Position numbers and translations under genes: made by a program. From Catellatospora sichuanensis (GTDB lineage: Bacteria > Actinomycetota > Actinomycetes > Mycobacteriales > Micromonosporaceae): a stretch of 64,000 bases of DNA. Shown here one piece after another: positions 1 through 64,000 of the stretch. The stretch spans positions 372,001 through 436,000 of the forward strand of contig NZ_VIQO01000002.1 of the NCBI RefSeq assembly GCF_007483665.1. The letters run 5' to 3'. How positions within the stretch are numbered: position 1 is the stretch's first letter; the number at the start of each line of letters is the position of its first letter. A model generated the notes under the pieces. The model saw only the letters and a program-made list of their open reading frames with translations. It was not told the DNA's origin and did not search any database.

Positions 1-2
1 AT

Positions 3-2141
3 CGCAAATCCACCGACACGCTCACCGCACTGTCCCGCGCGCTCGCACCGCGCGGCTCCGAGGAGGCCCGCGGCGTCTGCGGCTCCGCGAAACTCCTGGT
101 CCGCGCCGCGATGCCGATCGTGCACCGGCTGGACGTCACCACTCTGATCGTCGACGGCATCGTCGAGCTGAGCACCCTGGCCCACCGGTACGCCGAGCGG
201 GGGCCGCTGGGCCTGGTCGGCGGGGCCGACCCGTACACGCTGATCATGGCCGATCCGGATGGTCTCGTGCTGGCCCGCAACGGCGACGGCCCGCCGCTCT
301 ACTACGCCCGCTGCCGCGGCGCGGTGCTGGTCGCCAGCGAGCCCGCCGCACTGCTGGCCGCGGGGGTGCCCGCCCGGCCCGACCCGGAGACCGTCGCCCG
401 GTTCCTGGCCGTCGGCAGCTGCGACGAGGGCGCGGCCACCTTCTTCGACGGCATCCGCCGGGTGCTGCCGCACCAGGTCGTCGAGATCTCCGCCGGGCAC
501 ACCGACGGCTGGGTGGTCCGCGCGCACCCGCCGGTCCGGCACCGGGGCCACCCGATCACCGGTCGGATGGCGCTGCTCGGCGCGGTCGGCGAAGGGCGGC
601 TCGGCGTGCTGCTCGGCCCCGGCCTGCCCGGCGCGGCGGTGCTCGGCGCGGCGCTGTCCGAGCGCGCCGAGCCCCGCGGGCTGCCCGTGTACTCGGTGAA
701 CTTCCCGGGGCTGCCGGCGGACTCGTCCGCGTACGCCTCGGCGCTGCTCGGCCCGCTGCCCGACGCCAGCGTGCGGCACCGGGCGCTGCCGTTCTTCGCC
801 GACGAGATCGACGTCGACGGGTTCCTCGCCGACGTCGGCGAGCCCATGCCCGACCTGTCCTCGTACCTCGCCTGGGCGGTGGCGCGGGCGACCGGGGGCG
901 AGATCGACGCGCTGCTGGGCGCGGGCGGCTGGAGCGGACCGGTCGGCCACCTGCCGCGCCTGGCCGACCGGGTCGCCAGCCGCTACGGCGTCGCGCTGCG
1001 GTTCCCGTACCGGGACCTGGAGACCACCGACGAGGCGCTGCGGGCCGAGCTGCGCGGGCTCGCCGAGCGCACCCTGCCGCCGGTGTCGTTGCGGGCCGCC
1101 GGGGCCGCCCCCGCCGCCGCGTCGCTGGAGCCGCCGCTGCGGGAGATCCTGCTGAGGCTGCGCGCCGAGATGATCAGCGCGCTGCTGTATCCGCGCCACG
1201 GCGCGACCGACCACGACGGGCTCGCCGTCATGCAGCACCTGCCGACCGCGCACGAGGCCGACGTGGCCCGGTTGTGGCGTCGTTACCTGCTCGAGCGCTG
1301 GCTGACCACGGTCCTCGCGCCGTACGAACGCACCCCCGACGTGCCCGTGGCCCGCCCCGCGCCCGGACCGGTCGTGATCGCCGCGGCGGGGCAGGACTGG
1401 ACCACCCACGCCGTGGTCACCGAGCCCATCACGGCCGGTGACCGCATCGCCGACAAGTTCGCCTGGTACGTCGCCGAGTTCGCGCACGGCGCCGACAAGT
1501 CCGCCCGACAGGCGCTGCGCCGCCCCTGGCACCTGCTCGTCGCCGCGAAGCCGGTCGCCGTGGCCCAGGGCCTGTCCCGGGCAATCTGGGAGATCGAGCC
1601 CGGCTCGTACGCCCGCGCGCTGGTCCGGCTCGCCGGGCCCGCCGTCGGGCTGGCCGACCCGTGGAGCATGCAGGTGGCGCTCGACCACGGCGGCCCGGTC
1701 CGGCTCGGGCTGGCGGTGCTGAGCGCCCGGCTGGGCCGCCGCGCCTGGGCCGAGCGTTTCGCCGGGCCGCTGGTCCGCTCCGTCTGCCCGCCCCGCGAGC
1801 AGGCCTGCCCGCCCGCGCACCTGGCCGTGGTGCCGCCGCCCCGCGACGCCGACCGGGTCGCCGAGCAGATCGTCGCGGCGCTGCGCAAGACGCTGCCCGA
1901 CGACGTGTACGCCATGCTGGCCGGCTGCGCCGTCGTCGGCGCGGGAGACGGCGGCATGCGTCTGCTGGGCTGGTCACAGCCCGGTGAGCCGCCCGCCGGG
2001 CTGCTGGAGCGGCTGTGCGAGCGCAACCCCTTCGGCCAGGGCGACGAGCGCACTCCGCTGGTGCTGGCGCTCGCCGCGCCGCGCCGCGTGGCGCAGTCCA
2101 CTGGGCGTAAGGGCGCGAAGGCTTCGGCACGTCGGCGCTGA
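3..2141 (+). CDS. Asparagine-synthetase-like protein fused to a C-terminal CofE/F420-ligase-like domain (5' partial)
   Basis: The reading frame is open from the first bases of the window, so the N-terminus lies upstream; 712 codons are visible. The first ~130 resemble the end of a class II glutamine amidotransferase domain (LARNGDGPPLYYAR, ASEPAALLAAG, FFDGIRRVLPHQVVEI). Then comes an AsnB-like ATP-pyrophosphatase region in which the usual SGGxDS loop reads GVLLGPGLPGAAV, so classical AMP-forming activity looks lost. From about nt 1410 the sequence changes to one typical of F420-0:gamma-glutamyl ligase-like proteins: KPVAVAQGLSRAI, DPWSMQVALDHGG and a final NPFGQGDERTPLV. The stop is 15 nt before the purK ATG. 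The domain calls come from remembered family patterns. Function is unknown: perhaps an amide or gamma-glutamyl ligase, or a regulator. The annotated start in a complete genome will be 5' of base 3. Confidence 0.7.
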   Translation, partial: RKSTDTLTALSRALAPRGSEEARGVCGSAKLLVRAAMPIVHRLDVTTLIVDGIVELSTLAHRYAERGPLGLVGGADPYTLIMADPDGLVLARNGDGPPLYYARCRGAVLVASEPAALLAAGVPARPDPETVARFLAVGSCDEGAATFFDGIRRVLPHQVVEISAGHTDGWVVRAHPPVRHRGHPITGRMALLGAVGEGRLGVLLGPGLPGAAVLGAALSERAEPRGLPVYSVNFPGLPADSSAYASALLGPLPDASVRHRALPFFADEIDVDGFLADVGEPMPDLSSYLAWAVARATGGEIDALLGAGGWSGPVGHLPRLADRVASRYGVALRFPYRDLETTDEALRAELRGLAERTLPPVSLRAAGAAPAAASLEPPLREILLRLRAEMISALLYPRHGATDHDGLAVMQHLPTAHEADVARLWRRYLLERWLTTVLAPYERTPDVPVARPAPGPVVIAAAGQDWTTHAVVTEPITAGDRIADKFAWYVAEFAHGADKSARQALRRPWHLLVAAKPVAVAQGLSRAIWEIEPGSYARALVRLAGPAVGLADPWSMQVALDHGGPVRLGLAVLSARLGRRAWAERFAGPLVRSVCPPREQACPPAHLAVVPPPRDADRVAEQIVAALRKTLPDDVYAMLAGCAVVGAGDGGMRLLGWSQPGEPPAGLLERLCERNPFGQGDERTPLVLALAAPRRVAQSTGRKGAKASARRR

Positions 2142-2142
2142 T

Positions 2143-2148
2143 TAGACT
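2143..2148 (+). promoter_or_regulatory. Putative -10 box (TAGACT) for leaderless purK
   Basis: TAGACT lies just after the stop of the preceding gene and 8 nt before the purK ATG at 2157. No purine-rich Shine-Dalgarno is visible. This spacing fits a leaderless transcript, which is common in actinobacteria. Confidence 0.4.
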
Positions 2149-2156
2149 CCTTGCCG

Positions 2157-3323
2157 ATGGACACTCGCACCGGCCTCCCCGTCGTCGGCATGATCGGCGG
2201 CGGCCAGCTCGCCCGTATGACCCACCAGGCGGCGATCGCCCTCGGCCAGTCCCTGCGGGTGCTGGCCAACGACGTCGACGAGTCCGCGGCCCTGGTCGCG
2301 GCCGACGTCCAACTGGGCAGCCACACCGACCTGGACGCGCTGCGCACCTTCGCCAAGTCGTGCGACGTGGTCACCTTCGACCACGAGCATGTGCCCGGCG
2401 AGCACATCCGCGCCCTGGTCGCGGCGGGCCACAAGGTCTTCCCGGGGGCCGACGCGCTGCAGTTCGCCCAGGACAAGCACCTGATGCGCCGCCGGCTGTC
2501 GGAGCTGGGCGCACCGGTGCCGCGCTGGGCGCCGATCGCCTCGGCCGCGGAACTGGTCGAGTTCGGGCTGCCCGCGGTCGTGAAGACGGCCCGCGGGGGA
2601 TACGACGGCCGCGGCGTTTTCGTCGTCAACGACGTCGAGGAGATCATCGACCTGCTGGCCAGCGGGGCCGAACTGATCGTCGAGGAGAAGGTCGAGCTGC
2701 GCCGCGAGCTCGCCGTGCAGGTCGCCCGCTCGCCGTACGGGCAGGTCGCGGTGTACCCGGTGGTCGAGACGGTGCAGCAGGACGGCATCTGCGTCGAGGT
2801 GCTCGCCCCCGCCCCGGACCTGCCCGAGGACGTCGCGCTCGGGGCTCAGGAGCTGGCCATCCGCATCGCCAACGAGCTGGGCGTGGTCGGCCTGCTGGCC
2901 GTCGAGCTGTTCGAGGTCGCCCCGCGCGTCCCGGGCGACGCGCCGCGGCTCGTCGTCAACGAGCTGGCCATGCGGCCGCACAACTCCGGGCACTGGACCA
3001 TCGAGGGCGCGCGCACCTCCCAGTTCGAGCAGCACCTGCGGGCGGTTCTGGACTACCCGATGGGCGACACGTCGCTCGCCGCGCCCGCCGTCGTCATGGC
3101 CAACGTGCTCGGCGGCCCCGAGGGCGGCATGTCGATCGACGAGCGGCTGCACCACCTGATGGCCGCCGAGCCGGGCGTGAAGGTGCACCTGTACGGCAAG
3201 CAGACCCGGCCCGGCCGCAAGATCGGGCACGTCACCGCGCTCGGCGACGACCTGGCCGACTGCCGCGCCCGCGCGGCCCGCGCCGGCCACTGGCTGACCT
3301 ACGGAAAGGCTCTTGAAGCATGA
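2157..3323 (+). CDS. purK: N5-carboxyaminoimidazole ribonucleotide synthase PurK
   Basis: ATP-grasp enzyme of 388 residues that converts AIR, bicarbonate and ATP to N5-CAIR in cytosolic purine synthesis. Visible hallmarks are the N-terminal GGGQLARM loop, the [14 protein letters not shown] nucleotide-binding stretch, [16 protein letters not shown], and the C-terminal [17 protein letters not shown] with the metal/ATP-binding Asn and Glu. I chose ATG 2157; a TTG two codons upstream is possible but has no better ribosome site. The stop overlaps, as ATGA, the start of a tiny ORF leading into purE, whose product uses N5-CAIR. Length is normal for the family. Confidence 0.96.
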
Positions 3324-3400
3324 GCGAGCGCAGCGAGCGAATCATGGGGCCCGGCTTCCACGCCGGGACACAGCGAAGCGGAGTTTCGGCATGAGCGAGC
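3318..3400 (+). repeat. 12-bp direct repeat with 71-bp period at the purK/purE junction
   Basis: GCATGAGCGAGC occurs at 3318-3329 and again at 3389-3400. The first copy carries the purK stop and the second the purE start. The 71 bp between them read like an inserted or duplicated cassette. GCGAGCGCAGCGAGCGAATC-like strings are, as I recall, frequent between Micromonosporaceae genes; a genome search is needed to confirm this. Confidence 0.6.
3320..3394 (+). CDS. 24-codon linker ORF coupling purK to purE
   Basis: The ATG overlaps the purK stop (ATGA) and its own TGA overlaps the purE ATG (ATGA), giving a 24-residue peptide starting [10 protein letters not shown]. Termination-reinitiation through this ORF would keep purE translation coupled to purK despite 67 intervening bases. 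I do not propose a function for the peptide itself. Confidence is for translation, not for a peptide role. Confidence 0.35.
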
Positions 3401-3897
3401 AGACTCCCGCGCCACTGGTCGGGATCATCATGGGTTCCGACTCGGACTGGCCCGTGATGAAGCCTGCCGCCGAGGCGTTGGCCGAGTTCGGCGTGTCTTA
3501 TGAGGTCCGGGTCGTGTCCGCGCACCGTACGCCGCAGCTCATGATCGACTATGGGCAGACCGCCGCGGACCGCGGCATCAAGGTCATCATCGCGGGCGCG
3601 GGCGGCGCGGCTCACCTGCCCGGCATGGTCGCCAGCGTGACACCGCTGCCGGTGATCGGCGTGCCGGTGCCGCTGAAGTACCTCGACGGCATGGACTCGC
3701 TGATGTCCATCGTGCAGATGCCCGCGGGCATCCCGGTCGCCACCGTGTCGATCGCGGGCGGCCGCAACGCGGGCCTGCTCGCGGCCCGCATCCTCGGCGC
3801 GCACGACGCCACCCTGCGCGCCAAGCTCACCGACTACGCCCACAGCCTCACCGAACTCGTCGCCCAGAAGGACGCCGCCCTCCAGGCCACCCTCTGA
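3391..3897 (+). CDS. purE: N5-carboxyaminoimidazole ribonucleotide mutase PurE
   Basis: Class I PurE of 168 residues, which rearranges N5-CAIR to CAIR, the step after PurK. The diagnostic motifs are all present: GSDSDWPVM near the N-terminus, the SAHRTP loop with the catalytic His, [11 protein letters not shown], and a C-terminal [10 protein letters not shown] helix. The start ATG 3391 gives [19 protein letters not shown], which matches the family. A TTG at 3313 in the same frame would overlap purK and add unrelated residues. The gene is in an operon with purK and is followed by a long hairpin at 3952-4019. Confidence 0.96.
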
Positions 3898-3943
3898 CCG
3901 GTCCCTTTCGCAAACCGCCCATATCGCTCGCGGTTCACCGCTC

Positions 3944-4030
3944 ACCCGTCCCATGATCTGTTTTTGTGGACGCTGGACGCCGCTATGACAGCACCCAGCG
4001 TCCACAAAAACAGATCATGACCTGACGGGT
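3944..4030. terminator. Long convergent hairpin (25-bp perfect arms) after purE
   Basis: The arms 3952-3976 and 3995-4019 are exact reverse complements (25 bp) around an 18-nt loop. Beyond a small bulge, ACCCGTC at 3944-3950 pairs again with GACGGGT at 4024-4030. The arms contain TTTTTGTGGACGCTGG, so both strands carry a T-run. It lies between convergent genes and can serve as a bidirectional terminator. Its GACGCTGG core resembles the hairpins at 37863 and 56943. Confidence 0.7.
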
Positions 4031-4149
4031 CGGCGGCTGCCGCTCGCACCGGCGTGACGATTGGGGCCATCGGCGCATTTCGCCGGGCGGTGCCTCCGAA
4101 GCCGGCGCGATCAAGATCGCCGGACCGCTCGCGGCCGTTGATCGCTGAA

Positions 4150-4204
4150 CTTGCCAGGCACCTGTGCGTATCTTGACCGCTGATACGCACAAGTGCCTGG
4201 CAAG
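4150..4204. repeat. Second inverted repeat in the purE downstream spacer
   Basis: The 23-nt arms at 4150-4172 and 4182-4204 pair with a single mismatch around a 9-nt loop; the arm begins CTTGCCAGGCACCTGTGCG. It has no T-run, so a terminator role is less clear than for the hairpin at 3952. It may be a fold-back repeat or a protein-binding site. Confidence 0.6.
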
Positions 4205-4248
4205 TCCGATGATCATGGTGCACCGCGCGCCCGGACCGCCCGCCCGCC

Positions 4249-4339
4249 CGGACCGCGAGCCCGGACGGCGAGCCCGGACCGCGAGCCCGGACGGCGAGCC
4301 CGGACCGCGAGCCCGGACGGCGAGCCCGGACCGCGCGGC
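4249..4339. repeat. 13-bp tandem repeat, about seven copies
   Basis: Units CGGACCGCGAGCC and CGGACGGCGAGCC alternate strictly, starting at 4249, 4262, 4275, 4288, 4301 and 4314, with a partial seventh at 4327. This gives a 26-bp higher-order period. The unit is not a multiple of three, and the array sits just outside the 3' end of the minus-strand gene that stops at 4362. It looks like a minisatellite, probably variable between strains. Confidence 0.8.
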
Positions 4340-4361
4340 CGCAGTGGAGCGCAGGGCCAGG

Positions 4362-7300
4362 TCAGCGGAATTGTTTGTAGCGGTCGGCGGCGCGGCGGCG
4401 GCGTTCGGAGTTGGCGCCGAGGACGATCAGGACGATGCCGCCGACGAGGACGCCGAGCCAGGTGGTGCCGACCAGGGTCAGGGCGTGCAGGGCGGCGATG
4501 ACGGTCACGGTCGCGCCGATCGCCACGGGGGCCTGCTGGCCGTACCGGGAGCCGATCACCAGGGTGAGGATGGCCGCGACCAGCAGGCCGACCTCGCGGA
4601 TCGGGTTGGTGTCGGTGACCAGCACGACCACCACGGTCGGCCCGAAGCCCGCGATCAGCGCCGGCCCGTACGCGGCCCAGCTGCCCAGCTGTGGGCGCTG
4701 CCGCAGTTCGAGCAGCCCGACCGCGAGCGCGAGCAGGGCGAACGGCAGCGTGTACGCCTCCGGCAGCGCGATGTCGGCGCTGCGCATGATGAGCCACCAG
4801 GCGGCGATCTCGCTGCCCGCGGCGGCCCAGAACAGCACCCGGCGCTGCCCGGTGGGTCGGCCTGCCCGGGTCGCCGCGATGCCGAGCACCGCGCCCCAGC
4901 CGACGAGTAGCGCCGCGACCTGCGATGGAGCACGTACGGCCAGGGCCAGGGCGATCACTCCGGCGGTGTAGCCGGCCCACTCGACCGCGCTGGCCTCACG
5001 CAACGCCTCGGGGCGGGTGAATCGCGGGTGCAGCGCCGCGCCGACGATCAGGATCGCGCCGACGCCCAGCACGCCGAACGCCGCCCATTCCGGCTTGGCG
5101 CCGATACGCAGGCTGACGGTCAGCACGAACAGCTGCGCGGCCAGCGCCGCGCCGAGCCAGCCCAGGATGCGGGCGCGCTGGCTCTTGCCGCCGAGCGCGG
5201 CCACGGCCCCGACGGCGACCGCGCCGCCGAACGTGAAGATGGTCAGCCCCGGGGTGGCCAGCGCTCCGGCCAGGCCCGCGCCGCCCGCGATGAGGCCCAG
5301 CAGCAGCACCGCGACGCGGGCGGCGCGGACCGGGCGGTCGACGTCCTCGCCGGACGGCGGCTCGGTGAGCGCGACGCTGAGCATGCAGACCGTGAACACG
5401 CCCAGCCCCGCCAGTACGCTCGCCGGCCAGGCCAGCCCGAGGCCGGCTGGGGCGATCAGCAGCGTCACCGCCGCGCCGGGCACCACGACGGAGACGGCCC
5501 GGGTGGGGCCGCCGCCGAAGCCGACCGCGGCGATGCCCGCGGCGACGGTGAGCAGCACCGCGGTCAGTACCGCGGCGACGTCCGCGGCGACCGTGGTGGC
5601 CGCGGGCGGGCCCTGCCAGATCGCGTTCAGGCTGTCGTACGGGCGGACCAGCGCGGTATGCAGCGCGGGGGCCAGCGAGGCGAGGGCGATGAAGGCCGGT
5701 GCGGCGGCTGCGGCGGCCGCCATCGCGCCGGGGTACGACGGGAAGCGCCGGCTGCGCTCGATCAGCTCCTGGCGGGAGTCGAACCCGACGCGCCAGCGCT
5801 GCGGGCCCTCCTTCGGCACCCGGCGCGGGATCGGCACGGCAACCCGTTCGGGGGTGAGGCCGAGCTGGTCGCGGGTGGTGGTGCGGAGTAGTTCGGCGAG
5901 CACCACGAGCAGCACCGCCGCGGCGGCGTACACCCCGGCGGGATGTCCGTTCGCGAGCGCGAGCAGAGCGATCAGCGTGCCGGAGACGGCCACGCCGACG
6001 GTGCCCCAGCCGAGGTAGGGCGCGGCGGGCCGGCGCGCCGCGGCCAGCGCCGCCAGCCCGATGCTGGTGCCGCCGAGGGCGGCGGTGAGCAGTACGTCGG
6101 GCTCCTTGCCGGCGCTCGCGGCGAACGCGGCCAGCGCTGCCGGGCCGGCCAGCAGCACGGCGAGCACGCCCGCCCCGCCGAGCACGTCCAGGTGCGCGGG
6201 CGGCCGCGCACCGGCCTGCTCGGCCTGCTGGGTCATCAGCACGGCCATCAGCACGAGCGCGGCCCCGACGAGGGCGATCATGCCGAGCGCCGCAGCGGTG
6301 GTCCACGGGCGCACCAGGCTCGCGCCGAGCGCGTGCAGCGCGACCGCGGTGGCCACGGCGAGGCGGGTGTATCCGGCGCGGGCGTCCTCGGCCACGGCCG
6401 CCGCCAGGGCGTACCCGGTGGCGATGGTCAGTCCCAGCACGATCGGCGCCCACCAGGGCCAACCCAGCGCGGCCGGGGCCCCGACGGTGGCGAGGATCGC
6501 GGCGACCGCGGCCGCCTGGTGGCTGCGCGGCGGAGGCAGCACCACAGCCGCGGCCACGGCGAGCACCACCAGCGCCGCAGGGGCCTGCCAGCCGAACTCC
6601 ACCCCGCCGCCGACGGGGGCCAGGTTGGCGGCCCACAGCTCGCCGGGCAGGGCGAGTGCCTTGATCCCGCCGGCCAGCGCCGGGTAGCCCGCGATGAGCA
6701 CGAGGATGCCGCCGGCCATCGCGCTGCCGGCGACGGGTCCGCGGCGCAGCTCCTGCGGGAGCAGCCGGACGGCGACGCCCACCGCGAGCACCAGCAGCGC
6801 CGACAGCACCAGCCAGTACGACGGGGCGACCAGGTGCGCCACCCGGGCCAGGGCGGCGATCAGCGCGGTGGTGACCGCCGCGGCGGCGAAGTCCGCGCCG
6901 TCGAGGGCGCGGTCGGCCCGGCGGCCTGAGTCGATGGACGGAGCCAGGGCCAGCAGGATCGCTGAGACCAGCAACAGTGCGCCCAGCCCGGCATCGAGCA
7001 CGCCCGCCCCGGCGGTGCCGAACGCCGCCCCGGCCACGGCCAGCGCGCCCAGGCCGGCGCCGAGCGAGAGCGGGGTGCCGATGCGGCGGTGCGCGACCAG
7101 GCGGGCCGCGACCAGGGCCAGGGTCGCGGCACAGGCGAGGAACGAGGCGGCGAGCGCGACCTGCTCCCCGGCCGCCGGGAAGACGGTGAGCACCCCGGTG
7201 CCGACCGCGACCGGCGCGGCGAACGCGGCAGCCCCGGCCGCGGCGTCGCCGAGCAGCCCGGTGGCCGGGGGCGCGGGCAGCACCCGCTGCGCCGCCGCGA

Positions 7301-9410
7301 GCAGCACACCCGCCAGGGTGTACGCCACCATCAGCCCGGCGGTGGACCAGGTGTGCGCCAGCGCGACACCGACCGCGGTGGCGCCGACCAGGAACGAGGC
7401 GACCAGGTGGGCGCGGGCCGCGCGCGGGGTGCCGGCGGCCCAGGGCGCGCCCTCGGCGGAGCCGATCCCAGCGACGCCGATCCCGGCGGCCAGCATCGCG
7501 ATCGCGGCGGCGGCCAGCAGCCACTGGGTGGCCACCCAGTCCAGCCCCAGTGAGGCCGGTGCGGCCAGCGCGGTGAGCGCCGCGCCCGCCACGACGGTCT
7601 CGTGCCGCCAGGCGACCGGCAGCGCCAGCGCGGCCGCGATGGTGAGCAGGGCGATCGTGGCGACCAGCGGCCAGCCGGGGTGCCCGGCCCGCTGCGCGAT
7701 CTCGGCGGCGAACCCGGTCACGTCGGCGCTGCCGAACGGCCACGCCGCGGCGACCGGAGCGAGCGCCGCGCGCAGCGCGCTGCCCGCGGTGAACAGGCTG
7801 ATCACGATCAGCGCGAGGGTGGACGCCAATTGCGGGCCGCGCCGGGTCGCCTCCGGGATGGCCCGTACGCCCAGGCCGGTGATCGCCACGGCGGCGGCGA
7901 TGACCAGCAGCGCCCGGTCGGGCAGGGCGACCACGGCGACCCGGGCCGCGGAGCCGATGACGGCCAGCACCATGGCCCCGGCGGCGAGTTCGTTCAGCGG
8001 TGCCCGGCGCAGCATCAGCGCACCGACCAGCGCCACCCCGACCGCCAGCAGCAGCGTCGCCGAGGCGCGCAGCACCGACGGCACGGTGTCGGCGGTGAGC
8101 AGGGCGGCCACGGCGTACACGGTGGCGGCGGCGATGGCCAGCCCGTGCAGCACCCAGGCCAGTTCGCGCAGCCAGAACGCGGAGCGCCGGGTCGCCGTGG
8201 CGGCGGTCTCGGGCCGTCGCATGAAGGTGGCGATGCCCTCCGGCAGCCCGGCGGTCCGGGCGGTCGCGGGCCGGGCCACGGTCGGCGCGCCGTCGCCCGA
8301 GGCGTCGGGATCGGCCGCCGCGGTCGGTGCACCTGACGTCGTGGTCTGCGCGCCCGCGCCCGCGGAAGCCGGGGTGGCCAGGCGCGGGGGCGGGCCGGAG
8401 CGGGCGGGGGCGTTGGCCAGCTCGACGGCGCGGGCGAGCACGGCGTTCTGCGCGGCGACCACGGTCAGCACCACGGCCCAGCCGGCCGGACCGTTGATCA
8501 GGTCGTACACCAGCAGCGGCAACACCGGCTGGATGGCGATCACCACCCCGTACCGCGGGATGGTCAGGCCGGTGGCCCGGTGGTAGAGGTACGCGATCGC
8601 GGCGGTGGCGGCGAAGACCAGCCCGGCGACGACCGCCAGCGACGTGTCGATCAGGCTCAGCTGCGCCAGCAGGTATCCGTCGACCGGCAGCAGGGCCAGA
8701 CCGACCGCGGCCAGCGCCTCGGCGGTCGCCGACAGGCCGCCCCGGACCAGGCTCGGCGCGATGCCGAGCAGCAGGGCGGTGGCCAGCGCCAGCACGGTGA
8801 GGCGGATGCCGGGGGCGACGTTGCTCAGCGCGACGGCGGCGAACACCACCGCGGCGATGCCGAGCAGCAGCGAACCCAGCGCGAGCATGATGTTCTGCAC
8901 CGAGCGCGCGGACGCCTCCGGCGGCGGCTCGGGCAGCGGCGCGACCCGGGGGCCGCCGTCCCGCCGCACGGTGCCGTCCGGTCGTGTCGTGCGGTCGCGG
9001 GGCACCGTGGGCGCCTGCCGCGGCACGCCGGGATCGCCAGCGGCGGTGCCGGAAGTCGGTGTGCCCGGGTCCTGCGCGCCAGGAGGGCGCGGGGAGCTCT
9101 GTGTGCCGGGAGCCTGCGCGCCGGGTGGGCGGGGGAGCCAGCGGCGCTGCTTGGGCGCGGCCTTCTTCTGCCGCTGCGCCTCGGCGTGGGCGAGGATGTC
9201 GCGCTGGTACAGCGCCGCCTGGAGCTTGCTGCTCAGCTTCTTGCGCTCGCCGGACAGGCGCAGGTCCTCGGCGTTCATGTCGGCGATGGCCTTGTTGAGC
9301 CGGTTCACCTCGGCCGCGAGCTGCTCAGGGGTGTTGCCGCAGTGCGGGCAGCGCACGGAGGGGTCACGTTCCCGGCCACACATCGAGCACGTGCTGGTGG
9401 CCGCAGCCAT
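4362..9410 (-). CDS. Giant zinc-ribbon multi-pass membrane protein (SCO7613 C-terminal-domain type)
   Basis: 1682 residues from ATG 9410, preceded by GGAGG at good spacing; a GTG nine codons further upstream is less likely. Residues 8-24 form a zinc ribbon (CSMC ... CPHC). Next come a short charged coiled coil (about 30-80) and a Pro/Gly/Thr linker with PRPPGAQ repeats. From about residue 160 to the end there are dozens of Ala/Leu/Val-rich membrane helices, ending in a basic tail. Such proteins are annotated, as I recall, as SCO7613 C-terminal-domain membrane proteins, with no known function. It is transcribed alone, with a terminator upstream (9623-9655). Without similarity to a known transporter core, I assign no substrate. 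Confidence 0.8.
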   Translation of the reverse strand: MAAATSTCSMCGRERDPSVRCPHCGNTPEQLAAEVNRLNKAIADMNAEDLRLSGERKKLSSKLQAALYQRDILAHAEAQRQKKAAPKQRRWLPRPPGAQAPGTQSSPRPPGAQDPGTPTSGTAAGDPGVPRQAPTVPRDRTTRPDGTVRRDGGPRVAPLPEPPPEASARSVQNIMLALGSLLLGIAAVVFAAVALSNVAPGIRLTVLALATALLLGIAPSLVRGGLSATAEALAAVGLALLPVDGYLLAQLSLIDTSLAVVAGLVFAATAAIAYLYHRATGLTIPRYGVVIAIQPVLPLLVYDLINGPAGWAVVLTVVAAQNAVLARAVELANAPARSGPPPRLATPASAGAGAQTTTSGAPTAAADPDASGDGAPTVARPATARTAGLPEGIATFMRRPETAATATRRSAFWLRELAWVLHGLAIAAATVYAVAALLTADTVPSVLRASATLLLAVGVALVGALMLRRAPLNELAAGAMVLAVIGSAARVAVVALPDRALLVIAAAVAITGLGVRAIPEATRRGPQLASTLALIVISLFTAGSALRAALAPVAAAWPFGSADVTGFAAEIAQRAGHPGWPLVATIALLTIAAALALPVAWRHETVVAGAALTALAAPASLGLDWVATQWLLAAAAIAMLAAGIGVAGIGSAEGAPWAAGTPRAARAHLVASFLVGATAVGVALAHTWSTAGLMVAYTLAGVLLAAAQRVLPAPPATGLLGDAAAGAAAFAAPVAVGTGVLTVFPAAGEQVALAASFLACAATLALVAARLVAHRRIGTPLSLGAGLGALAVAGAAFGTAGAGVLDAGLGALLLVSAILLALAPSIDSGRRADRALDGADFAAAAVTTALIAALARVAHLVAPSYWLVLSALLVLAVGVAVRLLPQELRRGPVAGSAMAGGILVLIAGYPALAGGIKALALPGELWAANLAPVGGGVEFGWQAPAALVVLAVAAAVVLPPPRSHQAAAVAAILATVGAPAALGWPWWAPIVLGLTIATGYALAAAVAEDARAGYTRLAVATAVALHALGASLVRPWTTAAALGMIALVGAALVLMAVLMTQQAEQAGARPPAHLDVLGGAGVLAVLLAGPAALAAFAASAGKEPDVLLTAALGGTSIGLAALAAARRPAAPYLGWGTVGVAVSGTLIALLALANGHPAGVYAAAAVLLVVLAELLRTTTRDQLGLTPERVAVPIPRRVPKEGPQRWRVGFDSRQELIERSRRFPSYPGAMAAAAAAAPAFIALASLAPALHTALVRPYDSLNAIWQGPPAATTVAADVAAVLTAVLLTVAAGIAAVGFGGGPTRAVSVVVPGAAVTLLIAPAGLGLAWPASVLAGLGVFTVCMLSVALTEPPSGEDVDRPVRAARVAVLLLGLIAGGAGLAGALATPGLTIFTFGGAVAVGAVAALGGKSQRARILGWLGAALAAQLFVLTVSLRIGAKPEWAAFGVLGVGAILIVGAALHPRFTRPEALREASAVEWAGYTAGVIALALAVRAPSQVAALLVGWGAVLGIAATRAGRPTGQRRVLFWAAAGSEIAAWWLIMRSADIALPEAYTLPFALLALAVGLLELRQRPQLGSWAAYGPALIAGFGPTVVVVLVTDTNPIREVGLLVAAILTLVIGSRYGQQAPVAIGATVTVIAALHALTLVGTTWLGVLVGGIVLIVLGANSERRRRAADRYKQFR

Positions 9411-9490
9411 GGCTACCTCCGACTCCCGGCACGTCACCGGCCGCTGGTGGGGAGTCCTCGGTGGTCCGCCGTCCAGGCGGACCGCAGGGA

Positions 9491-9593
9491 CGAGCCACTA
9501 GCGGAGACGACGCGGCGTATGGATCCACTCAGCAGCAGCATGCCTAATAGGAGTGACCTTTGAAAAGCCCCATTTCAGTCAGCTAGTGGCTCG
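9491..9593. repeat. 12-bp inverted repeat flanking a 79-bp segment
   Basis: CGAGCCACTAGC at 9491-9502 is exactly complementary to GCTAGTGGCTCG at 9582-9593. The segment lies in the presumed 5' region of the giant membrane protein gene, upstream of its start at 9410. It could be a structured leader or a small fold-back element. Function unknown. Confidence 0.5.
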
Positions 9594-9622
9594 ACGGGAC
9601 GCGCGGCGCGTCACGCATGCGA

Positions 9623-9655
9623 AAGGGCCCACCCGCGATATGCGGATGGGCCCTT
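9623..9655 (-). terminator. Terminator of UDP-glucose dehydrogenase gene
   Basis: The 14-nt arms at 9623-9636 and 9642-9655 (AAGGGCCCACCCGC against GCGGATGGGCCCTT, one G-T type mismatch) surround a 5-nt loop. It lies just downstream of the minus-strand gene ending at 9670 and is followed on that strand by CTTTC. Confidence 0.75.
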
Positions 9656-9669
9656 CTCACGTGGTGCGG

Positions 9670-11088
9670 TCAGACCGTCGGGCGGCCCAGCGCGCGCAGC
9701 GTCCAGCCCGCGGACTTCCAGGCGGTCGCGTCGAGGCAGTTGCGCCCGTCGACGACCAGCTTGGTGGCGGCGACCTCGCCCAGCGCCACCGGGTCGGCGT
9801 TGCGGAACTCGGCCCACTCGGTGAGCACGCAGACCAGGTCGGCGTCGGTGACGGCGTCCACCATCGACTTGGCGTACTCGACCTCGGGCAGCGCCCGCTT
9901 CGCGTTCTCCATGCCCTGCGGGTCGTACACGTGCACCGCGGCACCGGCGCGGGACAGCATGCCCGCCACGGCGAGCGCCGGCGCGTCGCGTACGTCGTCG
10001 GAGTTGGGCTTGAAGGTCGCGCCGAGCACGGCGATCCGTGCGCCGGACAGGTCCGGGCCGGCCGGGCCGAACTTGCGGCCGAGCAGGCCGGCGGCGAGGT
10101 TGAGCACCCGCTGACGGCGGCGCAGGTTGATCAGGTCGACCTCGTGCAGGAAGCGCAGCGCCTCGCCGGCGCCCAGCTCCTGGGCGCGGGCCTGGAAGGC
10201 GCGGATGTCCTTGGGCAGGCAGCCGCCGCCGAAGCCGACGCCCGACTGCAGGAAGCGGTTGCCGATGCGCGGGTCGTAGCCGAGTGCGCGGGCCAGCTGG
10301 GTGATGTCACCGCCGGCGACCTCGCAGACCTCGGCCATCGCGTTGATGAAGGAGATCTTGGTGGCCAGGAAGGAGTTCGCGGCGACCTTGACCAGCTCGG
10401 CGGTGGCGAAGTCGGTGGAGACCACCGGCACCTCGCGGTCCTCGGTGGCGGCCAGGTCGAAGACGCCCTTGTGGGCGGCGTGCAGCAGTGAGTTCGACCA
10501 CTCGGTCTTGGTGGCCACGACGATGCGGTTGGGCCGCATGACGTCGTCGACGGCGAAGCCCTCCTGCAGGAACTCGGGGCTCCAGGCGACCTCGACCGCC
10601 AGCTCCGGGCGGGCGTGCTTGGCGACCAGCTGCTCGACCCACTCGGCGGTGCCCACCGGCACGGTGGACTTGCCGACGATCAGGGCCTTGCGGCTGAGGT
10701 GCTGGGCCAGGTTGCTGACCGACGCCTCGACGTAGGTCAGGTCGGCGCCCAGGCCGCTGGCGCGCTGCGGGGTGCCCACGCAGATGAAGTGCACGTCACC
10801 GAAGTCGGCCGTCTCCTGGTACGACGTGGTGAAGCGCAGCCGCCCGGCGGCCAGGTTGCGGCGCAGCATCTCGTCGAGCCCGGGCTCGTGGAAGGGCACC
10901 TCGCCCTTGCCCAGCTTCTCGATCTTGTCGACGTCCACGTCGAACCCGATGACCTCGTAACCGAGTTCGGCGTAGCAGATGGCGTAGGTGGCTCCCAGGT
11001 AACCGGTGCCGATGAAGGTCAGTCGGGGCCGGGCGGCGCCTGACGGCGGGGTGACCGGGGCAGGCTGGCTCGCGTACGGGAGCGTCAC
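9670..11088 (-). CDS. UDP-glucose 6-dehydrogenase
   Basis: 472 residues from GTG 11088, which has AAGGAG nine bases upstream; a TTG at 11112 would bypass that site. The enzyme oxidises UDP-glucose twice with NAD to UDP-glucuronate, a precursor for polysaccharides and glycosylated metabolites. Visible features are the Rossmann GTGYLGATYA motif near residues 27-36, EVAWSPEFLQEGFAVDD, and the catalytic GFGGGCLPKD with Cys290. The C-terminal domain contains ATFKPNSDDVRDAPA and DGRNCLD. Length is typical. No capsule or exopolysaccharide genes adjoin it, so its end product cannot be inferred here. Confidence 0.93.
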   Translation of the reverse strand: MTLPYASQPAPVTPPSGAARPRLTFIGTGYLGATYAICYAELGYEVIGFDVDVDKIEKLGKGEVPFHEPGLDEMLRRNLAAGRLRFTTSYQETADFGDVHFICVGTPQRASGLGADLTYVEASVSNLAQHLSRKALIVGKSTVPVGTAEWVEQLVAKHARPELAVEVAWSPEFLQEGFAVDDVMRPNRIVVATKTEWSNSLLHAAHKGVFDLAATEDREVPVVSTDFATAELVKVAANSFLATKISFINAMAEVCEVAGGDITQLARALGYDPRIGNRFLQSGVGFGGGCLPKDIRAFQARAQELGAGEALRFLHEVDLINLRRRQRVLNLAAGLLGRKFGPAGPDLSGARIAVLGATFKPNSDDVRDAPALAVAGMLSRAGAAVHVYDPQGMENAKRALPEVEYAKSMVDAVTDADLVCVLTEWAEFRNADPVALGEVAATKLVVDGRNCLDATAWKSAGWTLRALGRPTV

Positions 11089-11219
11089 GCTTCTCGTCTC
11101 CTTGATCCGCAAGGGGTGGGGGTATCAGGTTTGAGCAGTTGAAGAGCCTACGCCCTAGACCACCCCAAAGAAAGTTTACCGGCAGGCGCTGGACGAGCTC
11201 GGCTGATCGAGCGTTAAGC

Positions 11220-11231
11220 TACCGACCGGTA
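11220..11231. promoter_or_regulatory. Putative TetR-type operator upstream of acyl-CoA dehydrogenase
   Basis: TACCGACCGGTA reads TACCG-AC-CGGTA, an inverted repeat with a 2-bp centre. It lies 36 bp before the GTG start at 11268. Short sites of this kind are used by TetR-family regulators of acyl-CoA metabolism. No regulator gene is adjacent, so the assignment is tentative. Confidence 0.3.
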
Positions 11232-11267
11232 CGCCCCATATGAAAGCCGGTTCAGAGGAGGTCTCGG

Positions 11268-12422
11268 GTGTTCGCGCTGTATCAGCTCTCCGAGGAGCAC
11301 GTGGCGATCCGCGACGCGGTGCGTGAGGTCTGCGACGCCAAGGTCGCCCCGAACGCCGCCGAAGCGGACGAAACGAGCGAGTTCCCGCAGGCCAGCTTCG
11401 ATGCGCTGCGAGCCTCGGACTTCCACGCCCCGCACATCCCCGAGGAGTACGGCGGCGCGGGCGCGGACGCGCTCGCCACCGCGATCGTCATCGAGGAGGT
11501 CGCCCGCGCCTGCGCCTCGTCCTCGCTGATCCCGGCCGTGAACAAGCTGGGCACCATGCCGCTGCTGCTGGCCGGCTCGGCCGAGCTCAAGCAGCGCTAC
11601 CTGCCGAAGGTCGCCTCCGGTGAGGGCATGTTCTCGTACTGCCTCTCCGAGCCCGAGGCCGGCAGCGACGCGGCGGCCATGACAACCCGGGCAGTTCGTG
11701 ACGAAGATCACTATATTCTCAACGGCGTGAAGCGCTGGATCACCAACGCCGGCGTCAGCGAGTACTACACCGTCTTCGCCGTCACCGAGCCCGGCATCGG
11801 CGCCAAGGGCATCTCCGCCTTCGTGGTCGAGAAGTCCGACCCGGGCGTCAGCTTCGGCGCGCCCGAGAAGAAGCTCGGCATCAAGGGCTCGCCCACCCGC
11901 GAGGTGTACCTCGACAACGTGCGCATCCCCGCCGACCGGATGATCGGCGAGCCCGGCACCGGCTTCGCCACCGCCATGCGCACCCTGGACCACACCCGGG
12001 TCACCATCGCCGCGCAGGCGCTCGGCATCGCGCAGGGCGCGCTGGACGCGGCCCTGGACTACGTCAAGGAGCGCCGCCAGTTCGGCAAGCCCATCGCGGA
12101 CTTCCAGGGCGTGCAGTTCATGCTCGCCGACATGGGCATGAAGCTCACCGCCGCCCGCGAGCTCACCTACGCCGCCGCGGCCCGCTCCGAGCGCGGCGAC
12201 GCCGACCTCACCTACTTCGGTGCGGCCGCCAAGTGCTTCGCCTCCGACGTGGCCATGGCCGTCACCACCGACGCGGTCCAGCTGCTCGGCGGCTACGGCT
12301 ACACCAAGGACTTCCCGCTGGAGCGCATGATGCGCGACGCCAAGATCACCCAGATCTACGAGGGCACCAACCAGGTCCAGCGCATCGTCATGGCCCGCCA
12401 ACTGCTCAAGGGCGTCATCTAG
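11268..12422 (+). CDS. Acyl-CoA dehydrogenase
   Basis: FAD-dependent alpha,beta-dehydrogenase of acyl-CoAs, 384 residues. Visible features are the FAD/substrate loop YCLSEPEAGSDAAAM, the RWITNAG strand, the ERRQFGKPIADFQ segment, and the C-terminal QIYEGTNQVQR with catalytic Glu365. This pattern and length match the short/branched-chain subfamily, but chain specificity cannot be read. The GTG start at 11268 has GAGGAGG upstream. The gene stands alone, with a possible TetR-type palindrome in its promoter. Its electrons would go to an ETF not encoded in this window. Confidence 0.93.
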   Translation: MFALYQLSEEHVAIRDAVREVCDAKVAPNAAEADETSEFPQASFDALRASDFHAPHIPEEYGGAGADALATAIVIEEVARACASSSLIPAVNKLGTMPLLLAGSAELKQRYLPKVASGEGMFSYCLSEPEAGSDAAAMTTRAVRDEDHYILNGVKRWITNAGVSEYYTVFAVTEPGIGAKGISAFVVEKSDPGVSFGAPEKKLGIKGSPTREVYLDNVRIPADRMIGEPGTGFATAMRTLDHTRVTIAAQALGIAQGALDAALDYVKERRQFGKPIADFQGVQFMLADMGMKLTAARELTYAAAARSERGDADLTYFGAAAKCFASDVAMAVTTDAVQLLGGYGYTKDFPLERMMRDAKITQIYEGTNQVQRIVMARQLLKGVI

Positions 12423-12571
12423 TCCGGCGAGGGCGACGGCGGCAGACACGGACACAGCACTGCTGGAACGCGGAATTCAAAAGCTGCAAACGCGGAAAAT
12501 ACTGGCTGCGGATGCGGAAGAAGCCTAGGTTGGCGGCGTGGATGGATCGCTCACGGGCTTGGCCCAGGGCG

Positions 12572-13390
12572 TCACCCGTTCGGGTCCTCGGCGGCCGTGA
12601 CCGTCATCGACTCGAGCATGGGCGCGCCGAAGGTGGTCACCATCGCCACGTCGGAGGCGTCGCGGCCGCGCCCGATCAGGATCCGGCCCTTGCGTGGACG
12701 GTTGTTGCGCGGATCGAACGTCCACCACCGGTCGCCGAGCCACACTTCCATCCAGGCCGCGAAGTCCATCGGTGCCGGGTCTGGGGGCACGTCGAGGTCG
12801 GGCAGGTAGCCGAACACGTAGCGGGCCGGGATGTTCAGCGCCCGGCAGAACGAGATGGCCAGGTGGGTGAAGTCGCGGCACACCCCGAAACCCGAGGCGT
12901 TGACGTCGGCAGCGGTCGAACGCGCGTCGCTGGTGCCGTACCCGAACGTCAGGTGTCCGTTGACGTAGTCGCAGATCGCCTGCACCCGCATGTGGTCGGC
13001 CGGGAGGGCGCCGAACCGCGACCAGGCCTCGTCGCCGAGCATGTCGGGCAGGCAGAAGCGGCTGGGCAGGGTGAAGATCAGCACGTCGTCGGGCAGCTCG
13101 TCGGGCAGGCGTTGCGGTGCGTTGCCTGCGGTGTCCTCGGTGGCGTCGGGCACCAGCGCCGTCGCCTCGTAGCGCACCGTGCACCGGCCGGCGGGCAGCA
13201 CCAGCCGGGTGCAGGGATTGTCGTACAGGTCGACGTAGCTGCGCACGTTGAGCTGTGGCTCCAGCGACCAGGCGCGGGCGATGACCGAGACCGGCCCGGT
13301 TCCCCTGGGCTCGATCTGCAGCACGGCCGGGGTGTCCACGGCGGACTGATAGACGAACTCGCAACCGACCCGTACCCGACGCACGTTCAT
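12572..13390 (-). CDS. Transglutaminase-like cysteine protease-fold protein
   Basis: 272 residues. The N-terminal ~110 form the beta-rich region seen in bacterial transglutaminase-like proteins. The core follows, with GVCRDFTHLAISFCRALNI (Cys171 the presumed nucleophile), GYLPDLDVPPDPAPMD, and RWWTFDPRNN supplying the catalytic Asp. The usual His of the HAWxE motif is Ala here (MDFAAWMEVWLG). As I recall, Ser or Ala at this site is common in one actinobacterial branch, so either another residue substitutes or the protein is not a classical peptidase. No signal peptide is seen, so it is probably cytoplasmic. Start ATG 13390. Confidence 0.8.
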   Translation of the reverse strand: MNVRRVRVGCEFVYQSAVDTPAVLQIEPRGTGPVSVIARAWSLEPQLNVRSYVDLYDNPCTRLVLPAGRCTVRYEATALVPDATEDTAGNAPQRLPDELPDDVLIFTLPSRFCLPDMLGDEAWSRFGALPADHMRVQAICDYVNGHLTFGYGTSDARSTAADVNASGFGVCRDFTHLAISFCRALNIPARYVFGYLPDLDVPPDPAPMDFAAWMEVWLGDRWWTFDPRNNRPRKGRILIGRGRDASDVAMVTTFGAPMLESMTVTAAEDPNG

Positions 13391-13473
13391 GTCCCACCCT
13401 GTGTCCCGAGTGTTCCGGCGTCACACCTGTCAGTGCATTGTCACATCCAGATATTTCGGTCGAGGTCGGCTGG

Positions 13474-13959
13474 TCAGCGGCGGTCCGTGCGGCGGGCGGT
13501 GTCGGCGCGGACCTCGCGGGTGGCGGTGAGCAGCGCATCTGCGGCACGCGAGAAGTAGTCGAACAGCACCGCCAGTTCCTCGGGCCGGTAGCCCTGGAAC
13601 ACCTCGCCGAGCCGCTGCCTTGCCGGGCCGACGATGGTGTCCACGTCCAGCTTCGGCACGGGCTCGACCAGCACCCGGCGGCGGTCGGCGGGGTCGGCGA
13701 TGCGGCGTACGTGCCCGGCGCGTTCCAGCCGGTCGATGAGCCGGGTGGTCGCGCCTGTGGTCAGCCCGGTGCGCTCGGCCAGCTCGCCGGAGGTAAGCCG
13801 CCCGGCGAGGTTCAGCGTGCTCAGCGCGGCCCAGTCGGTGGGGTGCATGCCGGCCGCGTCGGCGGCGGCCTGGGCGTGCGCGGTCATCGCGTCGAGGTAG
13901 CGCCGGAACGTCTCGTGTGCTCCCTGCGGCATCCCGGCGGGCGGCGTGGCGTCGGCCAT
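13474..13959 (-). CDS. MarR-family transcriptional regulator
   Basis: 161 residues with a winged-helix core: LNLAGRLTSGELAERTGLTTGATTRLIDRLERAGHVRR is the helix-turn-helix, and ADPADRRRVLVEPV is the wing with the family's DxRR signature. Flanking helices (residues ~10-35 and 110-145) would form the dimer interface. It is divergent from the SnoaL-like gene at 14070. The spacer carries TCTGCATGAGTGCAGA, so it probably represses itself and the neighbour. The inducing ligand is unknown. Confidence 0.9.
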   Translation of the reverse strand: MADATPPAGMPQGAHETFRRYLDAMTAHAQAAADAAGMHPTDWAALSTLNLAGRLTSGELAERTGLTTGATTRLIDRLERAGHVRRIADPADRRRVLVEPVPKLDVDTIVGPARQRLGEVFQGYRPEELAVLFDYFSRAADALLTATREVRADTARRTDRR

Positions 13960-13986
13960 GGCGTGGCGGCTCCCTCTGCGCTAATC

Positions 13987-14010
13987 TCTGCATGAGTGCA
14001 GATATTGCAC
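13987..14010. promoter_or_regulatory. Putative MarR operator between divergent genes
   Basis: TCTGCA-TGAG-TGCAGA at 13987-14002 is an inverted repeat. The overlapping TGCAGATATTGCA at 13998-14010 offers a second TGCA pair. It lies in the 110-bp spacer between the MarR gene and the SnoaL-like gene. Location and symmetry suggest autoregulation. Confidence 0.5.
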
Positions 14011-14069
14011 GCCTGCAGTTTCTGCGTGTCCGGAGCCCATGCTAGGCCCGGCCGACCAGGGAGGAACAT

Positions 14070-14522
14070 GTGAACCACCCCGACCGCACCGCCGACCTGG
14101 TGGCGATCGAGCGGCTACTGGCGTCGCTCGCGCACGCCTGGGAGGCCGCCGACGCCGATGCCTTCGGCCGCGCCTTCACCGCCGACGCCAGCTACGTGAC
14201 CTTCGTCGGCACCGTGTATCGGGGGCGCGAGGACATCACCGAAAGCCACCGCGCGCTGTTCCAGGCGTTCACCAAGGGCACCCGGCTGGCCGGAGAGACG
14301 ATCGCCACCACGTTCCTCGGCCCGGACACCGCGGTGGTCGTCGGCCGCGGCGACACCTACAAAGGACGACGCCGCCCCGCGCTCTCGAAGATCCAGACCT
14401 ACACGCTGGTACGCGAACCCGACGGCTGGCGGGTCGCCGCCTTCCACAACACCCGCCGCCGCTCGCTGATGGAAACGATCCAGTTCCGCTTCGCCCCCGG
14501 CACCCGGCCCGCTGTCCGCTGA
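14070..14522 (+). CDS. SgcJ/EcaC-type SnoaL-like (NTF2-fold) protein
   Basis: 150 residues with the cone-shaped NTF2/SnoaL fold pattern: LERLLA-like N-terminal helix, AWEAADADAFGRAFTADASYVTFVG, YRGREDITESHRALFQ, and a C-terminal YTLVREPDGWRVAAFHNTR strand pair. Related proteins bind small hydrophobic ligands or act as minor oxidoreductases or hydrolases; no catalytic residue can be named here. Start is GTG 14070 with GGGAGG upstream. It is divergent from the MarR gene and likely its target. Confidence 0.8.
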   Translation: MNHPDRTADLVAIERLLASLAHAWEAADADAFGRAFTADASYVTFVGTVYRGREDITESHRALFQAFTKGTRLAGETIATTFLGPDTAVVVGRGDTYKGRRRPALSKIQTYTLVREPDGWRVAAFHNTRRRSLMETIQFRFAPGTRPAVR

Positions 14523-14613
14523 CGGCGAAAGTCCGGTGCGGACGAAGGCGGTTGGCGAGGACGTGCGGCGGGTATCCGCCTGGCAACGTCAGCCGTACTG
14601 AGGAAAGGCTCCC

Positions 14614-15111
14614 ATGACACAGACCGAATGGGTCGCGGACAGCCGCGCCGCCGGACAGGTCGTCGTCGCGACCTACGACACCTACGCCGAGGCGGAGCGG
14701 GCCGTCGACCACCTGTCCGACAACGGGTTCCCGGTCGAGCGCACCGCGATCGCCGGTCGCGGGCTCAGCCTGGTCGAGCAGGTCACCGGTCGGATGACGA
14801 CGTGGCGTGCCGCCGCGCACGGCGCGGTGAGCGGAGCCCTGCTCGGTGCGCTGTTCGCCTGGCTGTTCGGCTTCTTCAACTGGGTCACGCCGCTGATCTC
14901 GCTGCTGCTGCTCATCCTCTACGGCGCCGGGTTCGGCGCGGTCGCGGGCGGGTTGTTCGGCCTGGCCGGGCACGCGCTCACCGGCGGCCGCCGCGACTTC
15001 TCCTCGGTGTCGGCGATGCAGGCCGACCGCTACCAGATCCTGGTCGACGCCGCGGCCGCAGACGAGGCGATCCGCCTGCTCGACGAGGGCGGCATCGCCG
15101 GCCGCGCCTGA
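14614..15111 (+). CDS. General-stress-protein-17M-like membrane protein
   Basis: 165 residues. The first ~60 (VVVATYDTYAEAERAVDHLSDNGFPVERTAIAGRGL) match the small alpha/beta domain of YflT/general stress protein 17M. Two glycine-rich membrane segments follow (AAAHGAVSGALLGALFAWLFG and LISLLLLILYGAGFGAVAGG), then a repeat of the alpha/beta strand pattern (YQILVDAAAADEAIRLLDEGG). This suggests a membrane-anchored stress protein of unknown activity. ATG 14614 has GAGGAAAGG upstream, and a strong terminator follows at 15128-15171. Confidence 0.75.
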   Translation: MTQTEWVADSRAAGQVVVATYDTYAEAERAVDHLSDNGFPVERTAIAGRGLSLVEQVTGRMTTWRAAAHGAVSGALLGALFAWLFGFFNWVTPLISLLLLILYGAGFGAVAGGLFGLAGHALTGGRRDFSSVSAMQADRYQILVDAAAADEAIRLLDEGGIAGRA

Positions 15112-15127
15112 CCGAGCGCATCCTGGA

Positions 15128-15171
15128 CCGGACGGCTCCCGATCGCCGCAGTGCGGACGGGAGCCGTCCGG
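15128..15171 (+). terminator. Rho-independent terminator
   Basis: CCGGACGGCTCCC at 15128-15140 pairs exactly with GGGAGCCGTCCGG at 15159-15171, followed by CTTTGT. It ends the stress-protein transcript. Confidence 0.85.
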
Positions 15172-15186
15172 CTTTGTCCCTGATGG

Positions 15187-15200
15187 AGTAATCGATTACT
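15187..15200. promoter_or_regulatory. Perfect 14-bp palindrome AGTAATCGATTACT (LacI-type operator)
   Basis: AGTAATCGATTACT is fully self-complementary with a central CG, the layout of LacI/GalR-family operators. It lies 79 bp before the ATG of the GH35 gene and about 57 bp (centre to centre) from a second palindrome at 15245. Confidence 0.55.
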
Positions 15201-15244
15201 GGATCGCTGACAAGCAGCTCCACTGATATCTGGTCGGGACTGGT

Positions 15245-15270
15245 GAAAGCGCTTTCCGTTGGTCTAGACT
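15245..15270 (+). promoter_or_regulatory. LacI-type operator GAAAGCGCTTTC overlapping the GH35 promoter
   Basis: GAAAGCGCTTTC at 15245-15256 is a perfect palindrome of the kind bound by LacI-family sugar repressors. TAGACT at 15265-15270 can be the -10 box, 8 nt from the ATG at 15279, and the palindrome overlaps the -35 region. Repression lifted by a galactoside or oligosaccharide is the natural reading. No LacI gene is in the window. Confidence 0.6.
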
Positions 15271-15278
15271 CCGCGACC

Positions 15279-17057
15279 ATGCCCGTCTTCAGTGTCACGC
15301 CGGACGCCCTAGAGCTCGACGGCAAACCGTTCCAGGTGCTCTCCGGGGCGATCCACTACTTCCGGGTGCTGCCCGAGCAGTGGGGCGACCGGCTGCGCAA
15401 GCTGCGGGCGATGGGCCTGAACACGATCGAGACCTACGTGCCGTGGAACCTGCACGAGCCGCGGCCGGGCGAGTTCGACTTCGGCGGCCGGATCGACCTG
15501 GGGCGCTTCCTGGCCGAGGCGGCGGAGGCGGGGCTGTACGCGATCGTGCGGCCGGGCCCGTACATCTGTGCGGAGTGGGACAACGGGGGGCTGCCCGCCT
15601 GGCTGCGGGCCACCGAGGAGATCCCGCTGCGCTGCCACGACCCCCGGTTCCTCGAACCGGTCGACCGGTTCTTCGACCGGCTCGTCCCGCACCTGGTGGA
15701 GCACCAGGTGACGCGGGGCGGCAACGTGCTGATGGTCCAGGTCGAGAACGAGTACGGCTCGTACGGCTCGGACCGCCGCTATCTGCGCCATCTCGCCGAC
15801 GGTCTGCGCGCCCGGGGCATCGAGGTGCCGCTGTTCACCTCCGACGGCCCGACCGATCTGATGGTCACCGGGGGCACGCTCGACGACGTCTACGCCACGG
15901 CCAACTTCGGCAGCCGCCCGGCCGAGCGCTTCGCCGAGATGTCCGCGCTGCGGCGCTGGCCGTCGTTCTGCATGGAGTACTGGAACGGCTGGTTCGACCA
16001 CCACGGCAAGGACCACCACGTGCGGCCCGCGGCGGAGGCGGCGGCGACGCTGGCCGAGATGGTGGACGCGGGGGCGTCGGTCAACCTCTACATGGCGCAC
16101 GGCGGCACCAACTTCGGCTTCCTGGCCGGGGCCAACGCGGTCGGCGAGTTTCTCGACGACGTGTACCTGCCCGACGTGACGTCCTACGACTACGACGCGC
16201 CGCTGAGCGAGCACGGGGCGCTGACGCCGAAGTACTGGGCGTTCCGGGAGGTGCTCGGGCGGGGCGTGGAACTGCCCGATCCGCCGTCGGAGCAGGCCGC
16301 GACGCTGCCCGCAGGCCGGGTCGAGCTGCCCCAGCGCCTGTCGCTGCTGGACTGCCTGGACGTGCTGTCCACCGGCACCGTGCACAGCGCCGTCCCGAAG
16401 ACCCTGGAGGAGCTGGGCCAGGCGTACGGGCTGGCCGTCTACCGCACCCGGATTCCCGGGCCGCGGACCGGCCACCAGCTGCGCGTCAAAGGGCTGCACG
16501 ACCGGGCGCTGGTGCTGGTGGACGGATCGCCCGCCGGGGTGCTCGACCGCAACGGCCCGGTCGGGCTGCCGGTGCCGGTCGACGGCGACGGTGCCGACGT
16601 GACACTCGTCGTGGAGGCGATGGGCCGGGTCAACTACGGCCCGCTGGTGGGGGAGCGCAAGGGCATCGTGGGCGGGGTCTTCCACGGCCAGCAGTTCCTG
16701 CACGGGTACGAGATCGACCCGGTGCCGCTGGACGACGTCTCGGTGCTGCCGTGGGGGCGGGCGACCGGCGCGGCCGGGCCGGTGTTCCACCGCGGCGTGC
16801 TGCGCGTCGACGAGGTACGCGACGCGTTCCTCGCGCTGCCCGGCTGGCACAAGGGCTACGTCTGGGTCAACGGCTTCAACCTGGGCCGTTACTGGGAGAA
16901 GGGTCCGCAGGTCACCCTCTACGTGCCGTGGCCGCTGCTGTGCGAGGGCGACAACGAGATCGTCGTGCTCGACCTCGACGGGGAGCCGGTCCAGCCGGTG
17001 GTCGAGCTACGCGAGCAGCCCGACCTGGGGCCGACGGCGACGTACATCGCTGCCTGA
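15279..17057 (+). CDS. Beta-galactosidase, glycoside hydrolase family 35
   Basis: 592 residues. The TIM-barrel core carries GAIHYFRVLPEQWGDRLRK, NTIETYVPWNLHEP, RPGPYICAEWDNGGLPAWL, the acid/base Glu158 in QVENEYGSYG, and the nucleophile Glu233 in CMEYWNGWFDHHG. The C-terminal ~200 residues are beta-sandwich modules ending with KGYVWVNGFNLGRYW. It hydrolyses terminal beta-galactosides. No signal peptide is seen, so it acts inside the cell on imported oligosaccharides. ATG 15279 was chosen because an in-frame GTG at 15243 lies inside the operator palindrome and has no ribosome site. Confidence 0.93.
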   Translation: MPVFSVTPDALELDGKPFQVLSGAIHYFRVLPEQWGDRLRKLRAMGLNTIETYVPWNLHEPRPGEFDFGGRIDLGRFLAEAAEAGLYAIVRPGPYICAEWDNGGLPAWLRATEEIPLRCHDPRFLEPVDRFFDRLVPHLVEHQVTRGGNVLMVQVENEYGSYGSDRRYLRHLADGLRARGIEVPLFTSDGPTDLMVTGGTLDDVYATANFGSRPAERFAEMSALRRWPSFCMEYWNGWFDHHGKDHHVRPAAEAAATLAEMVDAGASVNLYMAHGGTNFGFLAGANAVGEFLDDVYLPDVTSYDYDAPLSEHGALTPKYWAFREVLGRGVELPDPPSEQAATLPAGRVELPQRLSLLDCLDVLSTGTVHSAVPKTLEELGQAYGLAVYRTRIPGPRTGHQLRVKGLHDRALVLVDGSPAGVLDRNGPVGLPVPVDGDGADVTLVVEAMGRVNYGPLVGERKGIVGGVFHGQQFLHGYEIDPVPLDDVSVLPWGRATGAAGPVFHRGVLRVDEVRDAFLALPGWHKGYVWVNGFNLGRYWEKGPQVTLYVPWPLLCEGDNEIVVLDLDGEPVQPVVELREQPDLGPTATYIAA

Positions 17058-17097
17058 CCGGAACCGCCCGATCCGCCGAGCAAGCAACGGGCAGCCA

Positions 17098-17144
17098 GGA
17101 CCGGCCTCGGCCGACGCGGACCTGCCGCGGGCCGAGGCCGGTCC
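17098..17144. terminator. Bidirectional terminator between GH35 gene and dps
   Basis: The 15-bp arms at 17098-17112 and 17130-17144 (GGACCGGCCTCGGCC and its exact complement) surround a 17-nt loop. It separates convergent genes. T-runs are weak, as often in GC-rich genomes. Confidence 0.7.
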
Positions 17145-17187
17145 GCGGCGATCGCCGGGCGACGGCTTACCGAGCCGAAGGTGCGGG

Positions 17188-17778
17188 TCAGGACTCGACC
17201 AGCGGGGTGTCCACCAGGTGCTCGGCGAGGAACCAGGTCTGCAGCTCGCCGGTGCGGATCACGTCGGAGACGAGCAGGTCGTTCGTGCCGTCGTCGCCCA
17301 TCTCGTCCGCGCGCTTGGCGGCGTCGTGCGCGGCGATCAGGATGGCCTCGTGCGCCTCCAGCAGGCGGGAGATCATTGCGGGCACCTCCTCGACGCCGTC
17401 CGGCGGGCGCTTGATGACGGTGATCTCCGCGACGTGGCGCGGGTCGCCGATGGCCACGCCGCCGAGGGTCTGCACCCGCTCGGCGATGGTGTCGATGAGT
17501 TCCAGCTGCTCGCCCGCGTGCTTGTCCAGCAGCAGGTGCAGTTGGTAGAACGTCGGGCCGCGCATCAGCCAGTGGTGCTTCTTGTAAAGGCTGTAGAGGA
17601 TCTGGGAGTCGGCGAGGCACTGGTTGAGCCGCTCGCACGAGTACATCCGGGCGTCATGGGACAGGCCCACCGGGAGCTGGCGTACGGTGCCGAATTCCTG
17701 GATCTGCACCCCGTTCTGGTGCAGCATGGGCTGGCTGCCGCGGGTCGCGGCGGACTTGGCGGGCGACTTGGTGGGCAT
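17188..17778 (-). CDS. dps: Dps-family ferritin-like protein
   Basis: 196 residues from ATG 17778 (AGAGGA upstream); an in-frame start at 17865 would add 29 unsupported residues. The four-helix-bundle ferroxidase signature is clear: KKHHWLMRGPTFYQLHLLLD, then KHAGEQLELIDTIAERVQTLGG. It probably oxidises Fe(II), stores iron and protects DNA under oxidative or starvation stress. The first ~25 residues are Lys/Ser/Ala-rich (PTKSPAKSAATRGS), consistent with a DNA-binding N-terminal tail. Confidence 0.92.
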   Translation of the reverse strand: MPTKSPAKSAATRGSQPMLHQNGVQIQEFGTVRQLPVGLSHDARMYSCERLNQCLADSQILYSLYKKHHWLMRGPTFYQLHLLLDKHAGEQLELIDTIAERVQTLGGVAIGDPRHVAEITVIKRPPDGVEEVPAMISRLLEAHEAILIAAHDAAKRADEMGDDGTNDLLVSDVIRTGELQTWFLAEHLVDTPLVES

Positions 17779-18059
17779 CGATGTTCCTCTCGTTCCGGCC
17801 GCGCCGGCAGGGCCGAACGCAGGCTCACCACCAGCAGAAATGCCGCCCCGATGGGTACGCGGCACACTGTGGCCAGTCTTTCAGGAGCGGCCTTGGGCGG
17901 GCTGCCGGTTGCGGAACTCCGCCGCCGCTGCCTTCGAGCTGTACCACCGTGCCGGGAGCCGGAACATGAAGATCGAACGCTTTCGCGGCTGATTTGCTCT
18001 TTGAGCGGAATTTCGGCGATGCCGAGGTCTTCCCGCGCGCGCGGAGTAAGGATGTCGGC

Positions 18060-18833
18060 ATGGCGGCAAAGTATGAGCAGGGCACTCCGAGCTGGGTCGA
18101 TCTGGGCACTACGGACCTCGACGGCTCGGTGGCCTTCTACGAGCGGCTGTTCGGCTGGACCGACGAGGACCTCGGCCCGGACGCGGGCGGCTACCGGATG
18201 TTCCGCAAGGACGGCCGGCAGGTCGCCGGACTGGGGCCCGCTACCGACGCCGGCCGGGGCAGCTCGTGGACCACGTACTTCGCCGCGATGGACGCCGACG
18301 ACATCATGGCGAAGGTCGCCGAGCACGGCGGCACCGTGATCGTGCCGCCGATGGACGTGATGGGCCAGGGTCGGATGGCGGTCTTCCAGGACCCCGAGGG
18401 CGCCTTCTTCTCGGCGTGGCAGCCGCTGGCGTTCTCCGGGTTCGAGCTGGCGAACGAGCCGGGCAGCGTCACCTGGAACGAGCTGATGACCTCCGACATC
18501 GACGCGGCCAAGGTGTTCTACCAGGAGGTCTTCGGGGTGAGCATGCGCGACGTGTCGATGGCGGAGGGCATGACCTACACCCTGCTGGAGGCCGAGGGGC
18601 GGGCGGTGGCGGGCGCGCTGCCGATCGACGCCGCCTGGGGCCCGATGCCGTCGCACTGGTCGGTGTACTTCGCGGTGGACGACTGCGACGCGGCGTACGC
18701 CAAGGCCCTGGAACTGGGCGCGACCAAGGTCATGCCACCCGAGGATTCGCTCGCCGGACGGTTCGCCATTCTGAAGGACCCGCAGGGGGCGACCTTCTCG
18801 ATCATCAAGAACAATCCCGACTTCTCCATCTGA
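18060..18833 (+). CDS. VOC-family (glyoxalase/bleomycin-resistance-like) two-domain protein
   Basis: 257 residues made of two tandem VOC modules. The first (about 10-125) has PSWVDLGTTDLDGSVAFYERLFGW and FQDPEGAFFSAWQP; the second (about 130-255) has VTWNELMTSDIDAAKVFYQEVFG and LKDPQGATFSIIK. Proteins of this layout include hydroxylases and small-molecule-binding proteins of unknown substrate. ATG 18060 was preferred to one at 17994 because homology begins at KYEQGTPSW. In the 281-bp spacer before it I see only the dps promoter region and no convincing gene. Confidence 0.85.
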   Translation: MAAKYEQGTPSWVDLGTTDLDGSVAFYERLFGWTDEDLGPDAGGYRMFRKDGRQVAGLGPATDAGRGSSWTTYFAAMDADDIMAKVAEHGGTVIVPPMDVMGQGRMAVFQDPEGAFFSAWQPLAFSGFELANEPGSVTWNELMTSDIDAAKVFYQEVFGVSMRDVSMAEGMTYTLLEAEGRAVAGALPIDAAWGPMPSHWSVYFAVDDCDAAYAKALELGATKVMPPEDSLAGRFAILKDPQGATFSIIKNNPDFSI

Positions 18834-18874
18834 GACAGCCCCGCGGGGACTCAGCCGTTCGGCACTTCGGTGGT

Positions 18875-18880
18875 TATCGT
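18875..18880 (+). promoter_or_regulatory. Putative -10 box (TATCGT), leaderless glycosyltransferase gene
   Basis: TATCGT ends 6 nt before ATG 18887 and there is no Shine-Dalgarno, so the transcript probably starts at or next to the ATG. Confidence 0.35.
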
Positions 18881-18886
18881 TTCGTC

Positions 18887-19927
18887 ATGGCCGTGCCGAG
18901 ACTGTCCGTCGTCATCCCGATGTACAACGAGGAGGCGGTCCTGCCCCTGCTCGTGAGCCGGCTGCGCCCGGTGCTCGACGGGCTGGGCCGGACCTACGAG
19001 GTGGTCGCCGTCGACGACGGCAGCCGCGACGCCACCGCCGCCATGGTGACGCTGATGCGGGCGAAGTGGCCCGAGCTGCGGCTGGTCCGGCTGCGCCGCA
19101 ACAGCGGGCACCAGGCTGCGCTCACCGCCGGCCTGCACCGCTCGCGCGGCGACCACGTGGTCACCCTCGACGCCGACCTGCAGGATCCGCCCGAGGTCAT
19201 CGCCGAGATGCTGGGCCTCGCCGAGGCGCAGAGCCTGGACATCGTCTACGGCGTACGCGGCGACCGGGCCAGCGACACCGCCTTCAAACGCGGCACGGCC
19301 GACCTGTACTACCGGCTGATGCGCCGCATCGTCGGCAACCGGATGCCCTCGGGCGCCGGTGACTTCCGGCTGCTCAGCCGGGCCATGGTGGACGCGTTGT
19401 GCAGCCTGCCCGAGCAGGCGCCCGTCTACCGCCTGCTGGTGCCGTGGCTGGGCTTCCCCAGCGGGCAGGTCGTCTACACCCGGGAGAAGCGGGCCGCGGG
19501 GACCAGCAAGTACCCGCTCGCCAAGATGATCAACCTGACGGTCGACAGCGTCATCAGCTTCACCGCGGCTCCGCTGCGGCTGGGCATCTGGCTGGGCGTG
19601 CTCGGGGCCGTGGCCTGCGTCATCGCCGCGGTGAAGGTGCTCGTGGCCTACTTCCAGGGTGCCGTCGTGCCGGGTTGGACCTCGCTCTCGCTGGTGGTGT
19701 TGTTCCTCGGCGCCTGCCAGCTCATCTGTCTGGGCCTGCTGGGGGAGTACGTGGGCCGGATCTACCGTGGCATCCAGGCCCGGCCGGGGTATTTCGTGGG
19801 CGAGGACTCGCTCGCCGAGGCCGACCGGCGGGTCGACGGCAGGCCGGAGCCCGATTTCCGCGACGAGCCGGTGCGCCCCCGCCGGGCGGCGGCCGCCGGC
19901 GACGCGCAACTGCGCCGACCAGGCTGA
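18887..19927 (+). CDS. Family 2 glycosyltransferase, polyprenyl-phosphate type (GtrB/ArnC-like)
   Basis: 346 residues. The N-terminal GT-A domain has LSVVIPMYNEEAVLPLLVSRL, VAVDDGSRDATAAMV, the metal-binding TLDADLQDPPEVI and GDFRLLSR. The last third holds two membrane helices (LGIWLGVLGAVACVIAAVKVL and LSLVVLFLGACQLICLGLLG), then GEYVGRIYRGIQARP, the signature of enzymes that load a sugar onto undecaprenyl phosphate at the cytoplasmic membrane. The nucleotide sugar is unknown. A basic C-terminal tail follows. ATG 18887 gives the canonical start, although the frame is open for 207 codons upstream. Confidence 0.9.
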   Translation: MAVPRLSVVIPMYNEEAVLPLLVSRLRPVLDGLGRTYEVVAVDDGSRDATAAMVTLMRAKWPELRLVRLRRNSGHQAALTAGLHRSRGDHVVTLDADLQDPPEVIAEMLGLAEAQSLDIVYGVRGDRASDTAFKRGTADLYYRLMRRIVGNRMPSGAGDFRLLSRAMVDALCSLPEQAPVYRLLVPWLGFPSGQVVYTREKRAAGTSKYPLAKMINLTVDSVISFTAAPLRLGIWLGVLGAVACVIAAVKVLVAYFQGAVVPGWTSLSLVVLFLGACQLICLGLLGEYVGRIYRGIQARPGYFVGEDSLAEADRRVDGRPEPDFRDEPVRPRRAAAAGDAQLRRPG

Positions 19928-19971
19928 TCCGTCCGCCCACTTTCGATCAGGAGCCGGATTGCCTTGGGACA

Positions 19972-20000
19972 CTTAGGAAATCTAACTGTTAGGTCTCTTG
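19972..20000 (+). promoter_or_regulatory. Possible operator upstream of chitinase
   Basis: CTAAC-T-GTTAG at 19982-19992 is an 11-bp inverted repeat, with TTAGG occurring both before and inside it. It lies about 65 bp before the chitinase start, in an AT-rich island. Chitinase genes of actinomycetes are usually substrate-controlled, so an operator is plausible. Confidence 0.35.
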
Positions 20001-20054
20001 ACTGAAGTGCCGCTCCCGCGTGAAGGTTCGCATGGACGAACGATGGGAGTGCAT

Positions 20055-21467
20055 ATGCTCAGAACACTGCTCCGCCCGGGCATCGCCGGGGCGGTCGCCC
20101 TGGCCCTGGGCGCCGGCTTCCTGGCAGCTCCGGCCACCGCGGCCGGCAGCGCCCCCAAGCCGGACGCGCCGAAGAAGGTGATCTCCGCCTACTTCACCAA
20201 CTGGTCCGTCTACGGGCGGGGTTACTTCGTCAAGGACATCCCCGCCGACAAGCTGAACGTCATCCAGTACGCCTTCGGCGTGCCGACGTTCAACCAGGCC
20301 ACCGGCGCGGTCGGTTGCGACGTGCTCGACCCTTGGGCCGACTACCAGCAGGTCTACTGGGGTCCGGAGAACACCGTGGACGGTGTCGCCGACACGTATC
20401 CCGGCCAGAACGTCTACGGCAACTTCAACCAGCTGCGCAAGCTCAAGGCGGCCAACCCGCACCTGAAGATCGAGATCTCGCTCGGCGGCTGGACGAAGTC
20501 GACCTGGTTCTCCAGCGTTGCGAAGACCCCGGAGCGCCGCCAGGCGTTCGTGGCGGCCTGCATCGACACCTTCATCAAGGGCAACCTGCCGACCGGTGGC
20601 TGGCCCGAGGACGCGGGCGGCATCGGGGTCGCGAAGGGCATCTTCGACGGCATCGACCTGGACTGGGAGTACCCGACGGCCAAGGCCGACAACAACGTCG
20701 ACTACGGCCCGGAGGACCGGCACAACGCCACGCTGCTGGCCCAGGAGTTCCGCCGCCAGCTCGACGTACAGGGCCGCGCCGACGGCAAGCACTACCTGCT
20801 GACCGCGGCGCTGCCCGCGGCGAAGAGCTCGACCAAGTACTACGAGCTGCGCGAGTTCTCGAAGTCGATGGACTGGGTCAACATCATGACCTACGACTTC
20901 AACGTGCCCGGCGGTTCCGTGGCCGGGCCGAGCACGCTGTTCACCCGCGACCCGCGCGACCCCGAGGCCGACGACTGGACCTGGAACACCGTCGGCACGG
21001 TGGGCTACTACCTCGCCCAGGGGGTGCCCGCCAGCAAGATCGTCGTCGGCGTGCCGTTCTACGGCGTGCAGTACATCCGCAACCCCGACGGCCTCTACAA
21101 GGCGTTCGACAACACCGGCATGAACCCCGATTCGCTGATCTGGGACTCCAAGCCGCAGCCGTCGTACCACGACCTGGTCGACGTGTCGGGCATCCTGACC
21201 CCCGCGGGGGCCGGCGCCAACGGGTGGACCCGCAAGTGGAACCTCCTCGCGGGTGAGCCCTACCTGTGGAACCCGGCGGCGGAGCACGTGCTGGCCACCG
21301 GCACCGTCACCGCACCGACCACGATCGTCTACACCGATCCGAAGTCGCTGGCCGAGCGCACTGCGCTCATCAAGTTGCTCGGCCTGCGCGGCGCGATGGC
21401 GTGGGAGCTCAGCCAGGACTCCGACGACAACGCGCTCATCGGCGCGCTGGGCCCGGTCCTGAACTAG
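20055..21467 (+). CDS. Secreted chitinase, glycoside hydrolase family 18
   Basis: 470 residues from ATG 20055, with GGGAG at correct distance. Residues 1-30 are a Sec signal peptide (LLRPG basic part, hydrophobic AGAVALALGAGFLA, cleavage near ATAAG). The mature part is a single GH18 barrel: KVISAYFTNWSVYGRGY, LKIEISLGGWTKSTWF, the catalytic FDGIDLDWEYP with Glu205, MDWVNIMTYDFN, and a final GLRGAMAWELSQDSDDN. It cleaves chitin outside the cell by substrate-assisted catalysis. There is no chitin-binding or fibronectin module, unlike many actinomycete chitinases. A terminator follows directly. Confidence 0.94.
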   Translation: MLRTLLRPGIAGAVALALGAGFLAAPATAAGSAPKPDAPKKVISAYFTNWSVYGRGYFVKDIPADKLNVIQYAFGVPTFNQATGAVGCDVLDPWADYQQVYWGPENTVDGVADTYPGQNVYGNFNQLRKLKAANPHLKIEISLGGWTKSTWFSSVAKTPERRQAFVAACIDTFIKGNLPTGGWPEDAGGIGVAKGIFDGIDLDWEYPTAKADNNVDYGPEDRHNATLLAQEFRRQLDVQGRADGKHYLLTAALPAAKSSTKYYELREFSKSMDWVNIMTYDFNVPGGSVAGPSTLFTRDPRDPEADDWTWNTVGTVGYYLAQGVPASKIVVGVPFYGVQYIRNPDGLYKAFDNTGMNPDSLIWDSKPQPSYHDLVDVSGILTPAGAGANGWTRKWNLLAGEPYLWNPAAEHVLATGTVTAPTTIVYTDPKSLAERTALIKLLGLRGAMAWELSQDSDDNALIGALGPVLN

Positions 21468-21471
21468 GTCG

Positions 21472-21516
21472 CGGCGGGGCGGCGGGTCCGGGTCACCGGC
21501 CCCACCGCCCCGCCGT
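21472..21516 (+). terminator. Terminator after chitinase gene
   Basis: A GC-rich hairpin: CGGCGGGGCGGCGGG at 21472-21486 pairs, with one or two mismatches, with CCCACCGCCCCGCCG at 21501-21515. It starts 5 bp after the stop codon. Confidence 0.6.
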
Positions 21517-21819
21517 TCCCGTGGGCTAGTCCCGACAGCTCAGCAGGGCTCACGATCGGTTCTTGTGTGCCACCGGGTCGGGTGAAATTCGATACCACCT
21601 GCGTCCCATCTCGTTGAACCCTCTGTTCGTTGTGATGCGGATTCATGCATTTCGTGCCTACGACCCATTGACACGGCCCACTCGGTGCTGTCTGCTCAGG
21701 CGGGTGTGTGGAGCCGGGGCGTTACCGTCAGCCTCGACGTTCGTTGACATGTGGGTTTCGCCGGGCGGGAACTGTGGCCATCCCGCGCTTCCGCCTGTGG
21801 CCACGGAGCGAAGGGCACG
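21517..21819 (+). promoter_or_regulatory. 303-bp spacer with candidate promoter for the SCO2521-2525-like cluster
   Basis: No gene is visible. TTGACA at 21668-21673 is a perfect -35 hexamer, and the sequence 17 nt later (TCTGCT, 21691-21696) is a poor -10, so the promoter is weak or activator-dependent. The region is less GC-rich than its surroundings. GAAGGG at 21810-21815 is the ribosome site for the methyltransferase gene. Confidence 0.35.
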
Positions 21820-22614
21820 ATGAACAAATCGGCGGCGGCCGTGAAGGCGACCCGCACATCCGCTCCCGCGTTCGACGTCAAGCGGCGCTACAACGCCGAC
21901 TTCGACTGGGATGGGTTCAACTCCGACTGGTACTGCGCGCACAACTATCTGAGCCTGCGTGACGACGACACCGCGATCATGACGAGGGTCGGCGAGTTCT
22001 TCCAGCAGCATCTGAAGCCGTCCACCGCACAGCGGCGCGGCCTGGACGTCGGCAGCGGTGCGAACCTCTATCCCGCGATGTCGATGCTGCCGTTCTGCGA
22101 GGGTGTCGACCTCCGGGAGTTCTCGCGCTCGAACGTGCGCTGGCTCAACACTCAGATCGACCGGTACGACACCTATTGGGACGAGTTCTGGGACGTCTAT
22201 CGGGCGTTGCCCGCCTACCAGAACGTCACCAATCCGCGAGAGGCGATGCGCAAGGCCGCGAAGGTCGAGCGGATGAGCATCTTCGGATTGCCGGAACGCG
22301 AATGGGACATGGGCACCATGTTCTTCGTCGCGGAGTCGCTCACCTATGACCCGAGGGAGTTCTGGCGGGCCGTCGAATGCTTCGGCCGGGCGCTCAAGCC
22401 GGGTGCTCCTTTCGCGGCCGCTTTCATGGCCGATTCCAAGGGCTACAAAGTGGACAAGACTCAGTTCCCGGCCGTTGCCGTGGACATTACCGACGTGAAA
22501 GACTGTCTATCGGTGGTGTGCGATGTCATCGACATCGACCTGGTGGAGACGAAGAAACCGCTGCGCCGTGGTTACGGCGGCATGATCCTCGCGACGGGAG
22601 TCGCACTCAGCTGA
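21820..22614 (+). CDS. SCO2525-family SAM-dependent methyltransferase (NNMT/PNMT/TEMT-like)
   Basis: 264 residues. GLDVGSGANLYPAMSMLPFCEGVDLREFSRSNVRWL is motif I plus the acidic strand that binds S-adenosylmethionine. AFDVKRRYNADFDWDGFNSDWY and FFVAESLTYDPREFWRAVECFGRALKPGAPF match the NNMT/PNMT small-molecule methyltransferase layout. From memory this is the family named after Streptomyces coelicolor SCO2525. It is first of four same-strand genes, 21 nt from the next. The acceptor is unknown; a small amine, thiol or modified nucleotide would fit the fold. Start ATG 21820 has GAAGGG at proper spacing. Confidence 0.8.
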   Translation: MNKSAAAVKATRTSAPAFDVKRRYNADFDWDGFNSDWYCAHNYLSLRDDDTAIMTRVGEFFQQHLKPSTAQRRGLDVGSGANLYPAMSMLPFCEGVDLREFSRSNVRWLNTQIDRYDTYWDEFWDVYRALPAYQNVTNPREAMRKAAKVERMSIFGLPEREWDMGTMFFVAESLTYDPREFWRAVECFGRALKPGAPFAAAFMADSKGYKVDKTQFPAVAVDITDVKDCLSVVCDVIDIDLVETKKPLRRGYGGMILATGVALS

Positions 22615-22635
22615 CGGAACGGCGGACGGGCGGCC

Positions 22636-24504
22636 ATGAAGATCCAACCACGTCAACAGCTGCTGGAGATCTGGCGGGCCGCGGCCCGCAACTCCTACGT
22701 CGACGGCGAGTGGGTGTGGGGCGGCGACAACCGGTGGGATTCGATCAAGGACGCCGAGCAGTTGCTGTGCGTCATGCTGCCCGCGACGGAGATCCCGCGT
22801 TTCCGGCTGGACCAGCCGGACCAGACCGAGGACGACGTCGCCAAGGCGATGGAGGCGTTCGGCAACAAGCTGCGCATTCCGCAGGTGCTGGTCAAGGCCC
22901 TCATCGAATATCACCGCAAATATTCCGACGGTGACGGCCGGCCGATCTTCCCCGGCGGCTCGTATCTGGCCGCCCGGGATCCCGCCGAAGAGCTGGCGGA
23001 GGACCAGGTCTCGCTGGACGTCGTCGAGTCCTTCGCCCTGTCGATCACCCTCACCCTGGCGACGCTGGGCTTCGTCGGCGTCTACCGCAACTCGCTGGCA
23101 CCCGGCAGCTACCAGCAGCATCAGCAGGACGAGCTGGACGAGCTGGTGAGCCTGGCGGGCAAGCGCCTCACCGAGGCGATGGTGGGCCTGCTGCGCAGCT
23201 TCACCGTGTTCACCTACGAAGCCGCGGGCACCCATGGCCAGCACCTGATCCGGACGATCAACCAGTCCAACCTCTCGGACAATCGGCTGGTCACCGACCT
23301 GCGCGAGGCGCTGCGCCCGACCATCGCCGGTCTGCGCGACCTGACCGTGGGCATCGAGCAGCTCAACAACCTGGAGTCGCCCGACCAGCTGTTCGAGTGC
23401 GGTTGGTCGTGGGGCATCATCCGCGGCGCACCGCAGGTCGACTTCGTCGACAGCTCCGGCACCCAGCGGGCGGGATACGCCTATGACGCGCCTTACCTCT
23501 ACTTCACCGTGCAGGCGCTCGACGGCATCGCCGACCTGTTCTCCGCCCGCACCCGCCTGCTGCGCCTGCTCGACGACGAGCAGCTGCGACTGGCGGCGGC
23601 ACTGCAGCTGCGCTGGGAGCTGACGCAGAACTACTGGTCGGTCATCGCGAGTTTCGGCGCCGGCCGCTGGCCACTGGAGGACCTGCCCTGGCGCACCACC
23701 GACGGTGACGAGTCGGACTACTTCAGCCTCCTGGTGACCTCGATCGCCACCCGGGGCCTGCTGGAGGATCGGGACAGCGACGCCGACCTGGGCCGCCTCG
23801 GACGCATCCTCTCCGAACTCGCCAACCGGGCCCGGATCACCCGCCGCCCCATCGCCGCCGACACGGCGCTTGCGCTGCACCATCCCGGTGTGGCCATCGG
23901 GCTGGACGGGCCGACGGAGGGGCCGCTGCTGAACTGGGTCGCCGCCGACTTCGCGCCGCTGCTGCTCAAGCGGACCATCCGCATCGCGCGGAACCTCAGC
24001 GACGTCCAACTGCGGGGGCAGCTGCTGACGCTGGCCGACGAGATCTGGGAGCACCTGCTCAAACGTCGCATCCCGCATGGGCGCAGCCGGGGCCTCTGGG
24101 ACCAGCCGGCCGGGGCGTTCGCCCCGACAGCAGCGGGCGTCCTCGAGCTCTCCGACGTCGATACCAGCCGACTGAGCTGGCACCACACGGTGCGGGTGGT
24201 GGAGAGCCTGGTGTTCGCGGCAGATCTCGCCCGCACCGATCCGCTGCGCAGCGACGAGCTGCTGGGCTTCGCCGGGGAGCTGCTGGCCGAGGCCGAGCAC
24301 CTGTTCGACAAACAGCAACTCGTCGGTTCGGCCGAGACCGGGCTCAACATGCGCAACGCGATGCAGGCGCTGCGCACCCGGCTGCGGCATGCCCGTGAGA
24401 TCACGGTCGAGCGGCCGGGCACCACGGTCGCTCTGGTGCTCGACGTCTTGCGGGAGCTGGACAGTCTGACGGAGGCACGGCGCGACGTGACGGGAGCGTC
24501 CTGA
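22636..24504 (+). CDS. SCO2524-family protein, function unknown
   Basis: 622 residues, mostly amphipathic helix with no membrane segment or signal peptide. Landmarks are an N-terminal QLLEIWRAAARNSYVDGEWVWGG, YRNSLAPGSYQQHQQDELDELVSLAGKRLTEAMVGLLRS around 150-195, and a Trp-rich WELTQNYWSVIASFGAGRWPLEDLPWRTTDGDESDYFSLLVTSI stretch. I recognise it as the SCO2524 family by its place between the SCO2525-like methyltransferase and the SCO2523-like ATPase and by the DNRWDSIKDAEQLLC region. No catalytic motif is evident, so it may be a scaffold or sensor. The next start is 2 nt after its stop. Confidence 0.75.
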   Translation: MKIQPRQQLLEIWRAAARNSYVDGEWVWGGDNRWDSIKDAEQLLCVMLPATEIPRFRLDQPDQTEDDVAKAMEAFGNKLRIPQVLVKALIEYHRKYSDGDGRPIFPGGSYLAARDPAEELAEDQVSLDVVESFALSITLTLATLGFVGVYRNSLAPGSYQQHQQDELDELVSLAGKRLTEAMVGLLRSFTVFTYEAAGTHGQHLIRTINQSNLSDNRLVTDLREALRPTIAGLRDLTVGIEQLNNLESPDQLFECGWSWGIIRGAPQVDFVDSSGTQRAGYAYDAPYLYFTVQALDGIADLFSARTRLLRLLDDEQLRLAAALQLRWELTQNYWSVIASFGAGRWPLEDLPWRTTDGDESDYFSLLVTSIATRGLLEDRDSDADLGRLGRILSELANRARITRRPIAADTALALHHPGVAIGLDGPTEGPLLNWVAADFAPLLLKRTIRIARNLSDVQLRGQLLTLADEIWEHLLKRRIPHGRSRGLWDQPAGAFAPTAAGVLELSDVDTSRLSWHHTVRVVESLVFAADLARTDPLRSDELLGFAGELLAEAEHLFDKQQLVGSAETGLNMRNAMQALRTRLRHAREITVERPGTTVALVLDVLRELDSLTEARRDVTGAS

Positions 24505-24506
24505 CC

Positions 24507-25424
24507 ATGCTCGTCTTCGCGACCTCGGACAAGGGCGGCACCGGGAGGTCGGTGACCAGCAGCAACCTCATCTACCGCCGGTCGCTGCAGGGCAGCGACG
24601 TCTGCTACCTGGACTTCGACTTCGGCTCGCCGACCGCCGGAGCGATCTTCGCGATCGCCGATCTGGCGCGCGGCACCCGTGCCAACGGGCTCCACTCCTA
24701 CCTGCGCAACAAGGTGTCCTGGCCGCTGCGGGTCGACGTCTGGGGCGAGTCGGACCGGCTGAGCCTGCGCGGCCGGCCGGACGGTGCCGGGCAGCTCTGC
24801 CTGATCCCGGGGGACAGCGGCGGGGCCGAGTTCGCCGCCGACCCGGCGATCGTCGAGCGGTGTGTACGGCTGATGCTGCGGATGGAGGAGGAGTTCGACA
24901 TCACCCTGGTGGACCTGAGCTCCGGGCGGTCGTACGCCACCGACATCGTGCTGGCCGCGCTGGCCGCACCGCAGCTGCGCGGGGTGGTGACCCGCTGGCT
25001 GGTGTTCCACCGGTGGACGCGCCAGCACATCATCGCCGCGTCCGGGCTCGTCTACGGCGACCGGGGGATCGTCGAGATGGGGGCGGCCCGCGGGCACGAC
25101 CCGGAGCGGTTGCGCCGAGCCGTCAGGTTCGTCCGCACCGCGGTGGTCGACCCCAGTTCGGAGCAGCTCTCCGGGCTGCGTCCGGCGCAGATGGAGTGGT
25201 TCGAGGCGTACAACAGCGAGCTGCAGCGCCTGGCGGGCACCGAGCGGATGGGCCACGCGGTGACGCTCGGCTCGGTGCCGCTCGAGCCGGTGCTCCAGTT
25301 GCGGGAGCAGCTGATCTCCGACGCGGACACGGTGACCAAGCAGATCGCCAACACGGCGACGGTGGAGGCCTTCGACAGCATTGCGAAGCTGCTCACCGAC
25401 GACGCTGTCTGGGAGGGCGCGTGA
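24507..25424 (+). CDS. SCO2523-family ParA/MinD-like protein with variant P-loop
   Basis: 305 residues. It begins MLVFATSDKGGTGRSVTSSNL, the deviant Walker A of the ParA/MinD/Soj class: the signature Lys9 is kept, but the P-loop Lys is Arg14. CYLDFDFGSPTAG (Asp37/Asp39) is the switch region, and DITLVDLSSGRS is the Walker B-like strand. Such ATPases dimerise around nucleotide and often position cargo on DNA or membrane. With Arg in the P-loop, hydrolysis may be slow or absent. Its stop overlaps the next gene (GTGA), so the two products are probably needed in matched amounts. Confidence 0.8.
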   Translation: MLVFATSDKGGTGRSVTSSNLIYRRSLQGSDVCYLDFDFGSPTAGAIFAIADLARGTRANGLHSYLRNKVSWPLRVDVWGESDRLSLRGRPDGAGQLCLIPGDSGGAEFAADPAIVERCVRLMLRMEEEFDITLVDLSSGRSYATDIVLAALAAPQLRGVVTRWLVFHRWTRQHIIAASGLVYGDRGIVEMGAARGHDPERLRRAVRFVRTAVVDPSSEQLSGLRPAQMEWFEAYNSELQRLAGTERMGHAVTLGSVPLEPVLQLREQLISDADTVTKQIANTATVEAFDSIAKLLTDDAVWEGA

Positions 25425-26398
25425 CCGACCTGGAGATCGTGTTCCAGGAGAGTGCGGCCACCCCGAAGCTCGACGAGGTGCCGCTGTCGCATCTTTCCAT
25501 CGAGCTCGGGCACCTCTACATGGAGGACTTCAAGGCGGGATACCGCCGCCTGGTGGAGCTGTTCGCCAGGGTCAGGCCATGGGCACAGGCTGCCGAGGAG
25601 GTGTGCCGTGCGCAGTGGGGTCCCAAGGCGCGGATCAGCACCTGCTTCCTGGTGGACGACTACTTCTCACCGTTCGGTTCGCCGGCCGAGCTGGTGCCGC
25701 TGCTCCAGCGGGCGGCGGCGGAGTCGAATCTGGTCATCGACTACCTGGCGCGGGAGTCGGCCTGCGCGAGCGCGGGTGACGTCGAGCCGGCCCGGCTGGT
25801 CGAGGGCCGCCTGGTGGCCGAACCGCCGCGGCAGGCGAACGGCAGCCGCCCGCCCGTCACCGAGACCGGCTGGCTGAGCAACGGCGAGCGGTCACCGCAC
25901 GCGCTCGTCGCCGAGGCGATGGAGGCCGTCGAGCCCTGGCGGCCGCCTCGCCAGAACCTGCCGAACAACCATTCGATCTTCATGGACGTGGAGTTGTGGG
26001 ACGCGCCGCGGGGCGAGCGCCGCTGGTCGTGCCCGATGCTGGCGGCCGTGTGGCAACTGCTGCGGCTCGGCCTGCTACGGCACGAGGGGCAGGCGGTGGC
26101 GGTGCCGCAGCATCCCTCGGACCCGCTCGGGGCCACGTGGCAGGAGCTGCCGCCGGTGCTCAGGCTGCGGCCGGACGCACGCCCGTTCTTCGCCTACCGC
26201 ACCTTCTCCGCGCTCAGCACCCGTTTCCTTCCGATCGAGGGAGCGGTCCGGGCCATCCTCGACCAGGTCTCGGTCGACCCGGCGGTCAACGGCCTGGCGA
26301 TCGCACGCGCGGCGGACGAGGGCCGGGCGCTGTCCGCGGACATCCTCGACCGGATCGACTACGCCTTCGTCAACGGCGCGTCCGCGCCCCTCAGATGA
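25421..26398 (+). CDS. SCO2522-family protein, function unknown
   Basis: 325 residues from GTG 25421, overlapping the ATPase stop as GTGA. The N-terminal part (EVPLSHLSIELGHLYMEDFKAGYRRLVELFARVRPWA, then RISTCFLVDDYFSPFGSPAELVPLLQRAAAESNLVIDYLARES) has alternating strand/helix character. A variable linker and a C-terminal helical region with a conserved-looking FFAYRTFSALSTRFLPIEGAVRAIL follow. No membrane segment or known motif is seen. The family name rests on cluster order and remembered sequence. Its stop overlaps, on the opposite strand, the stop of the membrane protein gene at 26391. Confidence 0.72.
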   Translation: MTDLEIVFQESAATPKLDEVPLSHLSIELGHLYMEDFKAGYRRLVELFARVRPWAQAAEEVCRAQWGPKARISTCFLVDDYFSPFGSPAELVPLLQRAAAESNLVIDYLARESACASAGDVEPARLVEGRLVAEPPRQANGSRPPVTETGWLSNGERSPHALVAEAMEAVEPWRPPRQNLPNNHSIFMDVELWDAPRGERRWSCPMLAAVWQLLRLGLLRHEGQAVAVPQHPSDPLGATWQELPPVLRLRPDARPFFAYRTFSALSTRFLPIEGAVRAILDQVSVDPAVNGLAIARAADEGRALSADILDRIDYAFVNGASAPLR

Positions 26399-27359
26399 TC
26401 GGTGTGGCGATCTTCCAGAGGTCGTTGAAGCGGTCGATGTTGCGCTGCACCTTCGACTGGTTGGTGATGAGCTGGGTGCTCGCGATCGTGGCTCGGCTCG
26501 GCTCGGTGACGGGCGCCGACGGCGACGTCTGGTAGCTGACGGAACCGTCGAAGATGATGAAGTCGAAGATCGGCGGGATGAACTGGCGGGGGAACAGGGT
26601 CGGGTCGAGCGCGCGTACCTCGATCTTGATGTCGTCGTGCATGCCCACCACCCGCCGGAAGTTGATGTCCTCGCGCAACTCGGGGCGGTCCAGGATGAAG
26701 ATGCGACGCACGCGGACGTTGCGCCGTACGGCGTCGCGCTGCGCCTCGAGGTAACGCTGGCCGAGATCGCTCTGCCACAGGCTCCCGTCGAAGTAGTCCT
26801 GTCCGCCGACGTCGAGCGTCGTGCTGATCGCGTCGAGTGAGTGGTTGACGTGTTTGGTGAGGCCGAGCAGCCAGTCGCGATCCTCGCCGTCGTAGGTGAG
26901 GTCGCCCGAGTCGCCCAGCGTCTTGAGCATCTCCGACAGTCGCTGGATCTCGGTCTGCGCGAGGTCGAACACGAGCTGCGGGTTGGGCTTGATGCGCACC
27001 GAGTTGCCGACGAGCTGGGTGATGGCGTCGGTCTTCAGCGCCGAGGCCTCGACCAGGCCGAACAGCTTCGTCGCCGCGTTGATCTTCTGGAAGCCCTCGT
27101 CGATGCGCGCCTCGTTCACCCTCGAGTGCCGTTCCAGCTCCTCCTCCATCGTGTCGAGCCGCTTCTCGACGTCGTAGAGGAACTGCACCACGAAGGCCAC
27201 GCCGGCGACGAAGAGTGAGGCGCCGAAGCCGACCAGGACCATCGGCTGCGTGCCGAGCACCTCGAACAACCAGGTCGCGACGAAGGTGATGCAGAAGAAG
27301 GCGAGGCTGATCAGGATCTTGGTCGGTGTGCGGTTGCCGGGTGGGTTGCGGTCGGCCAT
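26391..27359 (-). CDS. Two-helix membrane protein with coiled coil and unknown C-terminal domain
   Basis: 322 residues from ATG 27359 (AGGGGG upstream). Two membrane helices span about 14-34 and 38-62. A charged coiled coil (KRLDTMEEELERHSRVNEARID) follows, then a ~230-residue soluble domain ending in RVRRIFILDRPELREDINFRR and PPIFDFIIFDGSVSYQTS. The end recalls the distant PLD-like or sensor-type domains used to read small ligands, but I cannot assign a family. It starts 11 nt after the SCO2521-like gene, so the two form an operon. It may anchor or sense for the cluster. Its stop is embedded in the end of the opposite-strand gene. Confidence 0.75.
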   Translation of the reverse strand: MADRNPPGNRTPTKILISLAFFCITFVATWLFEVLGTQPMVLVGFGASLFVAGVAFVVQFLYDVEKRLDTMEEELERHSRVNEARIDEGFQKINAATKLFGLVEASALKTDAITQLVGNSVRIKPNPQLVFDLAQTEIQRLSEMLKTLGDSGDLTYDGEDRDWLLGLTKHVNHSLDAISTTLDVGGQDYFDGSLWQSDLGQRYLEAQRDAVRRNVRVRRIFILDRPELREDINFRRVVGMHDDIKIEVRALDPTLFPRQFIPPIFDFIIFDGSVSYQTSPSAPVTEPSRATIASTQLITNQSKVQRNIDRFNDLWKIATPII

Positions 27360-27370
27360 GGGTCCCCCTG

Positions 27371-28330
27371 TCACGCACGCCGGGCGGATGCCTCGATCAC
27401 GGCCAGCGCCAGCTGGTCGCGCACCCGGTCGACGTTCGTCTGCCACTGTCGGGTCATGCCTGGACGCTGCTCGAGGCCGTGCCAGATCGGCTCCCACACG
27501 ACGTCGACACGGGCCGCGGGCATCCACAGGTGCAGCAGGTAGTCCAGAGCCGGCGCGAGCCGCTCGATCACCTGCTGCCGCCCCGCCGTGCCGGCGGGGG
27601 TTCGGCCGACCAGCGACAACAGTGTCGTGAGCAGCCAGTCGTGCAGGGCGATGTCTTCACACAGGACGGCGGCGGCCGGCGCGTCCGTGCCGATGCGGGG
27701 CAGCCGTGCGGTGCGGGTGGTGCCGTCGACGAGGCGGAACTCGACGGCCCCGCCGTCGGCGACGGCCCAGCGCAGGCCGGTGCGCGCGGACCGGAACGGC
27801 GCCGCCCGATCGATCCGCGGCGACGCCTGGACCTGGTCGATGACCCGGCTGCCGATCGCCCCCAGGTCGAGCAGGTCGGTGTGCCGGCCGCCGCCGTGCA
27901 GGTGGCCGCCGGCGATGTCGAGGTGCTCGGACTTGCCGAGCAGTTCCAGGACGCCGGGGCGGGAGAGGTAGTGCGACCACGGCCGGCGTCGGTGGCCGTG
28001 GCCCGGCACGACCGTGGCGTACGCCGAGCCCTGCAACACGTGCCCGCCGGTGAGCACGGCACTGGACGTGATCGTGCCGACCGCGCGCACCCGCGTCACG
28101 CCGGAGTGCCGGCCGGTGCCGGACACCGCGGGCAGGTCGCAGTCGACCCCGGTCAGCTGCGGAGGGGACACGGCGTATCCGATCGGCCGCTCCGACCGGC
28201 GCACTCGTTCCCCGACAGTCAGGGCGAGCAGTTCGGCGCCGGTGCCGGGGGTGACCGCGGTGGAGTGCTGCAGCAGTGCGGTGTGTACCTCGCCGATGAC
28301 GACCGTGGTCGCCTCCCTGGTGGTGGCCAA
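27371..28330 (-). CDS. SCO2521-family protein, function unknown
   Basis: 319 residues from TTG 28330; GGGAG six bases upstream supports this rare start, and no other start exists before the upstream stop. Landmarks are VVIGEVHTALLQHSTAV, RRSERPIGYAVSPPQLTGVDCDLPAV, VRAVGTITSSAVLTGGHVLQGSAYATVV and RRRPWSHYLSRPGVLELLG. The first half is beta-rich, with clustered His and Asp (GEVHTA, HGHRRRPWSHYLSRPG), possibly metal-binding. The C-terminal third is helical. It is transcribed towards the SCO2522-2525 genes with the membrane protein gene in its own operon. Confidence 0.72.
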   Translation of the reverse strand: MATTREATTVVIGEVHTALLQHSTAVTPGTGAELLALTVGERVRRSERPIGYAVSPPQLTGVDCDLPAVSGTGRHSGVTRVRAVGTITSSAVLTGGHVLQGSAYATVVPGHGHRRRPWSHYLSRPGVLELLGKSEHLDIAGGHLHGGGRHTDLLDLGAIGSRVIDQVQASPRIDRAAPFRSARTGLRWAVADGGAVEFRLVDGTTRTARLPRIGTDAPAAAVLCEDIALHDWLLTTLLSLVGRTPAGTAGRQQVIERLAPALDYLLHLWMPAARVDVVWEPIWHGLEQRPGMTRQWQTNVDRVRDQLALAVIEASARRA

Positions 28331-28470
28331 TGCGCACTCCCGCCCCGTGACAAAAGTGATCGACTGATTTCACTCCATGCTCGTTGGGCGTGGCAAGACG
28401 CCTGAAGGACACAATAGACCGAGCGTCTGATCTCAATCACGGAGCGTCACTCATTGCACGAAAGGCAGTC

Positions 28471-28497
28471 CTTACATTGCTTGATGTAAGTTAATCT
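28471..28497 (+). promoter_or_regulatory. Operator-promoter of the D-amino-acid-oxidase-like gene
   Basis: CTTACAT-TGCTTG-ATGTAAG (28471-28490) is a perfect 7-bp inverted repeat with a 6-bp spacer. TAATCT at 28492-28497 follows at once and is 6 nt before ATG 28504, giving a leaderless promoter. A dimeric repressor bound to the palindrome would cover the polymerase site. The TTG-started gene at 28330 diverges from the same spacer. Confidence 0.6.
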
Positions 28498-28503
28498 AAT
28501 CAA

Positions 28504-29475
28504 ATGGTGGCTCCTTCACGGCAAGAAGCGGTCGTCATCGGGGCGGGCGTATCCGGTCTCACCACGGCCGTCCGCCTGGCGGAGGCGGGTGTGCGGGTTC
28601 GGGTGGTCGCAGCGAAGCGGCCGGCGCAGACCACCTCGGCTCTCGCCGGTGCGAGCTGGGGTCCGTACATGGTCGAGGACGACCGGGTGGTGGATTGGAG
28701 CAGCGCCACGCTGCGTGAGTTCGAGCGCATCGCGCCGCAGGGCGGATGCGGTGTGCGGTTCGTGCGGGGCATGGAGGCGTCGCCCGATCCCGTGGACCCG
28801 CCGGACTGGGCGACTGCTCTTAGTGACTATCAACTTTGCGACAGATCAGAGTTGCCCGCGGGCTTCGTGGTGGGCTGGTGGCACACCATCCCCCTCATCG
28901 ACATGCCGGTCTATCTGAGATACCTCAGCGCCCGGCTGGAGGCGCTCGGGGTCACCGTGACCGAACTCGCCCGGCCGCTGCTCGGCTTCGCCGAGGTGCA
29001 GGCGCCCGGCGTCCTGATCAACTGCACCGGGCTGGGCGCCCGGGACCTGACCAAGGATCCCGACCTGCAGGCCACCCGGGGCCAGCTGGTGGTCGTCGAC
29101 AACCCCGGGATCGACTGGTTCTTCCAGGACTCCGCCGACCACGGCGACCTGACCTACTTCCTGCCCCACGGTGATCATGTGGTGCTGGGCGGCATCGCCG
29201 TCGGCCACCCGGACGATCGCGTCGAACTCCGGCGCGAGCCGGACGTGGAACGGGCGATCATCGAGCGCTGCGCCGCCATCGAGCCCCGGCTGGCGGGGGC
29301 CACCGTGCGGGGCGGCCGGGTGGGTCTGCGCCCCAACCGCGTCTCCGGGGTGCGGGTCGAGGTGGACCGCTCCGGGGACCGTACGGTGATCCACAACTAC
29401 GGGCACTCCGGGTGCGGGGTGACGCTGTCCTGGGGGTGTGCCGACGAGGTGGTGGCGCTGCTCGCCGGGCTGTGA
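28504..29475 (+). CDS. D-amino-acid-oxidase-like FAD enzyme
   Basis: 323 residues, the usual size for DAO. The N-terminal VVIGAGVSGLTTAVRLAEAGVRVRVVAA is the FAD-binding Rossmann fold. TSALAGASWGPYMV, NCTGLGARDLTKDPDLQATRGQLVVVDNPG, and the C-terminal GLRPNRVSGVRVEVD with NYGHSGCGVTLSWGCADEV match the family. It would oxidise D-amino acids to keto acids with peroxide release, perhaps for recycling peptidoglycan D-residues. It might instead be a glycine or ThiO-type oxidase. No thiamine genes adjoin. It is preceded by a palindromic operator. Confidence 0.87.
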   Translation: MVAPSRQEAVVIGAGVSGLTTAVRLAEAGVRVRVVAAKRPAQTTSALAGASWGPYMVEDDRVVDWSSATLREFERIAPQGGCGVRFVRGMEASPDPVDPPDWATALSDYQLCDRSELPAGFVVGWWHTIPLIDMPVYLRYLSARLEALGVTVTELARPLLGFAEVQAPGVLINCTGLGARDLTKDPDLQATRGQLVVVDNPGIDWFFQDSADHGDLTYFLPHGDHVVLGGIAVGHPDDRVELRREPDVERAIIERCAAIEPRLAGATVRGGRVGLRPNRVSGVRVEVDRSGDRTVIHNYGHSGCGVTLSWGCADEVVALLAGL

Positions 29476-29538
29476 CCGGGCGCCAGGTGAAAACCGCTGG
29501 TCGGCAGGGGAGGTCGGCGACATATCCTGGGGCCCGTC

Positions 29539-32500
29539 ATGACATCGCAGTCCGAGTCCGCGCCGCTCCGCAACAGGCCGCCCCGCAACCCCAGCCAGCT
29601 CACCGAGCTGCGTAAACGCGTCGACGAGCTGATGGCGCAGGATCGCCGCAGGCTCGGCCGGCGCCTCGACGGCGTACGCCGGGCCAAGCCCGGACCGGCG
29701 CTGGACGCCACCGTGGCGCAGATCACTGCGGCCGTGGTGACCGCCGAGGAGAAGCTCGCACTGCGGGTCGCCGGGGTGCCCGCGGTCACCTATCCGGCCG
29801 AGCTGCCGGTCAGCCAGAAGCGCGACGACATCGCCGACGCGATCCGCGGCCACCAGGTCGTGATCGTCGCGGGCGAGACGGGCTCCGGCAAGACCACCCA
29901 GATCCCGAAGATCTGCCTGGAGCTGGGCCGCGGCGTGCGCGGGCTGATCGGCCATACCCAGCCGCGCCGGTTGGCCGCGCGTACGGTCGCCGAGCGCATC
30001 GCCGAGGAGCTGGCGACCCCGCTCGGCGGCGTGGTCGGCTGGAAGGTGCGGTTCACCGACCACGTCGGCGACCAGACGATGATCAAGCTGATGACCGACG
30101 GCATCCTGCTGGCAGAGATCCAGCACGACCGGATGCTCTCGATGTACGACACGCTGATCATCGACGAGGCGCACGAGCGCAGCCTCAACATCGACTTCAT
30201 CCTCGGCTACCTCAGGCAGCTGCTCCCGAAGCGGCCCGACCTCAAGGTGATCATCACCTCGGCGACCATCGACCCGGAGCGCTTCGCCGCGCACTTCTCG
30301 ACGGCCGTCGTCGGCGGCGAGCCGGAGCCCGCCCCGATCGTCGAGGTGTCCGGCCGGACGTACCCGGTCGAGGTCCGCTACCGGCCGCTCGTCGTCGAGG
30401 GCGACGAGGAGGACGGCGACGAGGAGCGCGACCAGATCCAGGCCATCTCCGACGCCGTCGACGAGCTGGCCATGGAAGCGCCAGGGGACGTGCTGGTCTT
30501 CCTCAGCGGTGAGCGGGAGATCCGCGACACCGCGGAGGCGCTGCGCAAACGCAACCTGCGGCACACCGAGATCCTGCCGCTGTACGCCCGGCTGTCCACC
30601 GCCGAGCAGCACAAGGTCTTCCAGCAGCACACCGGGCGGCGCATCGTGCTCGCGACCAACGTCGCCGAGACGTCGCTGACCGTGCCGGGCATCAAGTACG
30701 TGGTCGACCCGGGCACGGCCCGCATCTCCCGCTACAGCAACCGGCTCAAGGTGCAGCGGCTGCCGATCGAGGCGGTCTCGCAGGCCTCGGCCAACCAGCG
30801 CAAGGGCCGCTGCGGGCGCCTGTCGGACGGCATCGCGATCCGCCTGTACGACGAGGCGGACTTCATCGGGCGGCCGGAGTTCACCGAGCCGGAGATCCTG
30901 CGTACCAACCTGGCCTCGGTCATCCTGCAGATGATCTCGCTGGGGCTCGGCGACATCGCCGCGTTCCCGTTCATCGACCCGCCGGACCGCCGCAACATCG
31001 CCGACGGCCTCGACCTGCTGCACGAGCTGGGTGCGCTGGAGGCCCCGGTGCGCGGCGAGCCCGGCAAGCTCACCCCGCTCGGCCGCAAGCTGGCCCAGTT
31101 GCCCGTCGATCCGCGCCTGGGCCGCATGGTCCTGGAGGCCGACCGCAACGGCTGCCTGCGCGAGGTGCTGATCATCACGGCGGCGCTGTCCATCCAGGAC
31201 CCGCGCGAGCGCCTGGCGGACAAGCAGCAGGCCGCGGGTGAGAAGCACGCCCGCTTCGCCGACAAGGACTCCGACTTCGTCGCGTTCCTCAACCTGTGGA
31301 ACTGGATCAAGGAGCAGCAGCAGGAACTGTCCTCCAACCAGTTCCGGCGCACGTGCAAGACCGACTTCCTGCACTACCTGCGCATCCGGGAGTGGCAGGA
31401 CCTGGAGTCGCAGCTCCGCCAGGTCGTCAAGGGCATGGGCTTCACACTGAACACGGTGCCGGCCGACCCGCAGCGGATGCATCAGGCGCTGCTGGCCGGA
31501 CTGCTGTCGCACATCGGCATGTACGACCCGGAGAAGCGCGACTTCATCGGCGCCCGCAACGCGCGGTTCTCGCTGTTCCCGGGCTCGTCGCTGTTCAAGA
31601 AGTCGCCCAAGTGGGTCATGGCGGCCGAGCTGGTCGAGACCTCGCGCCTCTGGGGCCGCATCGCCGCGAAGATCGAGCCCGAGTGGGCCGAGAGCCTGGC
31701 CGAGCACCTGGTGAAGCGGCAGTACAGCGAGCCGCACTGGGAGAAGAAGCAGGCCGCGGTGCTGGCGTACGAGAAGGTGACCCTCTACGGCATCCCCATC
31801 GTCGCCAAGCGGAAGGTCAACTTCGGCCGCATCGACCCGGCGCTGTCCCGGGAGCTGTTCATCCGCCACGCCCTGGTCGACGGCGACTGGGAGACCCACC
31901 ACGAGTTCTTCCACGCCAACCGCGACCTGCTGGCCGAGGTGGAGGAGCTGGAGCACCGGGTACGCCGCCGCGACATCCTGGTCGACGACGGCACCCTGTT
32001 CGACTTCTACGACGAGCGCCTGCCCGCCGACATCGTCTCCGGCCGCCACTTCGACAGCTGGTGGAAGAAGGCCCGCCACGAGACGCCGGACCTGCTCAGC
32101 TTCGAGAAGTCGATGCTGGTCAACGAGGCCGCGGGCGGCGTCGACGAGGACGACTACCCGGACGCCTGGCAGCAGGGCGAGTTCGAGCTGCCGCTGACCT
32201 ACCAGTTCGAGCCGGGCGCCAACGCCGACGGCGTCACCGTGCACATCCCGCTGCCGCTGCTCAACCAGATCACCCCGGCCGGATTCGACTGGCAGATCCC
32301 GGGCGTACGCGAGGAGCTGTCCGTCGCGCTGGTGCGCTCGCTGCCCAAGGCGATCCGGCGCAACTTCGTGCCCGTGCCCGACTACGTCAAGGAGGCGCTC
32401 GCCGGGCAGAAGCCCGACGGGCAGCCGCTGCTGGCGCTACTGGAGCGGCAGCTGCGCGCGATGACCGGCGTGGTGGTGGCCCGCGAGGCCTGGGAGCCCG

Positions 32501-33513
32501 ACAAGGTGCCCGACCACCTGCGGATGACCTTCCGGGTCGAGGACGAGCAGGGCAGGACCCTCGCCGAGGGCAAGGATCTGGCCGAACTCAAGCGAAAGCT
32601 GCGGGACAAAGCGCAGGCCGCGGTCGCCGCGGCGGCCGACGACATGGAGCAGCACGGGCTGCGCGCGTGGACCATCGGCCCGCTCGCGAAGATCGTGGAG
32701 CGGCAACGAGGCGGCTACGCCGTCAAGGGCTACCCGGCCCTCGTCGACGAGGGCGACAGCGTCGGTGTCGGCGTCTTCGACAGCCCCGGCGAGCAGTGGA
32801 CCGCGATGTGGCGCGGCACCCGGCGGCTGGTGCTGCTGGGCGCGCCGCCGCCGCTGAAGTCGCTCCAGGGGCGGCTGTCCAACCAGGCGAAGCTGTCGCT
32901 GAGCCGCAACCCGCACGGCAGCGTCGCGAAACTGCTCGAGGACGTGGTCACCACCGCCGTCGACAAGGTGATCATCGAGTCGGGCGGTCCGGCCTGGGAC
33001 AACGACGCGTTCGCGGCCCTGGTCACCAAGGCGCGGGCCGACATGCCCGACACGATGTACGAGATCCTGCAGCAGCTGGAGCCGATCCTGTCGCTCGCCT
33101 ACGACATCGACCGGCAGCTCAAGTCGATCACCAATGTGCTGCTGGTGCGGTCGGTGGCCGACATCCGGGCTCAGCTCACCGGGCTGGTGTACCCCGGGTT
33201 CGTGGCCGCCACCGGGCTTCGCAGACTGCCCGACCTGGTGCGTTACCTGCGCGCGATCGAGCAGCGGCTGGCCAAGCTGCCCGGGGCGCCCCAGCGCGAC
33301 CGGGAACGGCTGCTGCTGATCGAGGACGTCCAGCAGGAGTACGCCGACGCTCGTGCCTCGGTCCGGCCCGGCGCACCCGGCTGGGACACCCTGGCCGAGG
33401 TCCGCTGGATGATCGAGGAGTTGCGGGTCAGCTACTTCGCCCAGTCGCTCGGCACGCCGTATCCGGTCTCCGACAAGCGCATCTACCGCGCCCTGGCGAC
33501 CGTGCCCGCCTGA
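29539..33513 (+). CDS. hrpA: ATP-dependent RNA helicase, HrpA type (DEAH)
   Basis: 1324 residues. Motif I GETGSGKTTQ (Lys118), TQPRRLAARTVAERIAEEL, DEAH at 209-212, motif III SATID, and motif VI QRKGRCGR define a DEAH/RHA helicase; the HA2 and OB-fold regions follow (LDLLHELGALEA). The C-terminal ~500 residues are the HrpA-specific extension. HrpA helicases act on mRNA and, in E. coli, on stalled ribosomes. Start ATG 29539 has a TATCCT box upstream and no clear ribosome site. A perfect 50-bp palindrome follows the stop. Confidence 0.95.
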   Translation: MTSQSESAPLRNRPPRNPSQLTELRKRVDELMAQDRRRLGRRLDGVRRAKPGPALDATVAQITAAVVTAEEKLALRVAGVPAVTYPAELPVSQKRDDIADAIRGHQVVIVAGETGSGKTTQIPKICLELGRGVRGLIGHTQPRRLAARTVAERIAEELATPLGGVVGWKVRFTDHVGDQTMIKLMTDGILLAEIQHDRMLSMYDTLIIDEAHERSLNIDFILGYLRQLLPKRPDLKVIITSATIDPERFAAHFSTAVVGGEPEPAPIVEVSGRTYPVEVRYRPLVVEGDEEDGDEERDQIQAISDAVDELAMEAPGDVLVFLSGEREIRDTAEALRKRNLRHTEILPLYARLSTAEQHKVFQQHTGRRIVLATNVAETSLTVPGIKYVVDPGTARISRYSNRLKVQRLPIEAVSQASANQRKGRCGRLSDGIAIRLYDEADFIGRPEFTEPEILRTNLASVILQMISLGLGDIAAFPFIDPPDRRNIADGLDLLHELGALEAPVRGEPGKLTPLGRKLAQLPVDPRLGRMVLEADRNGCLREVLIITAALSIQDPRERLADKQQAAGEKHARFADKDSDFVAFLNLWNWIKEQQQELSSNQFRRTCKTDFLHYLRIREWQDLESQLRQVVKGMGFTLNTVPADPQRMHQALLAGLLSHIGMYDPEKRDFIGARNARFSLFPGSSLFKKSPKWVMAAELVETSRLWGRIAAKIEPEWAESLAEHLVKRQYSEPHWEKKQAAVLAYEKVTLYGIPIVAKRKVNFGRIDPALSRELFIRHALVDGDWETHHEFFHANRDLLAEVEELEHRVRRRDILVDDGTLFDFYDERLPADIVSGRHFDSWWKKARHETPDLLSFEKSMLVNEAAGGVDEDDYPDAWQQGEFELPLTYQFEPGANADGVTVHIPLPLLNQITPAGFDWQIPGVREELSVALVRSLPKAIRRNFVPVPDYVKEALAGQKPDGQPLLALLERQLRAMTGVVVAREAWEPDKVPDHLRMTFRVEDEQGRTLAEGKDLAELKRKLRDKAQAAVAAAADDMEQHGLRAWTIGPLAKIVERQRGGYAVKGYPALVDEGDSVGVGVFDSPGEQWTAMWRGTRRLVLLGAPPPLKSLQGRLSNQAKLSLSRNPHGSVAKLLEDVVTTAVDKVIIESGGPAWDNDAFAALVTKARADMPDTMYEILQQLEPILSLAYDIDRQLKSITNVLLVRSVADIRAQLTGLVYPGFVAATGLRRLPDLVRYLRAIEQRLAKLPGAPQRDRERLLLIEDVQQEYADARASVRPGAPGWDTLAEVRWMIEELRVSYFAQSLGTPYPVSDKRIYRALATVPA

Positions 33514-33548
33514 CGTCGAGGGACCGCGCCCGGCGGACATACGACGTA

Positions 33549-33598
33549 GCGGCCCACGACTTTTGTGATGTGGCCACATCACAAAAGTCGTGGGCCGC
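33549..33598. terminator. Perfect 50-bp palindrome between convergent genes
   Basis: The two 25-bp halves are exact reverse complements with no spacer at all. The half-arm starts GCGGCCCACGACTTTTGTGA and the centre is TGGCCA. It lies between hrpA and the minus-strand membrane gene that stops at 33604. In RNA it would form a very strong hairpin on either strand; T-runs lie inside the arms rather than after them. Confidence 0.75.
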
Positions 33599-33603
33599 GT
33601 GGG

Positions 33604-34563
33604 TCAGTCTCTCTCCAGCTTGATGGTCTGCTGGTCGGCGGGCGGGGTGAGCATGACCGTCGACTCCTCAGGCAGCGGCGGCGGCACCGGGCTCTGCGGA
33701 GCCGGCGGCGCGCTCGGAGCAGGCGGCGTGGCCGGGGACTGCGCGACCGGGGCAGCGGTCGGCGCCGGAGGAGTCGGCTGGGTCGCAGCTTGTGCGGCGA
33801 CCGTGGGCTGGGCGGCGGGCTGGGCCGCCGCGGCGGCGACGGCCGACTCGGTCGCCGGGGTGCGGCGCGGCAGCGGCGGGGCCTCGCCGGGCGGAGCAGC
33901 CACGACGGGCGCGGCTTTCGGCGGGGCCGCCTTCGGCGGTGCGGCCTGCGGTGGCGCGACCGGTGCCGGGGGCACGTTCACCGTCGGGATGCTCTGCGGC
34001 GTGGCACGCGGGTAGTGCAGCGACGGCGGCGGCACATCGGGCAGACCGGTGTACCCGGTCTCGCCGGGCACGCTGGTGAACGCCCGGGTCTGGTCCGCGG
34101 GCACGGCCGGGCGTCCCTGCTGCGGGTATGCCGCCAGCGCGACGGTCTCGTCGGCCAGCCGCTCGTGCTTGCGCCAGCGGCGCGGGCTGACCACCGTGGC
34201 CAGCAGCGGCACCGCCAGCACCAGGCCGAGGCCGGACTGGCCGACCGCGCCGCCCATGTGCACGTCGAGCATCGCGAACGTGTCGGCATAGGACTGCGAC
34301 CAGCCCGCGGCCCACCCGCTCATGCCGAGCATGCCCAGCCCGGCCAGGAACGGGCCGACCGGGGACAGCCGGACCATGATGAGGATCGCGTAGAGGATGC
34401 TCGCCAGCAGCAGCGCGCCCGCGGCCACGGCGGCGTCGAGGACCGCGGACGGCGCACCGCCGGACACCCACATGGTCTGGAAGGCGCTGAGTCCGGTGCC
34501 GGTCAGCAAGAAGATCGCTGGAGCGAAGACGAGCGCGAGCAGAAACGATCCAATGTGGCGCAT
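33604..34563 (-). CDS. Membrane protein with Pro/Ala-rich C-terminal tail
   Basis: 319 residues. Four membrane segments occupy the first ~135 (IGSFLLALVFAPAIFLLTGTG, VLDAAVAAGALLLASILYAILI, PFLAGLGMLGMSGWAAG, GLGLVLAVPLLATVV), with MVRLSPVGPFL between helices. The remainder is a low-complexity tail of Pro, Ala and Gln (PPQAAPPKAAPPKAAP) ending PPADQQTIKLERD. The first half is related to the next gene upstream (34578), including an MRH start and the SPVGP loop. The function is unknown. ATG 34563 lies 14 nt after the stop of that gene, so both are in one operon. Confidence 0.8.
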   Translation of the reverse strand: MRHIGSFLLALVFAPAIFLLTGTGLSAFQTMWVSGGAPSAVLDAAVAAGALLLASILYAILIMVRLSPVGPFLAGLGMLGMSGWAAGWSQSYADTFAMLDVHMGGAVGQSGLGLVLAVPLLATVVSPRRWRKHERLADETVALAAYPQQGRPAVPADQTRAFTSVPGETGYTGLPDVPPPSLHYPRATPQSIPTVNVPPAPVAPPQAAPPKAAPPKAAPVVAAPPGEAPPLPRRTPATESAVAAAAAQPAAQPTVAAQAATQPTPPAPTAAPVAQSPATPPAPSAPPAPQSPVPPPLPEESTVMLTPPADQQTIKLERD

Positions 34564-34577
34564 CCATGCCTCCGGGG

Positions 34578-35159
34578 TCAGACCTTGGTTGGCGCGCTCC
34601 AGGATGGCGTATCGACGCCGCTCGCCTCTGCCGGGGTCCGCAAGTCCGCGAAGCCGTTGAACGAGTCGCGGTCTGCCAGCGTGTTCTCGTGGCGGTCGGC
34701 GGCGGACGGGGCGAGCATCTCCGGCCAGGTCGGCTCGGTCGCCGCGGCCGGGCGCGGCCAGCTGCGCCAGCGCTGCAGGCTCAGCACGGCGATCAGCAGC
34801 ATCGTCCCGATCAACCCCAGCACGCCGCTGGACACCGGGCTCAGGGGGACGATGAGGGTGCCGGAGACCTCCAACAGGTCAGGAAGCATCTGCTTGGCCG
34901 CTTCGGGCCGGACGATGAGGAAGGCGGTCGCGCCGACGTAGCTCGACGCCACGAACAGCGGTCCCACGGGGGACACCCGCAGGCTTCCGACCAGGCCGAG
35001 CAGCAGGCCGACGGCGGCGAACAGCACCAGCCCCAGCCATAGCGGACGGTGACCGCCGATCTGCGCGGCGTCGAACATGACGGCCTGTCCGTAGGCGACG
35101 GCGAACCAGGCCAGGGGCGTGATCACAATTCCGGCGAGAAGGCTCCATACATGGCGCAT
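34578..35159 (-). CDS. Four-helix membrane protein, paralogue of its downstream neighbour
   Basis: 193 residues: MRHVWSLLAGIVITPLAWFA, LWLGLVLFAAVGLLLGLVGSL, a loop with LRVSPVGPLFVASSYVG, and two further hydrophobic segments to about residue 125, then a soluble acidic tail. The spacing of helices and the SPVGP motif match the protein encoded at 33604, so a tandem duplication is likely. There is no catalytic motif. It is first gene of the operon and divergent from the thioesterase gene at 35217, with a 57-bp shared promoter region. Confidence 0.8.
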   Translation of the reverse strand: MRHVWSLLAGIVITPLAWFAVAYGQAVMFDAAQIGGHRPLWLGLVLFAAVGLLLGLVGSLRVSPVGPLFVASSYVGATAFLIVRPEAAKQMLPDLLEVSGTLIVPLSPVSSGVLGLIGTMLLIAVLSLQRWRSWPRPAAATEPTWPEMLAPSAADRHENTLADRDSFNGFADLRTPAEASGVDTPSWSAPTKV

Positions 35160-35216
35160 GTGGCGCTACCTTACTGAAATCCCGCCGTGCGTCAACCGTT
35201 CGGCCGAGGGCGTACG

Positions 35217-35735
35217 GTGAACGGCGTGATCGACACTCCGCCGCACGGCCATCCGACCGCGTTCTCGCGGGTCACGTTGAGCCGCATCATGACGAACCAG
35301 GACGTCAACCTGTACGGGACCGTGCACGGTGGCGTGATCATGAAGTTCGTGGACGACGCGGCGGGCGCCGCCGCGGCCCGGCACTGCGGGTTCAACGCGG
35401 TGACGGTCGCCATCGACGAGATCACGCTCATGGTGCCGGTCAAGGTCGGCGACCTGGTGCACGCCAAGGCGCAGGTCAACTGGACCGGTAAGACCTCGCT
35501 GGAGATCGGTGTGACGGTGCTCGCCGAGCGCTGGAACGAGGCCGACCGCGAGCCCGTCAACGTGGCCACGGCATACCTGGTGTTCGTCGGGGTCGACGCC
35601 GAGGGCAACCCGCGTGCGGTGCCGCCGGTGCTCCCGGAGAGCCCCGACGACGTACGCCGCTCCCACGAGGCCGAGATCCGCCGCGAGCACCGGCTCGCCC
35701 GCCGCCAGGCCATCGACCGCCACCGCGCCGGCTGA
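35217..35735 (+). CDS. Hotdog-fold acyl-CoA thioesterase (YciA/BACH type)
   Basis: 172 residues. NLYGTVHGGVIMKFVDDAAGAAAARHCG is the hotdog helix with the catalytic Asp/His-rich loop, followed by VTVAIDEITLMVPVKVGDLV and VNVATAYLVFVGVDAEGNP, typical of broad-range acyl-CoA hydrolases. A basic helical tail (EAEIRREHRLARRQAIDRHR) ends the protein. GTG 35217 was chosen because GAGGG lies six bases upstream; a second GTG at 35226 is possible. It would hydrolyse acyl-CoAs in the cytosol. Confidence 0.88.
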   Translation: MNGVIDTPPHGHPTAFSRVTLSRIMTNQDVNLYGTVHGGVIMKFVDDAAGAAAARHCGFNAVTVAIDEITLMVPVKVGDLVHAKAQVNWTGKTSLEIGVTVLAERWNEADREPVNVATAYLVFVGVDAEGNPRAVPPVLPESPDDVRRSHEAEIRREHRLARRQAIDRHRAG

Positions 35736-35896
35736 GCCTGACGATCGGACGCTGATGGCGGCGCGGCCCATGGGCGGGCCGGATGCGGTGTGCCCGGACC
35801 CAGCGCGGGGACCGCGGGCCAGGTCGGAGAATGATCCTTCGCGCCATGCGGCAGGATGCGAACAGCGAGTACGACGATGTTTCGCGGGAGAGGATC

Positions 35897-37840
35897 ATGA
35901 TGACTGAAGCGCTGTGGACCCCACCGGCCGACATCAGACAGCACTCCCGCATCGGCGATTACCTGGGCTGGCTGGCGCGCGAGCGCGGGCTGGCCTTCGG
36001 CTCCTACGACGAGCTGTGGCGCTGGAGCACCACGGACCTCGCCGGCTTCTGGTCCTCGATCTGGGACTACTTCGAGGTGATCGCCCATGACCAGCCCACG
36101 GATGTGTTGGCCGACGCCACCATGCCGGGGGCGGAGTGGTTTCCCGGCGCGACGCTGAACTACGCCGAGCACGTGCTGCGTATGCCGGGCATCGGCGACG
36201 ACGAGCCCGTGGTGCTGGGCTACTCGCAGACCCGCGAACCGGTCATCCTCACCGCCGCGCAGCTGCGCGAGCAGGTCCGCCGGGCGCGGGCCGGGCTGCG
36301 CCGCCTCGGGGTCGGCGAGGGCGACCGGGTGGCGGCATACCTGCCGAACATCCCGGAGACCGTGGTGCTGATGCTGGCCACGGCCAGCCTCGGTGCGATC
36401 TTCTCGTCCTGCGCGCCCGAGTTCGGCACCCGCAGCGTCACCGACCGCTGGCAGCAGATCTCCCCGAAGGTCCTGGTCGCCGTCGACGGCTACCGGTACG
36501 GCGAGAAGCTCATCGACCGGCAGGGCGAGGTGGCGGCCATCCAGGCGGCGCTGCCGTCGCTGGCGCACACCGTGCTGCTGCCGTACACCCAGGGCCGGAT
36601 CGGCCTCGGGGAGCTGGCCGCCGACACCGACGAGCCGATGGAGTTCACCCCGGTCCCGTTCGCCCAGCCGCTGTACGTCCTCTACTCCTCCGGCACCACC
36701 GGCCTGCCCAAGCCGATCGTGCACGGCCACGGCGGCATCCTGCTGGAGCACCTGAAGATGCTCGCCCTGCACCACGACCTGGGGCCGGGCGACCGCTACT
36801 TCTGGTTCTCCACCACCGGCTGGATGATGTGGAACTACCTGGTCTCCGGCCCGGCCGTGGGCGCGGCGATCGTGCTGTTCGACGGCAACCCGGCCGCCCC
36901 CGACCTGGGCGCGCTGTGGCGGCTGGCCGAGGAGGCGGGCATGACCTACTTCGGCACCTCCGCGCCGTACCTGCTGGCCTGCCGCAAGGAGGGCATCGTG
37001 CCGCGGGGGATCGCGGACCTGTCCAAGCTGCGCGGGCTGGGTTCGACCGGGGCGCCGCTGCCGCCCGAGGGCTACGTGTGGGTGTACGAGAACGTCAAGC
37101 CCGACCTGCTGCTGATCTCGCTGTCCGGCGGCACCGACGTGTGCACGGGCTTCGTCGGCGGCACCCCGCTCAACCCGGTCTACCCCGGTGAGATCGCGGC
37201 CCGCTGCCTCGGCGCGAAGGTGGAGGCGTACGACCCGACCGGCCACCCCGTCGACAACGCGCTCGGCGAGCTGGTGATCAGCGCGCCGATGCCGAGCATG
37301 CCGGTCGCGTTCTGGGGCGACACCGACGGCTCGCGTTACCGCGAGGCGTACTTCGACGTGTTCCCCGGCGTCTGGCGGCACGGCGACTGGATCACCGTCA
37401 CCGACCGCGGCACCTGCGTCATCACCGGCCGCTCCGACGCCACCCTCAACCGCGGCGGCGTACGCCTCGGCACCGCCGAGTTCTACTCGGTCGTCGAGGG
37501 CATGGCCGAGGTCGCCGACTCGGTGGTGGTGCACCTGGAGGACGACGAGGGAGGCGCGGGCGAACTGCTCCTGTTCGTGGTCCTCCAGCCCGGCCTCGAC
37601 CTGGACGACGCCCTCAAGTCGAAGATCGCCCGCGAGCTGCGTACCGCGCTGTCCCCCCGGCACATCCCCGACGTGATCCACCAGGTCGCGGCCGTCCCGC
37701 GCACCCTGTCCGGGAAGAAGCTCGAGGTCCCCGTCAAGCGCATCCTCACCGGCACCCCGGTCGAGTCCGCCGCCGCCAAGGGCGCCCTCGCCAACCCCGA
37801 CTCCCTCCTCGCCTTCGAACACCTCGCCAAGCAACGCTGA
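35897..37840 (+). CDS. Acetoacetyl-CoA synthetase (acetoacetate--CoA ligase)
   Basis: 647 residues, the usual AacS length. The N-terminal LWTPPADIRQHSRIGDYLGWL with FWSSIWDYFEV is typical of this subfamily. The AMP-binding motif reads VLYSSGTTGLPKPIVHGHGG, followed by WFSTTGWMMWNYLVS and GGTDVCTGFVGG. GDWITVTDRGTCVITGRSDATLNRGGVRLG is the hinge, and LSGKKLEVPVKRIL holds the catalytic Lys. It activates acetoacetate to acetoacetyl-CoA for anabolic use. MM starts at 35897/35900 with GAGAGG upstream; either ATG may be used. The gene ends before a conserved convergent hairpin. Confidence 0.9.
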   Translation: MMTEALWTPPADIRQHSRIGDYLGWLARERGLAFGSYDELWRWSTTDLAGFWSSIWDYFEVIAHDQPTDVLADATMPGAEWFPGATLNYAEHVLRMPGIGDDEPVVLGYSQTREPVILTAAQLREQVRRARAGLRRLGVGEGDRVAAYLPNIPETVVLMLATASLGAIFSSCAPEFGTRSVTDRWQQISPKVLVAVDGYRYGEKLIDRQGEVAAIQAALPSLAHTVLLPYTQGRIGLGELAADTDEPMEFTPVPFAQPLYVLYSSGTTGLPKPIVHGHGGILLEHLKMLALHHDLGPGDRYFWFSTTGWMMWNYLVSGPAVGAAIVLFDGNPAAPDLGALWRLAEEAGMTYFGTSAPYLLACRKEGIVPRGIADLSKLRGLGSTGAPLPPEGYVWVYENVKPDLLLISLSGGTDVCTGFVGGTPLNPVYPGEIAARCLGAKVEAYDPTGHPVDNALGELVISAPMPSMPVAFWGDTDGSRYREAYFDVFPGVWRHGDWITVTDRGTCVITGRSDATLNRGGVRLGTAEFYSVVEGMAEVADSVVVHLEDDEGGAGELLLFVVLQPGLDLDDALKSKIARELRTALSPRHIPDVIHQVAAVPRTLSGKKLEVPVKRILTGTPVESAAAKGALANPDSLLAFEHLAKQR

Positions 37841-37862
37841 CCGCTCCCACGCCCCGTTTTTC

Positions 37863-37927
37863 ATAGACGTTGGCCTATCTCATCGAGAGTGATCTACGTT
37901 TTTTCGATGAGATAGGCCAACGTCTAT
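37863..37927. terminator. Convergent hairpin with conserved core (copy 1)
   Basis: Exact 24-bp arms (37863-37886, 37904-37927) around a 17-nt loop containing a T-run. The core TAGACGTTGGCCTAT recurs with compensatory changes at 56943. It lies between convergent genes ending at 37840 and 37980, so a bidirectional terminator is likely. Confidence 0.75.
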
Positions 37928-37979
37928 TGAAGTGGGGGTGCGCCGCCCCCGCCATCGCCGCGGCGGGGGTTGGGGTTGA

Positions 37980-38693
37980 TCAGGGGATGAGGCGGGCTCG
38001 TTCCGTGGCGGCGCGGGTGTCGAGGATGCCGGGGGCGGTGCGGTACGAGAGGACCAGTGACGCGCCGGCGGCGATCGGGGCGGTCAGCCAGTCGAGCGGG
38101 CGCGGGTGCGCGCCGATGTCGATCAGTACCCGGTCGCCCTTGTCGATCTCCAGCTCCTTGGCGCGGGCCAGGGATCGCTCCGCCAGTTCGGCGTGCGTGA
38201 TCGAACCACCGCCGCCGGGCAACCCGACCAGCGAGGGCGCGCCGGGGTCGGCGGCCGGGCCGCCGTAGAAGTCGCCGTGGGCGCGGGCCGAGCTGACCCA
38301 GTCCGACACGCCCGGCGGCAGGCCGCGCAGCGGCAGCGCGAACGGGTGCAGGCTCACGGCGTACGTGTCGGGCGCGGCCGCGGTGCCCTCGGGCTCGATG
38401 AAGGCGACATCGGCGGGCACGTCCGCGCTGTGCGACACGGCCAGACCTGCCGTCCAGGCGGCCAGCATGATCGAGGCGGTCTGCCAGTGCGGGGGCAGCG
38501 AGATCGAGGCGACGCTGCCGGGGCCGAGCCCGCACCCGTCGACGAGCAGGTTCGCCGTCTTGGACACCCAGTTGGCCAGAGTCGCGCCGGAGAGCTCGGT
38601 ACGCTCACCCGTCGCGTCGTCGTACCAGGTGAGAAGGGGTTTTGCCGGATCGGTGGCGACCGTCGCGGCGAAGAGCTGACCGATAGTGGACAC
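37980..38693 (-). CDS. TIGR03089-family protein (half-length acyl-CoA synthetase fold)
   Basis: 237 residues resembling only the N-terminal half of adenylate-forming enzymes: PAKPLLTWYDDATGERTELSGATLANWVSKTANLL and the GPGSVASISLPPHWQTASIMLAAW helix. The AMP-binding P-loop and the C-terminal hinge are absent, as I recall is normal for TIGR03089 in actinobacteria. It is therefore probably non-catalytic, perhaps a regulator or chaperone of acyl activation. It is unlikely to be a recent truncation because the reading frame ends cleanly. Promoter and start (ATG 38693) are divergent from the GT4 gene. Confidence 0.82.
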   Translation of the reverse strand: MSTIGQLFAATVATDPAKPLLTWYDDATGERTELSGATLANWVSKTANLLVDGCGLGPGSVASISLPPHWQTASIMLAAWTAGLAVSHSADVPADVAFIEPEGTAAAPDTYAVSLHPFALPLRGLPPGVSDWVSSARAHGDFYGGPAADPGAPSLVGLPGGGGSITHAELAERSLARAKELEIDKGDRVLIDIGAHPRPLDWLTAPIAAGASLVLSYRTAPGILDTRAATERARLIP

Positions 38694-38850
38694 GTGGTCA
38701 GGCTACCGACACTGCCGCGTCGTGGACCTTGCCATGGGGCATGTCGGGCGTAGTCTGAAGCGTGACTGCTGTGAAACAGCGCACAGTCTCACAACCGCAG
38801 AGCGGCGGTCGGCTGGGCTGCGCTGCACACCCCCACAAGGAGTGTTCACC

Positions 38851-39999
38851 GTGACGATCGCTCGCTCTCCCCGGGTGCTTGTCGACGCCACCAGCGTTCC
38901 CGCTGACCGCGGCGGCGTGGGTAGGTATCTCGACGGCCTGCTCGGTGCACTGGCCGACCATTCCGAGATCGACCTGGTCGTGGTCTCCCAACGGACCGAC
39001 CAGGAGCGTTACGCCCGCACCCTGCCGCACGCGCAGGTCGTCGCCGCGCCCGCCGCGGTGGCCCACCGCCCGGCCCGGCTGGCCTGGGAGCAGACCGGCC
39101 TGCCGCTGCTCGCCCAGCAGGTAGGTGCGCAGGTGCTGCACTCGCCGTTCTACACCTGCCCGCTGCGGGCCAGCTGCCCGGTGACGGTGACCGTGCACGA
39201 CGCCACGTTCTTCACCGAGCCGGAGCACTACGAGAAGTCGCGCGGCACCTTCTTCCGGTCCGCGATCAAGACCTCGATGCGCCGGGCCGAACGGGTCATC
39301 GTGCCCAGCAAGGCCACCCGCGACGAGCTGATCCGGCTGCTCGACGCCGACCCGACCCGCATCGACGTGGCATACCACGGGGTCGACCACACCGCGTTCC
39401 ACGTGCCCGGCACCGAGGAGAAGGCACGGGTACGGTCCCGGCTCGGGCTCGGCGAGCAGTCGTACATCGCCTTCCTGGGCGCGAAGGAGCCCCGCAAGAA
39501 CGTGCCGAACCTGGTCCGGGGCTGGATGGCGGCGGTGCGCGACCGGGTCGACCCGCCCGCGCTGGTGCTGGCCGGGGGTCAGGGCCACGACGACGAGATC
39601 GACCGGGTGGCCGCCGAGGTGCCCGCGCACCTGCGGCTGCTGCGTCCCGGTTATCTGCGGTATGCCGACCTGCCCGGCTTCCTCGGCGGGGCGGTGCTGT
39701 GCGCGTACCCGAGCCACGGAGAGGGCTTCGGCCTGCCGATCCTGGAGGCGATGGCCTGCGGCGCGCCCGTGCTGACCACGCCGCGGCTGTCGCTGCCCGA
39801 GGTCGGCGGCGACGCGGTCGCCTACACCGGCCAGGACGCCGACCACATCGCCAAGGACCTTGCCATCCTGCTCGACGACGAGGACCGCCGGTCCGCGCTC
39901 GGCGCGGCCGGCCTGGCCCGGGCGAAGGAGTTCAGCTGGAGTTCCAGCGCCGACGCGCACGTGACCGCCTGGCAGCGCTCGCTGCGGCATCAGCGTTGA
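38851..39999 (+). CDS. Family 4 glycosyltransferase, probably mannosyl-type
   Basis: 382 residues from GTG 38851, with AAGGAG eight bases upstream. The N-terminal domain has VLVDATSVPADRGGVGRYLDGLLGAL, a donor-independent acceptor-side loop. The C-terminal GT-B domain has IAFLGAKEPRKNVPNLVRGW, then SHGEGFGLPILEAMACGAPVLTT, the E-x7-E nucleotide-sugar motif. Retaining GT-B enzymes of this kind often use GDP-mannose, and the next gene makes GDP-mannose, so mannosylation of a lipid or polysaccharide is a reasonable inference. No membrane segment is seen, so it is peripheral to the membrane. Confidence 0.9.
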   Translation: MTIARSPRVLVDATSVPADRGGVGRYLDGLLGALADHSEIDLVVVSQRTDQERYARTLPHAQVVAAPAAVAHRPARLAWEQTGLPLLAQQVGAQVLHSPFYTCPLRASCPVTVTVHDATFFTEPEHYEKSRGTFFRSAIKTSMRRAERVIVPSKATRDELIRLLDADPTRIDVAYHGVDHTAFHVPGTEEKARVRSRLGLGEQSYIAFLGAKEPRKNVPNLVRGWMAAVRDRVDPPALVLAGGQGHDDEIDRVAAEVPAHLRLLRPGYLRYADLPGFLGGAVLCAYPSHGEGFGLPILEAMACGAPVLTTPRLSLPEVGGDAVAYTGQDADHIAKDLAILLDDEDRRSALGAAGLARAKEFSWSSSADAHVTAWQRSLRHQR

Positions 40000-40079
40000 G
40001 CAGCCCGCACCCCGCTCACTAGCAGGCGAATGCGGCTTGCGTCACGGGCGGGGTGCGCCGTTCGTTCGCATCTGTCAGG

Positions 40080-40085
40080 CAGAAT
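40080..40085 (+). promoter_or_regulatory. Putative -10 box (CAGAAT), leaderless manC
   Basis: CAGAAT ends 6 nt before ATG 40092 and no ribosome site is present. Confidence 0.35.
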
Positions 40086-40091
40086 GGGCGG

Positions 40092-41192
40092 ATGCTGCAC
40101 GCCGTAATTCCCGCAGGTGGAAGTGGAACCCGTCTCTGGCCGCTGTCGCGCGCCACGAACCCGAAGTTCCTGCACCCGCTGACCGGCACCGCTGAGACCC
40201 TCATCCAGGCGACCGTGGCCCGGCTCGCCCCGGTGGCGGCTCTCGGGGACACGTACGTGGTGACCGGCGTGGCCCACGCGCCCGGGATCGCGCGGCAGCT
40301 GCCTGATCTGCCCGATTCCAACATCCTCATCGAGCCCAGCCCACGTGACTCCTGCGCCGCCATCGGCCTGGCCGCCGCGGTCATCGCCCAGCGCGACCCC
40401 GAGGCCGTGATGGGCTCGTTCGCCGCCGACCACCTGGTCCGCGACGGCGCCCGCTTCGTCGAGGTGCTGCGCGACGCCGAGGCCGGCGCCCGCCGCGGCC
40501 TGCTGATGACCGTCGGCATCACCCCGACCCACCCCGAGACCGGGTACGGCTACCTGCAGTGCGGCGCGACCGTCGACGGCCCGGTCCGCACCGTCGACGA
40601 GTTCAAGGAGAAGCCCTCCCTGGACGTCGCGACCGAGTACGTGCGGTCCGGCCGCTACCTGTGGAACGCCAGCATGTTCGTGTGGCGGGTCGACGTCTTC
40701 CTCAAAGAGCTGCACCGCCAGCAGCCCGAGCTGCACGACGGGCTGATCCGCATCGCCGCGGCCTGGGACACCGACGACCGCGACCGGGTGCTCGGCGAGA
40801 TCTGGCCGACCCTGCCCAAGATCTCCGTCGACTACGCGGTGATGGAGGGCGCGGCCGCGGCCGGGCTCGTCGCGACCGTGCCCGGCGACTTCGGCTGGAA
40901 CGACGTCGGCGACTTCCACACCCTCGGCGAGGTGCTGCCCGGCGACGACGCCGGCAACGTGATCGTGGGCGACAGCGCCACGCTCGACGGAGGCAAGCCC
41001 GAGGTGCTGCTGCACGACTCCACCGGCACCGTGGTGGTGCCCCAGTCGGGCCGGCTCGTCGCCGCGCTCGGCATGCACGACGTGATCATCGTCGACACCC
41101 CGGACGCGGTGCTGGTCTGCCCGCGCGACCGGGCCCAGGACGTCAAGAAGCTCGTCGACGAGCTCAAGGAGCGCGGCGACAGCCGGATCTGA
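40092..41192 (+). CDS. manC: Mannose-1-phosphate guanylyltransferase
   Basis: 366 residues. The nucleotidyltransferase signature GGSGTRLWPLSRATNPKFL starts at residue 8. PRDSCAAIGLAAAVIAQRDPEAVMGSFAADHLV, TVDEFKEKPS, YLWNASMFVWR and PGDFGWNDVGDF match GDP-mannose pyrophosphorylases. It makes GDP-mannose from mannose-1-phosphate and GTP. It lacks the isomerase domain of bifunctional ManC/AlgA, as usual in actinobacteria (often called ManB or ManC there). It is co-directional with the GT4 gene 92 nt upstream. Start ATG 40092. Confidence 0.92.
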   Translation: MLHAVIPAGGSGTRLWPLSRATNPKFLHPLTGTAETLIQATVARLAPVAALGDTYVVTGVAHAPGIARQLPDLPDSNILIEPSPRDSCAAIGLAAAVIAQRDPEAVMGSFAADHLVRDGARFVEVLRDAEAGARRGLLMTVGITPTHPETGYGYLQCGATVDGPVRTVDEFKEKPSLDVATEYVRSGRYLWNASMFVWRVDVFLKELHRQQPELHDGLIRIAAAWDTDDRDRVLGEIWPTLPKISVDYAVMEGAAAAGLVATVPGDFGWNDVGDFHTLGEVLPGDDAGNVIVGDSATLDGGKPEVLLHDSTGTVVVPQSGRLVAALGMHDVIIVDTPDAVLVCPRDRAQDVKKLVDELKERGDSRI

Positions 41193-41218
41193 CCGGGCCG
41201 TGGTTCGCCTCGACTGCC

Positions 41219-41224
41219 TAGGCT
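41219..41224 (+). promoter_or_regulatory. Putative -10 box (TAGGCT), leaderless gene at 41232
   Basis: TAGGCT lies 7 nt before ATG 41232. The same hexamer at the same spacing precedes fbiC (48187). No ribosome site is present. Confidence 0.4.
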
Positions 41225-41231
41225 GATCTCC

Positions 41232-42257
41232 ATGCGACTGGTGGAGCTGTCCGCGGCGGGCAACGAGGCGAGCGATCTGCTGCCCGTACACGACGAAGAT
41301 CTTCTTGCCGAGCTGGGTGCCCGCCGGGCCTACTGGACCGTCCTCGACGAAGGGCCGGTCGAGCAGTGCCTGGCGCTGCTCGTCGAGCAGCACGACGGCG
41401 GCTGGCGGGCCGAGCACGTCAAAGCGACGGCGGGCGACCACGAGGGGCGCACCGAGGACGCGGAGGCGCTGGCCCGGCTCGACGGCTGGGTCTACGTGCT
41501 GGGCTCCCACTTCGGCTCCAAAGCCGGCCCGCTGCAGCCCAAACGGGCCTTCGTCGCCCGCTTCCGCGAGTCAACCGCGCCGCAACTGCAGATCATCAGG
41601 CACCGGTTCGCCCTGCACCGGGCCGTCAACGACGCCCTGGCCGCGCTGGCGGTCACCGGCCACCCGGCCGCCCCCGAACCCGTCCGCGACGTCGTACACG
41701 CGGGTTTCGTCGCCGAGGCCGTACGCCGCGGCACCGCCAAAGGCAAACACTGGACCAGCCAGCTCGCGCCCGGCGACCACCCGGTCAACATCGAGGGCGC
41801 CGCGTTCACCGCCCGCGGCACGCTCCTGGCCGGGCTCCGCTGGCCGGTCACCGCGGCCGGCGAGCCGATCCTGGTCGAGCTCACCGGCCTGCCCGGCCTG
41901 TTCAACGGCGCCGAAACCCTCGGCGTCGCCGGGGTCTACGCACTCACCGGCATCGGCCAGGGGCCGCTCGGCGTACGAGCGCTCGCGGCCCGCGAGGACG
42001 GAGCCTTCGACGTCGTCGTCGGCTCGATCGACGCCCTCGACAAGGGCTCCATCCTGCTGGAGCAGCACCCCGACGCCCGCGACGCCACCTGCCGGCACCT
42101 GCGCTTCGAGCTGCCCACCGGCACCGGCCCGGCGCTGGTCGCCCCGACGCTGATCGCCGACCTGGCCCCACTGCACCATGTCGAAGGCGTCTCCGAACGC
42201 GACGGAGCCCCCGTGTATGTGGCCGACGAAGACCACCGCATCGCATTATGGCTTTGA
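41232..42257 (+). CDS. DUF3616-like protein of unknown function
   Basis: 341 residues, soluble and beta-rich. The landmarks GSHFGSKAGPLQPKRAFVARF, HPVNIEGAAFTARGTLLAGLRWPVTAAGEPILVELTGL and GDGAFDVVVGSIDALDKGS-like strands recall the propeller-type DUF3616 proteins, where EG(A)..G.L..GLR.P is the recurring blade motif. I do not recognise an active site. It is probably leaderless from the TAGGCT box. The 262-bp spacer after it (42258-42518) holds no gene that I can support. Confidence 0.6.
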   Translation: MRLVELSAAGNEASDLLPVHDEDLLAELGARRAYWTVLDEGPVEQCLALLVEQHDGGWRAEHVKATAGDHEGRTEDAEALARLDGWVYVLGSHFGSKAGPLQPKRAFVARFRESTAPQLQIIRHRFALHRAVNDALAALAVTGHPAAPEPVRDVVHAGFVAEAVRRGTAKGKHWTSQLAPGDHPVNIEGAAFTARGTLLAGLRWPVTAAGEPILVELTGLPGLFNGAETLGVAGVYALTGIGQGPLGVRALAAREDGAFDVVVGSIDALDKGSILLEQHPDARDATCRHLRFELPTGTGPALVAPTLIADLAPLHHVEGVSERDGAPVYVADEDHRIALWL

Positions 42258-42518
42258 ACTGGGGTTCCCAAGCCTCGTCCCACGTACGGAGCGGCCGGTC
42301 AGCCTGCCCCCCGGCAAGTCGACCAGCCGCTACCGCATCGCCCCGTACGCCCCCGTACGGCCGAGTTCGCGCCTCCATGGAGGCGCCGCCTCGGTTCCCC
42401 AGGCTGGGCCAAGGATCATCCACCGAACGGTGAAGGGTCTACGTCTTTCGGTTGTGACTTAAAGACCCAGGTCACCTCGGCCGGTAGAGTCAGCGCCGAC
42501 CCCTAGCCCGGAGAGCCC

Positions 42519-43517
42519 ATGCTGCGCATCCACTTCACCAGTGCCGACCTGGTCCGTACCCGGATCTCGTCGACGCCGGACCCGATGTGGGAACTCGCGC
42601 TCAGCATCCACCTGCTGCGATACCGCGGCACCGATCCGCTGCTGGGCGGCTGGAAGAACCGCATGATCACCGACCTGAAGCCGGGTGGTGCCCTTCGCGA
42701 CCAGGTTGGTCTGCTGCTCGCGCTCAACCCGCCGGTCGGCTACTTCCCCGACTTCCTCACCCCGCCCGAAGCCGCCGCCGGTCTCGCGCCAGGACTCGAA
42801 GCCGTGCTGTCCACCCCCAAGGACCGGCTCCGCAAAGAGATCAACGCCCTGGGCGATGCGCAAGGCTCCCTCTCGGCCAACGTCGACGACGTCGGCGGCG
42901 GAGCCACCCGGGCCTTGGGCGAACTCGGCACCGCCATCAGCCGCTACCACGAGACGGCCATCGCACCCATGTGGGACCGCGTACGCACCGCCGTCGACGC
43001 CGACCGCGGCCTGCGCGCCCGCACCATGCTCGACTCCGGCACCGAGGGCCTGCTCAACACGCTCCACCCCACCGTACGTTTCGACGGCAGCGTGCTGGAG
43101 ATCTCCGAATACCCGTCGGACCGGGACGTGCACCTCGAAGGACGCGGGCTGCAGCTCGTCCCGTCCTACTTCAAGACCCCCAGCAAGCCGGTCTGCCTGT
43201 TCGACCCGGAACTGCCGCCGGTGCTGGTCTACTCGGTCCACCACGAGGCACGAGCCGCGGTCGTACGCAGCCAGGAGGCGCTCGCGGCGCTGCTCGGGCG
43301 TACCCGGGCGGCGGTGGTCGAGCTGCTGTCCGACGGCAGCACGACGACGGAACTCGCGCGGCGGCTCGAGGTGTCCCCGGCCGCCGCCAGCCAGCACGTG
43401 GCGGTGCTGCGCGAGGCCGGTCTGGTGCACAGCCTCCGCGACCGCAACACCGTCCTGCACACCCTCACCCCGCTCGGCCACGCGATGCTCGCGGGCCGCT
43501 CACCCACGCCGTCGTGA
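42519..43517 (+). CDS. ArsR/DUF5937-type winged-helix regulator
   Basis: 332 residues. The long N-terminal part (residues 1-240), MLRIHFTSADLVRTRISSTPDPMWELALSIHLL, is the DUF5937-like region with a conserved WELALS helix. The last ~90 residues form an ArsR-like winged helix: SQEALAALLGRTRAAVVELLSDG, TTTELARRLEVSPAAASQHVAVLREAGLVHSLRDRN. The large N-terminal domain probably senses a ligand. The target is unknown; the gene's end overlaps the mycosin gene end on the other strand by 18 bp, so both transcripts meet there. Confidence 0.85.
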   Translation: MLRIHFTSADLVRTRISSTPDPMWELALSIHLLRYRGTDPLLGGWKNRMITDLKPGGALRDQVGLLLALNPPVGYFPDFLTPPEAAAGLAPGLEAVLSTPKDRLRKEINALGDAQGSLSANVDDVGGGATRALGELGTAISRYHETAIAPMWDRVRTAVDADRGLRARTMLDSGTEGLLNTLHPTVRFDGSVLEISEYPSDRDVHLEGRGLQLVPSYFKTPSKPVCLFDPELPPVLVYSVHHEARAAVVRSQEALAALLGRTRAAVVELLSDGSTTTELARRLEVSPAAASQHVAVLREAGLVHSLRDRNTVLHTLTPLGHAMLAGRSPTPS

Positions 43518-44570
43518 CCTGGCAAAGATCAGCGCGAGTACGGCAAGGACCGCCACGACCGTGACGAGCGCCCAGGGCCACCAGTTGGAGTCATCCGACG
43601 ATGGCTGCTCGGCCGGGTCGGCGGTGGCTGATTGCGTAGCGGGTGGAGGCACGTTTGCCGTAAGGGCAGCTACAAGATCGAGCACGCCGTAGCCATATTG
43701 GGGATCCCGTCCATCGGGACCCTTGTCGATCGCGGTGGCGGTCACACGATGAGTGATCTCCGGGCCGGATAGGTCGGGGTGGGCCGCTCGCACAAGCGCC
43801 ACCGCACCAGCCACGATCGCAGTGGAGCCCGACGTCCCAGTTCCTACAGACCAGAGATGGTTGATGTTGGTGCTGGTGACATCAACGCACGGAGCGGCGA
43901 CGTCGATCCGAGAACTTCTAACGGATATCGGAGCATGATTGCCCTTCCGATCGACGCATCCGACGGCGAGGACCCCGGGGTAGGCGGCCGGATACTCGAT
44001 CGCCGTAGCCAGGGGCGTATTGCCAGCTGAAGCGACGATCACGATGCCCTCGTCGACGGCTTCCTGCACGGCTTTTCGCATCTCCGCATCATCTCGGCTC
44101 ATGCCGATGGAGACCGAGATGACATCGACGTGCTGTGCTGTGGCCCAACGGATCGCCTTGGTCAACTGTGTCGATTCGCCTGGCTCGAACTCAGTGAAGC
44201 GGACGGGGAGCACCTTCGCATCCGGTGCGATGCCGGCAACTCGGCCATGCGCCACAATTAGGCCAGCCATGGCTGTGCCATGCCCGGCAGAATCATCCCG
44301 CCCGTCACCGTCAGTACTGACGAGATCCTTGCCGGGGAGCACGGAACCACTCAAGTCGGGGTGCGTCGCATCCACACCCGAATCCAGAACCGCGACAGTG
44401 ACACCGGCTCCACGGGAGGTCTTGTGTGCTTCCTTGGAGTGCAGGTATGCATGGAACCACTGGCCATCCGAGATCTCGTCGGCCCCGTATGAAGCGACGG
44501 GGGTTCCTGCCACTCCCGCGATCAGGAGGAGAGTTGCGACCACCCGGCCGATGCGAAGAGTCATCGTCAT
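43500..44570 (-). CDS. Mycosin-type subtilisin protease of a type VII secretion-like locus
   Basis: 356 residues. An N-terminal signal/anchor (VVATLLLIAGVAGTPVA) precedes an S8 domain with the triad Asp63 (VAVLDSGVD), His97 (GHGTAMAG) and Ser247 (GTSGSTAIVAGA). The Ser motif reads GTSGST rather than GTSMA, as in MycP proteases. A Pro/Thr/Ser linker and a C-terminal membrane helix (WPWALVTVVAVLAVLALIFA) followed by RSRRRG anchor it, facing the cell exterior. MycP enzymes cleave ESX substrates and stabilise the ESX channel. It overlaps the upstream gene by ATGA. No EccB/C/D/E genes are visible nearby. Confidence 0.9.
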   Translation of the reverse strand: MTMTLRIGRVVATLLLIAGVAGTPVASYGADEISDGQWFHAYLHSKEAHKTSRGAGVTVAVLDSGVDATHPDLSGSVLPGKDLVSTDGDGRDDSAGHGTAMAGLIVAHGRVAGIAPDAKVLPVRFTEFEPGESTQLTKAIRWATAQHVDVISVSIGMSRDDAEMRKAVQEAVDEGIVIVASAGNTPLATAIEYPAAYPGVLAVGCVDRKGNHAPISVRSSRIDVAAPCVDVTSTNINHLWSVGTGTSGSTAIVAGAVALVRAAHPDLSGPEITHRVTATAIDKGPDGRDPQYGYGVLDLVAALTANVPPPATQSATADPAEQPSSDDSNWWPWALVTVVAVLAVLALIFARSRRRG

Positions 44571-45835
44571 GGTGCTGGGGTCCCTCGACGGATTGTTACG
44601 ACGGGCGCCTGCGCACTTGACTCCGGTTCAGTCCTCCAGGGCATCGCCGTCTGCGTAAACCATTGTCTGAAGTCTTCCTCGACCTGTTCCGGTGACGATC
44701 CTGCGGGCACGGTCGGGTTCGCCGGTTGGATGATCGGCGGCACACCGCCAGCCACCTCCCAGCGCGTATCGCCGTTGCGGCGGCCAGCCGAACCAGCACC
44801 TCCGCGATCGAGTTGTCCGCCAGGTCCCGCCATGGGCATGGGCATCAGCCCAGGCGCACCAGAGTTTGCCCCGCGAGCCGGTGTCGAGATCGTCGCTGCG
44901 CCGCCCGAGCCGGGCTGGGGAAGCGCGACAACGTAACCGTTCGGCCCGACTCCTGGACCTGGCAGGACGTACGCGCCGCCATAGGGGGCATACGGATTGC
45001 CCGGCGCGATGGGAAGCATCGATACAGGCTGCCCGGGTGTTGCCAGCACTGGAGGCAAGGACCCCTGCAGATCGGGAGACGGGGCACCCGATGGGTCGGT
45101 TATCAGTGGGGGATATCCCGGCAACGTTGGTGGCACCACCGGAGCACCCATGTCTCCGGCGACGACTCGGGCAGGTCGCGGACGACCGCCACCCGGCGGT
45201 GGCGGTGGCGGTGGCGGATTGTCTCCAGGCTCCGGTCCTCCGAGCATGGTCATCGGCTCGCGAAATAGCAGTACTGCAGGCATGACGATCGTGGACCGAT
45301 GGTCGCGAATGGCGCGTTCAGTTGCATTCATGGTCTGTTCAGTGAGGTAGCTGAGCCGGGCGGCTTCGCGATCCCACCACTCAGGGCCACCGTCTTCCGT
45401 GGTCAGCTCCCAGTCCTCGACGACATTGTGCACCTCATGTTTAGCCTTGGCTGTGGCTGCCATGATGCCGTCAATGGCGAGTGCATTCTGAATGGCGGCC
45501 TCACCGTCCTCGCGCATCCAGGCGATCAGGCTGTCGATTCGTTTGAGTGCCACGGAAGCCGCTGGGCTGTGGTCCGCAGGCCACATGTGAGCGAGCGCCT
45601 CACGGTGCCTGGCCAACTTCTCCGCTTGTGCCATCAACAGGCTGGCCATTGCTCGGAGTGCCTTGACCTGTTCCCACCCTCGCGCGTCGTCCTCGTTGCG
45701 AAGCATGTCCCACACGCGCGGCGGGTCGACGGAGACCCAATTCGTCTGTCCCTGCGTGGGCCACATCTTGAGTGCGTCCTGCGCCCTGGCGACGTAGCCG
45801 CCCTCATCTCGGAGTATGCCCGGCTTGGTACTCAC
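44567..45835 (-). CDS. Type VII secretion substrate-like protein with Pro/Gly-rich linker
   Basis: 422 residues. The N-terminal ~180 are helical with WPTQGQTNWVSVDPPRVWDML and a MWPADHSPAAS turn placed like the WxG turn of WXG100/PPE helical hairpins, followed by long helices (KAKHEVHNVVEDWE). Residues ~200-360 are Pro/Gly-rich (PPPPPPPPGGGRPRPARVV). The C-terminal ~60 are predicted helical (EQVEEDFRQWFTQTAMPW). PPE-like architecture and coupling to mycosin suggest a secreted or surface-displayed partner. There is no signal peptide. ATGA overlaps exist at both ends of the gene. Confidence 0.65.
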   Translation of the reverse strand: MSTKPGILRDEGGYVARAQDALKMWPTQGQTNWVSVDPPRVWDMLRNEDDARGWEQVKALRAMASLLMAQAEKLARHREALAHMWPADHSPAASVALKRIDSLIAWMREDGEAAIQNALAIDGIMAATAKAKHEVHNVVEDWELTTEDGGPEWWDREAARLSYLTEQTMNATERAIRDHRSTIVMPAVLLFREPMTMLGGPEPGDNPPPPPPPPGGGRPRPARVVAGDMGAPVVPPTLPGYPPLITDPSGAPSPDLQGSLPPVLATPGQPVSMLPIAPGNPYAPYGGAYVLPGPGVGPNGYVVALPQPGSGGAATISTPARGANSGAPGLMPMPMAGPGGQLDRGGAGSAGRRNGDTRWEVAGGVPPIIQPANPTVPAGSSPEQVEEDFRQWFTQTAMPWRTEPESSAQAPVVTIRRGTPAP

Positions 45836-46257
45836 GGCAGCATCCCACGCGGTGGAGTCGGCGGATACTTCTCAGCCATCGCAGCCTTCTCTAGCTGTGT
45901 GATCGCCCTGTTCAGTTCGGTCTCGACCTCACTGATTCGCGCGGCCGCACGAGAATCGGCGTCTGCGTAGTTCTCCACGATGCGCTCGAGCGCGAGCACC
46001 AGACCTTCGGCGATCCGCAACTGGTATTCGCTGTTCCGGCGATGCTGCACAAGGACGTCGTTGACAGAGGCCCGAGCCGCCAGCCCTTCAGCGGACTGCA
46101 GGGCGAGACAGAAACGCGCTCCCCAACCCAGTCGGTACTGTGCGGCGGTCAGTCCCGGCCGCAGGCCCGCTTCCGTGTCGTGCCGCAGGTCAGCACGGAC
46201 CTCGCGTAGCCCGGCCAGGTCGACGGTGAGCCGTTCCGGTGTGCGTCGTTCAGGCAT
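45832..46257 (-). CDS. WXG100/EspC-like small helical protein
   Basis: 141 residues, nearly all helical: LRPGLTAAQYRLGWGARFCLALQSAEGLAARASV, then QHRRNSEYQLRIAEGLVLALERIVENYADADSRAAARI. The C-terminal ENYADADSRAA is the kind of tail found in ESX substrates that end in a YxxxD/E-type signal. It is probably the partner of the 422-residue protein. ATG 46257 has GGAGGG upstream and is the first gene of a three-gene coupled operon. Confidence 0.6.
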   Translation of the reverse strand: MPERRTPERLTVDLAGLREVRADLRHDTEAGLRPGLTAAQYRLGWGARFCLALQSAEGLAARASVNDVLVQHRRNSEYQLRIAEGLVLALERIVENYADADSRAAARISEVETELNRAITQLEKAAMAEKYPPTPPRGMLP

Positions 46258-46383
46258 GCTTCCCTCCCCAAAGAAGCGCGCTGTGGAGACGTTCCGGCAT
46301 CAGTCGATCCACACCCGCCGGGTTCACGTCTGCGGGCAGGGTAACGGATCGACCACGTTGAGCACAGCCCTTACCGGGCCGCC

Positions 46384-46414
46384 TGTGGATAACCCGGCGG
46401 CACCCTGTGGATTA
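46384..46414. other. Two DnaA-box-like 9-mers
   Basis: TGTGGATAA at 46384-46392 is the exact complement of TTATCCACA, and TGTGGATTA follows at 46406-46414 with a 22-bp period. The second overlaps the cofE stop. A third looser match (CGATCCACA) lies at 46305-46313. With no dnaA/dnaN genes in the window, this is not presented as an origin. Confidence 0.25.
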
Positions 46415-47179
46415 CGCCTGGCCGAGGGCCTCCGCCCGCCCCTGCTCCCGCGCTTCCGCGGTGCCGAGCGAGAACAGATCGTGCTCCGCGTCCCGGACCA
46501 GCATCGGCACGACCCCGCTGCTGTCCCGCGTGGACGTGAGCAGCCCGCGTACGACCGCGACCGGCACCCGATCCACTTTGCCCTTCACCAGCTCCGCAGC
46601 CGCCGCCAGTTCGTCCACGATCGCCATCTGGGTGATCTGCAGCTCGTTGCCGTACGGGTCGGTCTCCCCGCGGTGGTCGCGCAGCGGCTCGATCCCCGCG
46701 CACCCGAGGGCGACGTCGGTGAGCCCGTTGCGCCACGGCCGCCCCATGGTGTCGCTGACGATGACGGCGACGTCGAGCCCGTACCGCTCCCGCAGGGCCT
46801 CACGCAGCGCGCGGGCGGACGCGTCGGGGTCGACGGGCAGCAGCACGAGCTGCGACCGGTCGACGTTGGAGTTGTCGATACCCGCGGAGGCCATCACGAA
46901 GCCGTGGTGGGTCTGCACGATCCGGGTGTGCCCGCGGGTGGCCACGGGCCGGGCGGTCTGCGAGCGGAGCACCTGCTCCCGGGCGGCTTCCCGTTCGGGA
47001 CCGCCGACGGGCACCGAGGCCAGCGCACCCTCGGACTTCGACACGATCTTGCTGGTGACGACGAGGATGTCGCCGTCGGCGAGCCACGGGGCCGCGCCGA
47101 CGATCAACTTGGCGAGGTCGTCGCCGGGCTGCACGTCCGGGATGCCCCGGACCGCGTGCACGCTGAAACCGTCGATCAT
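46412..47179 (-). CDS. cofE: Coenzyme F420-0:L-glutamate ligase CofE
   Basis: 255 residues. PGDDLAKLIVGAAPWLADGDILVVTSKIVSKSEG, GHTRIVQTHHGFVMASAGIDNSNVD, VIVSDTMGRPWRNGLTDVALG and TDPYGNELQITQMAIVDELAAAAELVKGK are the canonical CofE blocks that bind GTP, metal and the phospholactyl chain. It adds gamma-linked glutamates to F420-0 in the cytosol. The C-terminal FMN domain found in mycobacterial FbiB is absent. ATG 47179 overlaps the cofD stop (ATGA). Confidence 0.94.
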   Translation of the reverse strand: MIDGFSVHAVRGIPDVQPGDDLAKLIVGAAPWLADGDILVVTSKIVSKSEGALASVPVGGPEREAAREQVLRSQTARPVATRGHTRIVQTHHGFVMASAGIDNSNVDRSQLVLLPVDPDASARALREALRERYGLDVAVIVSDTMGRPWRNGLTDVALGCAGIEPLRDHRGETDPYGNELQITQMAIVDELAAAAELVKGKVDRVPVAVVRGLLTSTRDSSGVVPMLVRDAEHDLFSLGTAEAREQGRAEALGQA

Positions 47180-48141
47180 GCTCGTCCTCCGAGTTCCAGG
47201 GCGGCGCGGACCATGGCGGCCGTGGCGTCGTCGTCGGTCATCCACAGGGGAACAGCGGCGACTCGTACGCCGGGGACTTCGGTGGCGGCGTCGGCGGTCT
47301 CGTCGACGAGCCAGCCGTCGAGCACACCGCCGTCGGCGCGGCTGCCGTAGAGGCGGCCGACGCCCTGGGCGGAGCATTCGACGTCGACGGCGGACAGGCA
47401 TTTGTCGGCCATGCCGCGGACGGGGCTGCCGCCGATGATGGGGGAGACGCCGACGACGGGGGCGGAGCCGCTGACGAGGGCGTCGCGCAGGGCGCTGACG
47501 GCCAGTACGGGCGCGATGGAGACGACGGGGTTGCTGGGGGCGAGCAGCACGATGTCGGCGGCCTGGAGCGCGTCGAGCACGCCTGCGGCGGGTTTGGCGG
47601 TGTCGGCGCCGACGAAGCGGAACTGTTTGGCGGGCAGCGCGGCGCGGTGGCGTACCCACCATTCCTGGAAGTGGATGGCCTGGTCGCCGCTGCCGTCCTC
47701 GGTCGCGACCACGACGTGGGTTTCCAGGCGGTCGTCGGTGGCGGGCAGCATCGTGATGCCGGGCTGCCAGCGGTCGCAGAGCGCGGCGACGACGGCGGAC
47801 AGCGGGTAGCCGGCGTTGAGCATGCGGGTGCGCACCAGGTGGGTGGCGATGTCGCGGTCGCCGAGGCCGAACCAGGTGGGCTCGGCGCCGTACTTGGCGA
47901 GCTCCTCCTTGACGGTCCAGGTCTCGCCGGCGCGGCCCCAGCCGCGTTCGGGGTCGATGCCGCCGCCCAGGGTGTACATGACCGAGTCGAGGTCGGGGGT
48001 GATGCGCAGCCCGTGCATCCACACGTCGTCGCCCACGTTGACGACGGCGGTCACCTCGTCGCCGGTGGCGCGGGCGTGTGCCCGCACTCCGGCCAGGAAA
48101 CGCGCGCCGCCGATGCCACCTGCCAGCACCACGATCCGCAT
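47176..48141 (-). CDS. cofD: 2-phospho-lactate/PEP transferase CofD (FbiA)
   Basis: 321 residues. The start [19 protein letters not shown] binds the nucleotide. [41 protein letters not shown], and [13 protein letters not shown] with [18 protein letters not shown] are diagnostic. It transfers a phospholactyl or phosphoenolpyruvyl group from the activated donor to the deazaflavin Fo, giving F420-0 or dehydro-F420-0. Start is ATG 48141; the open frame further upstream runs into the divergent fbiC gene. It is coupled to cofE. Confidence 0.95.
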
Positions 48142-48186
48142 CTCGACATCCTCCCGCACCGCGGCCGGACGCCGAGGCCAGGGTCG

Positions 48187-48192
48187 TAGGCT
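48187..48192 (+). promoter_or_regulatory. Putative -10 box (TAGGCT), leaderless fbiC
   Basis: TAGGCT lies 7 nt before ATG 48200. The 58-bp gap to the cofD start carries both divergent promoters. No ribosome site precedes fbiC. Confidence 0.45.
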
Positions 48193-48199
48193 GGCGAGC

Positions 48200-50704
48200 A
48201 TGTCCAGCGAGGTCGTTGCCCAGCCGGTGGTCGGTTCCGCGGAGATCGGCCGTGCGCTCAAGCGTGCCGCGGCCGGACGGGCGCTCGACGTCGCGGAGGC
48301 GACTGCCCTGCTCAGCGCCTCGGGGGAGGCGTTCGACGAGTTGCTTGCGCTGGCTTCCGGGGTGCGCGACGCGGGCTTGCGCGACGCCGGGCGGCCCGGC
48401 GTGATCACGTTCTCGAAGAAGGTGTTCATCCCGCTGACCCGGCTGTGCCGTGACCGATGCCACTACTGCACGTTCGCGACGGTGCCGCATCGCCTGCCGG
48501 CGGCGTACCTGGACCGCGACGAGGTGCTGGCGATCGCCCGGCAGGGCGCGGCGCTGGGCTGCAAGGAGGCGCTGTTCACGCTGGGCGACCGGCCGGAGGA
48601 GCGGTGGCCGGCGGCGCAGCAGTGGCTGACCGAGCGGGGGTACGGCTCCACGATCGACTACCTGCGCGCGGTGGCGATCGCGGTGCTGGAGGAGACCGGC
48701 CTGCTGCCGCACCTGAACCCGGGCGTGCTGAGCTGGGCGGATCTGCAGCGGCTGCGGCCGGTGGCGCCGAGCATGGGCATGATGCTGGAGACGACCGCGA
48801 CGCGGCTGTGGTCGGAGCCGGGCGGCCCGCACTACGGCTCGCCGGACAAGGAGCCCGCGGTGCGGCTGCGGGTGCTCGCCGACGCGGGCCGGGTGGGTGT
48901 GCCGTTCACCACGGGCATCCTGATCGGTATCGGTGAGACGCACGCCGAGCGCATCGACGCGATCTTCGAGATGCGCCGCAGTGCCCGCGAGTACGGCCAC
49001 CTCCAGGAGATCATCGTCCAGAACTTCCGGGCCAAGCCGGACACGGCGATGCGTTCCACTCCTGACGCCTCGGTGCGCGACCTGGCCGCCACGGTCGCGG
49101 TGACGCGGCTGCTGATGGGGCCGGGCATGCGCATCCAGGCCCCGCCGAACCTGATCGACGCGTCGTTCGAGCTGCTGGTCAAGGCCGGGATCGACGACTG
49201 GGGCGGCGTCTCGCCGCTCACCCCGGACCACGTGAACCCGGAGCGGCCCTGGCCGCACCTGGACGAGCTGGCGGAGTTGACCAAGGCGGCCGGGTTCGAG
49301 CTGCGTGAGCGGCTCACGGTGTATCCGAACTACGTGCGCGGCGGCGACCGCTGGCTCGACCCGCGGCTGCAGCCGCACGTGCGGGCGCTGGCCGACGAGA
49401 CCGGCATGGCCGTCGCGGACGCGCCCGTGGTGGGCCGTCCGTGGCAGGAGCCCGAGGTCGAGGGCGGCACCGGACGAGTCGACCTGCACCGCGAGATCGA
49501 CACCGACGGCCGGGCCGAGGACCGGCGTGGGGACTTCGACACGGTGTACGGCGACTGGTCGGCCGTCGGGGCAGCGGTCGGCGGTGCGGGTCCGGCGGTC
49601 AGCGTGGGGGCGTTCGCGGCCGGGCTGCGGATCGCCCGCGAGAACCCGGCGGCGCTGCTGGAGCCGGTGCACGAGGAGGCGGCCCTCGCGCTGCTGCACG
49701 CCGACGGCGCGGGGCTGGACGAGCTGTGCCGCATCGCCGACGACGTACGCCGGGACACCGTCGGCGACGACGTCACCTATGTGGTCAATCGGAACATCAA
49801 CTTCTCGAACGTGTGTTACGTGGGCTGCCGGTTCTGTGCGTTCGCGCAGCGTGAGCGCGACGCCGACGCATACCGGCTGAGTGTGGAGCAGGTCGCCGAC
49901 CGGGCCGAGGAGGCCTGGCGCGACGGTGCCACCGAGATCTGCGTGCAGGGCGGCATCGACCCGCAGCTGCCCGTCTCGGTGTACCCGGACCTGGTCCGTG
50001 CGGTGAAGGCGCGGGTGCCGGGCATGCACGTGCACGCCTTCTCTCCAATGGAGATCGTCACCGCCGCGGCGAAGGCCGGGGTGTCCGTCGAGGACTGGCT
50101 GATCCGGCTGCGTGACGCGGGCCTGGACACCATTCCGGGCACCGCCGCGGAGATCCTCGACGACGAGGTGCGCTGGGTGCTGACCAAGGGCAAACTGCCC
50201 ACGTCGGCCTGGGTGGAGACCGTCGAGGCGGCGCACCGGCTGGGCATCCGGTCCAGCTCGACGATGATGTACGGCCACGTCGACCACCCCCGCCACTGGC
50301 TGGGCCACTTCCGGGTGCTGGCCGGGCTGCAGGACCGCACCGGCGGCTTCACCGAGTTCGTGGCGCTGCCGTTCGTGCACACCAACGCCCCGATCTACCT
50401 GGCCGGCATCTCGCGCGCGGGGGCGACCTGGCGCGAGAACCGCGTGGTGCACGCGATGGCCCGGCTGCTGCTGCACGGGCGCATCCCCAACATCCAGTGC
50501 TCCTGGGTGAAATTGGGCGATGAGGGCACCGTGGCGATGCTGAACGGCGGATGCAACGACCTCGGGGGCACTCTCATGGAGGAGACGATTTCCCGAATGG
50601 CCGGATCGGCGCACGGTTCGGCCCGTACGGTGGAACAGCTGCACGCCATCGCCGAGGCCGCCGGCCGGCCCGCCCGCCAGCGCACGACAAGTTACGTGCG
50701 TTAG
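48200..50704 (+). CDS. fbiC: Bifunctional Fo synthase FbiC (CofG-CofH fusion)
   Basis: 834 residues with two radical-SAM domains. The first, CofG-like, carries Cys83/Cys87/Cys90 (CRDRCHYC) and the second, CofH-like, Cys539/Cys543/Cys546 (CYVGCRFC). Each binds a 4Fe-4S cluster that reduces S-adenosylmethionine. Together they couple a pyrimidine (5-amino-6-ribitylaminouracil) with tyrosine to give the deazaflavin Fo. Other landmarks are [13 protein letters not shown]-like text at the start of domain one and [17 protein letters not shown] in domain two. It makes the Fo substrate for CofD. Fusion of the two halves is normal in actinobacteria. Confidence 0.96.
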
Positions 50705-51025
50705 CAGCTCACTCCTGTCCGAAGGTAGTCAGCACCCTGCCGTCAAGTTCGACACGCCAGCAGAATTTCGCCACGACACGCCCGGCATGCCGTCACCGGT
50801 TTCGGGTCTGAATCGATAGGGCAGTGGCGGGACGGTGAGAAACCGAACCGAACGGCCCTGCCGAGCGTGTACCAGAGTTACCTTGACGGTGCACGTAGGA
50901 CACGCGTGTAATTTTGCGTGGGGCTGGAGGTAGCGGCATCCACAAAACCGCCTATGTGGACAAACGCTCTCCAGGTGGGGGGTTGCGCCGGTCGTGAGCC
51001 GGCGCGCAATAAGGAGGCAGCGGAG
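50705..51025 (+). promoter_or_regulatory. 321-bp whiB upstream region with three GACACGC motifs
   Basis: No gene is seen. GACACGC occurs at 50751, 50775 and 50899. TTGACG (50883-50888) and TGTAAT (50907-50912) with an 18-bp spacer make a good promoter, and the third GACACGC lies in that spacer. GACAC is the core bound by the sporulation regulator WhiA in Streptomyces, so WhiA-type control of whiB is plausible. AAGGAGG at 51011-51017 is the ribosome site. Confidence 0.5.
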
Positions 51026-51283
51026 ATGGACGGTCGCCCCGTCGTGGCGGATCTGCTGGGCAACGCGCCCGAGTGGCAGGAGCACGCGCTGTGCTCCCAG
51101 ACTGACCCGGAGGCGTTCTTCCCTGAGAAGGGTGGTTCAACCCGCGAGGCCAAGCGCATCTGCTCGCGCTGCGAGGTCAAGTCCGAGTGCCTGGAGTACG
51201 CGCTGTCGCATGACGAGCGCTTCGGCATCTGGGGCGGGCTGTCCGAGCGCGAGCGGCGCAAGCTCAAGCGCCGCGCGATCTGA
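51026..51283 (+). CDS. whiB: WhiB-family iron-sulfur transcriptional regulator (WhiB/WhmD type)
   Basis: 85 residues. Four cysteines (Cys23, 46, 49, 55; pattern C...CxxC...C) ligate a 4Fe-4S cluster. The sequence ALCSQTDPEAFFPEKGGST is characteristic of the WhiB/WhiB2 branch. GIWGGLSERER is the turn that contacts sigma factor, and KLKRRAI the basic tail for DNA. These proteins partner the housekeeping sigma factor and drive septation or sporulation in filamentous actinobacteria. Start ATG 51026; an upstream in-frame ATG is not used because it lacks a ribosome site. Confidence 0.94.
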   Translation: MDGRPVVADLLGNAPEWQEHALCSQTDPEAFFPEKGGSTREAKRICSRCEVKSECLEYALSHDERFGIWGGLSERERRKLKRRAI

Positions 51284-51293
51284 GACTTTCGGC

Positions 51294-51327
51294 CGCTGCC
51301 GGGCCCGTGGGGGCGGGTCCGGCAGCG
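51294..51327 (+). terminator. Terminator after whiB
   Basis: CGCTGCCGGGCCCG (51294-51307) pairs with CGGGTCCGGCAGCG (51314-51327), with one mismatch and a 6-nt loop. It lies 11 bp after the whiB stop. Confidence 0.75.
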
Positions 51328-51361
51328 TTCCGGCAACACCTTCGTTCATGTGAGAGCTGTG

Positions 51362-51808
51362 CTACGCGAGGTCGTCGGGGTTGAGGCCCAGCAGGTTGGC
51401 GACCTGCTCCACGATCACGTCACGCACCAGCTCGCCCAGGTCGTCCCGATCCGAGGCCCGGAACTCCAGCGGACGCCGGTAGACCACGATCCGCGGCGGC
51501 ACCCCGTGCCGTCCCGGCCGTCCCGGCAGCAGCCGCGCCAGCGGCACCCGCCCGTCCTCCAACACGTCCGAGTCGTAGACGTTGAGGTCGGGCGGCACGT
51601 CCTCGACCGCGAACTCCACCCCGGCCAGCTCGGTCGCGAACCGCGCCTCGAGCGACTCCACGGTGTCCAGCACCAGCTCGTCGAAGACCTCCGCCTTCGT
51701 CCTGGCCAGGGGCACGCTGGCCGGCACCAGCCGACCCCGCATACCCCGCCCGTGGCGGTCGCGGCGGCGGCGGGCGGCGGTGGGGCGGCGTCGGGCGGGA
51801 CTGGTCAC
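51362..51808 (-). CDS. Metallopeptidase-fold protein lacking the HExxH zinc motif
   Basis: 148 residues from GTG 51808. The fold signature of the PF06262 metallopeptidase family is visible: FDELVLDTVESLEARFATELAGVEFAVEDVPP, PPRIVVYRRPLEFR, and the final helix where HExxH should lie reads VIVEQVANLLGL. Replacement of both zinc-binding His residues predicts no peptidase activity. As I recall, this substituted form is common in actinobacteria, so a structural or regulatory role is likely. It is divergent from the DUF3499 gene with a 120-bp shared spacer. Confidence 0.78.
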   Translation of the reverse strand: MTSPARRRPTAARRRRDRHGRGMRGRLVPASVPLARTKAEVFDELVLDTVESLEARFATELAGVEFAVEDVPPDLNVYDSDVLEDGRVPLARLLPGRPGRHGVPPRIVVYRRPLEFRASDRDDLGELVRDVIVEQVANLLGLNPDDLA

Positions 51809-51914
51809 CCGGCAAATGTATCCCCGCGCGCCAGCACCGGGACGCGGTACGGGGCCGTGATCCTTCCCTCGGCGTGTCGCGGCGCAACCGGCGTGCCGGT
51901 GCGCGGCGGGGCGC

Positions 51915-51920
51915 TAACGT
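51915..51920 (+). promoter_or_regulatory. Putative -10 box (TAACGT), leaderless DUF3499 gene
   Basis: TAACGT is 8 nt before GTG 51929 with no ribosome site between. Confidence 0.4.
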
Positions 51921-51928
51921 CACACGCC

Positions 51929-52285
51929 GTGAGGTCTCCACGGCGTTGCTCTCGTAACGGCTGCCCCCGGCAGGCGGTCGCAACGCTGACCTATGTCTAT
52001 GCAGAGTCCACGGCCGTGGTCGGCCCGCTCGCCGCGTACCAGGAGCCGCACACGTACGACCTGTGCGAGCCGCACGCCCTGAGCCTCACCGCCCCGCGCG
52101 GCTGGGACCTGGTCCGCCACGACGGCGAGTTCGAACCCCCGCCCCCCACCACCGACGACCTGGTCGCCCTGGCCGAGGCGGTCCGCGAAGCAGCCCGCCC
52201 CGCCCCCCGCCAGCCCGCCCCCGAACCGCCCGGCCCGCCGACCCCCGGCCGCCGCGGCCACCTCCGCGTCATCCCCCCGTCTTGA
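51929..52285 (+). CDS. DUF3499-family protein
   Basis: 118 residues from GTG 51929. RRCSRNGCPRQAVATLTYVYAESTAVVGPLA and TYDLCEPHALSLTAPRGWDLVRH give a small Cys/His-rich domain (CxxxxC ... CxxH) that could bind zinc. The rest is a Pro/Ala-rich tail ending RRGHLRVIPPS. This family is widespread in actinobacteria and has no known function. An upstream stretch of the same frame is open but overlaps the divergent gene and its promoter. Confidence 0.85.
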   Translation: MRSPRRCSRNGCPRQAVATLTYVYAESTAVVGPLAAYQEPHTYDLCEPHALSLTAPRGWDLVRHDGEFEPPPPTTDDLVALAEAVREAARPAPRQPAPEPPGPPTPGRRGHLRVIPPS

Positions 52286-52383
52286 GGCAAGGAAGGGCAC
52301 CTTCCCATCGCTATGCGTAGAGGAAGGGCACCTTCTTAACATCTCGAGGCCGTCCAGCAGGGCGGACGTCCGCGTGGTCGCTC

Positions 52384-52444
52384 TGCAGTTTCGGGGAACT
52401 GCGGGAATCCGGGGTGGCTTTCGCGCAGTTTCCCCGAAACTGCA
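52384..52444. repeat. Inverted repeat with 20/21-nt arms
   Basis: The arms at 52384-52403 and 52424-52444 are complementary except for one bulged A. The core is GTTTCGGGGAACTGCG. Possible secondary terminator or fold-back element. Confidence 0.6.
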
Positions 52445-52580
52445 TCACGCCAGGCCACGGCACGCGGCCGGGACGACGTCAACTCCGCCCGGTTGGTTGG
52501 TGACAGCGACGCCGACCTCAACGCAGTCGGCAAGAGGCTGCGCGACCTGGCGGGCGCCGTCGGTGCGGAGGCGCGAAGCC

Positions 52581-52677
52581 GTCGGCGGATGCGCACGTCA
52601 GGTGACGCCTACAGTCGGCGGATGCGTACGTGGGGTGACGCCTACTGTCGGCGGATGCGCACGTCAGGTGCCGGCAG
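52581..52677. repeat. 33-bp tandem repeat, nearly three copies
   Basis: Units start at 52581, 52614 and 52647, each with GTCGGCGGATGCG, then CGT or CAC variants and GGTGACGCCTAC; the third copy diverges after 24 bp. There are no spacers, so it is not a CRISPR. Confidence 0.75.
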
Positions 52678-52715
52678 CGGACGTATGCCCAGGTCAGCTG
52701 CCGGGAAGCGTTAAT

Positions 52716-52757
52716 AAGGGCACCTTCTATAACGCGGAGCGTTAAGAAGGTGCCCTT
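52716..52757. terminator. Terminator overlapping the FAD oxidoreductase stop
   Basis: AAGGGCACCTTCTATAACGC (52716-52735) pairs, with one bulged A, with GCGTTAAGAAGGTGCCCTT (52739-52757) around a 3-nt loop. The TAA of the minus-strand gene (52742-52744) lies inside the stem. The same AAGGGCACCTTCTTAAC-type text recurs at 52321-52340, a family common, as I recall, near gene ends in Micromonosporaceae. Confidence 0.75.
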
Positions 52758-54052
52758 CCTTGCAAGCGGTCGAGGGTGGCGACGGCGTGGAGGGCGGTGT
52801 TGATGCCGAGCCAGCGCAGGGGTTCGGGTTCCCAGCGGGGGGAGCGGTGGTTGACCCAGGGCAGGACCGTCAGCGTGGACTCGGTGCCGGTGATGAGATC
52901 GGCGAGGGTACGGCCGGCGAGGTTGGCAGCGGCGACGCCGTCGCCCACGTAGCCGCCCGCCCAGGCCAGGCCGGTGGACCGGTCGAGGCCGACCGACGGA
53001 TGCCAGTCCCGGGCGATGCCGAGCGGGCCGCCCCAGGCGTGCGTGACCTTCGCGTCGTCCAGCGTGGGGAAGAGTTCGACCAGCGTGTTCCGGAGGGCCA
53101 GGTGCACCGAGGGTTCGCTGTCGAAGGACGGGCGCACCGCCGAGCCGAAGTGGTACGGCGCGCCCCGCCCGCCGAACGCGAACCGGTCGTCGGCGGTCCG
53201 CTGGCCGTAGATGACCAGTCGGCGGTGGTCGGTGAAGGTCTCCCGCCGGGCCAGTCCCGCCGTGTCCCAGAAGGACTGCGGCAGCGGCTCGGTCGCGACC
53301 ATCAGGGAGTAGATCGGCACCACGGCGCGCCGGTGGCCGGGCAGGCCGGGCGTGTAGCCCTCGGTGGCCCGGACGACTACGGCGGCGCGTACGGTGCCGT
53401 GGCCGGTGCGCACGTGGCCGGGCGAGAGTTCCAGCACCCGGGTCTGCTCGTAGATCGTGGCGCCGCGCCGCTCGACGGCCTCGGCCAGCCCGCGTACCAG
53501 TCGCAGCGGGTGCAGCGCCGCGCAGTGCGGGGACCAGGTGGCCCCGCGCACCTCGGTCGCGCCGCAGCGCTCCCGTGCCGCGGCGCGGTCGAGCAGCCGC
53601 AGTTCGAACCCGTACGACGCGGCCCGCTCCGCCTCCGCGCGCGCCCCGCGCCACTGCGCCTCGGAACGGGCCAGGCCCAGCGTGCCGCCCTTGTCCCAGT
53701 GGCAGTCGATGCCCTCGGCGGCGGCGACCCGGCCGACCTCGTCGACCGTGTCGATCATCGCCTGCTGGAAGGCGACCGCAGCGGCGCGCCCGTGCAGCTT
53801 CTCCAGCTTCGGCAGCGGGGTGGGCAGCAGCCCGGAGCACCAGCCGCCGTTGCGGCCGGACGCGCCGAACCCGGTCTGCTCGGCCTCGACGATCGCGATC
53901 CGCAGCCTGGGGTCGGCCTGGCGCAGGTAGTACGCCGTCCACAGGCCGGTGTAGCCCGCGCCGACGATCGCCACGTCGACGTCGAGGTCGCCAGGCAGGC
54001 GCGGGCGGGGCGCGACGGCTCCGCCCGCGGTGTCGAACCACAGGGAGGTCAC
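52742..54052 (-). CDS. FAD-dependent amine oxidoreductase (PuuB-like)
   Basis: 436 residues from GTG 54052, overlapping the aminotransferase stop. The Rossmann start DVDVAIVGAGYTGLWTAYYL, GASGRNGGWCSGLLPTPLPKLEKL, and the C-terminal WGGPLGIARDWHPSVGLDRSTGLAWAGGYVGDGVAAANLAGR match DAO-fold enzymes such as gamma-glutamylputrescine oxidase. It would oxidise an amine to aldehyde, ammonia and peroxide. It is in an operon with the class III aminotransferase. A second related enzyme starts at 63607, at the other end of this polyamine region. Confidence 0.88.
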   Translation of the reverse strand: MTSLWFDTAGGAVAPRPRLPGDLDVDVAIVGAGYTGLWTAYYLRQADPRLRIAIVEAEQTGFGASGRNGGWCSGLLPTPLPKLEKLHGRAAAVAFQQAMIDTVDEVGRVAAAEGIDCHWDKGGTLGLARSEAQWRGARAEAERAASYGFELRLLDRAAARERCGATEVRGATWSPHCAALHPLRLVRGLAEAVERRGATIYEQTRVLELSPGHVRTGHGTVRAAVVVRATEGYTPGLPGHRRAVVPIYSLMVATEPLPQSFWDTAGLARRETFTDHRRLVIYGQRTADDRFAFGGRGAPYHFGSAVRPSFDSEPSVHLALRNTLVELFPTLDDAKVTHAWGGPLGIARDWHPSVGLDRSTGLAWAGGYVGDGVAAANLAGRTLADLITGTESTLTVLPWVNHRSPRWEPEPLRWLGINTALHAVATLDRLQGRAPS

Positions 54053-55395
54053 AGCAGTGACGACGCCCGGGTCAGCACGTCGCGCAGGATCTGCTCGATC
54101 TCGTCGAACTGCTGCTGGGTCGCGGTCAGCGCGGGGGAGAGCTGGATGACCGGGTCGCCCCGGTCGTCGGCGCGGCAGTACAGCCCGGCCTCGAACAGGG
54201 CCCCGGACAGGAAGCCGCGGATCAGCCGCTCGGACTCCTCGGCGTTGAACGTCTCCCGGGTGGTCCTGTCCTTGACCAGCTCGATGCCGTAGAAGTAGCC
54301 CTCGCCGCGTACGTCGCCGACGATCGGCAGGTCGTACAGCTTCTCCAGGGTGGCCCGGAACGCGGGCGCGTTCTCACGCACGTGGCCGATCAGGCCCTCG
54401 CGCTCGAACAGGTCCAGGTTGGCCAGACCGACCGCGCAGCTGACCGGGTGGCCGCCGAACGTGATGCCGTGGGCGAACATCTGCCCGTCGGCCAGGAACG
54501 GCTCGATCAGCCGGTCGCTGGCGATCATCGCGCCGAGCGGGGAGTATCCCGAGGTCATGCCCTTGGCGGTGGTGATGATGTCGGGCTGGTAGCCGTAGTA
54601 CTGGGCGCCGAAGTACTCGCCGAGCCGCCCCCAGGAGCAGATGACCTCGTCGGACACGAGCAGCACGCCGTAGCGGTCGCAGATCTCGCGTACCCGCTGG
54701 AAGTAGCCGGGCGGGGCGGGGAAGCAGCCGCCCGCGTTCTGCACCGGCTCCAGGAACACCGCGGCGACCGTCTCGGGTCCTTCGCGCTCGATGGCCCGGG
54801 CGATCTCCTCGGCCGCCCACACGCCGAACGCCTCGTAGTCGTCGCCGTGCTCGGGGGCGCGGTAGAAGTTCGTGTTCGGCACCTTGATGCCGCCGGGCAC
54901 CAGCGGCTCGAACTCGGCGCGGAACGCCGGGACGCCGGTGATGGACAGCGCGCCCATCGAGGTGCCGTGGTAGGCGAGGTAGCGGCTGACGACCTTGTGG
55001 CGCAGCGGCTGGCCGACCTTCTTGAAGTAGGAGCGGGCGAGCTTCCACGCGCTCTCCACGGCCTCGGAGCCGCCGGTGGTGAAGAAGACGCGGTTGAGGT
55101 CGCCGGGGGTCAGCTCGGCGATGCGGTCCGCGAGCTCGATCGCCTTCGGGTGGGCGTACGACCACAGGGGGAAGTAGGCCAGCTCGTGCGCCTGCTTGGC
55201 GGCCGCGTCGGCCAGCTCGGCGCGGCCGTGGCCCGCGTTGACGGTGAACAGGCCGGCAAGGCCGTCGAGATACCGCTTGCCGTTGCTGTCCCAGACGTAG
55301 GTGCCCTCGCCGCGGACGATCGTCGGCACGCTGCCCTCGCGGTAGGCGCCCATGCGGGTGAAGTGCATCCAGAGGTGGTCGGTTTCCTTGCCCAT
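54049..55395 (-). CDS. Class III PLP aminotransferase, probably polyamine (putrescine-type)
   Basis: 448 residues. The signature SDEVICSWGRLGEYFGAQYYGYQPDIITTAKGMTSG contains the PLP-binding Lys278. The N-terminal DHLWMHFTRMGAY and GHGRAELADAAAKQAHELAYFP resemble omega-amino acid:pyruvate and putrescine aminotransferases (SpuC-like). It would move the amino group of putrescine, spermidine or a derivative to pyruvate, giving an aminoaldehyde for the dehydrogenase at 57837. It is first gene of a two-gene operon, divergent from the binding-protein gene at 55673. Confidence 0.88.
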   Translation of the reverse strand: MGKETDHLWMHFTRMGAYREGSVPTIVRGEGTYVWDSNGKRYLDGLAGLFTVNAGHGRAELADAAAKQAHELAYFPLWSYAHPKAIELADRIAELTPGDLNRVFFTTGGSEAVESAWKLARSYFKKVGQPLRHKVVSRYLAYHGTSMGALSITGVPAFRAEFEPLVPGGIKVPNTNFYRAPEHGDDYEAFGVWAAEEIARAIEREGPETVAAVFLEPVQNAGGCFPAPPGYFQRVREICDRYGVLLVSDEVICSWGRLGEYFGAQYYGYQPDIITTAKGMTSGYSPLGAMIASDRLIEPFLADGQMFAHGITFGGHPVSCAVGLANLDLFEREGLIGHVRENAPAFRATLEKLYDLPIVGDVRGEGYFYGIELVKDRTTRETFNAEESERLIRGFLSGALFEAGLYCRADDRGDPVIQLSPALTATQQQFDEIEQILRDVLTRASSLL

Positions 55396-55494
55396 CGTGA
55401 GGCCTCACTCATCGGTACGTTGCGGCGTTGCCTACGGTTATCGCATACGTCGTCGAGATACAGCAACCCTCTCAGTGGTATTTTCGCACGACGG

Positions 55495-55509
55495 CTACGG
55501 ATTTCGTAG
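55495..55509. promoter_or_regulatory. 15-bp inverted motif CTACG-GATTT-CGTAG, candidate Lrp operator
   Basis: The arms CTACG and CGTAG surround an AT-rich centre in the 277-bp spacer between the aminotransferase and the binding-protein gene. The same CTACGGATTYCG string occurs (as its complement) at 57725-57736 in the promoter region of the Lrp gene and aldehyde dehydrogenase. A 15-bp site with AT-rich centre fits Lrp/AsnC regulators. Confidence 0.5.
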
Positions 55510-55672
55510 TGCGTCGGCAACCTGGCCGACACCGTTGGGGTGGTAACGCGCGCCCCGGGTGGTTTGTGAGCTGCCGCACCTCAGCGGGCGGACAGCGGGG
55601 TGATTTGGGCAGAATTGCGGGTCACCCTGTACTCCTCCAGGCTCTCAGCCTGCCCAGCGGAAGGTGCCTCGA

Positions 55673-56911
55673 TTGCGCGCTCGTCCTCTGTCGGCCCCGG
55701 CCCGCGCCCTGCTCGCGGCCACCACGGCGACCCCCTCGCGGCGGCGTCTGCTGCGCGGCGCCCTGGCCGGCGGTGCGCTCGCCGCCACCGGCGCCGCCCT
55801 GACCGCCTGCAGCCCGAAGGGCATGTCGCCCCAGGCCGGCGCGTCCACCCGGCCCGCCTGCACGGCCACCGACCTGTCCGCCAGTGAGCGCAAGGTGTCC
55901 TTCGGCAACTGGGTGCAGTACCTGGACGTGGACGAGAACGACGAGAAGCGCCACCCCACGCTGGCCGCCTTCAAGGCGCGGACCGGCATCGAGGTGTCCT
56001 ACACCGAGGACATCAACGACAACAACGAGTACTACGGCAAGATCCGTGCGCAGCTCGGGGCCTGCCAGCCGATCGACCGCGACATCGTGGTGTTCTCCGA
56101 CTGGATGGTCAACAAGTTCATCCGCAACGGCTTCGCGCAGGAACTCGACCCGGGCAAGACCCCCAACTACCGCCGCAACCTGCTGCCCTCGCTGAAGGCC
56201 CGCCCGTACGACCAGGAGCTGCGCTACGCGGTGCCGTGGCAGTCGGGGCTGACCGGTTTCGCGGTCAACACCCGGGTGGCCAAGGAGGTGCGCACCGTCG
56301 ACGAGCTGCTCACCCGGCCCGACCTCAAGGGCAAGGTCAGCGTGCCGATGGAGATGCCGGACACGATGGGCCTGCTCATCGCGTCGATCGGCAAGAACCC
56401 GGCCGCCTTCACGCCCGAGGACTTCGACACCGCGCTGGAGAAGCTGCGCAAGGCCGTCGAGTCCGGGCAGATCCGCCGCTTCACCGGCAACGAGTACGTC
56501 CAGGACCTGGCCAAGGGCGACGTGGCCGCGGCGATCGCGTGGTCGGGCGACGCACTCCAGCTGGGTCTCAACGACGACAAGATCAAGTTTGTATCGCCCG
56601 ACGAGGGCCTGCTCATCTGGTCGGACGCGGCGGTGATCCCGGTGACCGCGACCCACGCGGGCAACGCGATGACGCTGCTCGACCACTACTACGACCCCAA
56701 GGTCGCCGCCGAGCTGGCCGCCTGGGTCAACTACGTCTGCCCCGTGGCAGGCGCGCAGGACGAGATGGTCAAGATCGACCCAGAGCTGGCCGAGAACAAG
56801 CTGATCTTCCCCGACGCCGCCATGCTGGCCGGCGTGAAGGCGTTCGCCCCGCTCGGCGAAGCCGAGGAGAAGGAGTACCAGGCCAAGTTCTCCGCCGTCA
56901 TGGGCGTCTGA
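55673..56911 (+). CDS. Polyamine-type ABC transporter substrate-binding lipoprotein (PotD-like, copy 1)
   Basis: 412 residues from TTG 55673; alignment with the paralogue at 59368 and GAAGG upstream favour this start over GTG 55664. SRRRLLRGALAGG is a twin-arginine motif and ALTACS a lipobox, so it is probably exported by Tat and lipid-anchored on the outer face of the membrane. The mature part is a family-1-like spermidine/putrescine-binding fold (NWVQYLDVDENDEKRHPTL, TGIEVSYTEDINDNNEYYGKI). It has no permease genes directly behind it and presumably shares the potABC at 60608-63451. Confidence 0.88.
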   Translation: MRARPLSAPARALLAATTATPSRRRLLRGALAGGALAATGAALTACSPKGMSPQAGASTRPACTATDLSASERKVSFGNWVQYLDVDENDEKRHPTLAAFKARTGIEVSYTEDINDNNEYYGKIRAQLGACQPIDRDIVVFSDWMVNKFIRNGFAQELDPGKTPNYRRNLLPSLKARPYDQELRYAVPWQSGLTGFAVNTRVAKEVRTVDELLTRPDLKGKVSVPMEMPDTMGLLIASIGKNPAAFTPEDFDTALEKLRKAVESGQIRRFTGNEYVQDLAKGDVAAAIAWSGDALQLGLNDDKIKFVSPDEGLLIWSDAAVIPVTATHAGNAMTLLDHYYDPKVAAELAAWVNYVCPVAGAQDEMVKIDPELAENKLIFPDAAMLAGVKAFAPLGEAEEKEYQAKFSAVMGV

Positions 56912-56942
56912 CCCCGCCGACCCGACCCGCCCGACCCACCCG

Positions 56943-57013
56943 TACATAGACGCTGGCCTATTACATCGAGTATTTGTAGATCAAACTCGACGTAATAGGC
57001 CAGCGTCTATGTA
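56943..57013. terminator. Convergent hairpin with conserved core (copy 2)
   Basis: The 29-bp arms at 56943-56971 and 56985-57013 pair with a single mismatch around a 13-nt loop. The core TAGACGCTGGCCTAT is homologous to copy 1 at 37863, with compensatory changes. It lies between convergent genes ending at 56911 and 57056. Confidence 0.75.
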
Positions 57014-57055
57014 AAACGGGGCTGCGAGGCGCGAGCGCGGTGGCCGATGGGCGGG

Positions 57056-57583
57056 TCAGGCGGAGCCGGTGCCCCAGGAGTAGGTCTGCTTGCGGAGTTT
57101 GAGGTAGACGAAGACCTCGGCGCCGATCACGCCGTCCACGGCGCGCACCTCGTGCAGGATCTCCAGCAGGTGGTCGTCGTTGCGGCAGACCGCCTCCAGC
57201 AGGAGGTCGTACGAGCCTGCGGTGATCACCACGTAGTCGACCTCCTCGATCTCGGAGATCCGGTCGGCGATGCCCTCGAGGTTGCCCGTGGTCTTGACGC
57301 CGATCATCGCCTGGCGGCCCAGCCCCAGCTGGAGGGGGTCGGTGACGGCCACGATCTGCATGACGCCCGCGTCGATGAGCCGCTGCACGCGCTGTCGCAC
57401 CGCCGCCTCGCTCAAGCCGACCGCGCGGCCGATGGTCGCGTACGGTCTGCGGCCGTCCTCCTGCAGCTGCTCGATGATCTGCTTCGCGATGTCGTCGAGT
57501 AGCGCGTGGTTGGCGTGGTTGAGTTGAGGGTGGCGGCGGCGGATGACACCGCGCGGCGCGGCGGAGTCGGCGGGCGTCGGCAA
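57056..57583 (-). CDS. Lrp/AsnC-family regulator
   Basis: 175 residues from TTG 57583, supported by AGGAGG five bases upstream. Residues ~30-75 form the helix-turn-helix (LDDIAKQIIEQLQEDGRRPYATIGRAVGLSEAAVRQRVQRLIDAG), and the rest is the RAM ligand-binding domain (GVKTTGNLEGIADRISEIEEVDYVVITAGSYDLLLEAVC). Proteins of this class sense amino acids or amines. Placed in the middle of the polyamine region and divergent from the aldehyde dehydrogenase, it most likely controls uptake and catabolism; the ligand is inferred only from context. Confidence 0.92.
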   Translation of the reverse strand: MPTPADSAAPRGVIRRRHPQLNHANHALLDDIAKQIIEQLQEDGRRPYATIGRAVGLSEAAVRQRVQRLIDAGVMQIVAVTDPLQLGLGRQAMIGVKTTGNLEGIADRISEIEEVDYVVITAGSYDLLLEAVCRNDDHLLEILHEVRAVDGVIGAEVFVYLKLRKQTYSWGTGSA

Positions 57584-57662
57584 TGAGGCCTCCTGGGGCG
57601 TACGCAGAGGGGGATCGCAGGGTGATGATCCGGCCCGCGCATCGTATCGCTACGAGGCAGAC

Positions 57663-57736
57663 GATTCCGGCACTTGGCGGCCACCCTTGTAACGGAAACG
57701 TCATCAAGTCGCGATATTGGGTGCCGGAATCCGTAG
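57663..57736. promoter_or_regulatory. Inverted 11-mers in the Lrp/aldehyde dehydrogenase promoter region
   Basis: GATTCCGGCAC (57663-57673) is the exact complement of GTGCCGGAATC (57721-57731). The second extends to CCGTAG and so contains the CTACGGATTCCG motif shared with 55495. Centre-to-centre spacing is 58 bp, enough for looping by a multimeric Lrp protein. Confidence 0.5.
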
Positions 57737-57836
57737 TCCCACTCCAGATTCGCCACGGAATCCCTTGTCATGTGGCGCACGTCATGTCAGGATCGTCGCG
57801 CCACGGGTTGTTGAACATCTGACAGTGGGAGGCGAT

Positions 57837-59321
57837 ATGGCCGGCTTTTCGCCGAACGTGATCGGTGACCGGGTCGCCGACGGTACGTCGGGTGAGCGCT
57901 TCGCCGTGGTCGACCCCGCCGACGGTAGCACCGTGGCGGAGTACGGACTCGCTGGTCAGGAAGATGTGGAAGCGGCCGTGGCAGCCGCGCGGGCGGCTTT
58001 TCCCGGCTGGTCCGGCGCGACGCCGGGCGAGCGCTCCGGGGCGCTGCACCGGCTGGCCGCGCTGCTGTCCGAGCGGGCCGCGGACTTCGTGGCCGCCGAG
58101 GTGGCGCAGACCGGCAAGCCGGTGCGCCTGGCGACCGAGTTCGACGTGCCGGGCACGATCGACAACACCGCCTTCTTCGCGGGTGCCGCACGTGACCTGC
58201 AGGGCAAGGCGGCAGGGGAGTACTCCTCCGATCACACCAGCTACGTGCGCCGCGAGGCGATCGGCGTGGTCGGTTCGATCTCGCCGTGGAACTACCCGCT
58301 GCAGATGGCGGCCTGGAAGATCCTGCCCGCGATCGCGGCGGGCAACACCATCGTGCTCAAGCCCGCCGAGCTGACCCCGCTGACCAGCGTGATGTTCGCG
58401 CAGGCCTGCCTGGACGCGGGCATCCCGGCGGGTGTCGTCAACGTGGTCACCGGGCGCGGCCCGACGGCCGGGGCGGCGCTGGTCGCGCACCCCGACGTGG
58501 ACATGGTCAGCTTCACCGGCTCCACCGCAGTCGGCCGGGGGATCGGCGCGACCGCCGCGGGCGCGGTCAAGCGCGTGCACCTGGAGCTGGGCGGCAAGGC
58601 CCCGTTCCTGGTCTTCGACGACGCGGACGTGGAGGCCGCGGCGCAGGGCGCGGTGGCCGGATCACTGATCAACTCCGGTCAGGACTGCACCGCGGCCACC
58701 CGCGCCTACGTGCAGCGGCCGCTCTACGACCGGTTCGTGGCCCGGGTCGCCGAGCTGTTCGAGGGCGTACGCCCCGGCGACCCGCGCGACCCGGCGACCG
58801 ACATCGGCCCGCTGATCAGCCTCGCCCAGCGCGACCGGGTGGCGGGCTTCGTCGACCGGGCCCGCGCGGCGGGCGCCAAGGTCGTGGCGGGCGGGCGGGT
58901 GCCCGAGGGCCTGGCGCACGGCGCCTACTACGCGCCCACGCTGGTCGTCGACGCCGCCCAGGACAGCGAGATCGTCCAGCACGAGGTCTTCGGCCCGGTG
59001 CTGGTCGTGCTGCCGTTCGACGCCGATGATGAGGGTGTGGCACTGGCCAACGACACGCCGTACGGCCTGGCCGCGAGCGTGTGGACACGGGACGTCCACC
59101 GGTCGCTGCGGGGCACGCGCGAGCTGCGCGCCGGATGTGTGTGGGTCAACGACCACATCCCGATCATCAGCGAGATGCCACACGGGGGTTACCGTCGCTC
59201 CGGCTTCGGAAAGGACATGTCCACGTACTCGTTCGACGAGTACACCCAGATCAAGCACGTCATGTACGACACCACCGCGGTCGCCGCGAAGCCGTGGCAC
59301 CGCACCGTCTTCAGTCAGTAA
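57837..59321 (+). CDS. Aldehyde dehydrogenase (aminobutyraldehyde/betaine-aldehyde type)
   Basis: 494 residues from ATG 57837 with GGGAGG upstream. ISPWNYPLQMAAWKILPAIAAGNTIVLKPAELTPLTS, FTGSTAVGRGIGATAAGAVKRVHLELGGKAPFLVFDDAD and SGQDCTAATRAYVQ (Cys284 the thiol nucleophile) are diagnostic. It oxidises an aldehyde, with NAD(P), to the acid; given the neighbours, 4-aminobutyraldehyde to GABA is the likely reaction. It precedes the binding protein and transporter genes, and may be cotranscribed with them (46-nt gap). Confidence 0.9.
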   Translation: MAGFSPNVIGDRVADGTSGERFAVVDPADGSTVAEYGLAGQEDVEAAVAAARAAFPGWSGATPGERSGALHRLAALLSERAADFVAAEVAQTGKPVRLATEFDVPGTIDNTAFFAGAARDLQGKAAGEYSSDHTSYVRREAIGVVGSISPWNYPLQMAAWKILPAIAAGNTIVLKPAELTPLTSVMFAQACLDAGIPAGVVNVVTGRGPTAGAALVAHPDVDMVSFTGSTAVGRGIGATAAGAVKRVHLELGGKAPFLVFDDADVEAAAQGAVAGSLINSGQDCTAATRAYVQRPLYDRFVARVAELFEGVRPGDPRDPATDIGPLISLAQRDRVAGFVDRARAAGAKVVAGGRVPEGLAHGAYYAPTLVVDAAQDSEIVQHEVFGPVLVVLPFDADDEGVALANDTPYGLAASVWTRDVHRSLRGTRELRAGCVWVNDHIPIISEMPHGGYRRSGFGKDMSTYSFDEYTQIKHVMYDTTAVAAKPWHRTVFSQ

Positions 59322-59367
59322 GTGATATCTGCGCCTGTACACCCCTCCGGCAGTGAAGGAACGTTCG

Positions 59368-60603
59368 ATGGCTCGTCGTATACCACTCTCCCCGCAGGCC
59401 CAGGCAGTGCTGGCGGCCATGCCGTCGCGCCGGACCGTGCTGCGCGGGGCCCTCGCCGGTGGGGCGTTCGCGGCGGCCGGCGGTGCGCTCGCCGCCTGCG
59501 GCACCAAGGGCACCAACGGCAACACCGCCGGCCCGTCCGCCGGCCCGCTCTGCACCGTGGCCGACGTGTCGGCGACCGAGCGCAAGGTCGCATTCTCGAA
59601 CTGGCTCGGCTACATGGACGAGGACGAGAAGAACGCCGAGGTCCACCCGACGCTGGTCGCGTTCAAAGCCAAGACCGGCCTCGACGTGTCCTACACCGCC
59701 GACATCAACGACAACAGCGAGTTCTACGGCAAGATCCGGACGCAGCTCGCGGCTTGCCAGCCGATCGACCGGGATCTCGTGGTCTTCACCGACTGGATGG
59801 CGGCCACGTTCATCCGCAACGGCTTCGCGGCCAAGTTCAACCCCGACAAGGTCGCGACGTTCCTGAAGAACCTGTCCCCGGCGCTGCGCAGCCGCCAGTT
59901 CGACCCGAACATGGAGTACGCCGCGCCGTGGCAGTCGGGCCTCACCGGCATCGGCGTGAACACCGCGGTGGCCAAGGAGGTGCGCACCGTCGACGAGCTG
60001 CTGACCCGCCCCGACCTGAAGGGCAAGGTCACCTGCCTCACCGAGATGCGCGACACCATGGGCTTCATGCTGATGTCCGACGGCAAGGACCCGGGCAACT
60101 TCACCACCGCCGACTTCGACGTGGCGCTGGAGAAGCTGAAGGCCGCCGTGGCCTCGGGGCAGATCCGCCGCTTCACCGGCAACGACTACGTGCAGGATCT
60201 GGCCAAGGGCGACATCGCCGCCTGCATCGCGTGGTCCGGTGACGTGATCCAGCTCGGCTTCGACAACGACAAGATCAAGCTGGTCAGCCCGGACGAGGGC
60301 ATGATGCTCTGGTCGGACAACGCGATGATCCCGATCACCTCGCCGCACGCGGCGAACGCGATGGCGTTGATCGACTACTACTACGATCCGAAGGTGGCCG
60401 CCGAGGTGGCCGCGTTCGTGAACTACGTCTGCCCGGTGGCGGGCGCGCAGGAGGAGATGGTCAAGATCGACCCCGACCTCGCGCAGAACCCGCTCATCTT
60501 CCCCGACGCCGCGATGCAGGCGAAGATCAAGATCTTCAAGCCGCTGACCGAGGCGGAGGAGAAGGAGTACGCGGGCAAGTTCCAGGCAGCGATCGGGGCG
60601 TGA
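59368..60603 (+). CDS. potD: Polyamine-type ABC transporter substrate-binding lipoprotein (PotD-like, copy 2)
   Basis: 411 residues from ATG 59368 (AAGGA upstream). It is a close paralogue of the 55673 product: long blocks are nearly identical (EVRTVDELLTRPDLKGKV, GQIRRFTGN, FVNYVCPVAGAQ). SRRTVLRGALAGG is the Tat motif and ALAACG the lipobox. The mature protein carries YTADINDNSEFYGKIRTQL. It is in the transporter operon, 4 nt before potA, and supplies substrate to it. Confidence 0.9.
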   Translation: MARRIPLSPQAQAVLAAMPSRRTVLRGALAGGAFAAAGGALAACGTKGTNGNTAGPSAGPLCTVADVSATERKVAFSNWLGYMDEDEKNAEVHPTLVAFKAKTGLDVSYTADINDNSEFYGKIRTQLAACQPIDRDLVVFTDWMAATFIRNGFAAKFNPDKVATFLKNLSPALRSRQFDPNMEYAAPWQSGLTGIGVNTAVAKEVRTVDELLTRPDLKGKVTCLTEMRDTMGFMLMSDGKDPGNFTTADFDVALEKLKAAVASGQIRRFTGNDYVQDLAKGDIAACIAWSGDVIQLGFDNDKIKLVSPDEGMMLWSDNAMIPITSPHAANAMALIDYYYDPKVAAEVAAFVNYVCPVAGAQEEMVKIDPDLAQNPLIFPDAAMQAKIKIFKPLTEAEEKEYAGKFQAAIGA

Positions 60604-60607
60604 CAGG

Positions 60608-61693
60608 TTGACCGACCAGGACCTCTGCATCGAGAACGTCACCAAGACGTTCGGCGGCTTCACCGCCGTCGACGATCTCACCCTGACCATTCCGGACGGC
60701 TCGTTCTTCGCGCTGCTCGGCGCGTCGGGCTGCGGCAAGACCACCACGCTGCGCATGGTGGCCGGTCTGGAGGAGCCGACCGCCGGGCGGATCACGCTCG
60801 GCGGGCTGGACATCACCCGGATGCGCCCTTACAAGCGGCCGGTCAACACGGTGTTCCAGAGCTACGCGCTGTTCCCGCACATGAACGTCGCGGACAACGT
60901 GGCGTTCGGCCTGCGCCGCAAGGGCGAGAACAGGGCGGACACCCGCCGCAAGGTCGCCGAGATGCTCGACCTGGTCCAGTTGGGGCAGTACGGCACGCGC
61001 CGCCCGGCGCAGCTGTCCGGCGGGCAGCAGCAGCGGGTGGCGCTGGCCCGGGCCCTGGTCAATCAGCCCGAGGTGCTGCTGCTCGACGAGCCGCTCGGCG
61101 CGCTCGACCTGAAGCTGCGGCGCCAGATGCAGATCGAGCTCAAGCGCATCCAGACCGAGGTCGGCATCACCTTCGTGCACGTCACGCACGACCAGGAGGA
61201 GGCCATGACCATGGCCGACACGGTCGCGGTGATGCAGGCGGGGCGGATCGAGCAGCTGGGTGCGCCGGCGGAGATGTACGAGTTCCCCGCCTCGGCGTTC
61301 GTGGCCAACTTCCTCGGCCAGTCCAACCTGATCAAAGCGGAGGTGACCGGGCAGGCCGACGGCCACGTCACGGTCGACGCGCACGGCAACCGGCTGGCGG
61401 TGCCGTCGGCCCGGTGCCGGGTCACCTCCGGCACGGCCCTGCTCGGCGTACGCCCGGAGAAGCTGCACCTGGCCGACGGCCTGGCCGCGGTGCCCTCGGG
61501 CCACGCGGCGGTGCAGGGCGTCGTCACCGACGCCTCCTTCACCGGCGTCTCCACGCAGTACCTGGTGCGCGCCCCCTGGGGCAGCGAGCTGACGGTGTTC
61601 GTGCCCAACTCCGGCATCGCGCACCCGGCGCTGCCCGGGGCCGAGGTGGCGGTGCACTGGTCGCCCGCGCACTCGTTCCTCGTGGGGAGCTGA
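60608..61693 (+). CDS. potA: ABC transporter ATP-binding protein, spermidine/putrescine type
   Basis: 361 residues from TTG 60608. Walker A GASGCGKTT, Q-loop VFQSYALFPH, signature LSGGQQQR, and Walker B VLLLDEPLGALD with the switch His in VTHDQEEA are all in place. The C-terminal ~120 residues are the TOBE-type regulatory domain. It powers polyamine import through the two permeases that follow. The start is 4 nt after the binding-protein stop. Confidence 0.94.
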   Translation: MTDQDLCIENVTKTFGGFTAVDDLTLTIPDGSFFALLGASGCGKTTTLRMVAGLEEPTAGRITLGGLDITRMRPYKRPVNTVFQSYALFPHMNVADNVAFGLRRKGENRADTRRKVAEMLDLVQLGQYGTRRPAQLSGGQQQRVALARALVNQPEVLLLDEPLGALDLKLRRQMQIELKRIQTEVGITFVHVTHDQEEAMTMADTVAVMQAGRIEQLGAPAEMYEFPASAFVANFLGQSNLIKAEVTGQADGHVTVDAHGNRLAVPSARCRVTSGTALLGVRPEKLHLADGLAAVPSGHAAVQGVVTDASFTGVSTQYLVRAPWGSELTVFVPNSGIAHPALPGAEVAVHWSPAHSFLVGS

Positions 61694-61694
61694 C

Positions 61695-62618
61695 GTGGCC
61701 GCCCTGCTGCCCACGGCGTCGGGCACGCCCGCCGCCGCCACCGAGATCCCGGTCGAACCGCCGGCCGGGATGCGGCGGCGGCGGTGGATCCCGTACGCCC
61801 TGCTCGCCCCCGGCCTGCTGTGGCTGGCGGTCTTCTTCGTGTATCCGGTGTTCCAGCTCGTCATGGCGAGCCTGTGGGACCCGAGCGGCTCGGTCGAGAC
61901 CGGCTACACGTTCGCCTGGGCGTTCTCCAACTACGCCGACGCGTGGGAGATGTTCCACGTCCAGTTCCTGCGCTCGCTGTGGTACGCGCTGATCACCACG
62001 GTGGTCTGCGTGGCGCTGGGCTACCCGCTCGCCTACGCCATCGCGATCAAGGGCGGGCGCTGGAAGAACCTGATGCTGGTCGGCGTGATCGCACCGTTCT
62101 TCACCAGCTACCTGGTGCGCACCTACTCCTGGAAGGCGATCCTGTCCGACAGCGGGCCGGTGGTCGACTTCCTGAAGTGGGCGCACCTCCTGGCGCCGGA
62201 CGGCCGGCTGCTGGCGACCGAGTTCGCGGTGATCGCGGGCCTGGTCTACAACTTCCTGCCGTTCATGGTGCTGCCGCTCTACGCCAGCCTCGACAAGCTG
62301 GACGTGCGGCTGCTGGAGGCGGCCCGCGACCTCTACCACGGGCCGGTGCGCAGCTTCTTCCGCGTGACGCTGCCGCTGTCCATGCCGGGTCTCATCGCGG
62401 GCACACTGCTCACGTTCATCCCGGCGGCCGGCGACTACGTCAACGCGCAGCTGCTGGGCGGGCCGAACACGCAGATGATCGGCAGCGTGATCCAGTCGCG
62501 CTTCCTGGTGGTCAACGACTACCCGATCGCGTCCGCGCTGTCGGTGATGCTGATGGTGACGATCCTGGTGCTGGTGACGGTCTACGTCAGCACCGCGGGC
62601 ACGGAGGAGGTGGTCTGA
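61695..62618 (+). CDS. potB: ABC transporter permease, PotB type
   Basis: 307 residues with about six membrane helices (first: IPYALLAPGLLWLAVFFVYPVFQL). The EAA coupling loop LLEAARDLYHGPVRSFFRVTLPLSMPG contacts PotA. Start is GTG 61695, immediately after the potA stop, and its stop overlaps the next ATG (TGATG). It forms the inner-membrane channel with PotC. Confidence 0.92.
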   Translation: MAALLPTASGTPAAATEIPVEPPAGMRRRRWIPYALLAPGLLWLAVFFVYPVFQLVMASLWDPSGSVETGYTFAWAFSNYADAWEMFHVQFLRSLWYALITTVVCVALGYPLAYAIAIKGGRWKNLMLVGVIAPFFTSYLVRTYSWKAILSDSGPVVDFLKWAHLLAPDGRLLATEFAVIAGLVYNFLPFMVLPLYASLDKLDVRLLEAARDLYHGPVRSFFRVTLPLSMPGLIAGTLLTFIPAAGDYVNAQLLGGPNTQMIGSVIQSRFLVVNDYPIASALSVMLMVTILVLVTVYVSTAGTEEVV

Positions 62619-63451
62619 TGCACGGGTTCTGGCGCTGGCTCGCCGAGAAGTGGGTGCTGCTGCTCGGCTTCGTGCTGCTGGCCTACCTGTTCGTGCCGAT
62701 CGCCGTGGTCATGCTGCTGTCGTTCAACCAGCCGGCCAGCCGCAACACGACCTACGTGCTGGACTTCGCCACGTTCCAGTTCACCTGGAACAACTGGACC
62801 GACATGTGCGGGGCGGCGGGCATCTGCGACTCGCTGATGCGCAGCATCTACGTGGGCCTGTCCGCGACGGTGATCGCCACCATCCTGGGCACTTTGATCT
62901 CGTTTGCCCTGGTTCGCTACCGCTTCATCGGCCGGGGCAGCACCAACACGCTGATCTTCCTGCCGATGGCCACCCCGGAAATCGTCATGGGCACCTCGCT
63001 GTTGACCCTGTTCATAGGGCTGCAGATCCCGATGGGCTTCTTGACGATCCTGATCGCGCATGTCATGTTCTGCATATCGTTTGTAGTGGTCACCGTGAAG
63101 GCACGGCTGGCCGGGCTCGACCCGAGGCTGCAGGAGGCGGCGATGGACCTGTACGCGACGCCGTGGCAGGCGTTCCGTCTGGTCATCCTGCCGCTCGTGC
63201 TGCCCGGCATCGTGGCCGCCGCCCTGCTGGCGTTCTCGCTGAGCTTCGACGACTTCATCATCACCAACTTCGTCACCGGCACCAGCGACTACACCACGTT
63301 CCCCATGTTCATCTGGGGCTCGAACCTGCGCGGCATCCCGCCGCAGGTCAACGCCATCGCCACCGCGATGTTCCTGATCTCGTTCGCGTTCGTCATCGCG
63401 GGCCAGCTGCGCACCCGTCGCCGCTCCGCCCGCCGCGCCGCGACGTCCTAG
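62618..63451 (+). CDS. potC: ABC transporter permease, PotC type
   Basis: 277 residues from ATG 62618, overlapping the potB stop. It has six predicted helices and the EAA loop LQEAAMDLYATPWQAFRLVILPLVLPG. The insertion TWNNWTDMCGAAGICDSLMRS in a periplasmic-side loop has two Cys that could form a disulfide. It is the final gene before a terminator. Confidence 0.92.
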   Translation: MHGFWRWLAEKWVLLLGFVLLAYLFVPIAVVMLLSFNQPASRNTTYVLDFATFQFTWNNWTDMCGAAGICDSLMRSIYVGLSATVIATILGTLISFALVRYRFIGRGSTNTLIFLPMATPEIVMGTSLLTLFIGLQIPMGFLTILIAHVMFCISFVVVTVKARLAGLDPRLQEAAMDLYATPWQAFRLVILPLVLPGIVAAALLAFSLSFDDFIITNFVTGTSDYTTFPMFIWGSNLRGIPPQVNAIATAMFLISFAFVIAGQLRTRRRSARRAATS

Positions 63452-63459
63452 AACTCCTG

Positions 63460-63513
63460 ACGGCCGCCGACCGGCCCCACGCCTGATTCGTGGGGAGCCG
63501 GCTCGGCGGCCGT
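63460..63513 (+). terminator. Terminator after the pot operon
   Basis: ACGGCCGCCGACCGGCCCCAC (start 63460) pairs, with two bulges, with the run from 63490 to 63513 (GTGGGGAGCCGGCTCGGCGG at its start), and is followed by TTTGGT. Confidence 0.65.
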
Positions 63514-63521
63514 TTGGTATT

Positions 63522-63579
63522 CCCAGACATTTCGTTTGTCTGGGGATTTACAGGGAAAAAGAAGCTGAAATCAGGCTTC
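63522..63579 (+). other. Two small hairpins in the 5' region of the last gene
   Basis: CCCAGACA (63522-63529) pairs with TGTCTGGG (63537-63544) around TTTCGTT. GAAGCTGA (63561-63568) pairs with TCAGGCTTC (63571-63579), one bulge. AAGGAGGAG follows at 63590-63598, before the ATG at 63607. Could be a structured leader or an operator. Confidence 0.35.
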
Positions 63580-63606
63580 CCGGTAGTAGAAGGAGGAGAT
63601 CGGCTC

Positions 63607-64000
63607 ATGCGGGCCAAAGGATCAAAACTGTGGGCGTCGGCGCTGTCAGAAACGTCGCCGACGCCGTACTGGACGGACCGGCCCTCCCGGCCGGCACCCG
63701 TGCCCCCGCTGACCAGCGCGACCACCGCGCAGCTGGCAGTCATCGGGGGCGGCTACAGCGGCCTGTGGACGGCGCTGCTGGCCAAGGAGCGCGACCCGTC
63801 GGCCGACGTGGTCCTGCTCGAGTCGGGGGTGTGCGGCCACGCCGCCTCCGGACGCAACGGCGGATTCTGCTCCGCGAGCCTCACACACGGGCTCGCCAAC
63901 GGAGTCGACCGCTTCCCGGACGAGATCACCGAGCTGGAACGGCTCGGCCGGGAGAACCTCGACCAGATCGAGGACACGCTGGGCCGGTACGGCATCGACT
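63607..64000 (+). CDS. FAD-dependent oxidoreductase, PuuB-like (3' partial)
   Basis: The gene runs off the window after 131 codons. The frame starts MRAKGSKLWASALSETSPTP at ATG 63607, with AAGGAGGAG upstream. AQLAVIGGGYSGLWTALLAKERDPSADVVLLES is the FAD Rossmann motif and GHAASGRNGGFCSASLTHG the loop shared with the 52742 product. It is therefore a second copy of that enzyme type, in the same transcription direction as the pot operon but behind its own terminator. Confidence 0.85.
   Translation, partial: MRAKGSKLWASALSETSPTPYWTDRPSRPAPVPPLTSATTAQLAVIGGGYSGLWTALLAKERDPSADVVLLESGVCGHAASGRNGGFCSASLTHGLANGVDRFPDEITELERLGRENLDQIEDTLGRYGID

Follow-up and report, generated by a model that had tools for sequence, protein, structure and literature searches.

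A conserved SCO2521-SCO2524 gene core with an exchangeable partner protein in actinobacteria: a candidate sensing or defence circuit

Six intact open reading frames lie between positions 21820 and 28330 of the window, the 64,000-nucleotide stretch of Catellatospora sichuanensis DNA that was analysed here. Four are packed on the plus strand and encode an SCO2525-family SAM-dependent methyltransferase of the NNMT/PNMT-like type, which is an optional member (21820..22614, 264 aa; NF040568, 337 bits, cut-off 240), followed by three core proteins: an SCO2524-family protein (22636..24504, 622 aa; NF040567, 917 bits), an SCO2523-family ParA/MinD-like P-loop protein with the variant Walker A motif KGGTGRS (24507..25424, 305 aa; NF040564, 502 bits), and an SCO2522-family protein with a predicted alpha/beta fold (25421..26398, 325 aa; NF040566, 433 bits). 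The gaps between them are 21, 2, and -4 nt, and the GTG start of SCO2522 overlaps the preceding stop. On the minus strand, a gene for a membrane protein with a weakly DUF6879-like C terminus, which fills the putative exchangeable-output slot (26391..27359, 322 aa), converges on SCO2522 with an 8-nt overlap, and is accompanied by the fourth core gene, of the SCO2521 family (27371..28330, 319 aa; NF040565, 383 bits from residue 13). Because this last family match starts only at residue 13, SCO2521 translation probably begins a few codons past the TTG at 28330.

The original prediction, made from the sequence alone, had described these six genes with the same strands and gaps, and had matched five of them to families named only by Streptomyces locus numbers. 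Both descriptions hold, as five of the six proteins score above cut-off for the NCBIfam equivalog families SCO2521 to SCO2525; the membrane protein has no NCBIfam match at E ≤ 0.1. However, the predicted gene set stopped at 28330 and thereby overlooked a DAO-family FAD oxidoreductase (28504..29475, plus strand; Pfam DAO, 1.8e-35) that is divergent from SCO2521 and to which the linked unit extends. This recurrent optional partner belongs to a family of which 27 of 31 copies directly adjoin SCO2521, while the gene that comes next is of 16 different kinds. A tblastn search of the window gave no DUF4062-NACHT relative, and no GNAT of the family seen in the genus taken as Streptomyces was found within 9 kb.

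With SCO2524 as the query, we collected 80 named loci, in which genes were predicted with a simple codon-score caller (starts are approximate) and optional genes were counted within the fetched flanks. SCO2524, SCO2523, SCO2522, and SCO2521 occur together in 78 of these loci, the exceptions being L081, whose contig ends inside SCO2522, and L085. The same four families are above cut-off in an identical set of 10 of the 121 genomes of the order. These four proteins thus pass the co-occurrence check that had been proposed for the whole cluster, and are an inseparable core; the methyltransferase, present in 44 of 80 loci, is optional. Because the four families co-occur, the independent distribution that had been named as evidence against a self-contained system is not what is seen for the core.

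SCO2524 is patchily distributed, being found in 5 of 296 genomes of a phylum sample, 29 of 121 genomes of one genus, and 48 of 246 of a second. The former genus is taken as Micromonospora because its rows are identical to named loci, and the latter as Streptomyces because of its likeness to the SCO families. In this second genus, gene order hardly varies (19 of the 20 loci that were fetched from the 48 agree), and 18 of the 20 loci lie near the same leuA-like gene, a label given by eye. A plasmid, phage, or viral origin was considered and rejected: searches of 72,556 plasmid records, 50,697 phage records, and viral contigs gave no SCO2524, and the plasmid records gave no SCO2523.

SCO2523 had been read as a ParA-type P-loop protein, and its superfamily membership is borne out by profile matches to solved iron-sulfur carrier and nucleotide-binding proteins (5.3e-5), with matches to Pfam ParA and CbiA below cut-off. 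The deviant Walker A motif of ParA/MinD proteins is KGGxGK[ST], with both lysines present. Among 80 aligned SCO2523 rows, 78 instead carry KGGTGRS and none carries KGGxGK, so that the first lysine of the motif is retained but arginine occupies the P-loop lysine position, a departure from the deviant Walker A consensus. The protein also matches the KGGVGR-type domain NF047398 (4.9e-7), although its 30 bits are under the model cut-off of 90.

Convincing solved relatives of SCO2522, SCO2521, SCO2524, and the membrane protein were not found by sequence, and weak RelA, YacP, and CFAP20 stretches in these searches are regarded as chance. SCO2524 has no Pfam family above cut-off, and its best solved-structure match by sequence is at 0.053. 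The AF2 model of SCO2521 (pLDDT 90.4) has a beta-rich N-terminal part and a helical C-terminal part and gave no Foldseek match at E ≤ 0.001 in the PDB library, the only one searched (best 0.019). For SCO2522 (AF2 model, pLDDT 85.8), no Foldseek match was better than E 0.05; the best is a weak one to CysRS (E 0.053, probability 0.69, query TM-score 0.32). Among the matches listed, the highest query TM-scores (0.22-0.33) belong to class I aminoacyl-tRNA synthetases, comprising CysRS, ArgRS, and MetRS from the PDB and, weakly, viral models of ArgRS and GlnRS, while one other viral protein also spans 322 columns at a TM-score of 0.22. Profile comparison with hhalign placed SCO2522 at 0.055 from ArgRS, 0.29 from CysRS, and 0.16 from a further group of CysRS-like sequences regarded as MshC, no better than the unrelated control pairs (0.039 and 0.047), whereas ArgRS and CysRS were joined at 4e-9. 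We therefore rejected SCO2522 as a synthetase by sequence and discounted motif resemblances seen by eye. Its modeled topology weakly suggests a class I synthetase-like arrangement that profiles do not support.

The NNMT-like assignment of the SCO2525-family methyltransferase is confirmed by Pfam NNMT_PNMT_TEMT (27.3 bits, cut-off 25, E 2.5e-6), but not its place as a fixed member, as the fetched flanks of Streptosporangiaceae loci hold it in only 2 of 26 cases. The other enzymes are likewise optional in the loci examined: two families of DAO-family oxidases occur in 29 and 24 of the 80 loci, and a GNAT in 4 of 80. Within the genus taken as Streptomyces, 19 of 20 loci carry the GNAT. The families had been described as lacking an assigned function, which stands except for SCO2525. 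In the available text of the sources, operon sco2521-sco2526 is among those under HupS control and normal growth requires SCO2525 (PMC11472566), SCO2525 is an HrdB-controlled example with a morphogenetic role (PMC6344877), and a SAM-linked role is also cited. Our literature search found three papers that name these loci, but the family names, DUF6879, KGGVGR, and NF047398 in none; the one hit in the search for the last three terms was for SCO2526.

The predicted membrane protein does have two N-terminal hydrophobic segments (residues 11-29 and 34-52). Its match to DUF6879 is under the cut-off (0.0015, 18.4 bits, cut-off 23.9), and its relatives match this domain at E ≤ 0.001 in 27 of 42 aligned sequences and exceed the Pfam cut-off in 2 of 3 scanned. 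Across the 80 loci, 62 encode the membrane protein, 13 a NACHT protein, 1 both, and 6 neither, an exchange pattern with a Fisher p of 3.7e-9 that is uncorrected for phylogeny. The NACHT protein, of about 1,400 residues, has a DUF4062-NACHT-HEAT architecture and occurs where the membrane protein is replaced. A representative matches DUF4062 at 1.6e-19 (70 bits, cut-off 24.7) and NACHT at 2.4e-11, and has HEAT repeats. All 13 carry a Walker A motif and a Glu-bearing SITELEY motif, whose Glu is a candidate for the published catalytic residue.

In the genus taken as Micromonospora, where at most nine candidates were scored per genome, a DUF4062-NACHT homologue (83-100% identity) is present in 27 of 29 genomes with SCO2524 and in 0 of 92 without it, and 26 of the 27 lie about 3.2 kb from SCO2524 on the same contig. 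Of these loci, 20 were fetched; the NACHT gene is present in 17 and the membrane protein in 1. A FastTree phylogeny, which carried a long-branch warning and includes some species twice (for example L099/L265, L102/L260, and L084/L258), places all 31 NACHT rows inside one 34-row clade that holds Micromonospora, Plantactinospora, and Dactylosporangium loci. Because these rows form one clade, replacement of the membrane protein is a single event as far as seen, and repeated independent replacement was rejected. Given this exchange for a DUF4062-NACHT-HEAT protein, the anchor or sensor role that the original prediction gave to the membrane protein finds no support in that form.

Neither usual partner is present in 15 of 133 loci. 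In four of these (L088, L112, L114, and L262), a different protein of STAND or TIR type is encoded no more than three genes away, and one has a decayed NACHT gene (L087); nine have neither (L081 ends at the contig end), and a tenth, L273, encodes a 288-residue protein without a match. Large neighbors left unscanned among the 15 are those of L251 (694 aa), L262 (1258 aa), and L273 (671 aa). As a control, 3 of 87 membrane-protein loci have a conflict-type neighbor (p 0.008, post hoc, with phylogenetically non-independent counts), and these three (WD40-KAP at L038 and L042, TIR-Roc at L096) weigh against the contrast. Ten of 22 large control neighbors were scanned, and eight were judged by first letters only: L027 and L028, and also L236, L238, L239, L241, L243, and L248, which by those letters resemble the MMPL protein of L234. 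Those of L041, L049, L054, and L101 were neither scanned nor judged.

PADLOC models gave nothing convincing for the six window proteins (best 0.0099, a candidate model) and no match at 1e-5 for two NACHT proteins. A defence-island context was also rejected: a scan of 140 of the 161 flanking proteins listed matched 10 PADLOC families at 1e-10 with at most two members each, which, with no matched control, is no obvious island or clear enrichment.

Our preferred reading, which we hold tentatively, is that a four-protein signal-processing core controls an exchangeable output as a predicted sensing or defence circuit. SCO2524, SCO2523, SCO2522, and SCO2521 would form a complex with the variant P-loop protein as its switch, governing a single output protein; the direction of signaling is inferred. 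In most lineages, including that of the window, the output would be the membrane protein with its DUF6879-like C-terminal domain, and in the Micromonospora/Plantactinospora/Dactylosporangium clade a DUF4062-NACHT-HEAT protein that may oligomerize and, as a putative NADase, degrade NAD+. The methyltransferase, acetyltransferase, and DAO-family flavoenzymes would be lineage-specific accessories that set a threshold, or else provide or alter the molecule being sensed. The trigger may be phage infection or stress, and the output is presumably harmful or dormancy-inducing. In favor of this reading count the co-inheritance of the core, the exchange of the membrane protein for a DUF4062-NACHT protein, the account of DUF4062 as an NADase and antiphage effector (PMC13174449), the STAND- or TIR-type proteins at some loci that lack both usual partners, and the patchy distribution. 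A bolder version, which we consider doubtful, holds that SCO2521-SCO2524 are the invariant control core of an immunity or regulated-dormancy system absent from PADLOC, in which the P-loop switch, a class I synthetase-like protein, and a third protein whose fold has no match jointly restrain and fire an executioner (membrane protein or DUF4062-NACHT NADase) that SCO2525 methylation keeps off. This would explain the growth defect on loss of SCO2525 alone. Against a defence role stand the PADLOC and flank results, the absence of SCO2524 from mobile and viral records, the near-fixed locus in the genus taken as Streptomyces, and the available citations of SCO2525 for growth and morphogenesis, not immunity; confinement of the NACHT replacement to one clade argues against exchange as a recurrent pattern.

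Those same citations (PMC11472566 for HupS control and growth, PMC6344877 for morphogenesis, each in its available text), together with the near-fixed order and neighborhood in the genus taken as Streptomyces, would fit a module by which mycelial actinobacteria control development or growth, with the core tuning growth or differentiation, the membrane protein anchoring it, and the immune-like partner a lineage-specific add-on. We judge this somewhat unlikely, as presence in just 48 of 246 genomes of one genus and 29 of 121 of the other is patchy for a conserved developmental function, and one clade pairs the core with a DUF4062-NACHT protein. An unlikely alternative is a small pathway that makes or modifies an amino-acid- or peptide-derived signal, to which the linked methyltransferase, oxidases, and acetyltransferase and the synthetase-like TM-scores of SCO2522 would lend themselves; many loci lack one or another of the clear enzymes, however, the hhalign values for SCO2522 are no better than those of the unrelated pairs, and none of its Foldseek matches is better than E 0.05, with one other viral protein also aligned over 322 columns. 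Very unlikely is the idea of the original prediction that SCO2523 positions or gates a membrane-anchored complex, and nothing found here points to positioning: superfamily membership, the retained first lysine, and the presence of the membrane protein at 62 of the 80 loci favor it, but the arginine substitution and the missing membrane protein in most NACHT-clade loci examined do not. A role in conflict or stress is more likely for the module than one in positioning. The inseparable core, the optional methyltransferase, and the membrane-to-DUF4062-NACHT exchange give these orphan families, present in about one-fifth and one-quarter of the genomes sampled from two large genera, a testable link to NAD+-depleting bacterial immunity, and they suggest that the SCO2525 growth phenotype may reflect lost restraint rather than a lost biosynthetic step.

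Several known systems resemble parts of this module. A domain of the KGGVGR-motif type is also present in FxsT; SCO2523 is like these variant ATPases in its domain match and its arginine for the P-loop lysine, but differs as a stand-alone protein of 305 residues that scores well below the model cut-off. The alternative output is like STAND/NLR-type bacterial immune proteins, such as the NACHT antiphage protein EruA, in having NACHT with Walker A, and matches NF058535 EruA weakly (1.6e-8, 33 bits, cut-off 1000), but is co-inherited with a conserved four-gene core. The available text of a 2026 preprint (PMC13174449) describes DUF4062 as a TIR-like NADase, some members of which are antiphage; the alternative output of one clade shares DUF4062 with these Swarozyc/DUF4062 enzymes and carries a conserved Glu-bearing motif, but here the domain is fused to NACHT and HEAT and tied to the four-gene core, which that text does not mention alongside them. 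The closest likeness is to the S. coelicolor SCO2521-SCO2526 operon, whose five named families (NF040564-NF040568) are common to the window. SCO2526 is the presumed GNAT of S. coelicolor, and SCO2520 its presumed membrane protein. At loci of the genus taken as Streptomyces, the order GNAT, methyltransferase, SCO2524, SCO2523, SCO2522, SCO2521, membrane protein recurs in 19 of 20 loci fetched, whereas the window encodes SCO2521 and the membrane protein on the minus strand, opposite the other four genes, and has a DAO-family oxidase in the flank.

An ORF check on the window recovered all six ORFs of the original prediction with the same positions, lengths, and gaps, and NCBIfam searches matched five of the encoded proteins above cut-off to SCO2525, SCO2524, SCO2523, SCO2522, and SCO2521, in agreement with that prediction. 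For the sixth, a membrane protein whose minus-strand gene lies at 26391–27359, NCBIfam gave no match at E ≤ 0.1. Among the six proteins, the only Pfam family above cut-off is NNMT_PNMT_TEMT, on the methyltransferase (SCO2525), and PADLOC yielded nothing convincing for the six (best 0.0099).

In a sample of 121 genomes from the order, SCO2524 occurs in 10, and SCO2523 (above cut-off), SCO2522, and SCO2521 are found in the same 10; the SCO2523 profile gives only sub-threshold P-loop matches in nine more. The methyltransferase exceeds its cut-off in 6 of these 10 genomes. A pattern scan of genomes from 84,980 species identified 433 stretches encoding SCO2524 relatives, and the best 80, which are the relatives nearest the window, were retained with their flanks as named loci. 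In 78 of the 80, the four core families occur together, the exceptions being a locus that meets a contig end within SCO2522 (L081) and one without SCO2522 and SCO2521 (L085). Because the methyltransferase is present in the fetched flanks of only 44 of the 80 (and of 2 of 26 Streptosporangiaceae loci), the unit is a four-gene core plus optional genes. Independent distribution of the families, which would speak against the original prediction, is not seen for the core four, which travel together; the methyltransferase is separable. A sub-threshold SCO2525-like methyltransferase (141 bits) is encoded at 334212–334922 of contig C16 in G351, a genome of the 121 that lacks the core. Partial cluster duplications in loci L064 and L111 supply additional SCO2524, methyltransferase, or membrane-protein copies.

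Profile searches place the membrane protein in 62 of the 80 loci, in two orientations. The window copy has hydrophobic segments at residues 11–29 and 34–52, and a simple hydropathy scan of 42 aligned relatives gave two such segments near the N-terminus of 19 proteins and a single one in the other 23. A relationship of the C-terminal portion to DUF6879, a family without an assigned function, shows in 27 of the 42 relatives at E ≤ 0.001; the window protein scores 0.0015, below the cut-off. Additional relatives, some shortened, lie near the cluster in loci L028, L030, L051, L056, L058, L064, L070, L071, L083, L094, L095, and L097.

A protein of 1,383–1,454 residues, with DUF4062, NACHT, and HEAT repeats in the one representative scanned, is encoded in 13 of the 80 loci, one of which (L084) encodes the membrane protein as well, at an upstream position. 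All 13 proteins retain a Walker A motif and the motif SITELEY with its Glu. In g2, a sample of 121 genomes taken as Micromonospora from rows identical to named loci, SCO2524 is present in 29. With at most nine candidates scored per genome, a homologue of the DUF4062–NACHT part (83–100% identity) was found in 27 of these 29 versus 0 of the 92 others, one of which has a 35% relative. The NACHT gene lies ∼3.2 kb from SCO2524 on one contig in 26 of the 27 (on separate contigs in G512) and is broken into two frames in G453 and G520. Among the 20 g2 loci that were fetched, the NACHT gene is present in 17 and the membrane protein in 1. The two SCO2524-bearing genomes without the homologue are G510, where two other STAND-type proteins adjoin the core (locus L262), and G513 (L273), which has a split SCO2524 and, overlapping the end of SCO2521, a 288-residue protein with no Pfam match. 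When 133 SCO2524 rows were placed on a FastTree tree, all 31 with the NACHT gene fell in one 34-row clade, so that the replacements seen amount to a single event and not to many. Locus L087, inside this clade, contains the remains of a decayed NACHT gene.

Neither usual output is present in 15 of 133 loci, and 4 of these 15 have another STAND- or TIR-type protein no more than three genes away. These are a NACHT–FGE protein within three genes of the core (L088), an NB-ARC–WD40 protein whose N-terminus is DUF4062-like by tblastn and which adjoins a split SCO2524 (L112), a TIR-domain protein at L114:4147–6528, 63 nt upstream of SCO2524 and in the same direction by gene calls, and, at L262:3–8738, an NA-iREase3–NACHT protein plus a WD40 protein with NACHT-region similarity (tblastn), directly upstream of a core-only cluster. 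A further one of the 15, L087, has the decayed NACHT gene noted above, and the remaining loci show none, with three of their large neighbors outside the scan. The TIR protein of L114 has weak ThsB similarity, and beside the SCO2524-SCO2523-SCO2522-SCO2521 run there (L114:6592–11687) the fetched stretch encodes neither a methyltransferase nor the membrane protein. Conflict-type neighbors occur in 3 of 87 membrane-protein loci (L038, L042, and L096). The resulting preference of STAND/TIR-type neighbors for loci without a usual output (p = 0.008) is suggestive only, because the contrast was framed post hoc, the loci are related to one another, and 10 of 22 large control neighbors were scanned, leaving 12.

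At 28504–29475, divergent from SCO2521, the window also encodes a DAO-family FAD oxidoreductase (DAO, 1.8e-35) absent from the original prediction. This first DAO family occurs in 29 of the 80 loci. Of its 31 copies, the window's among them, 27 directly adjoin SCO2521, and the gene on the other side is of 16 different kinds, so the linkage goes further than shared surroundings would explain. Another DAO family, which resembles ThiO and scores below the ThiO cut-off, is present in 24 of the 80 loci (23 of them Streptosporangiaceae), directly after the membrane protein in 23 of 24 and followed by 11 different genes. A GNAT acetyltransferase family is found in 4 of the 80, three from Pseudonocardiaceae and one from Frankia, as well as in 19 of the 20 loci fetched from g8, a sample taken as Streptomyces.

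The distribution of the module is patchy: it occurs in 5 of 296 genomes sampled across the phylum, in 29 of 121 in g2, and above cut-off in 48 of 246 in g8. The SCO2524 tree mostly tracks bacterial families, requiring 18 label changes where the minimum would be 6 and shuffled labels average 74. Seven-gene order is kept in 19 of the 20 fetched g8 loci, 18 of which have the same leuA-like gene nearby; upstream flanks of g2 loci vary. Searches of plasmids, phages, and viral contigs recovered no SCO2524, and the flanking genes form no obvious defense island.

Profile comparison with solved relatives (5.3e-5) places SCO2523 in the ParA/MinD superfamily, with arginine replacing the P-loop lysine. 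The motif KGGTGRS appears in 78 of 80 aligned rows and KGGxGK in none, and a KGGVGR-variant ATPase model scores 4.9e-7, below its cut-off. The protein probably binds nucleotide and may hydrolyze it poorly. For SCO2522, the predicted model is good (pLDDT 85.8), and class I aminoacyl-tRNA synthetases have the top query TM-scores among the 50 matches listed for each of two libraries; the structure search gave no significant match (best E 0.053), and when profiles of ArgRS, CysRS, and a presumed MshC set were compared with it, the result was negative although the positive control worked. The SCO2521 model is also good (pLDDT 90.4), with no significant match in the PDB, and SCO2524 has no significant solved relative.

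Literature searches by family and domain names turned up no paper devoted to the module itself. Published passages place operon sco2521–sco2526 within a HupS-controlled group and describe SCO2525 as needed for normal growth (PMC11472566), cite SCO2525 as an HrdB-controlled example with a morphogenetic role (PMC6344877), and discuss its mutagenesis in connection with SAM and differentiation (PMC3017869). A developmental reading of the module would fit these passages, and we regard it as rather doubtful. A biosynthetic or modification pathway, which the methyltransferase, oxidoreductases, and acetyltransferase might suggest, must be set beside the many loci that lack each of these enzymes, and seems improbable. 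The ParA-like positioning machine of the original prediction would draw on the superfamily membership of SCO2523, beside which stands its arginine-bearing P-loop; we consider it very improbable.

We tentatively favor a sensor/transducer core of four proteins, with SCO2523 as a nucleotide switch, that would restrain an output protein and free it on a signal. The data show the joint inheritance of the core, the optional nature of the enzymes, and the replacement of the membrane protein; from these we infer the complex, signal, direction of control, activity, and physiological role of the module. Enzymes of methylation, acetylation, or oxidation would be optional modulators, and the output would be a membrane-located protein whose place is taken in one clade by the DUF4062–NACHT protein. 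The latter is expected to be an NADase, by comparison with DUF4062 as PMC13174449 reports it, a TIR-like NADase with antiphage members.
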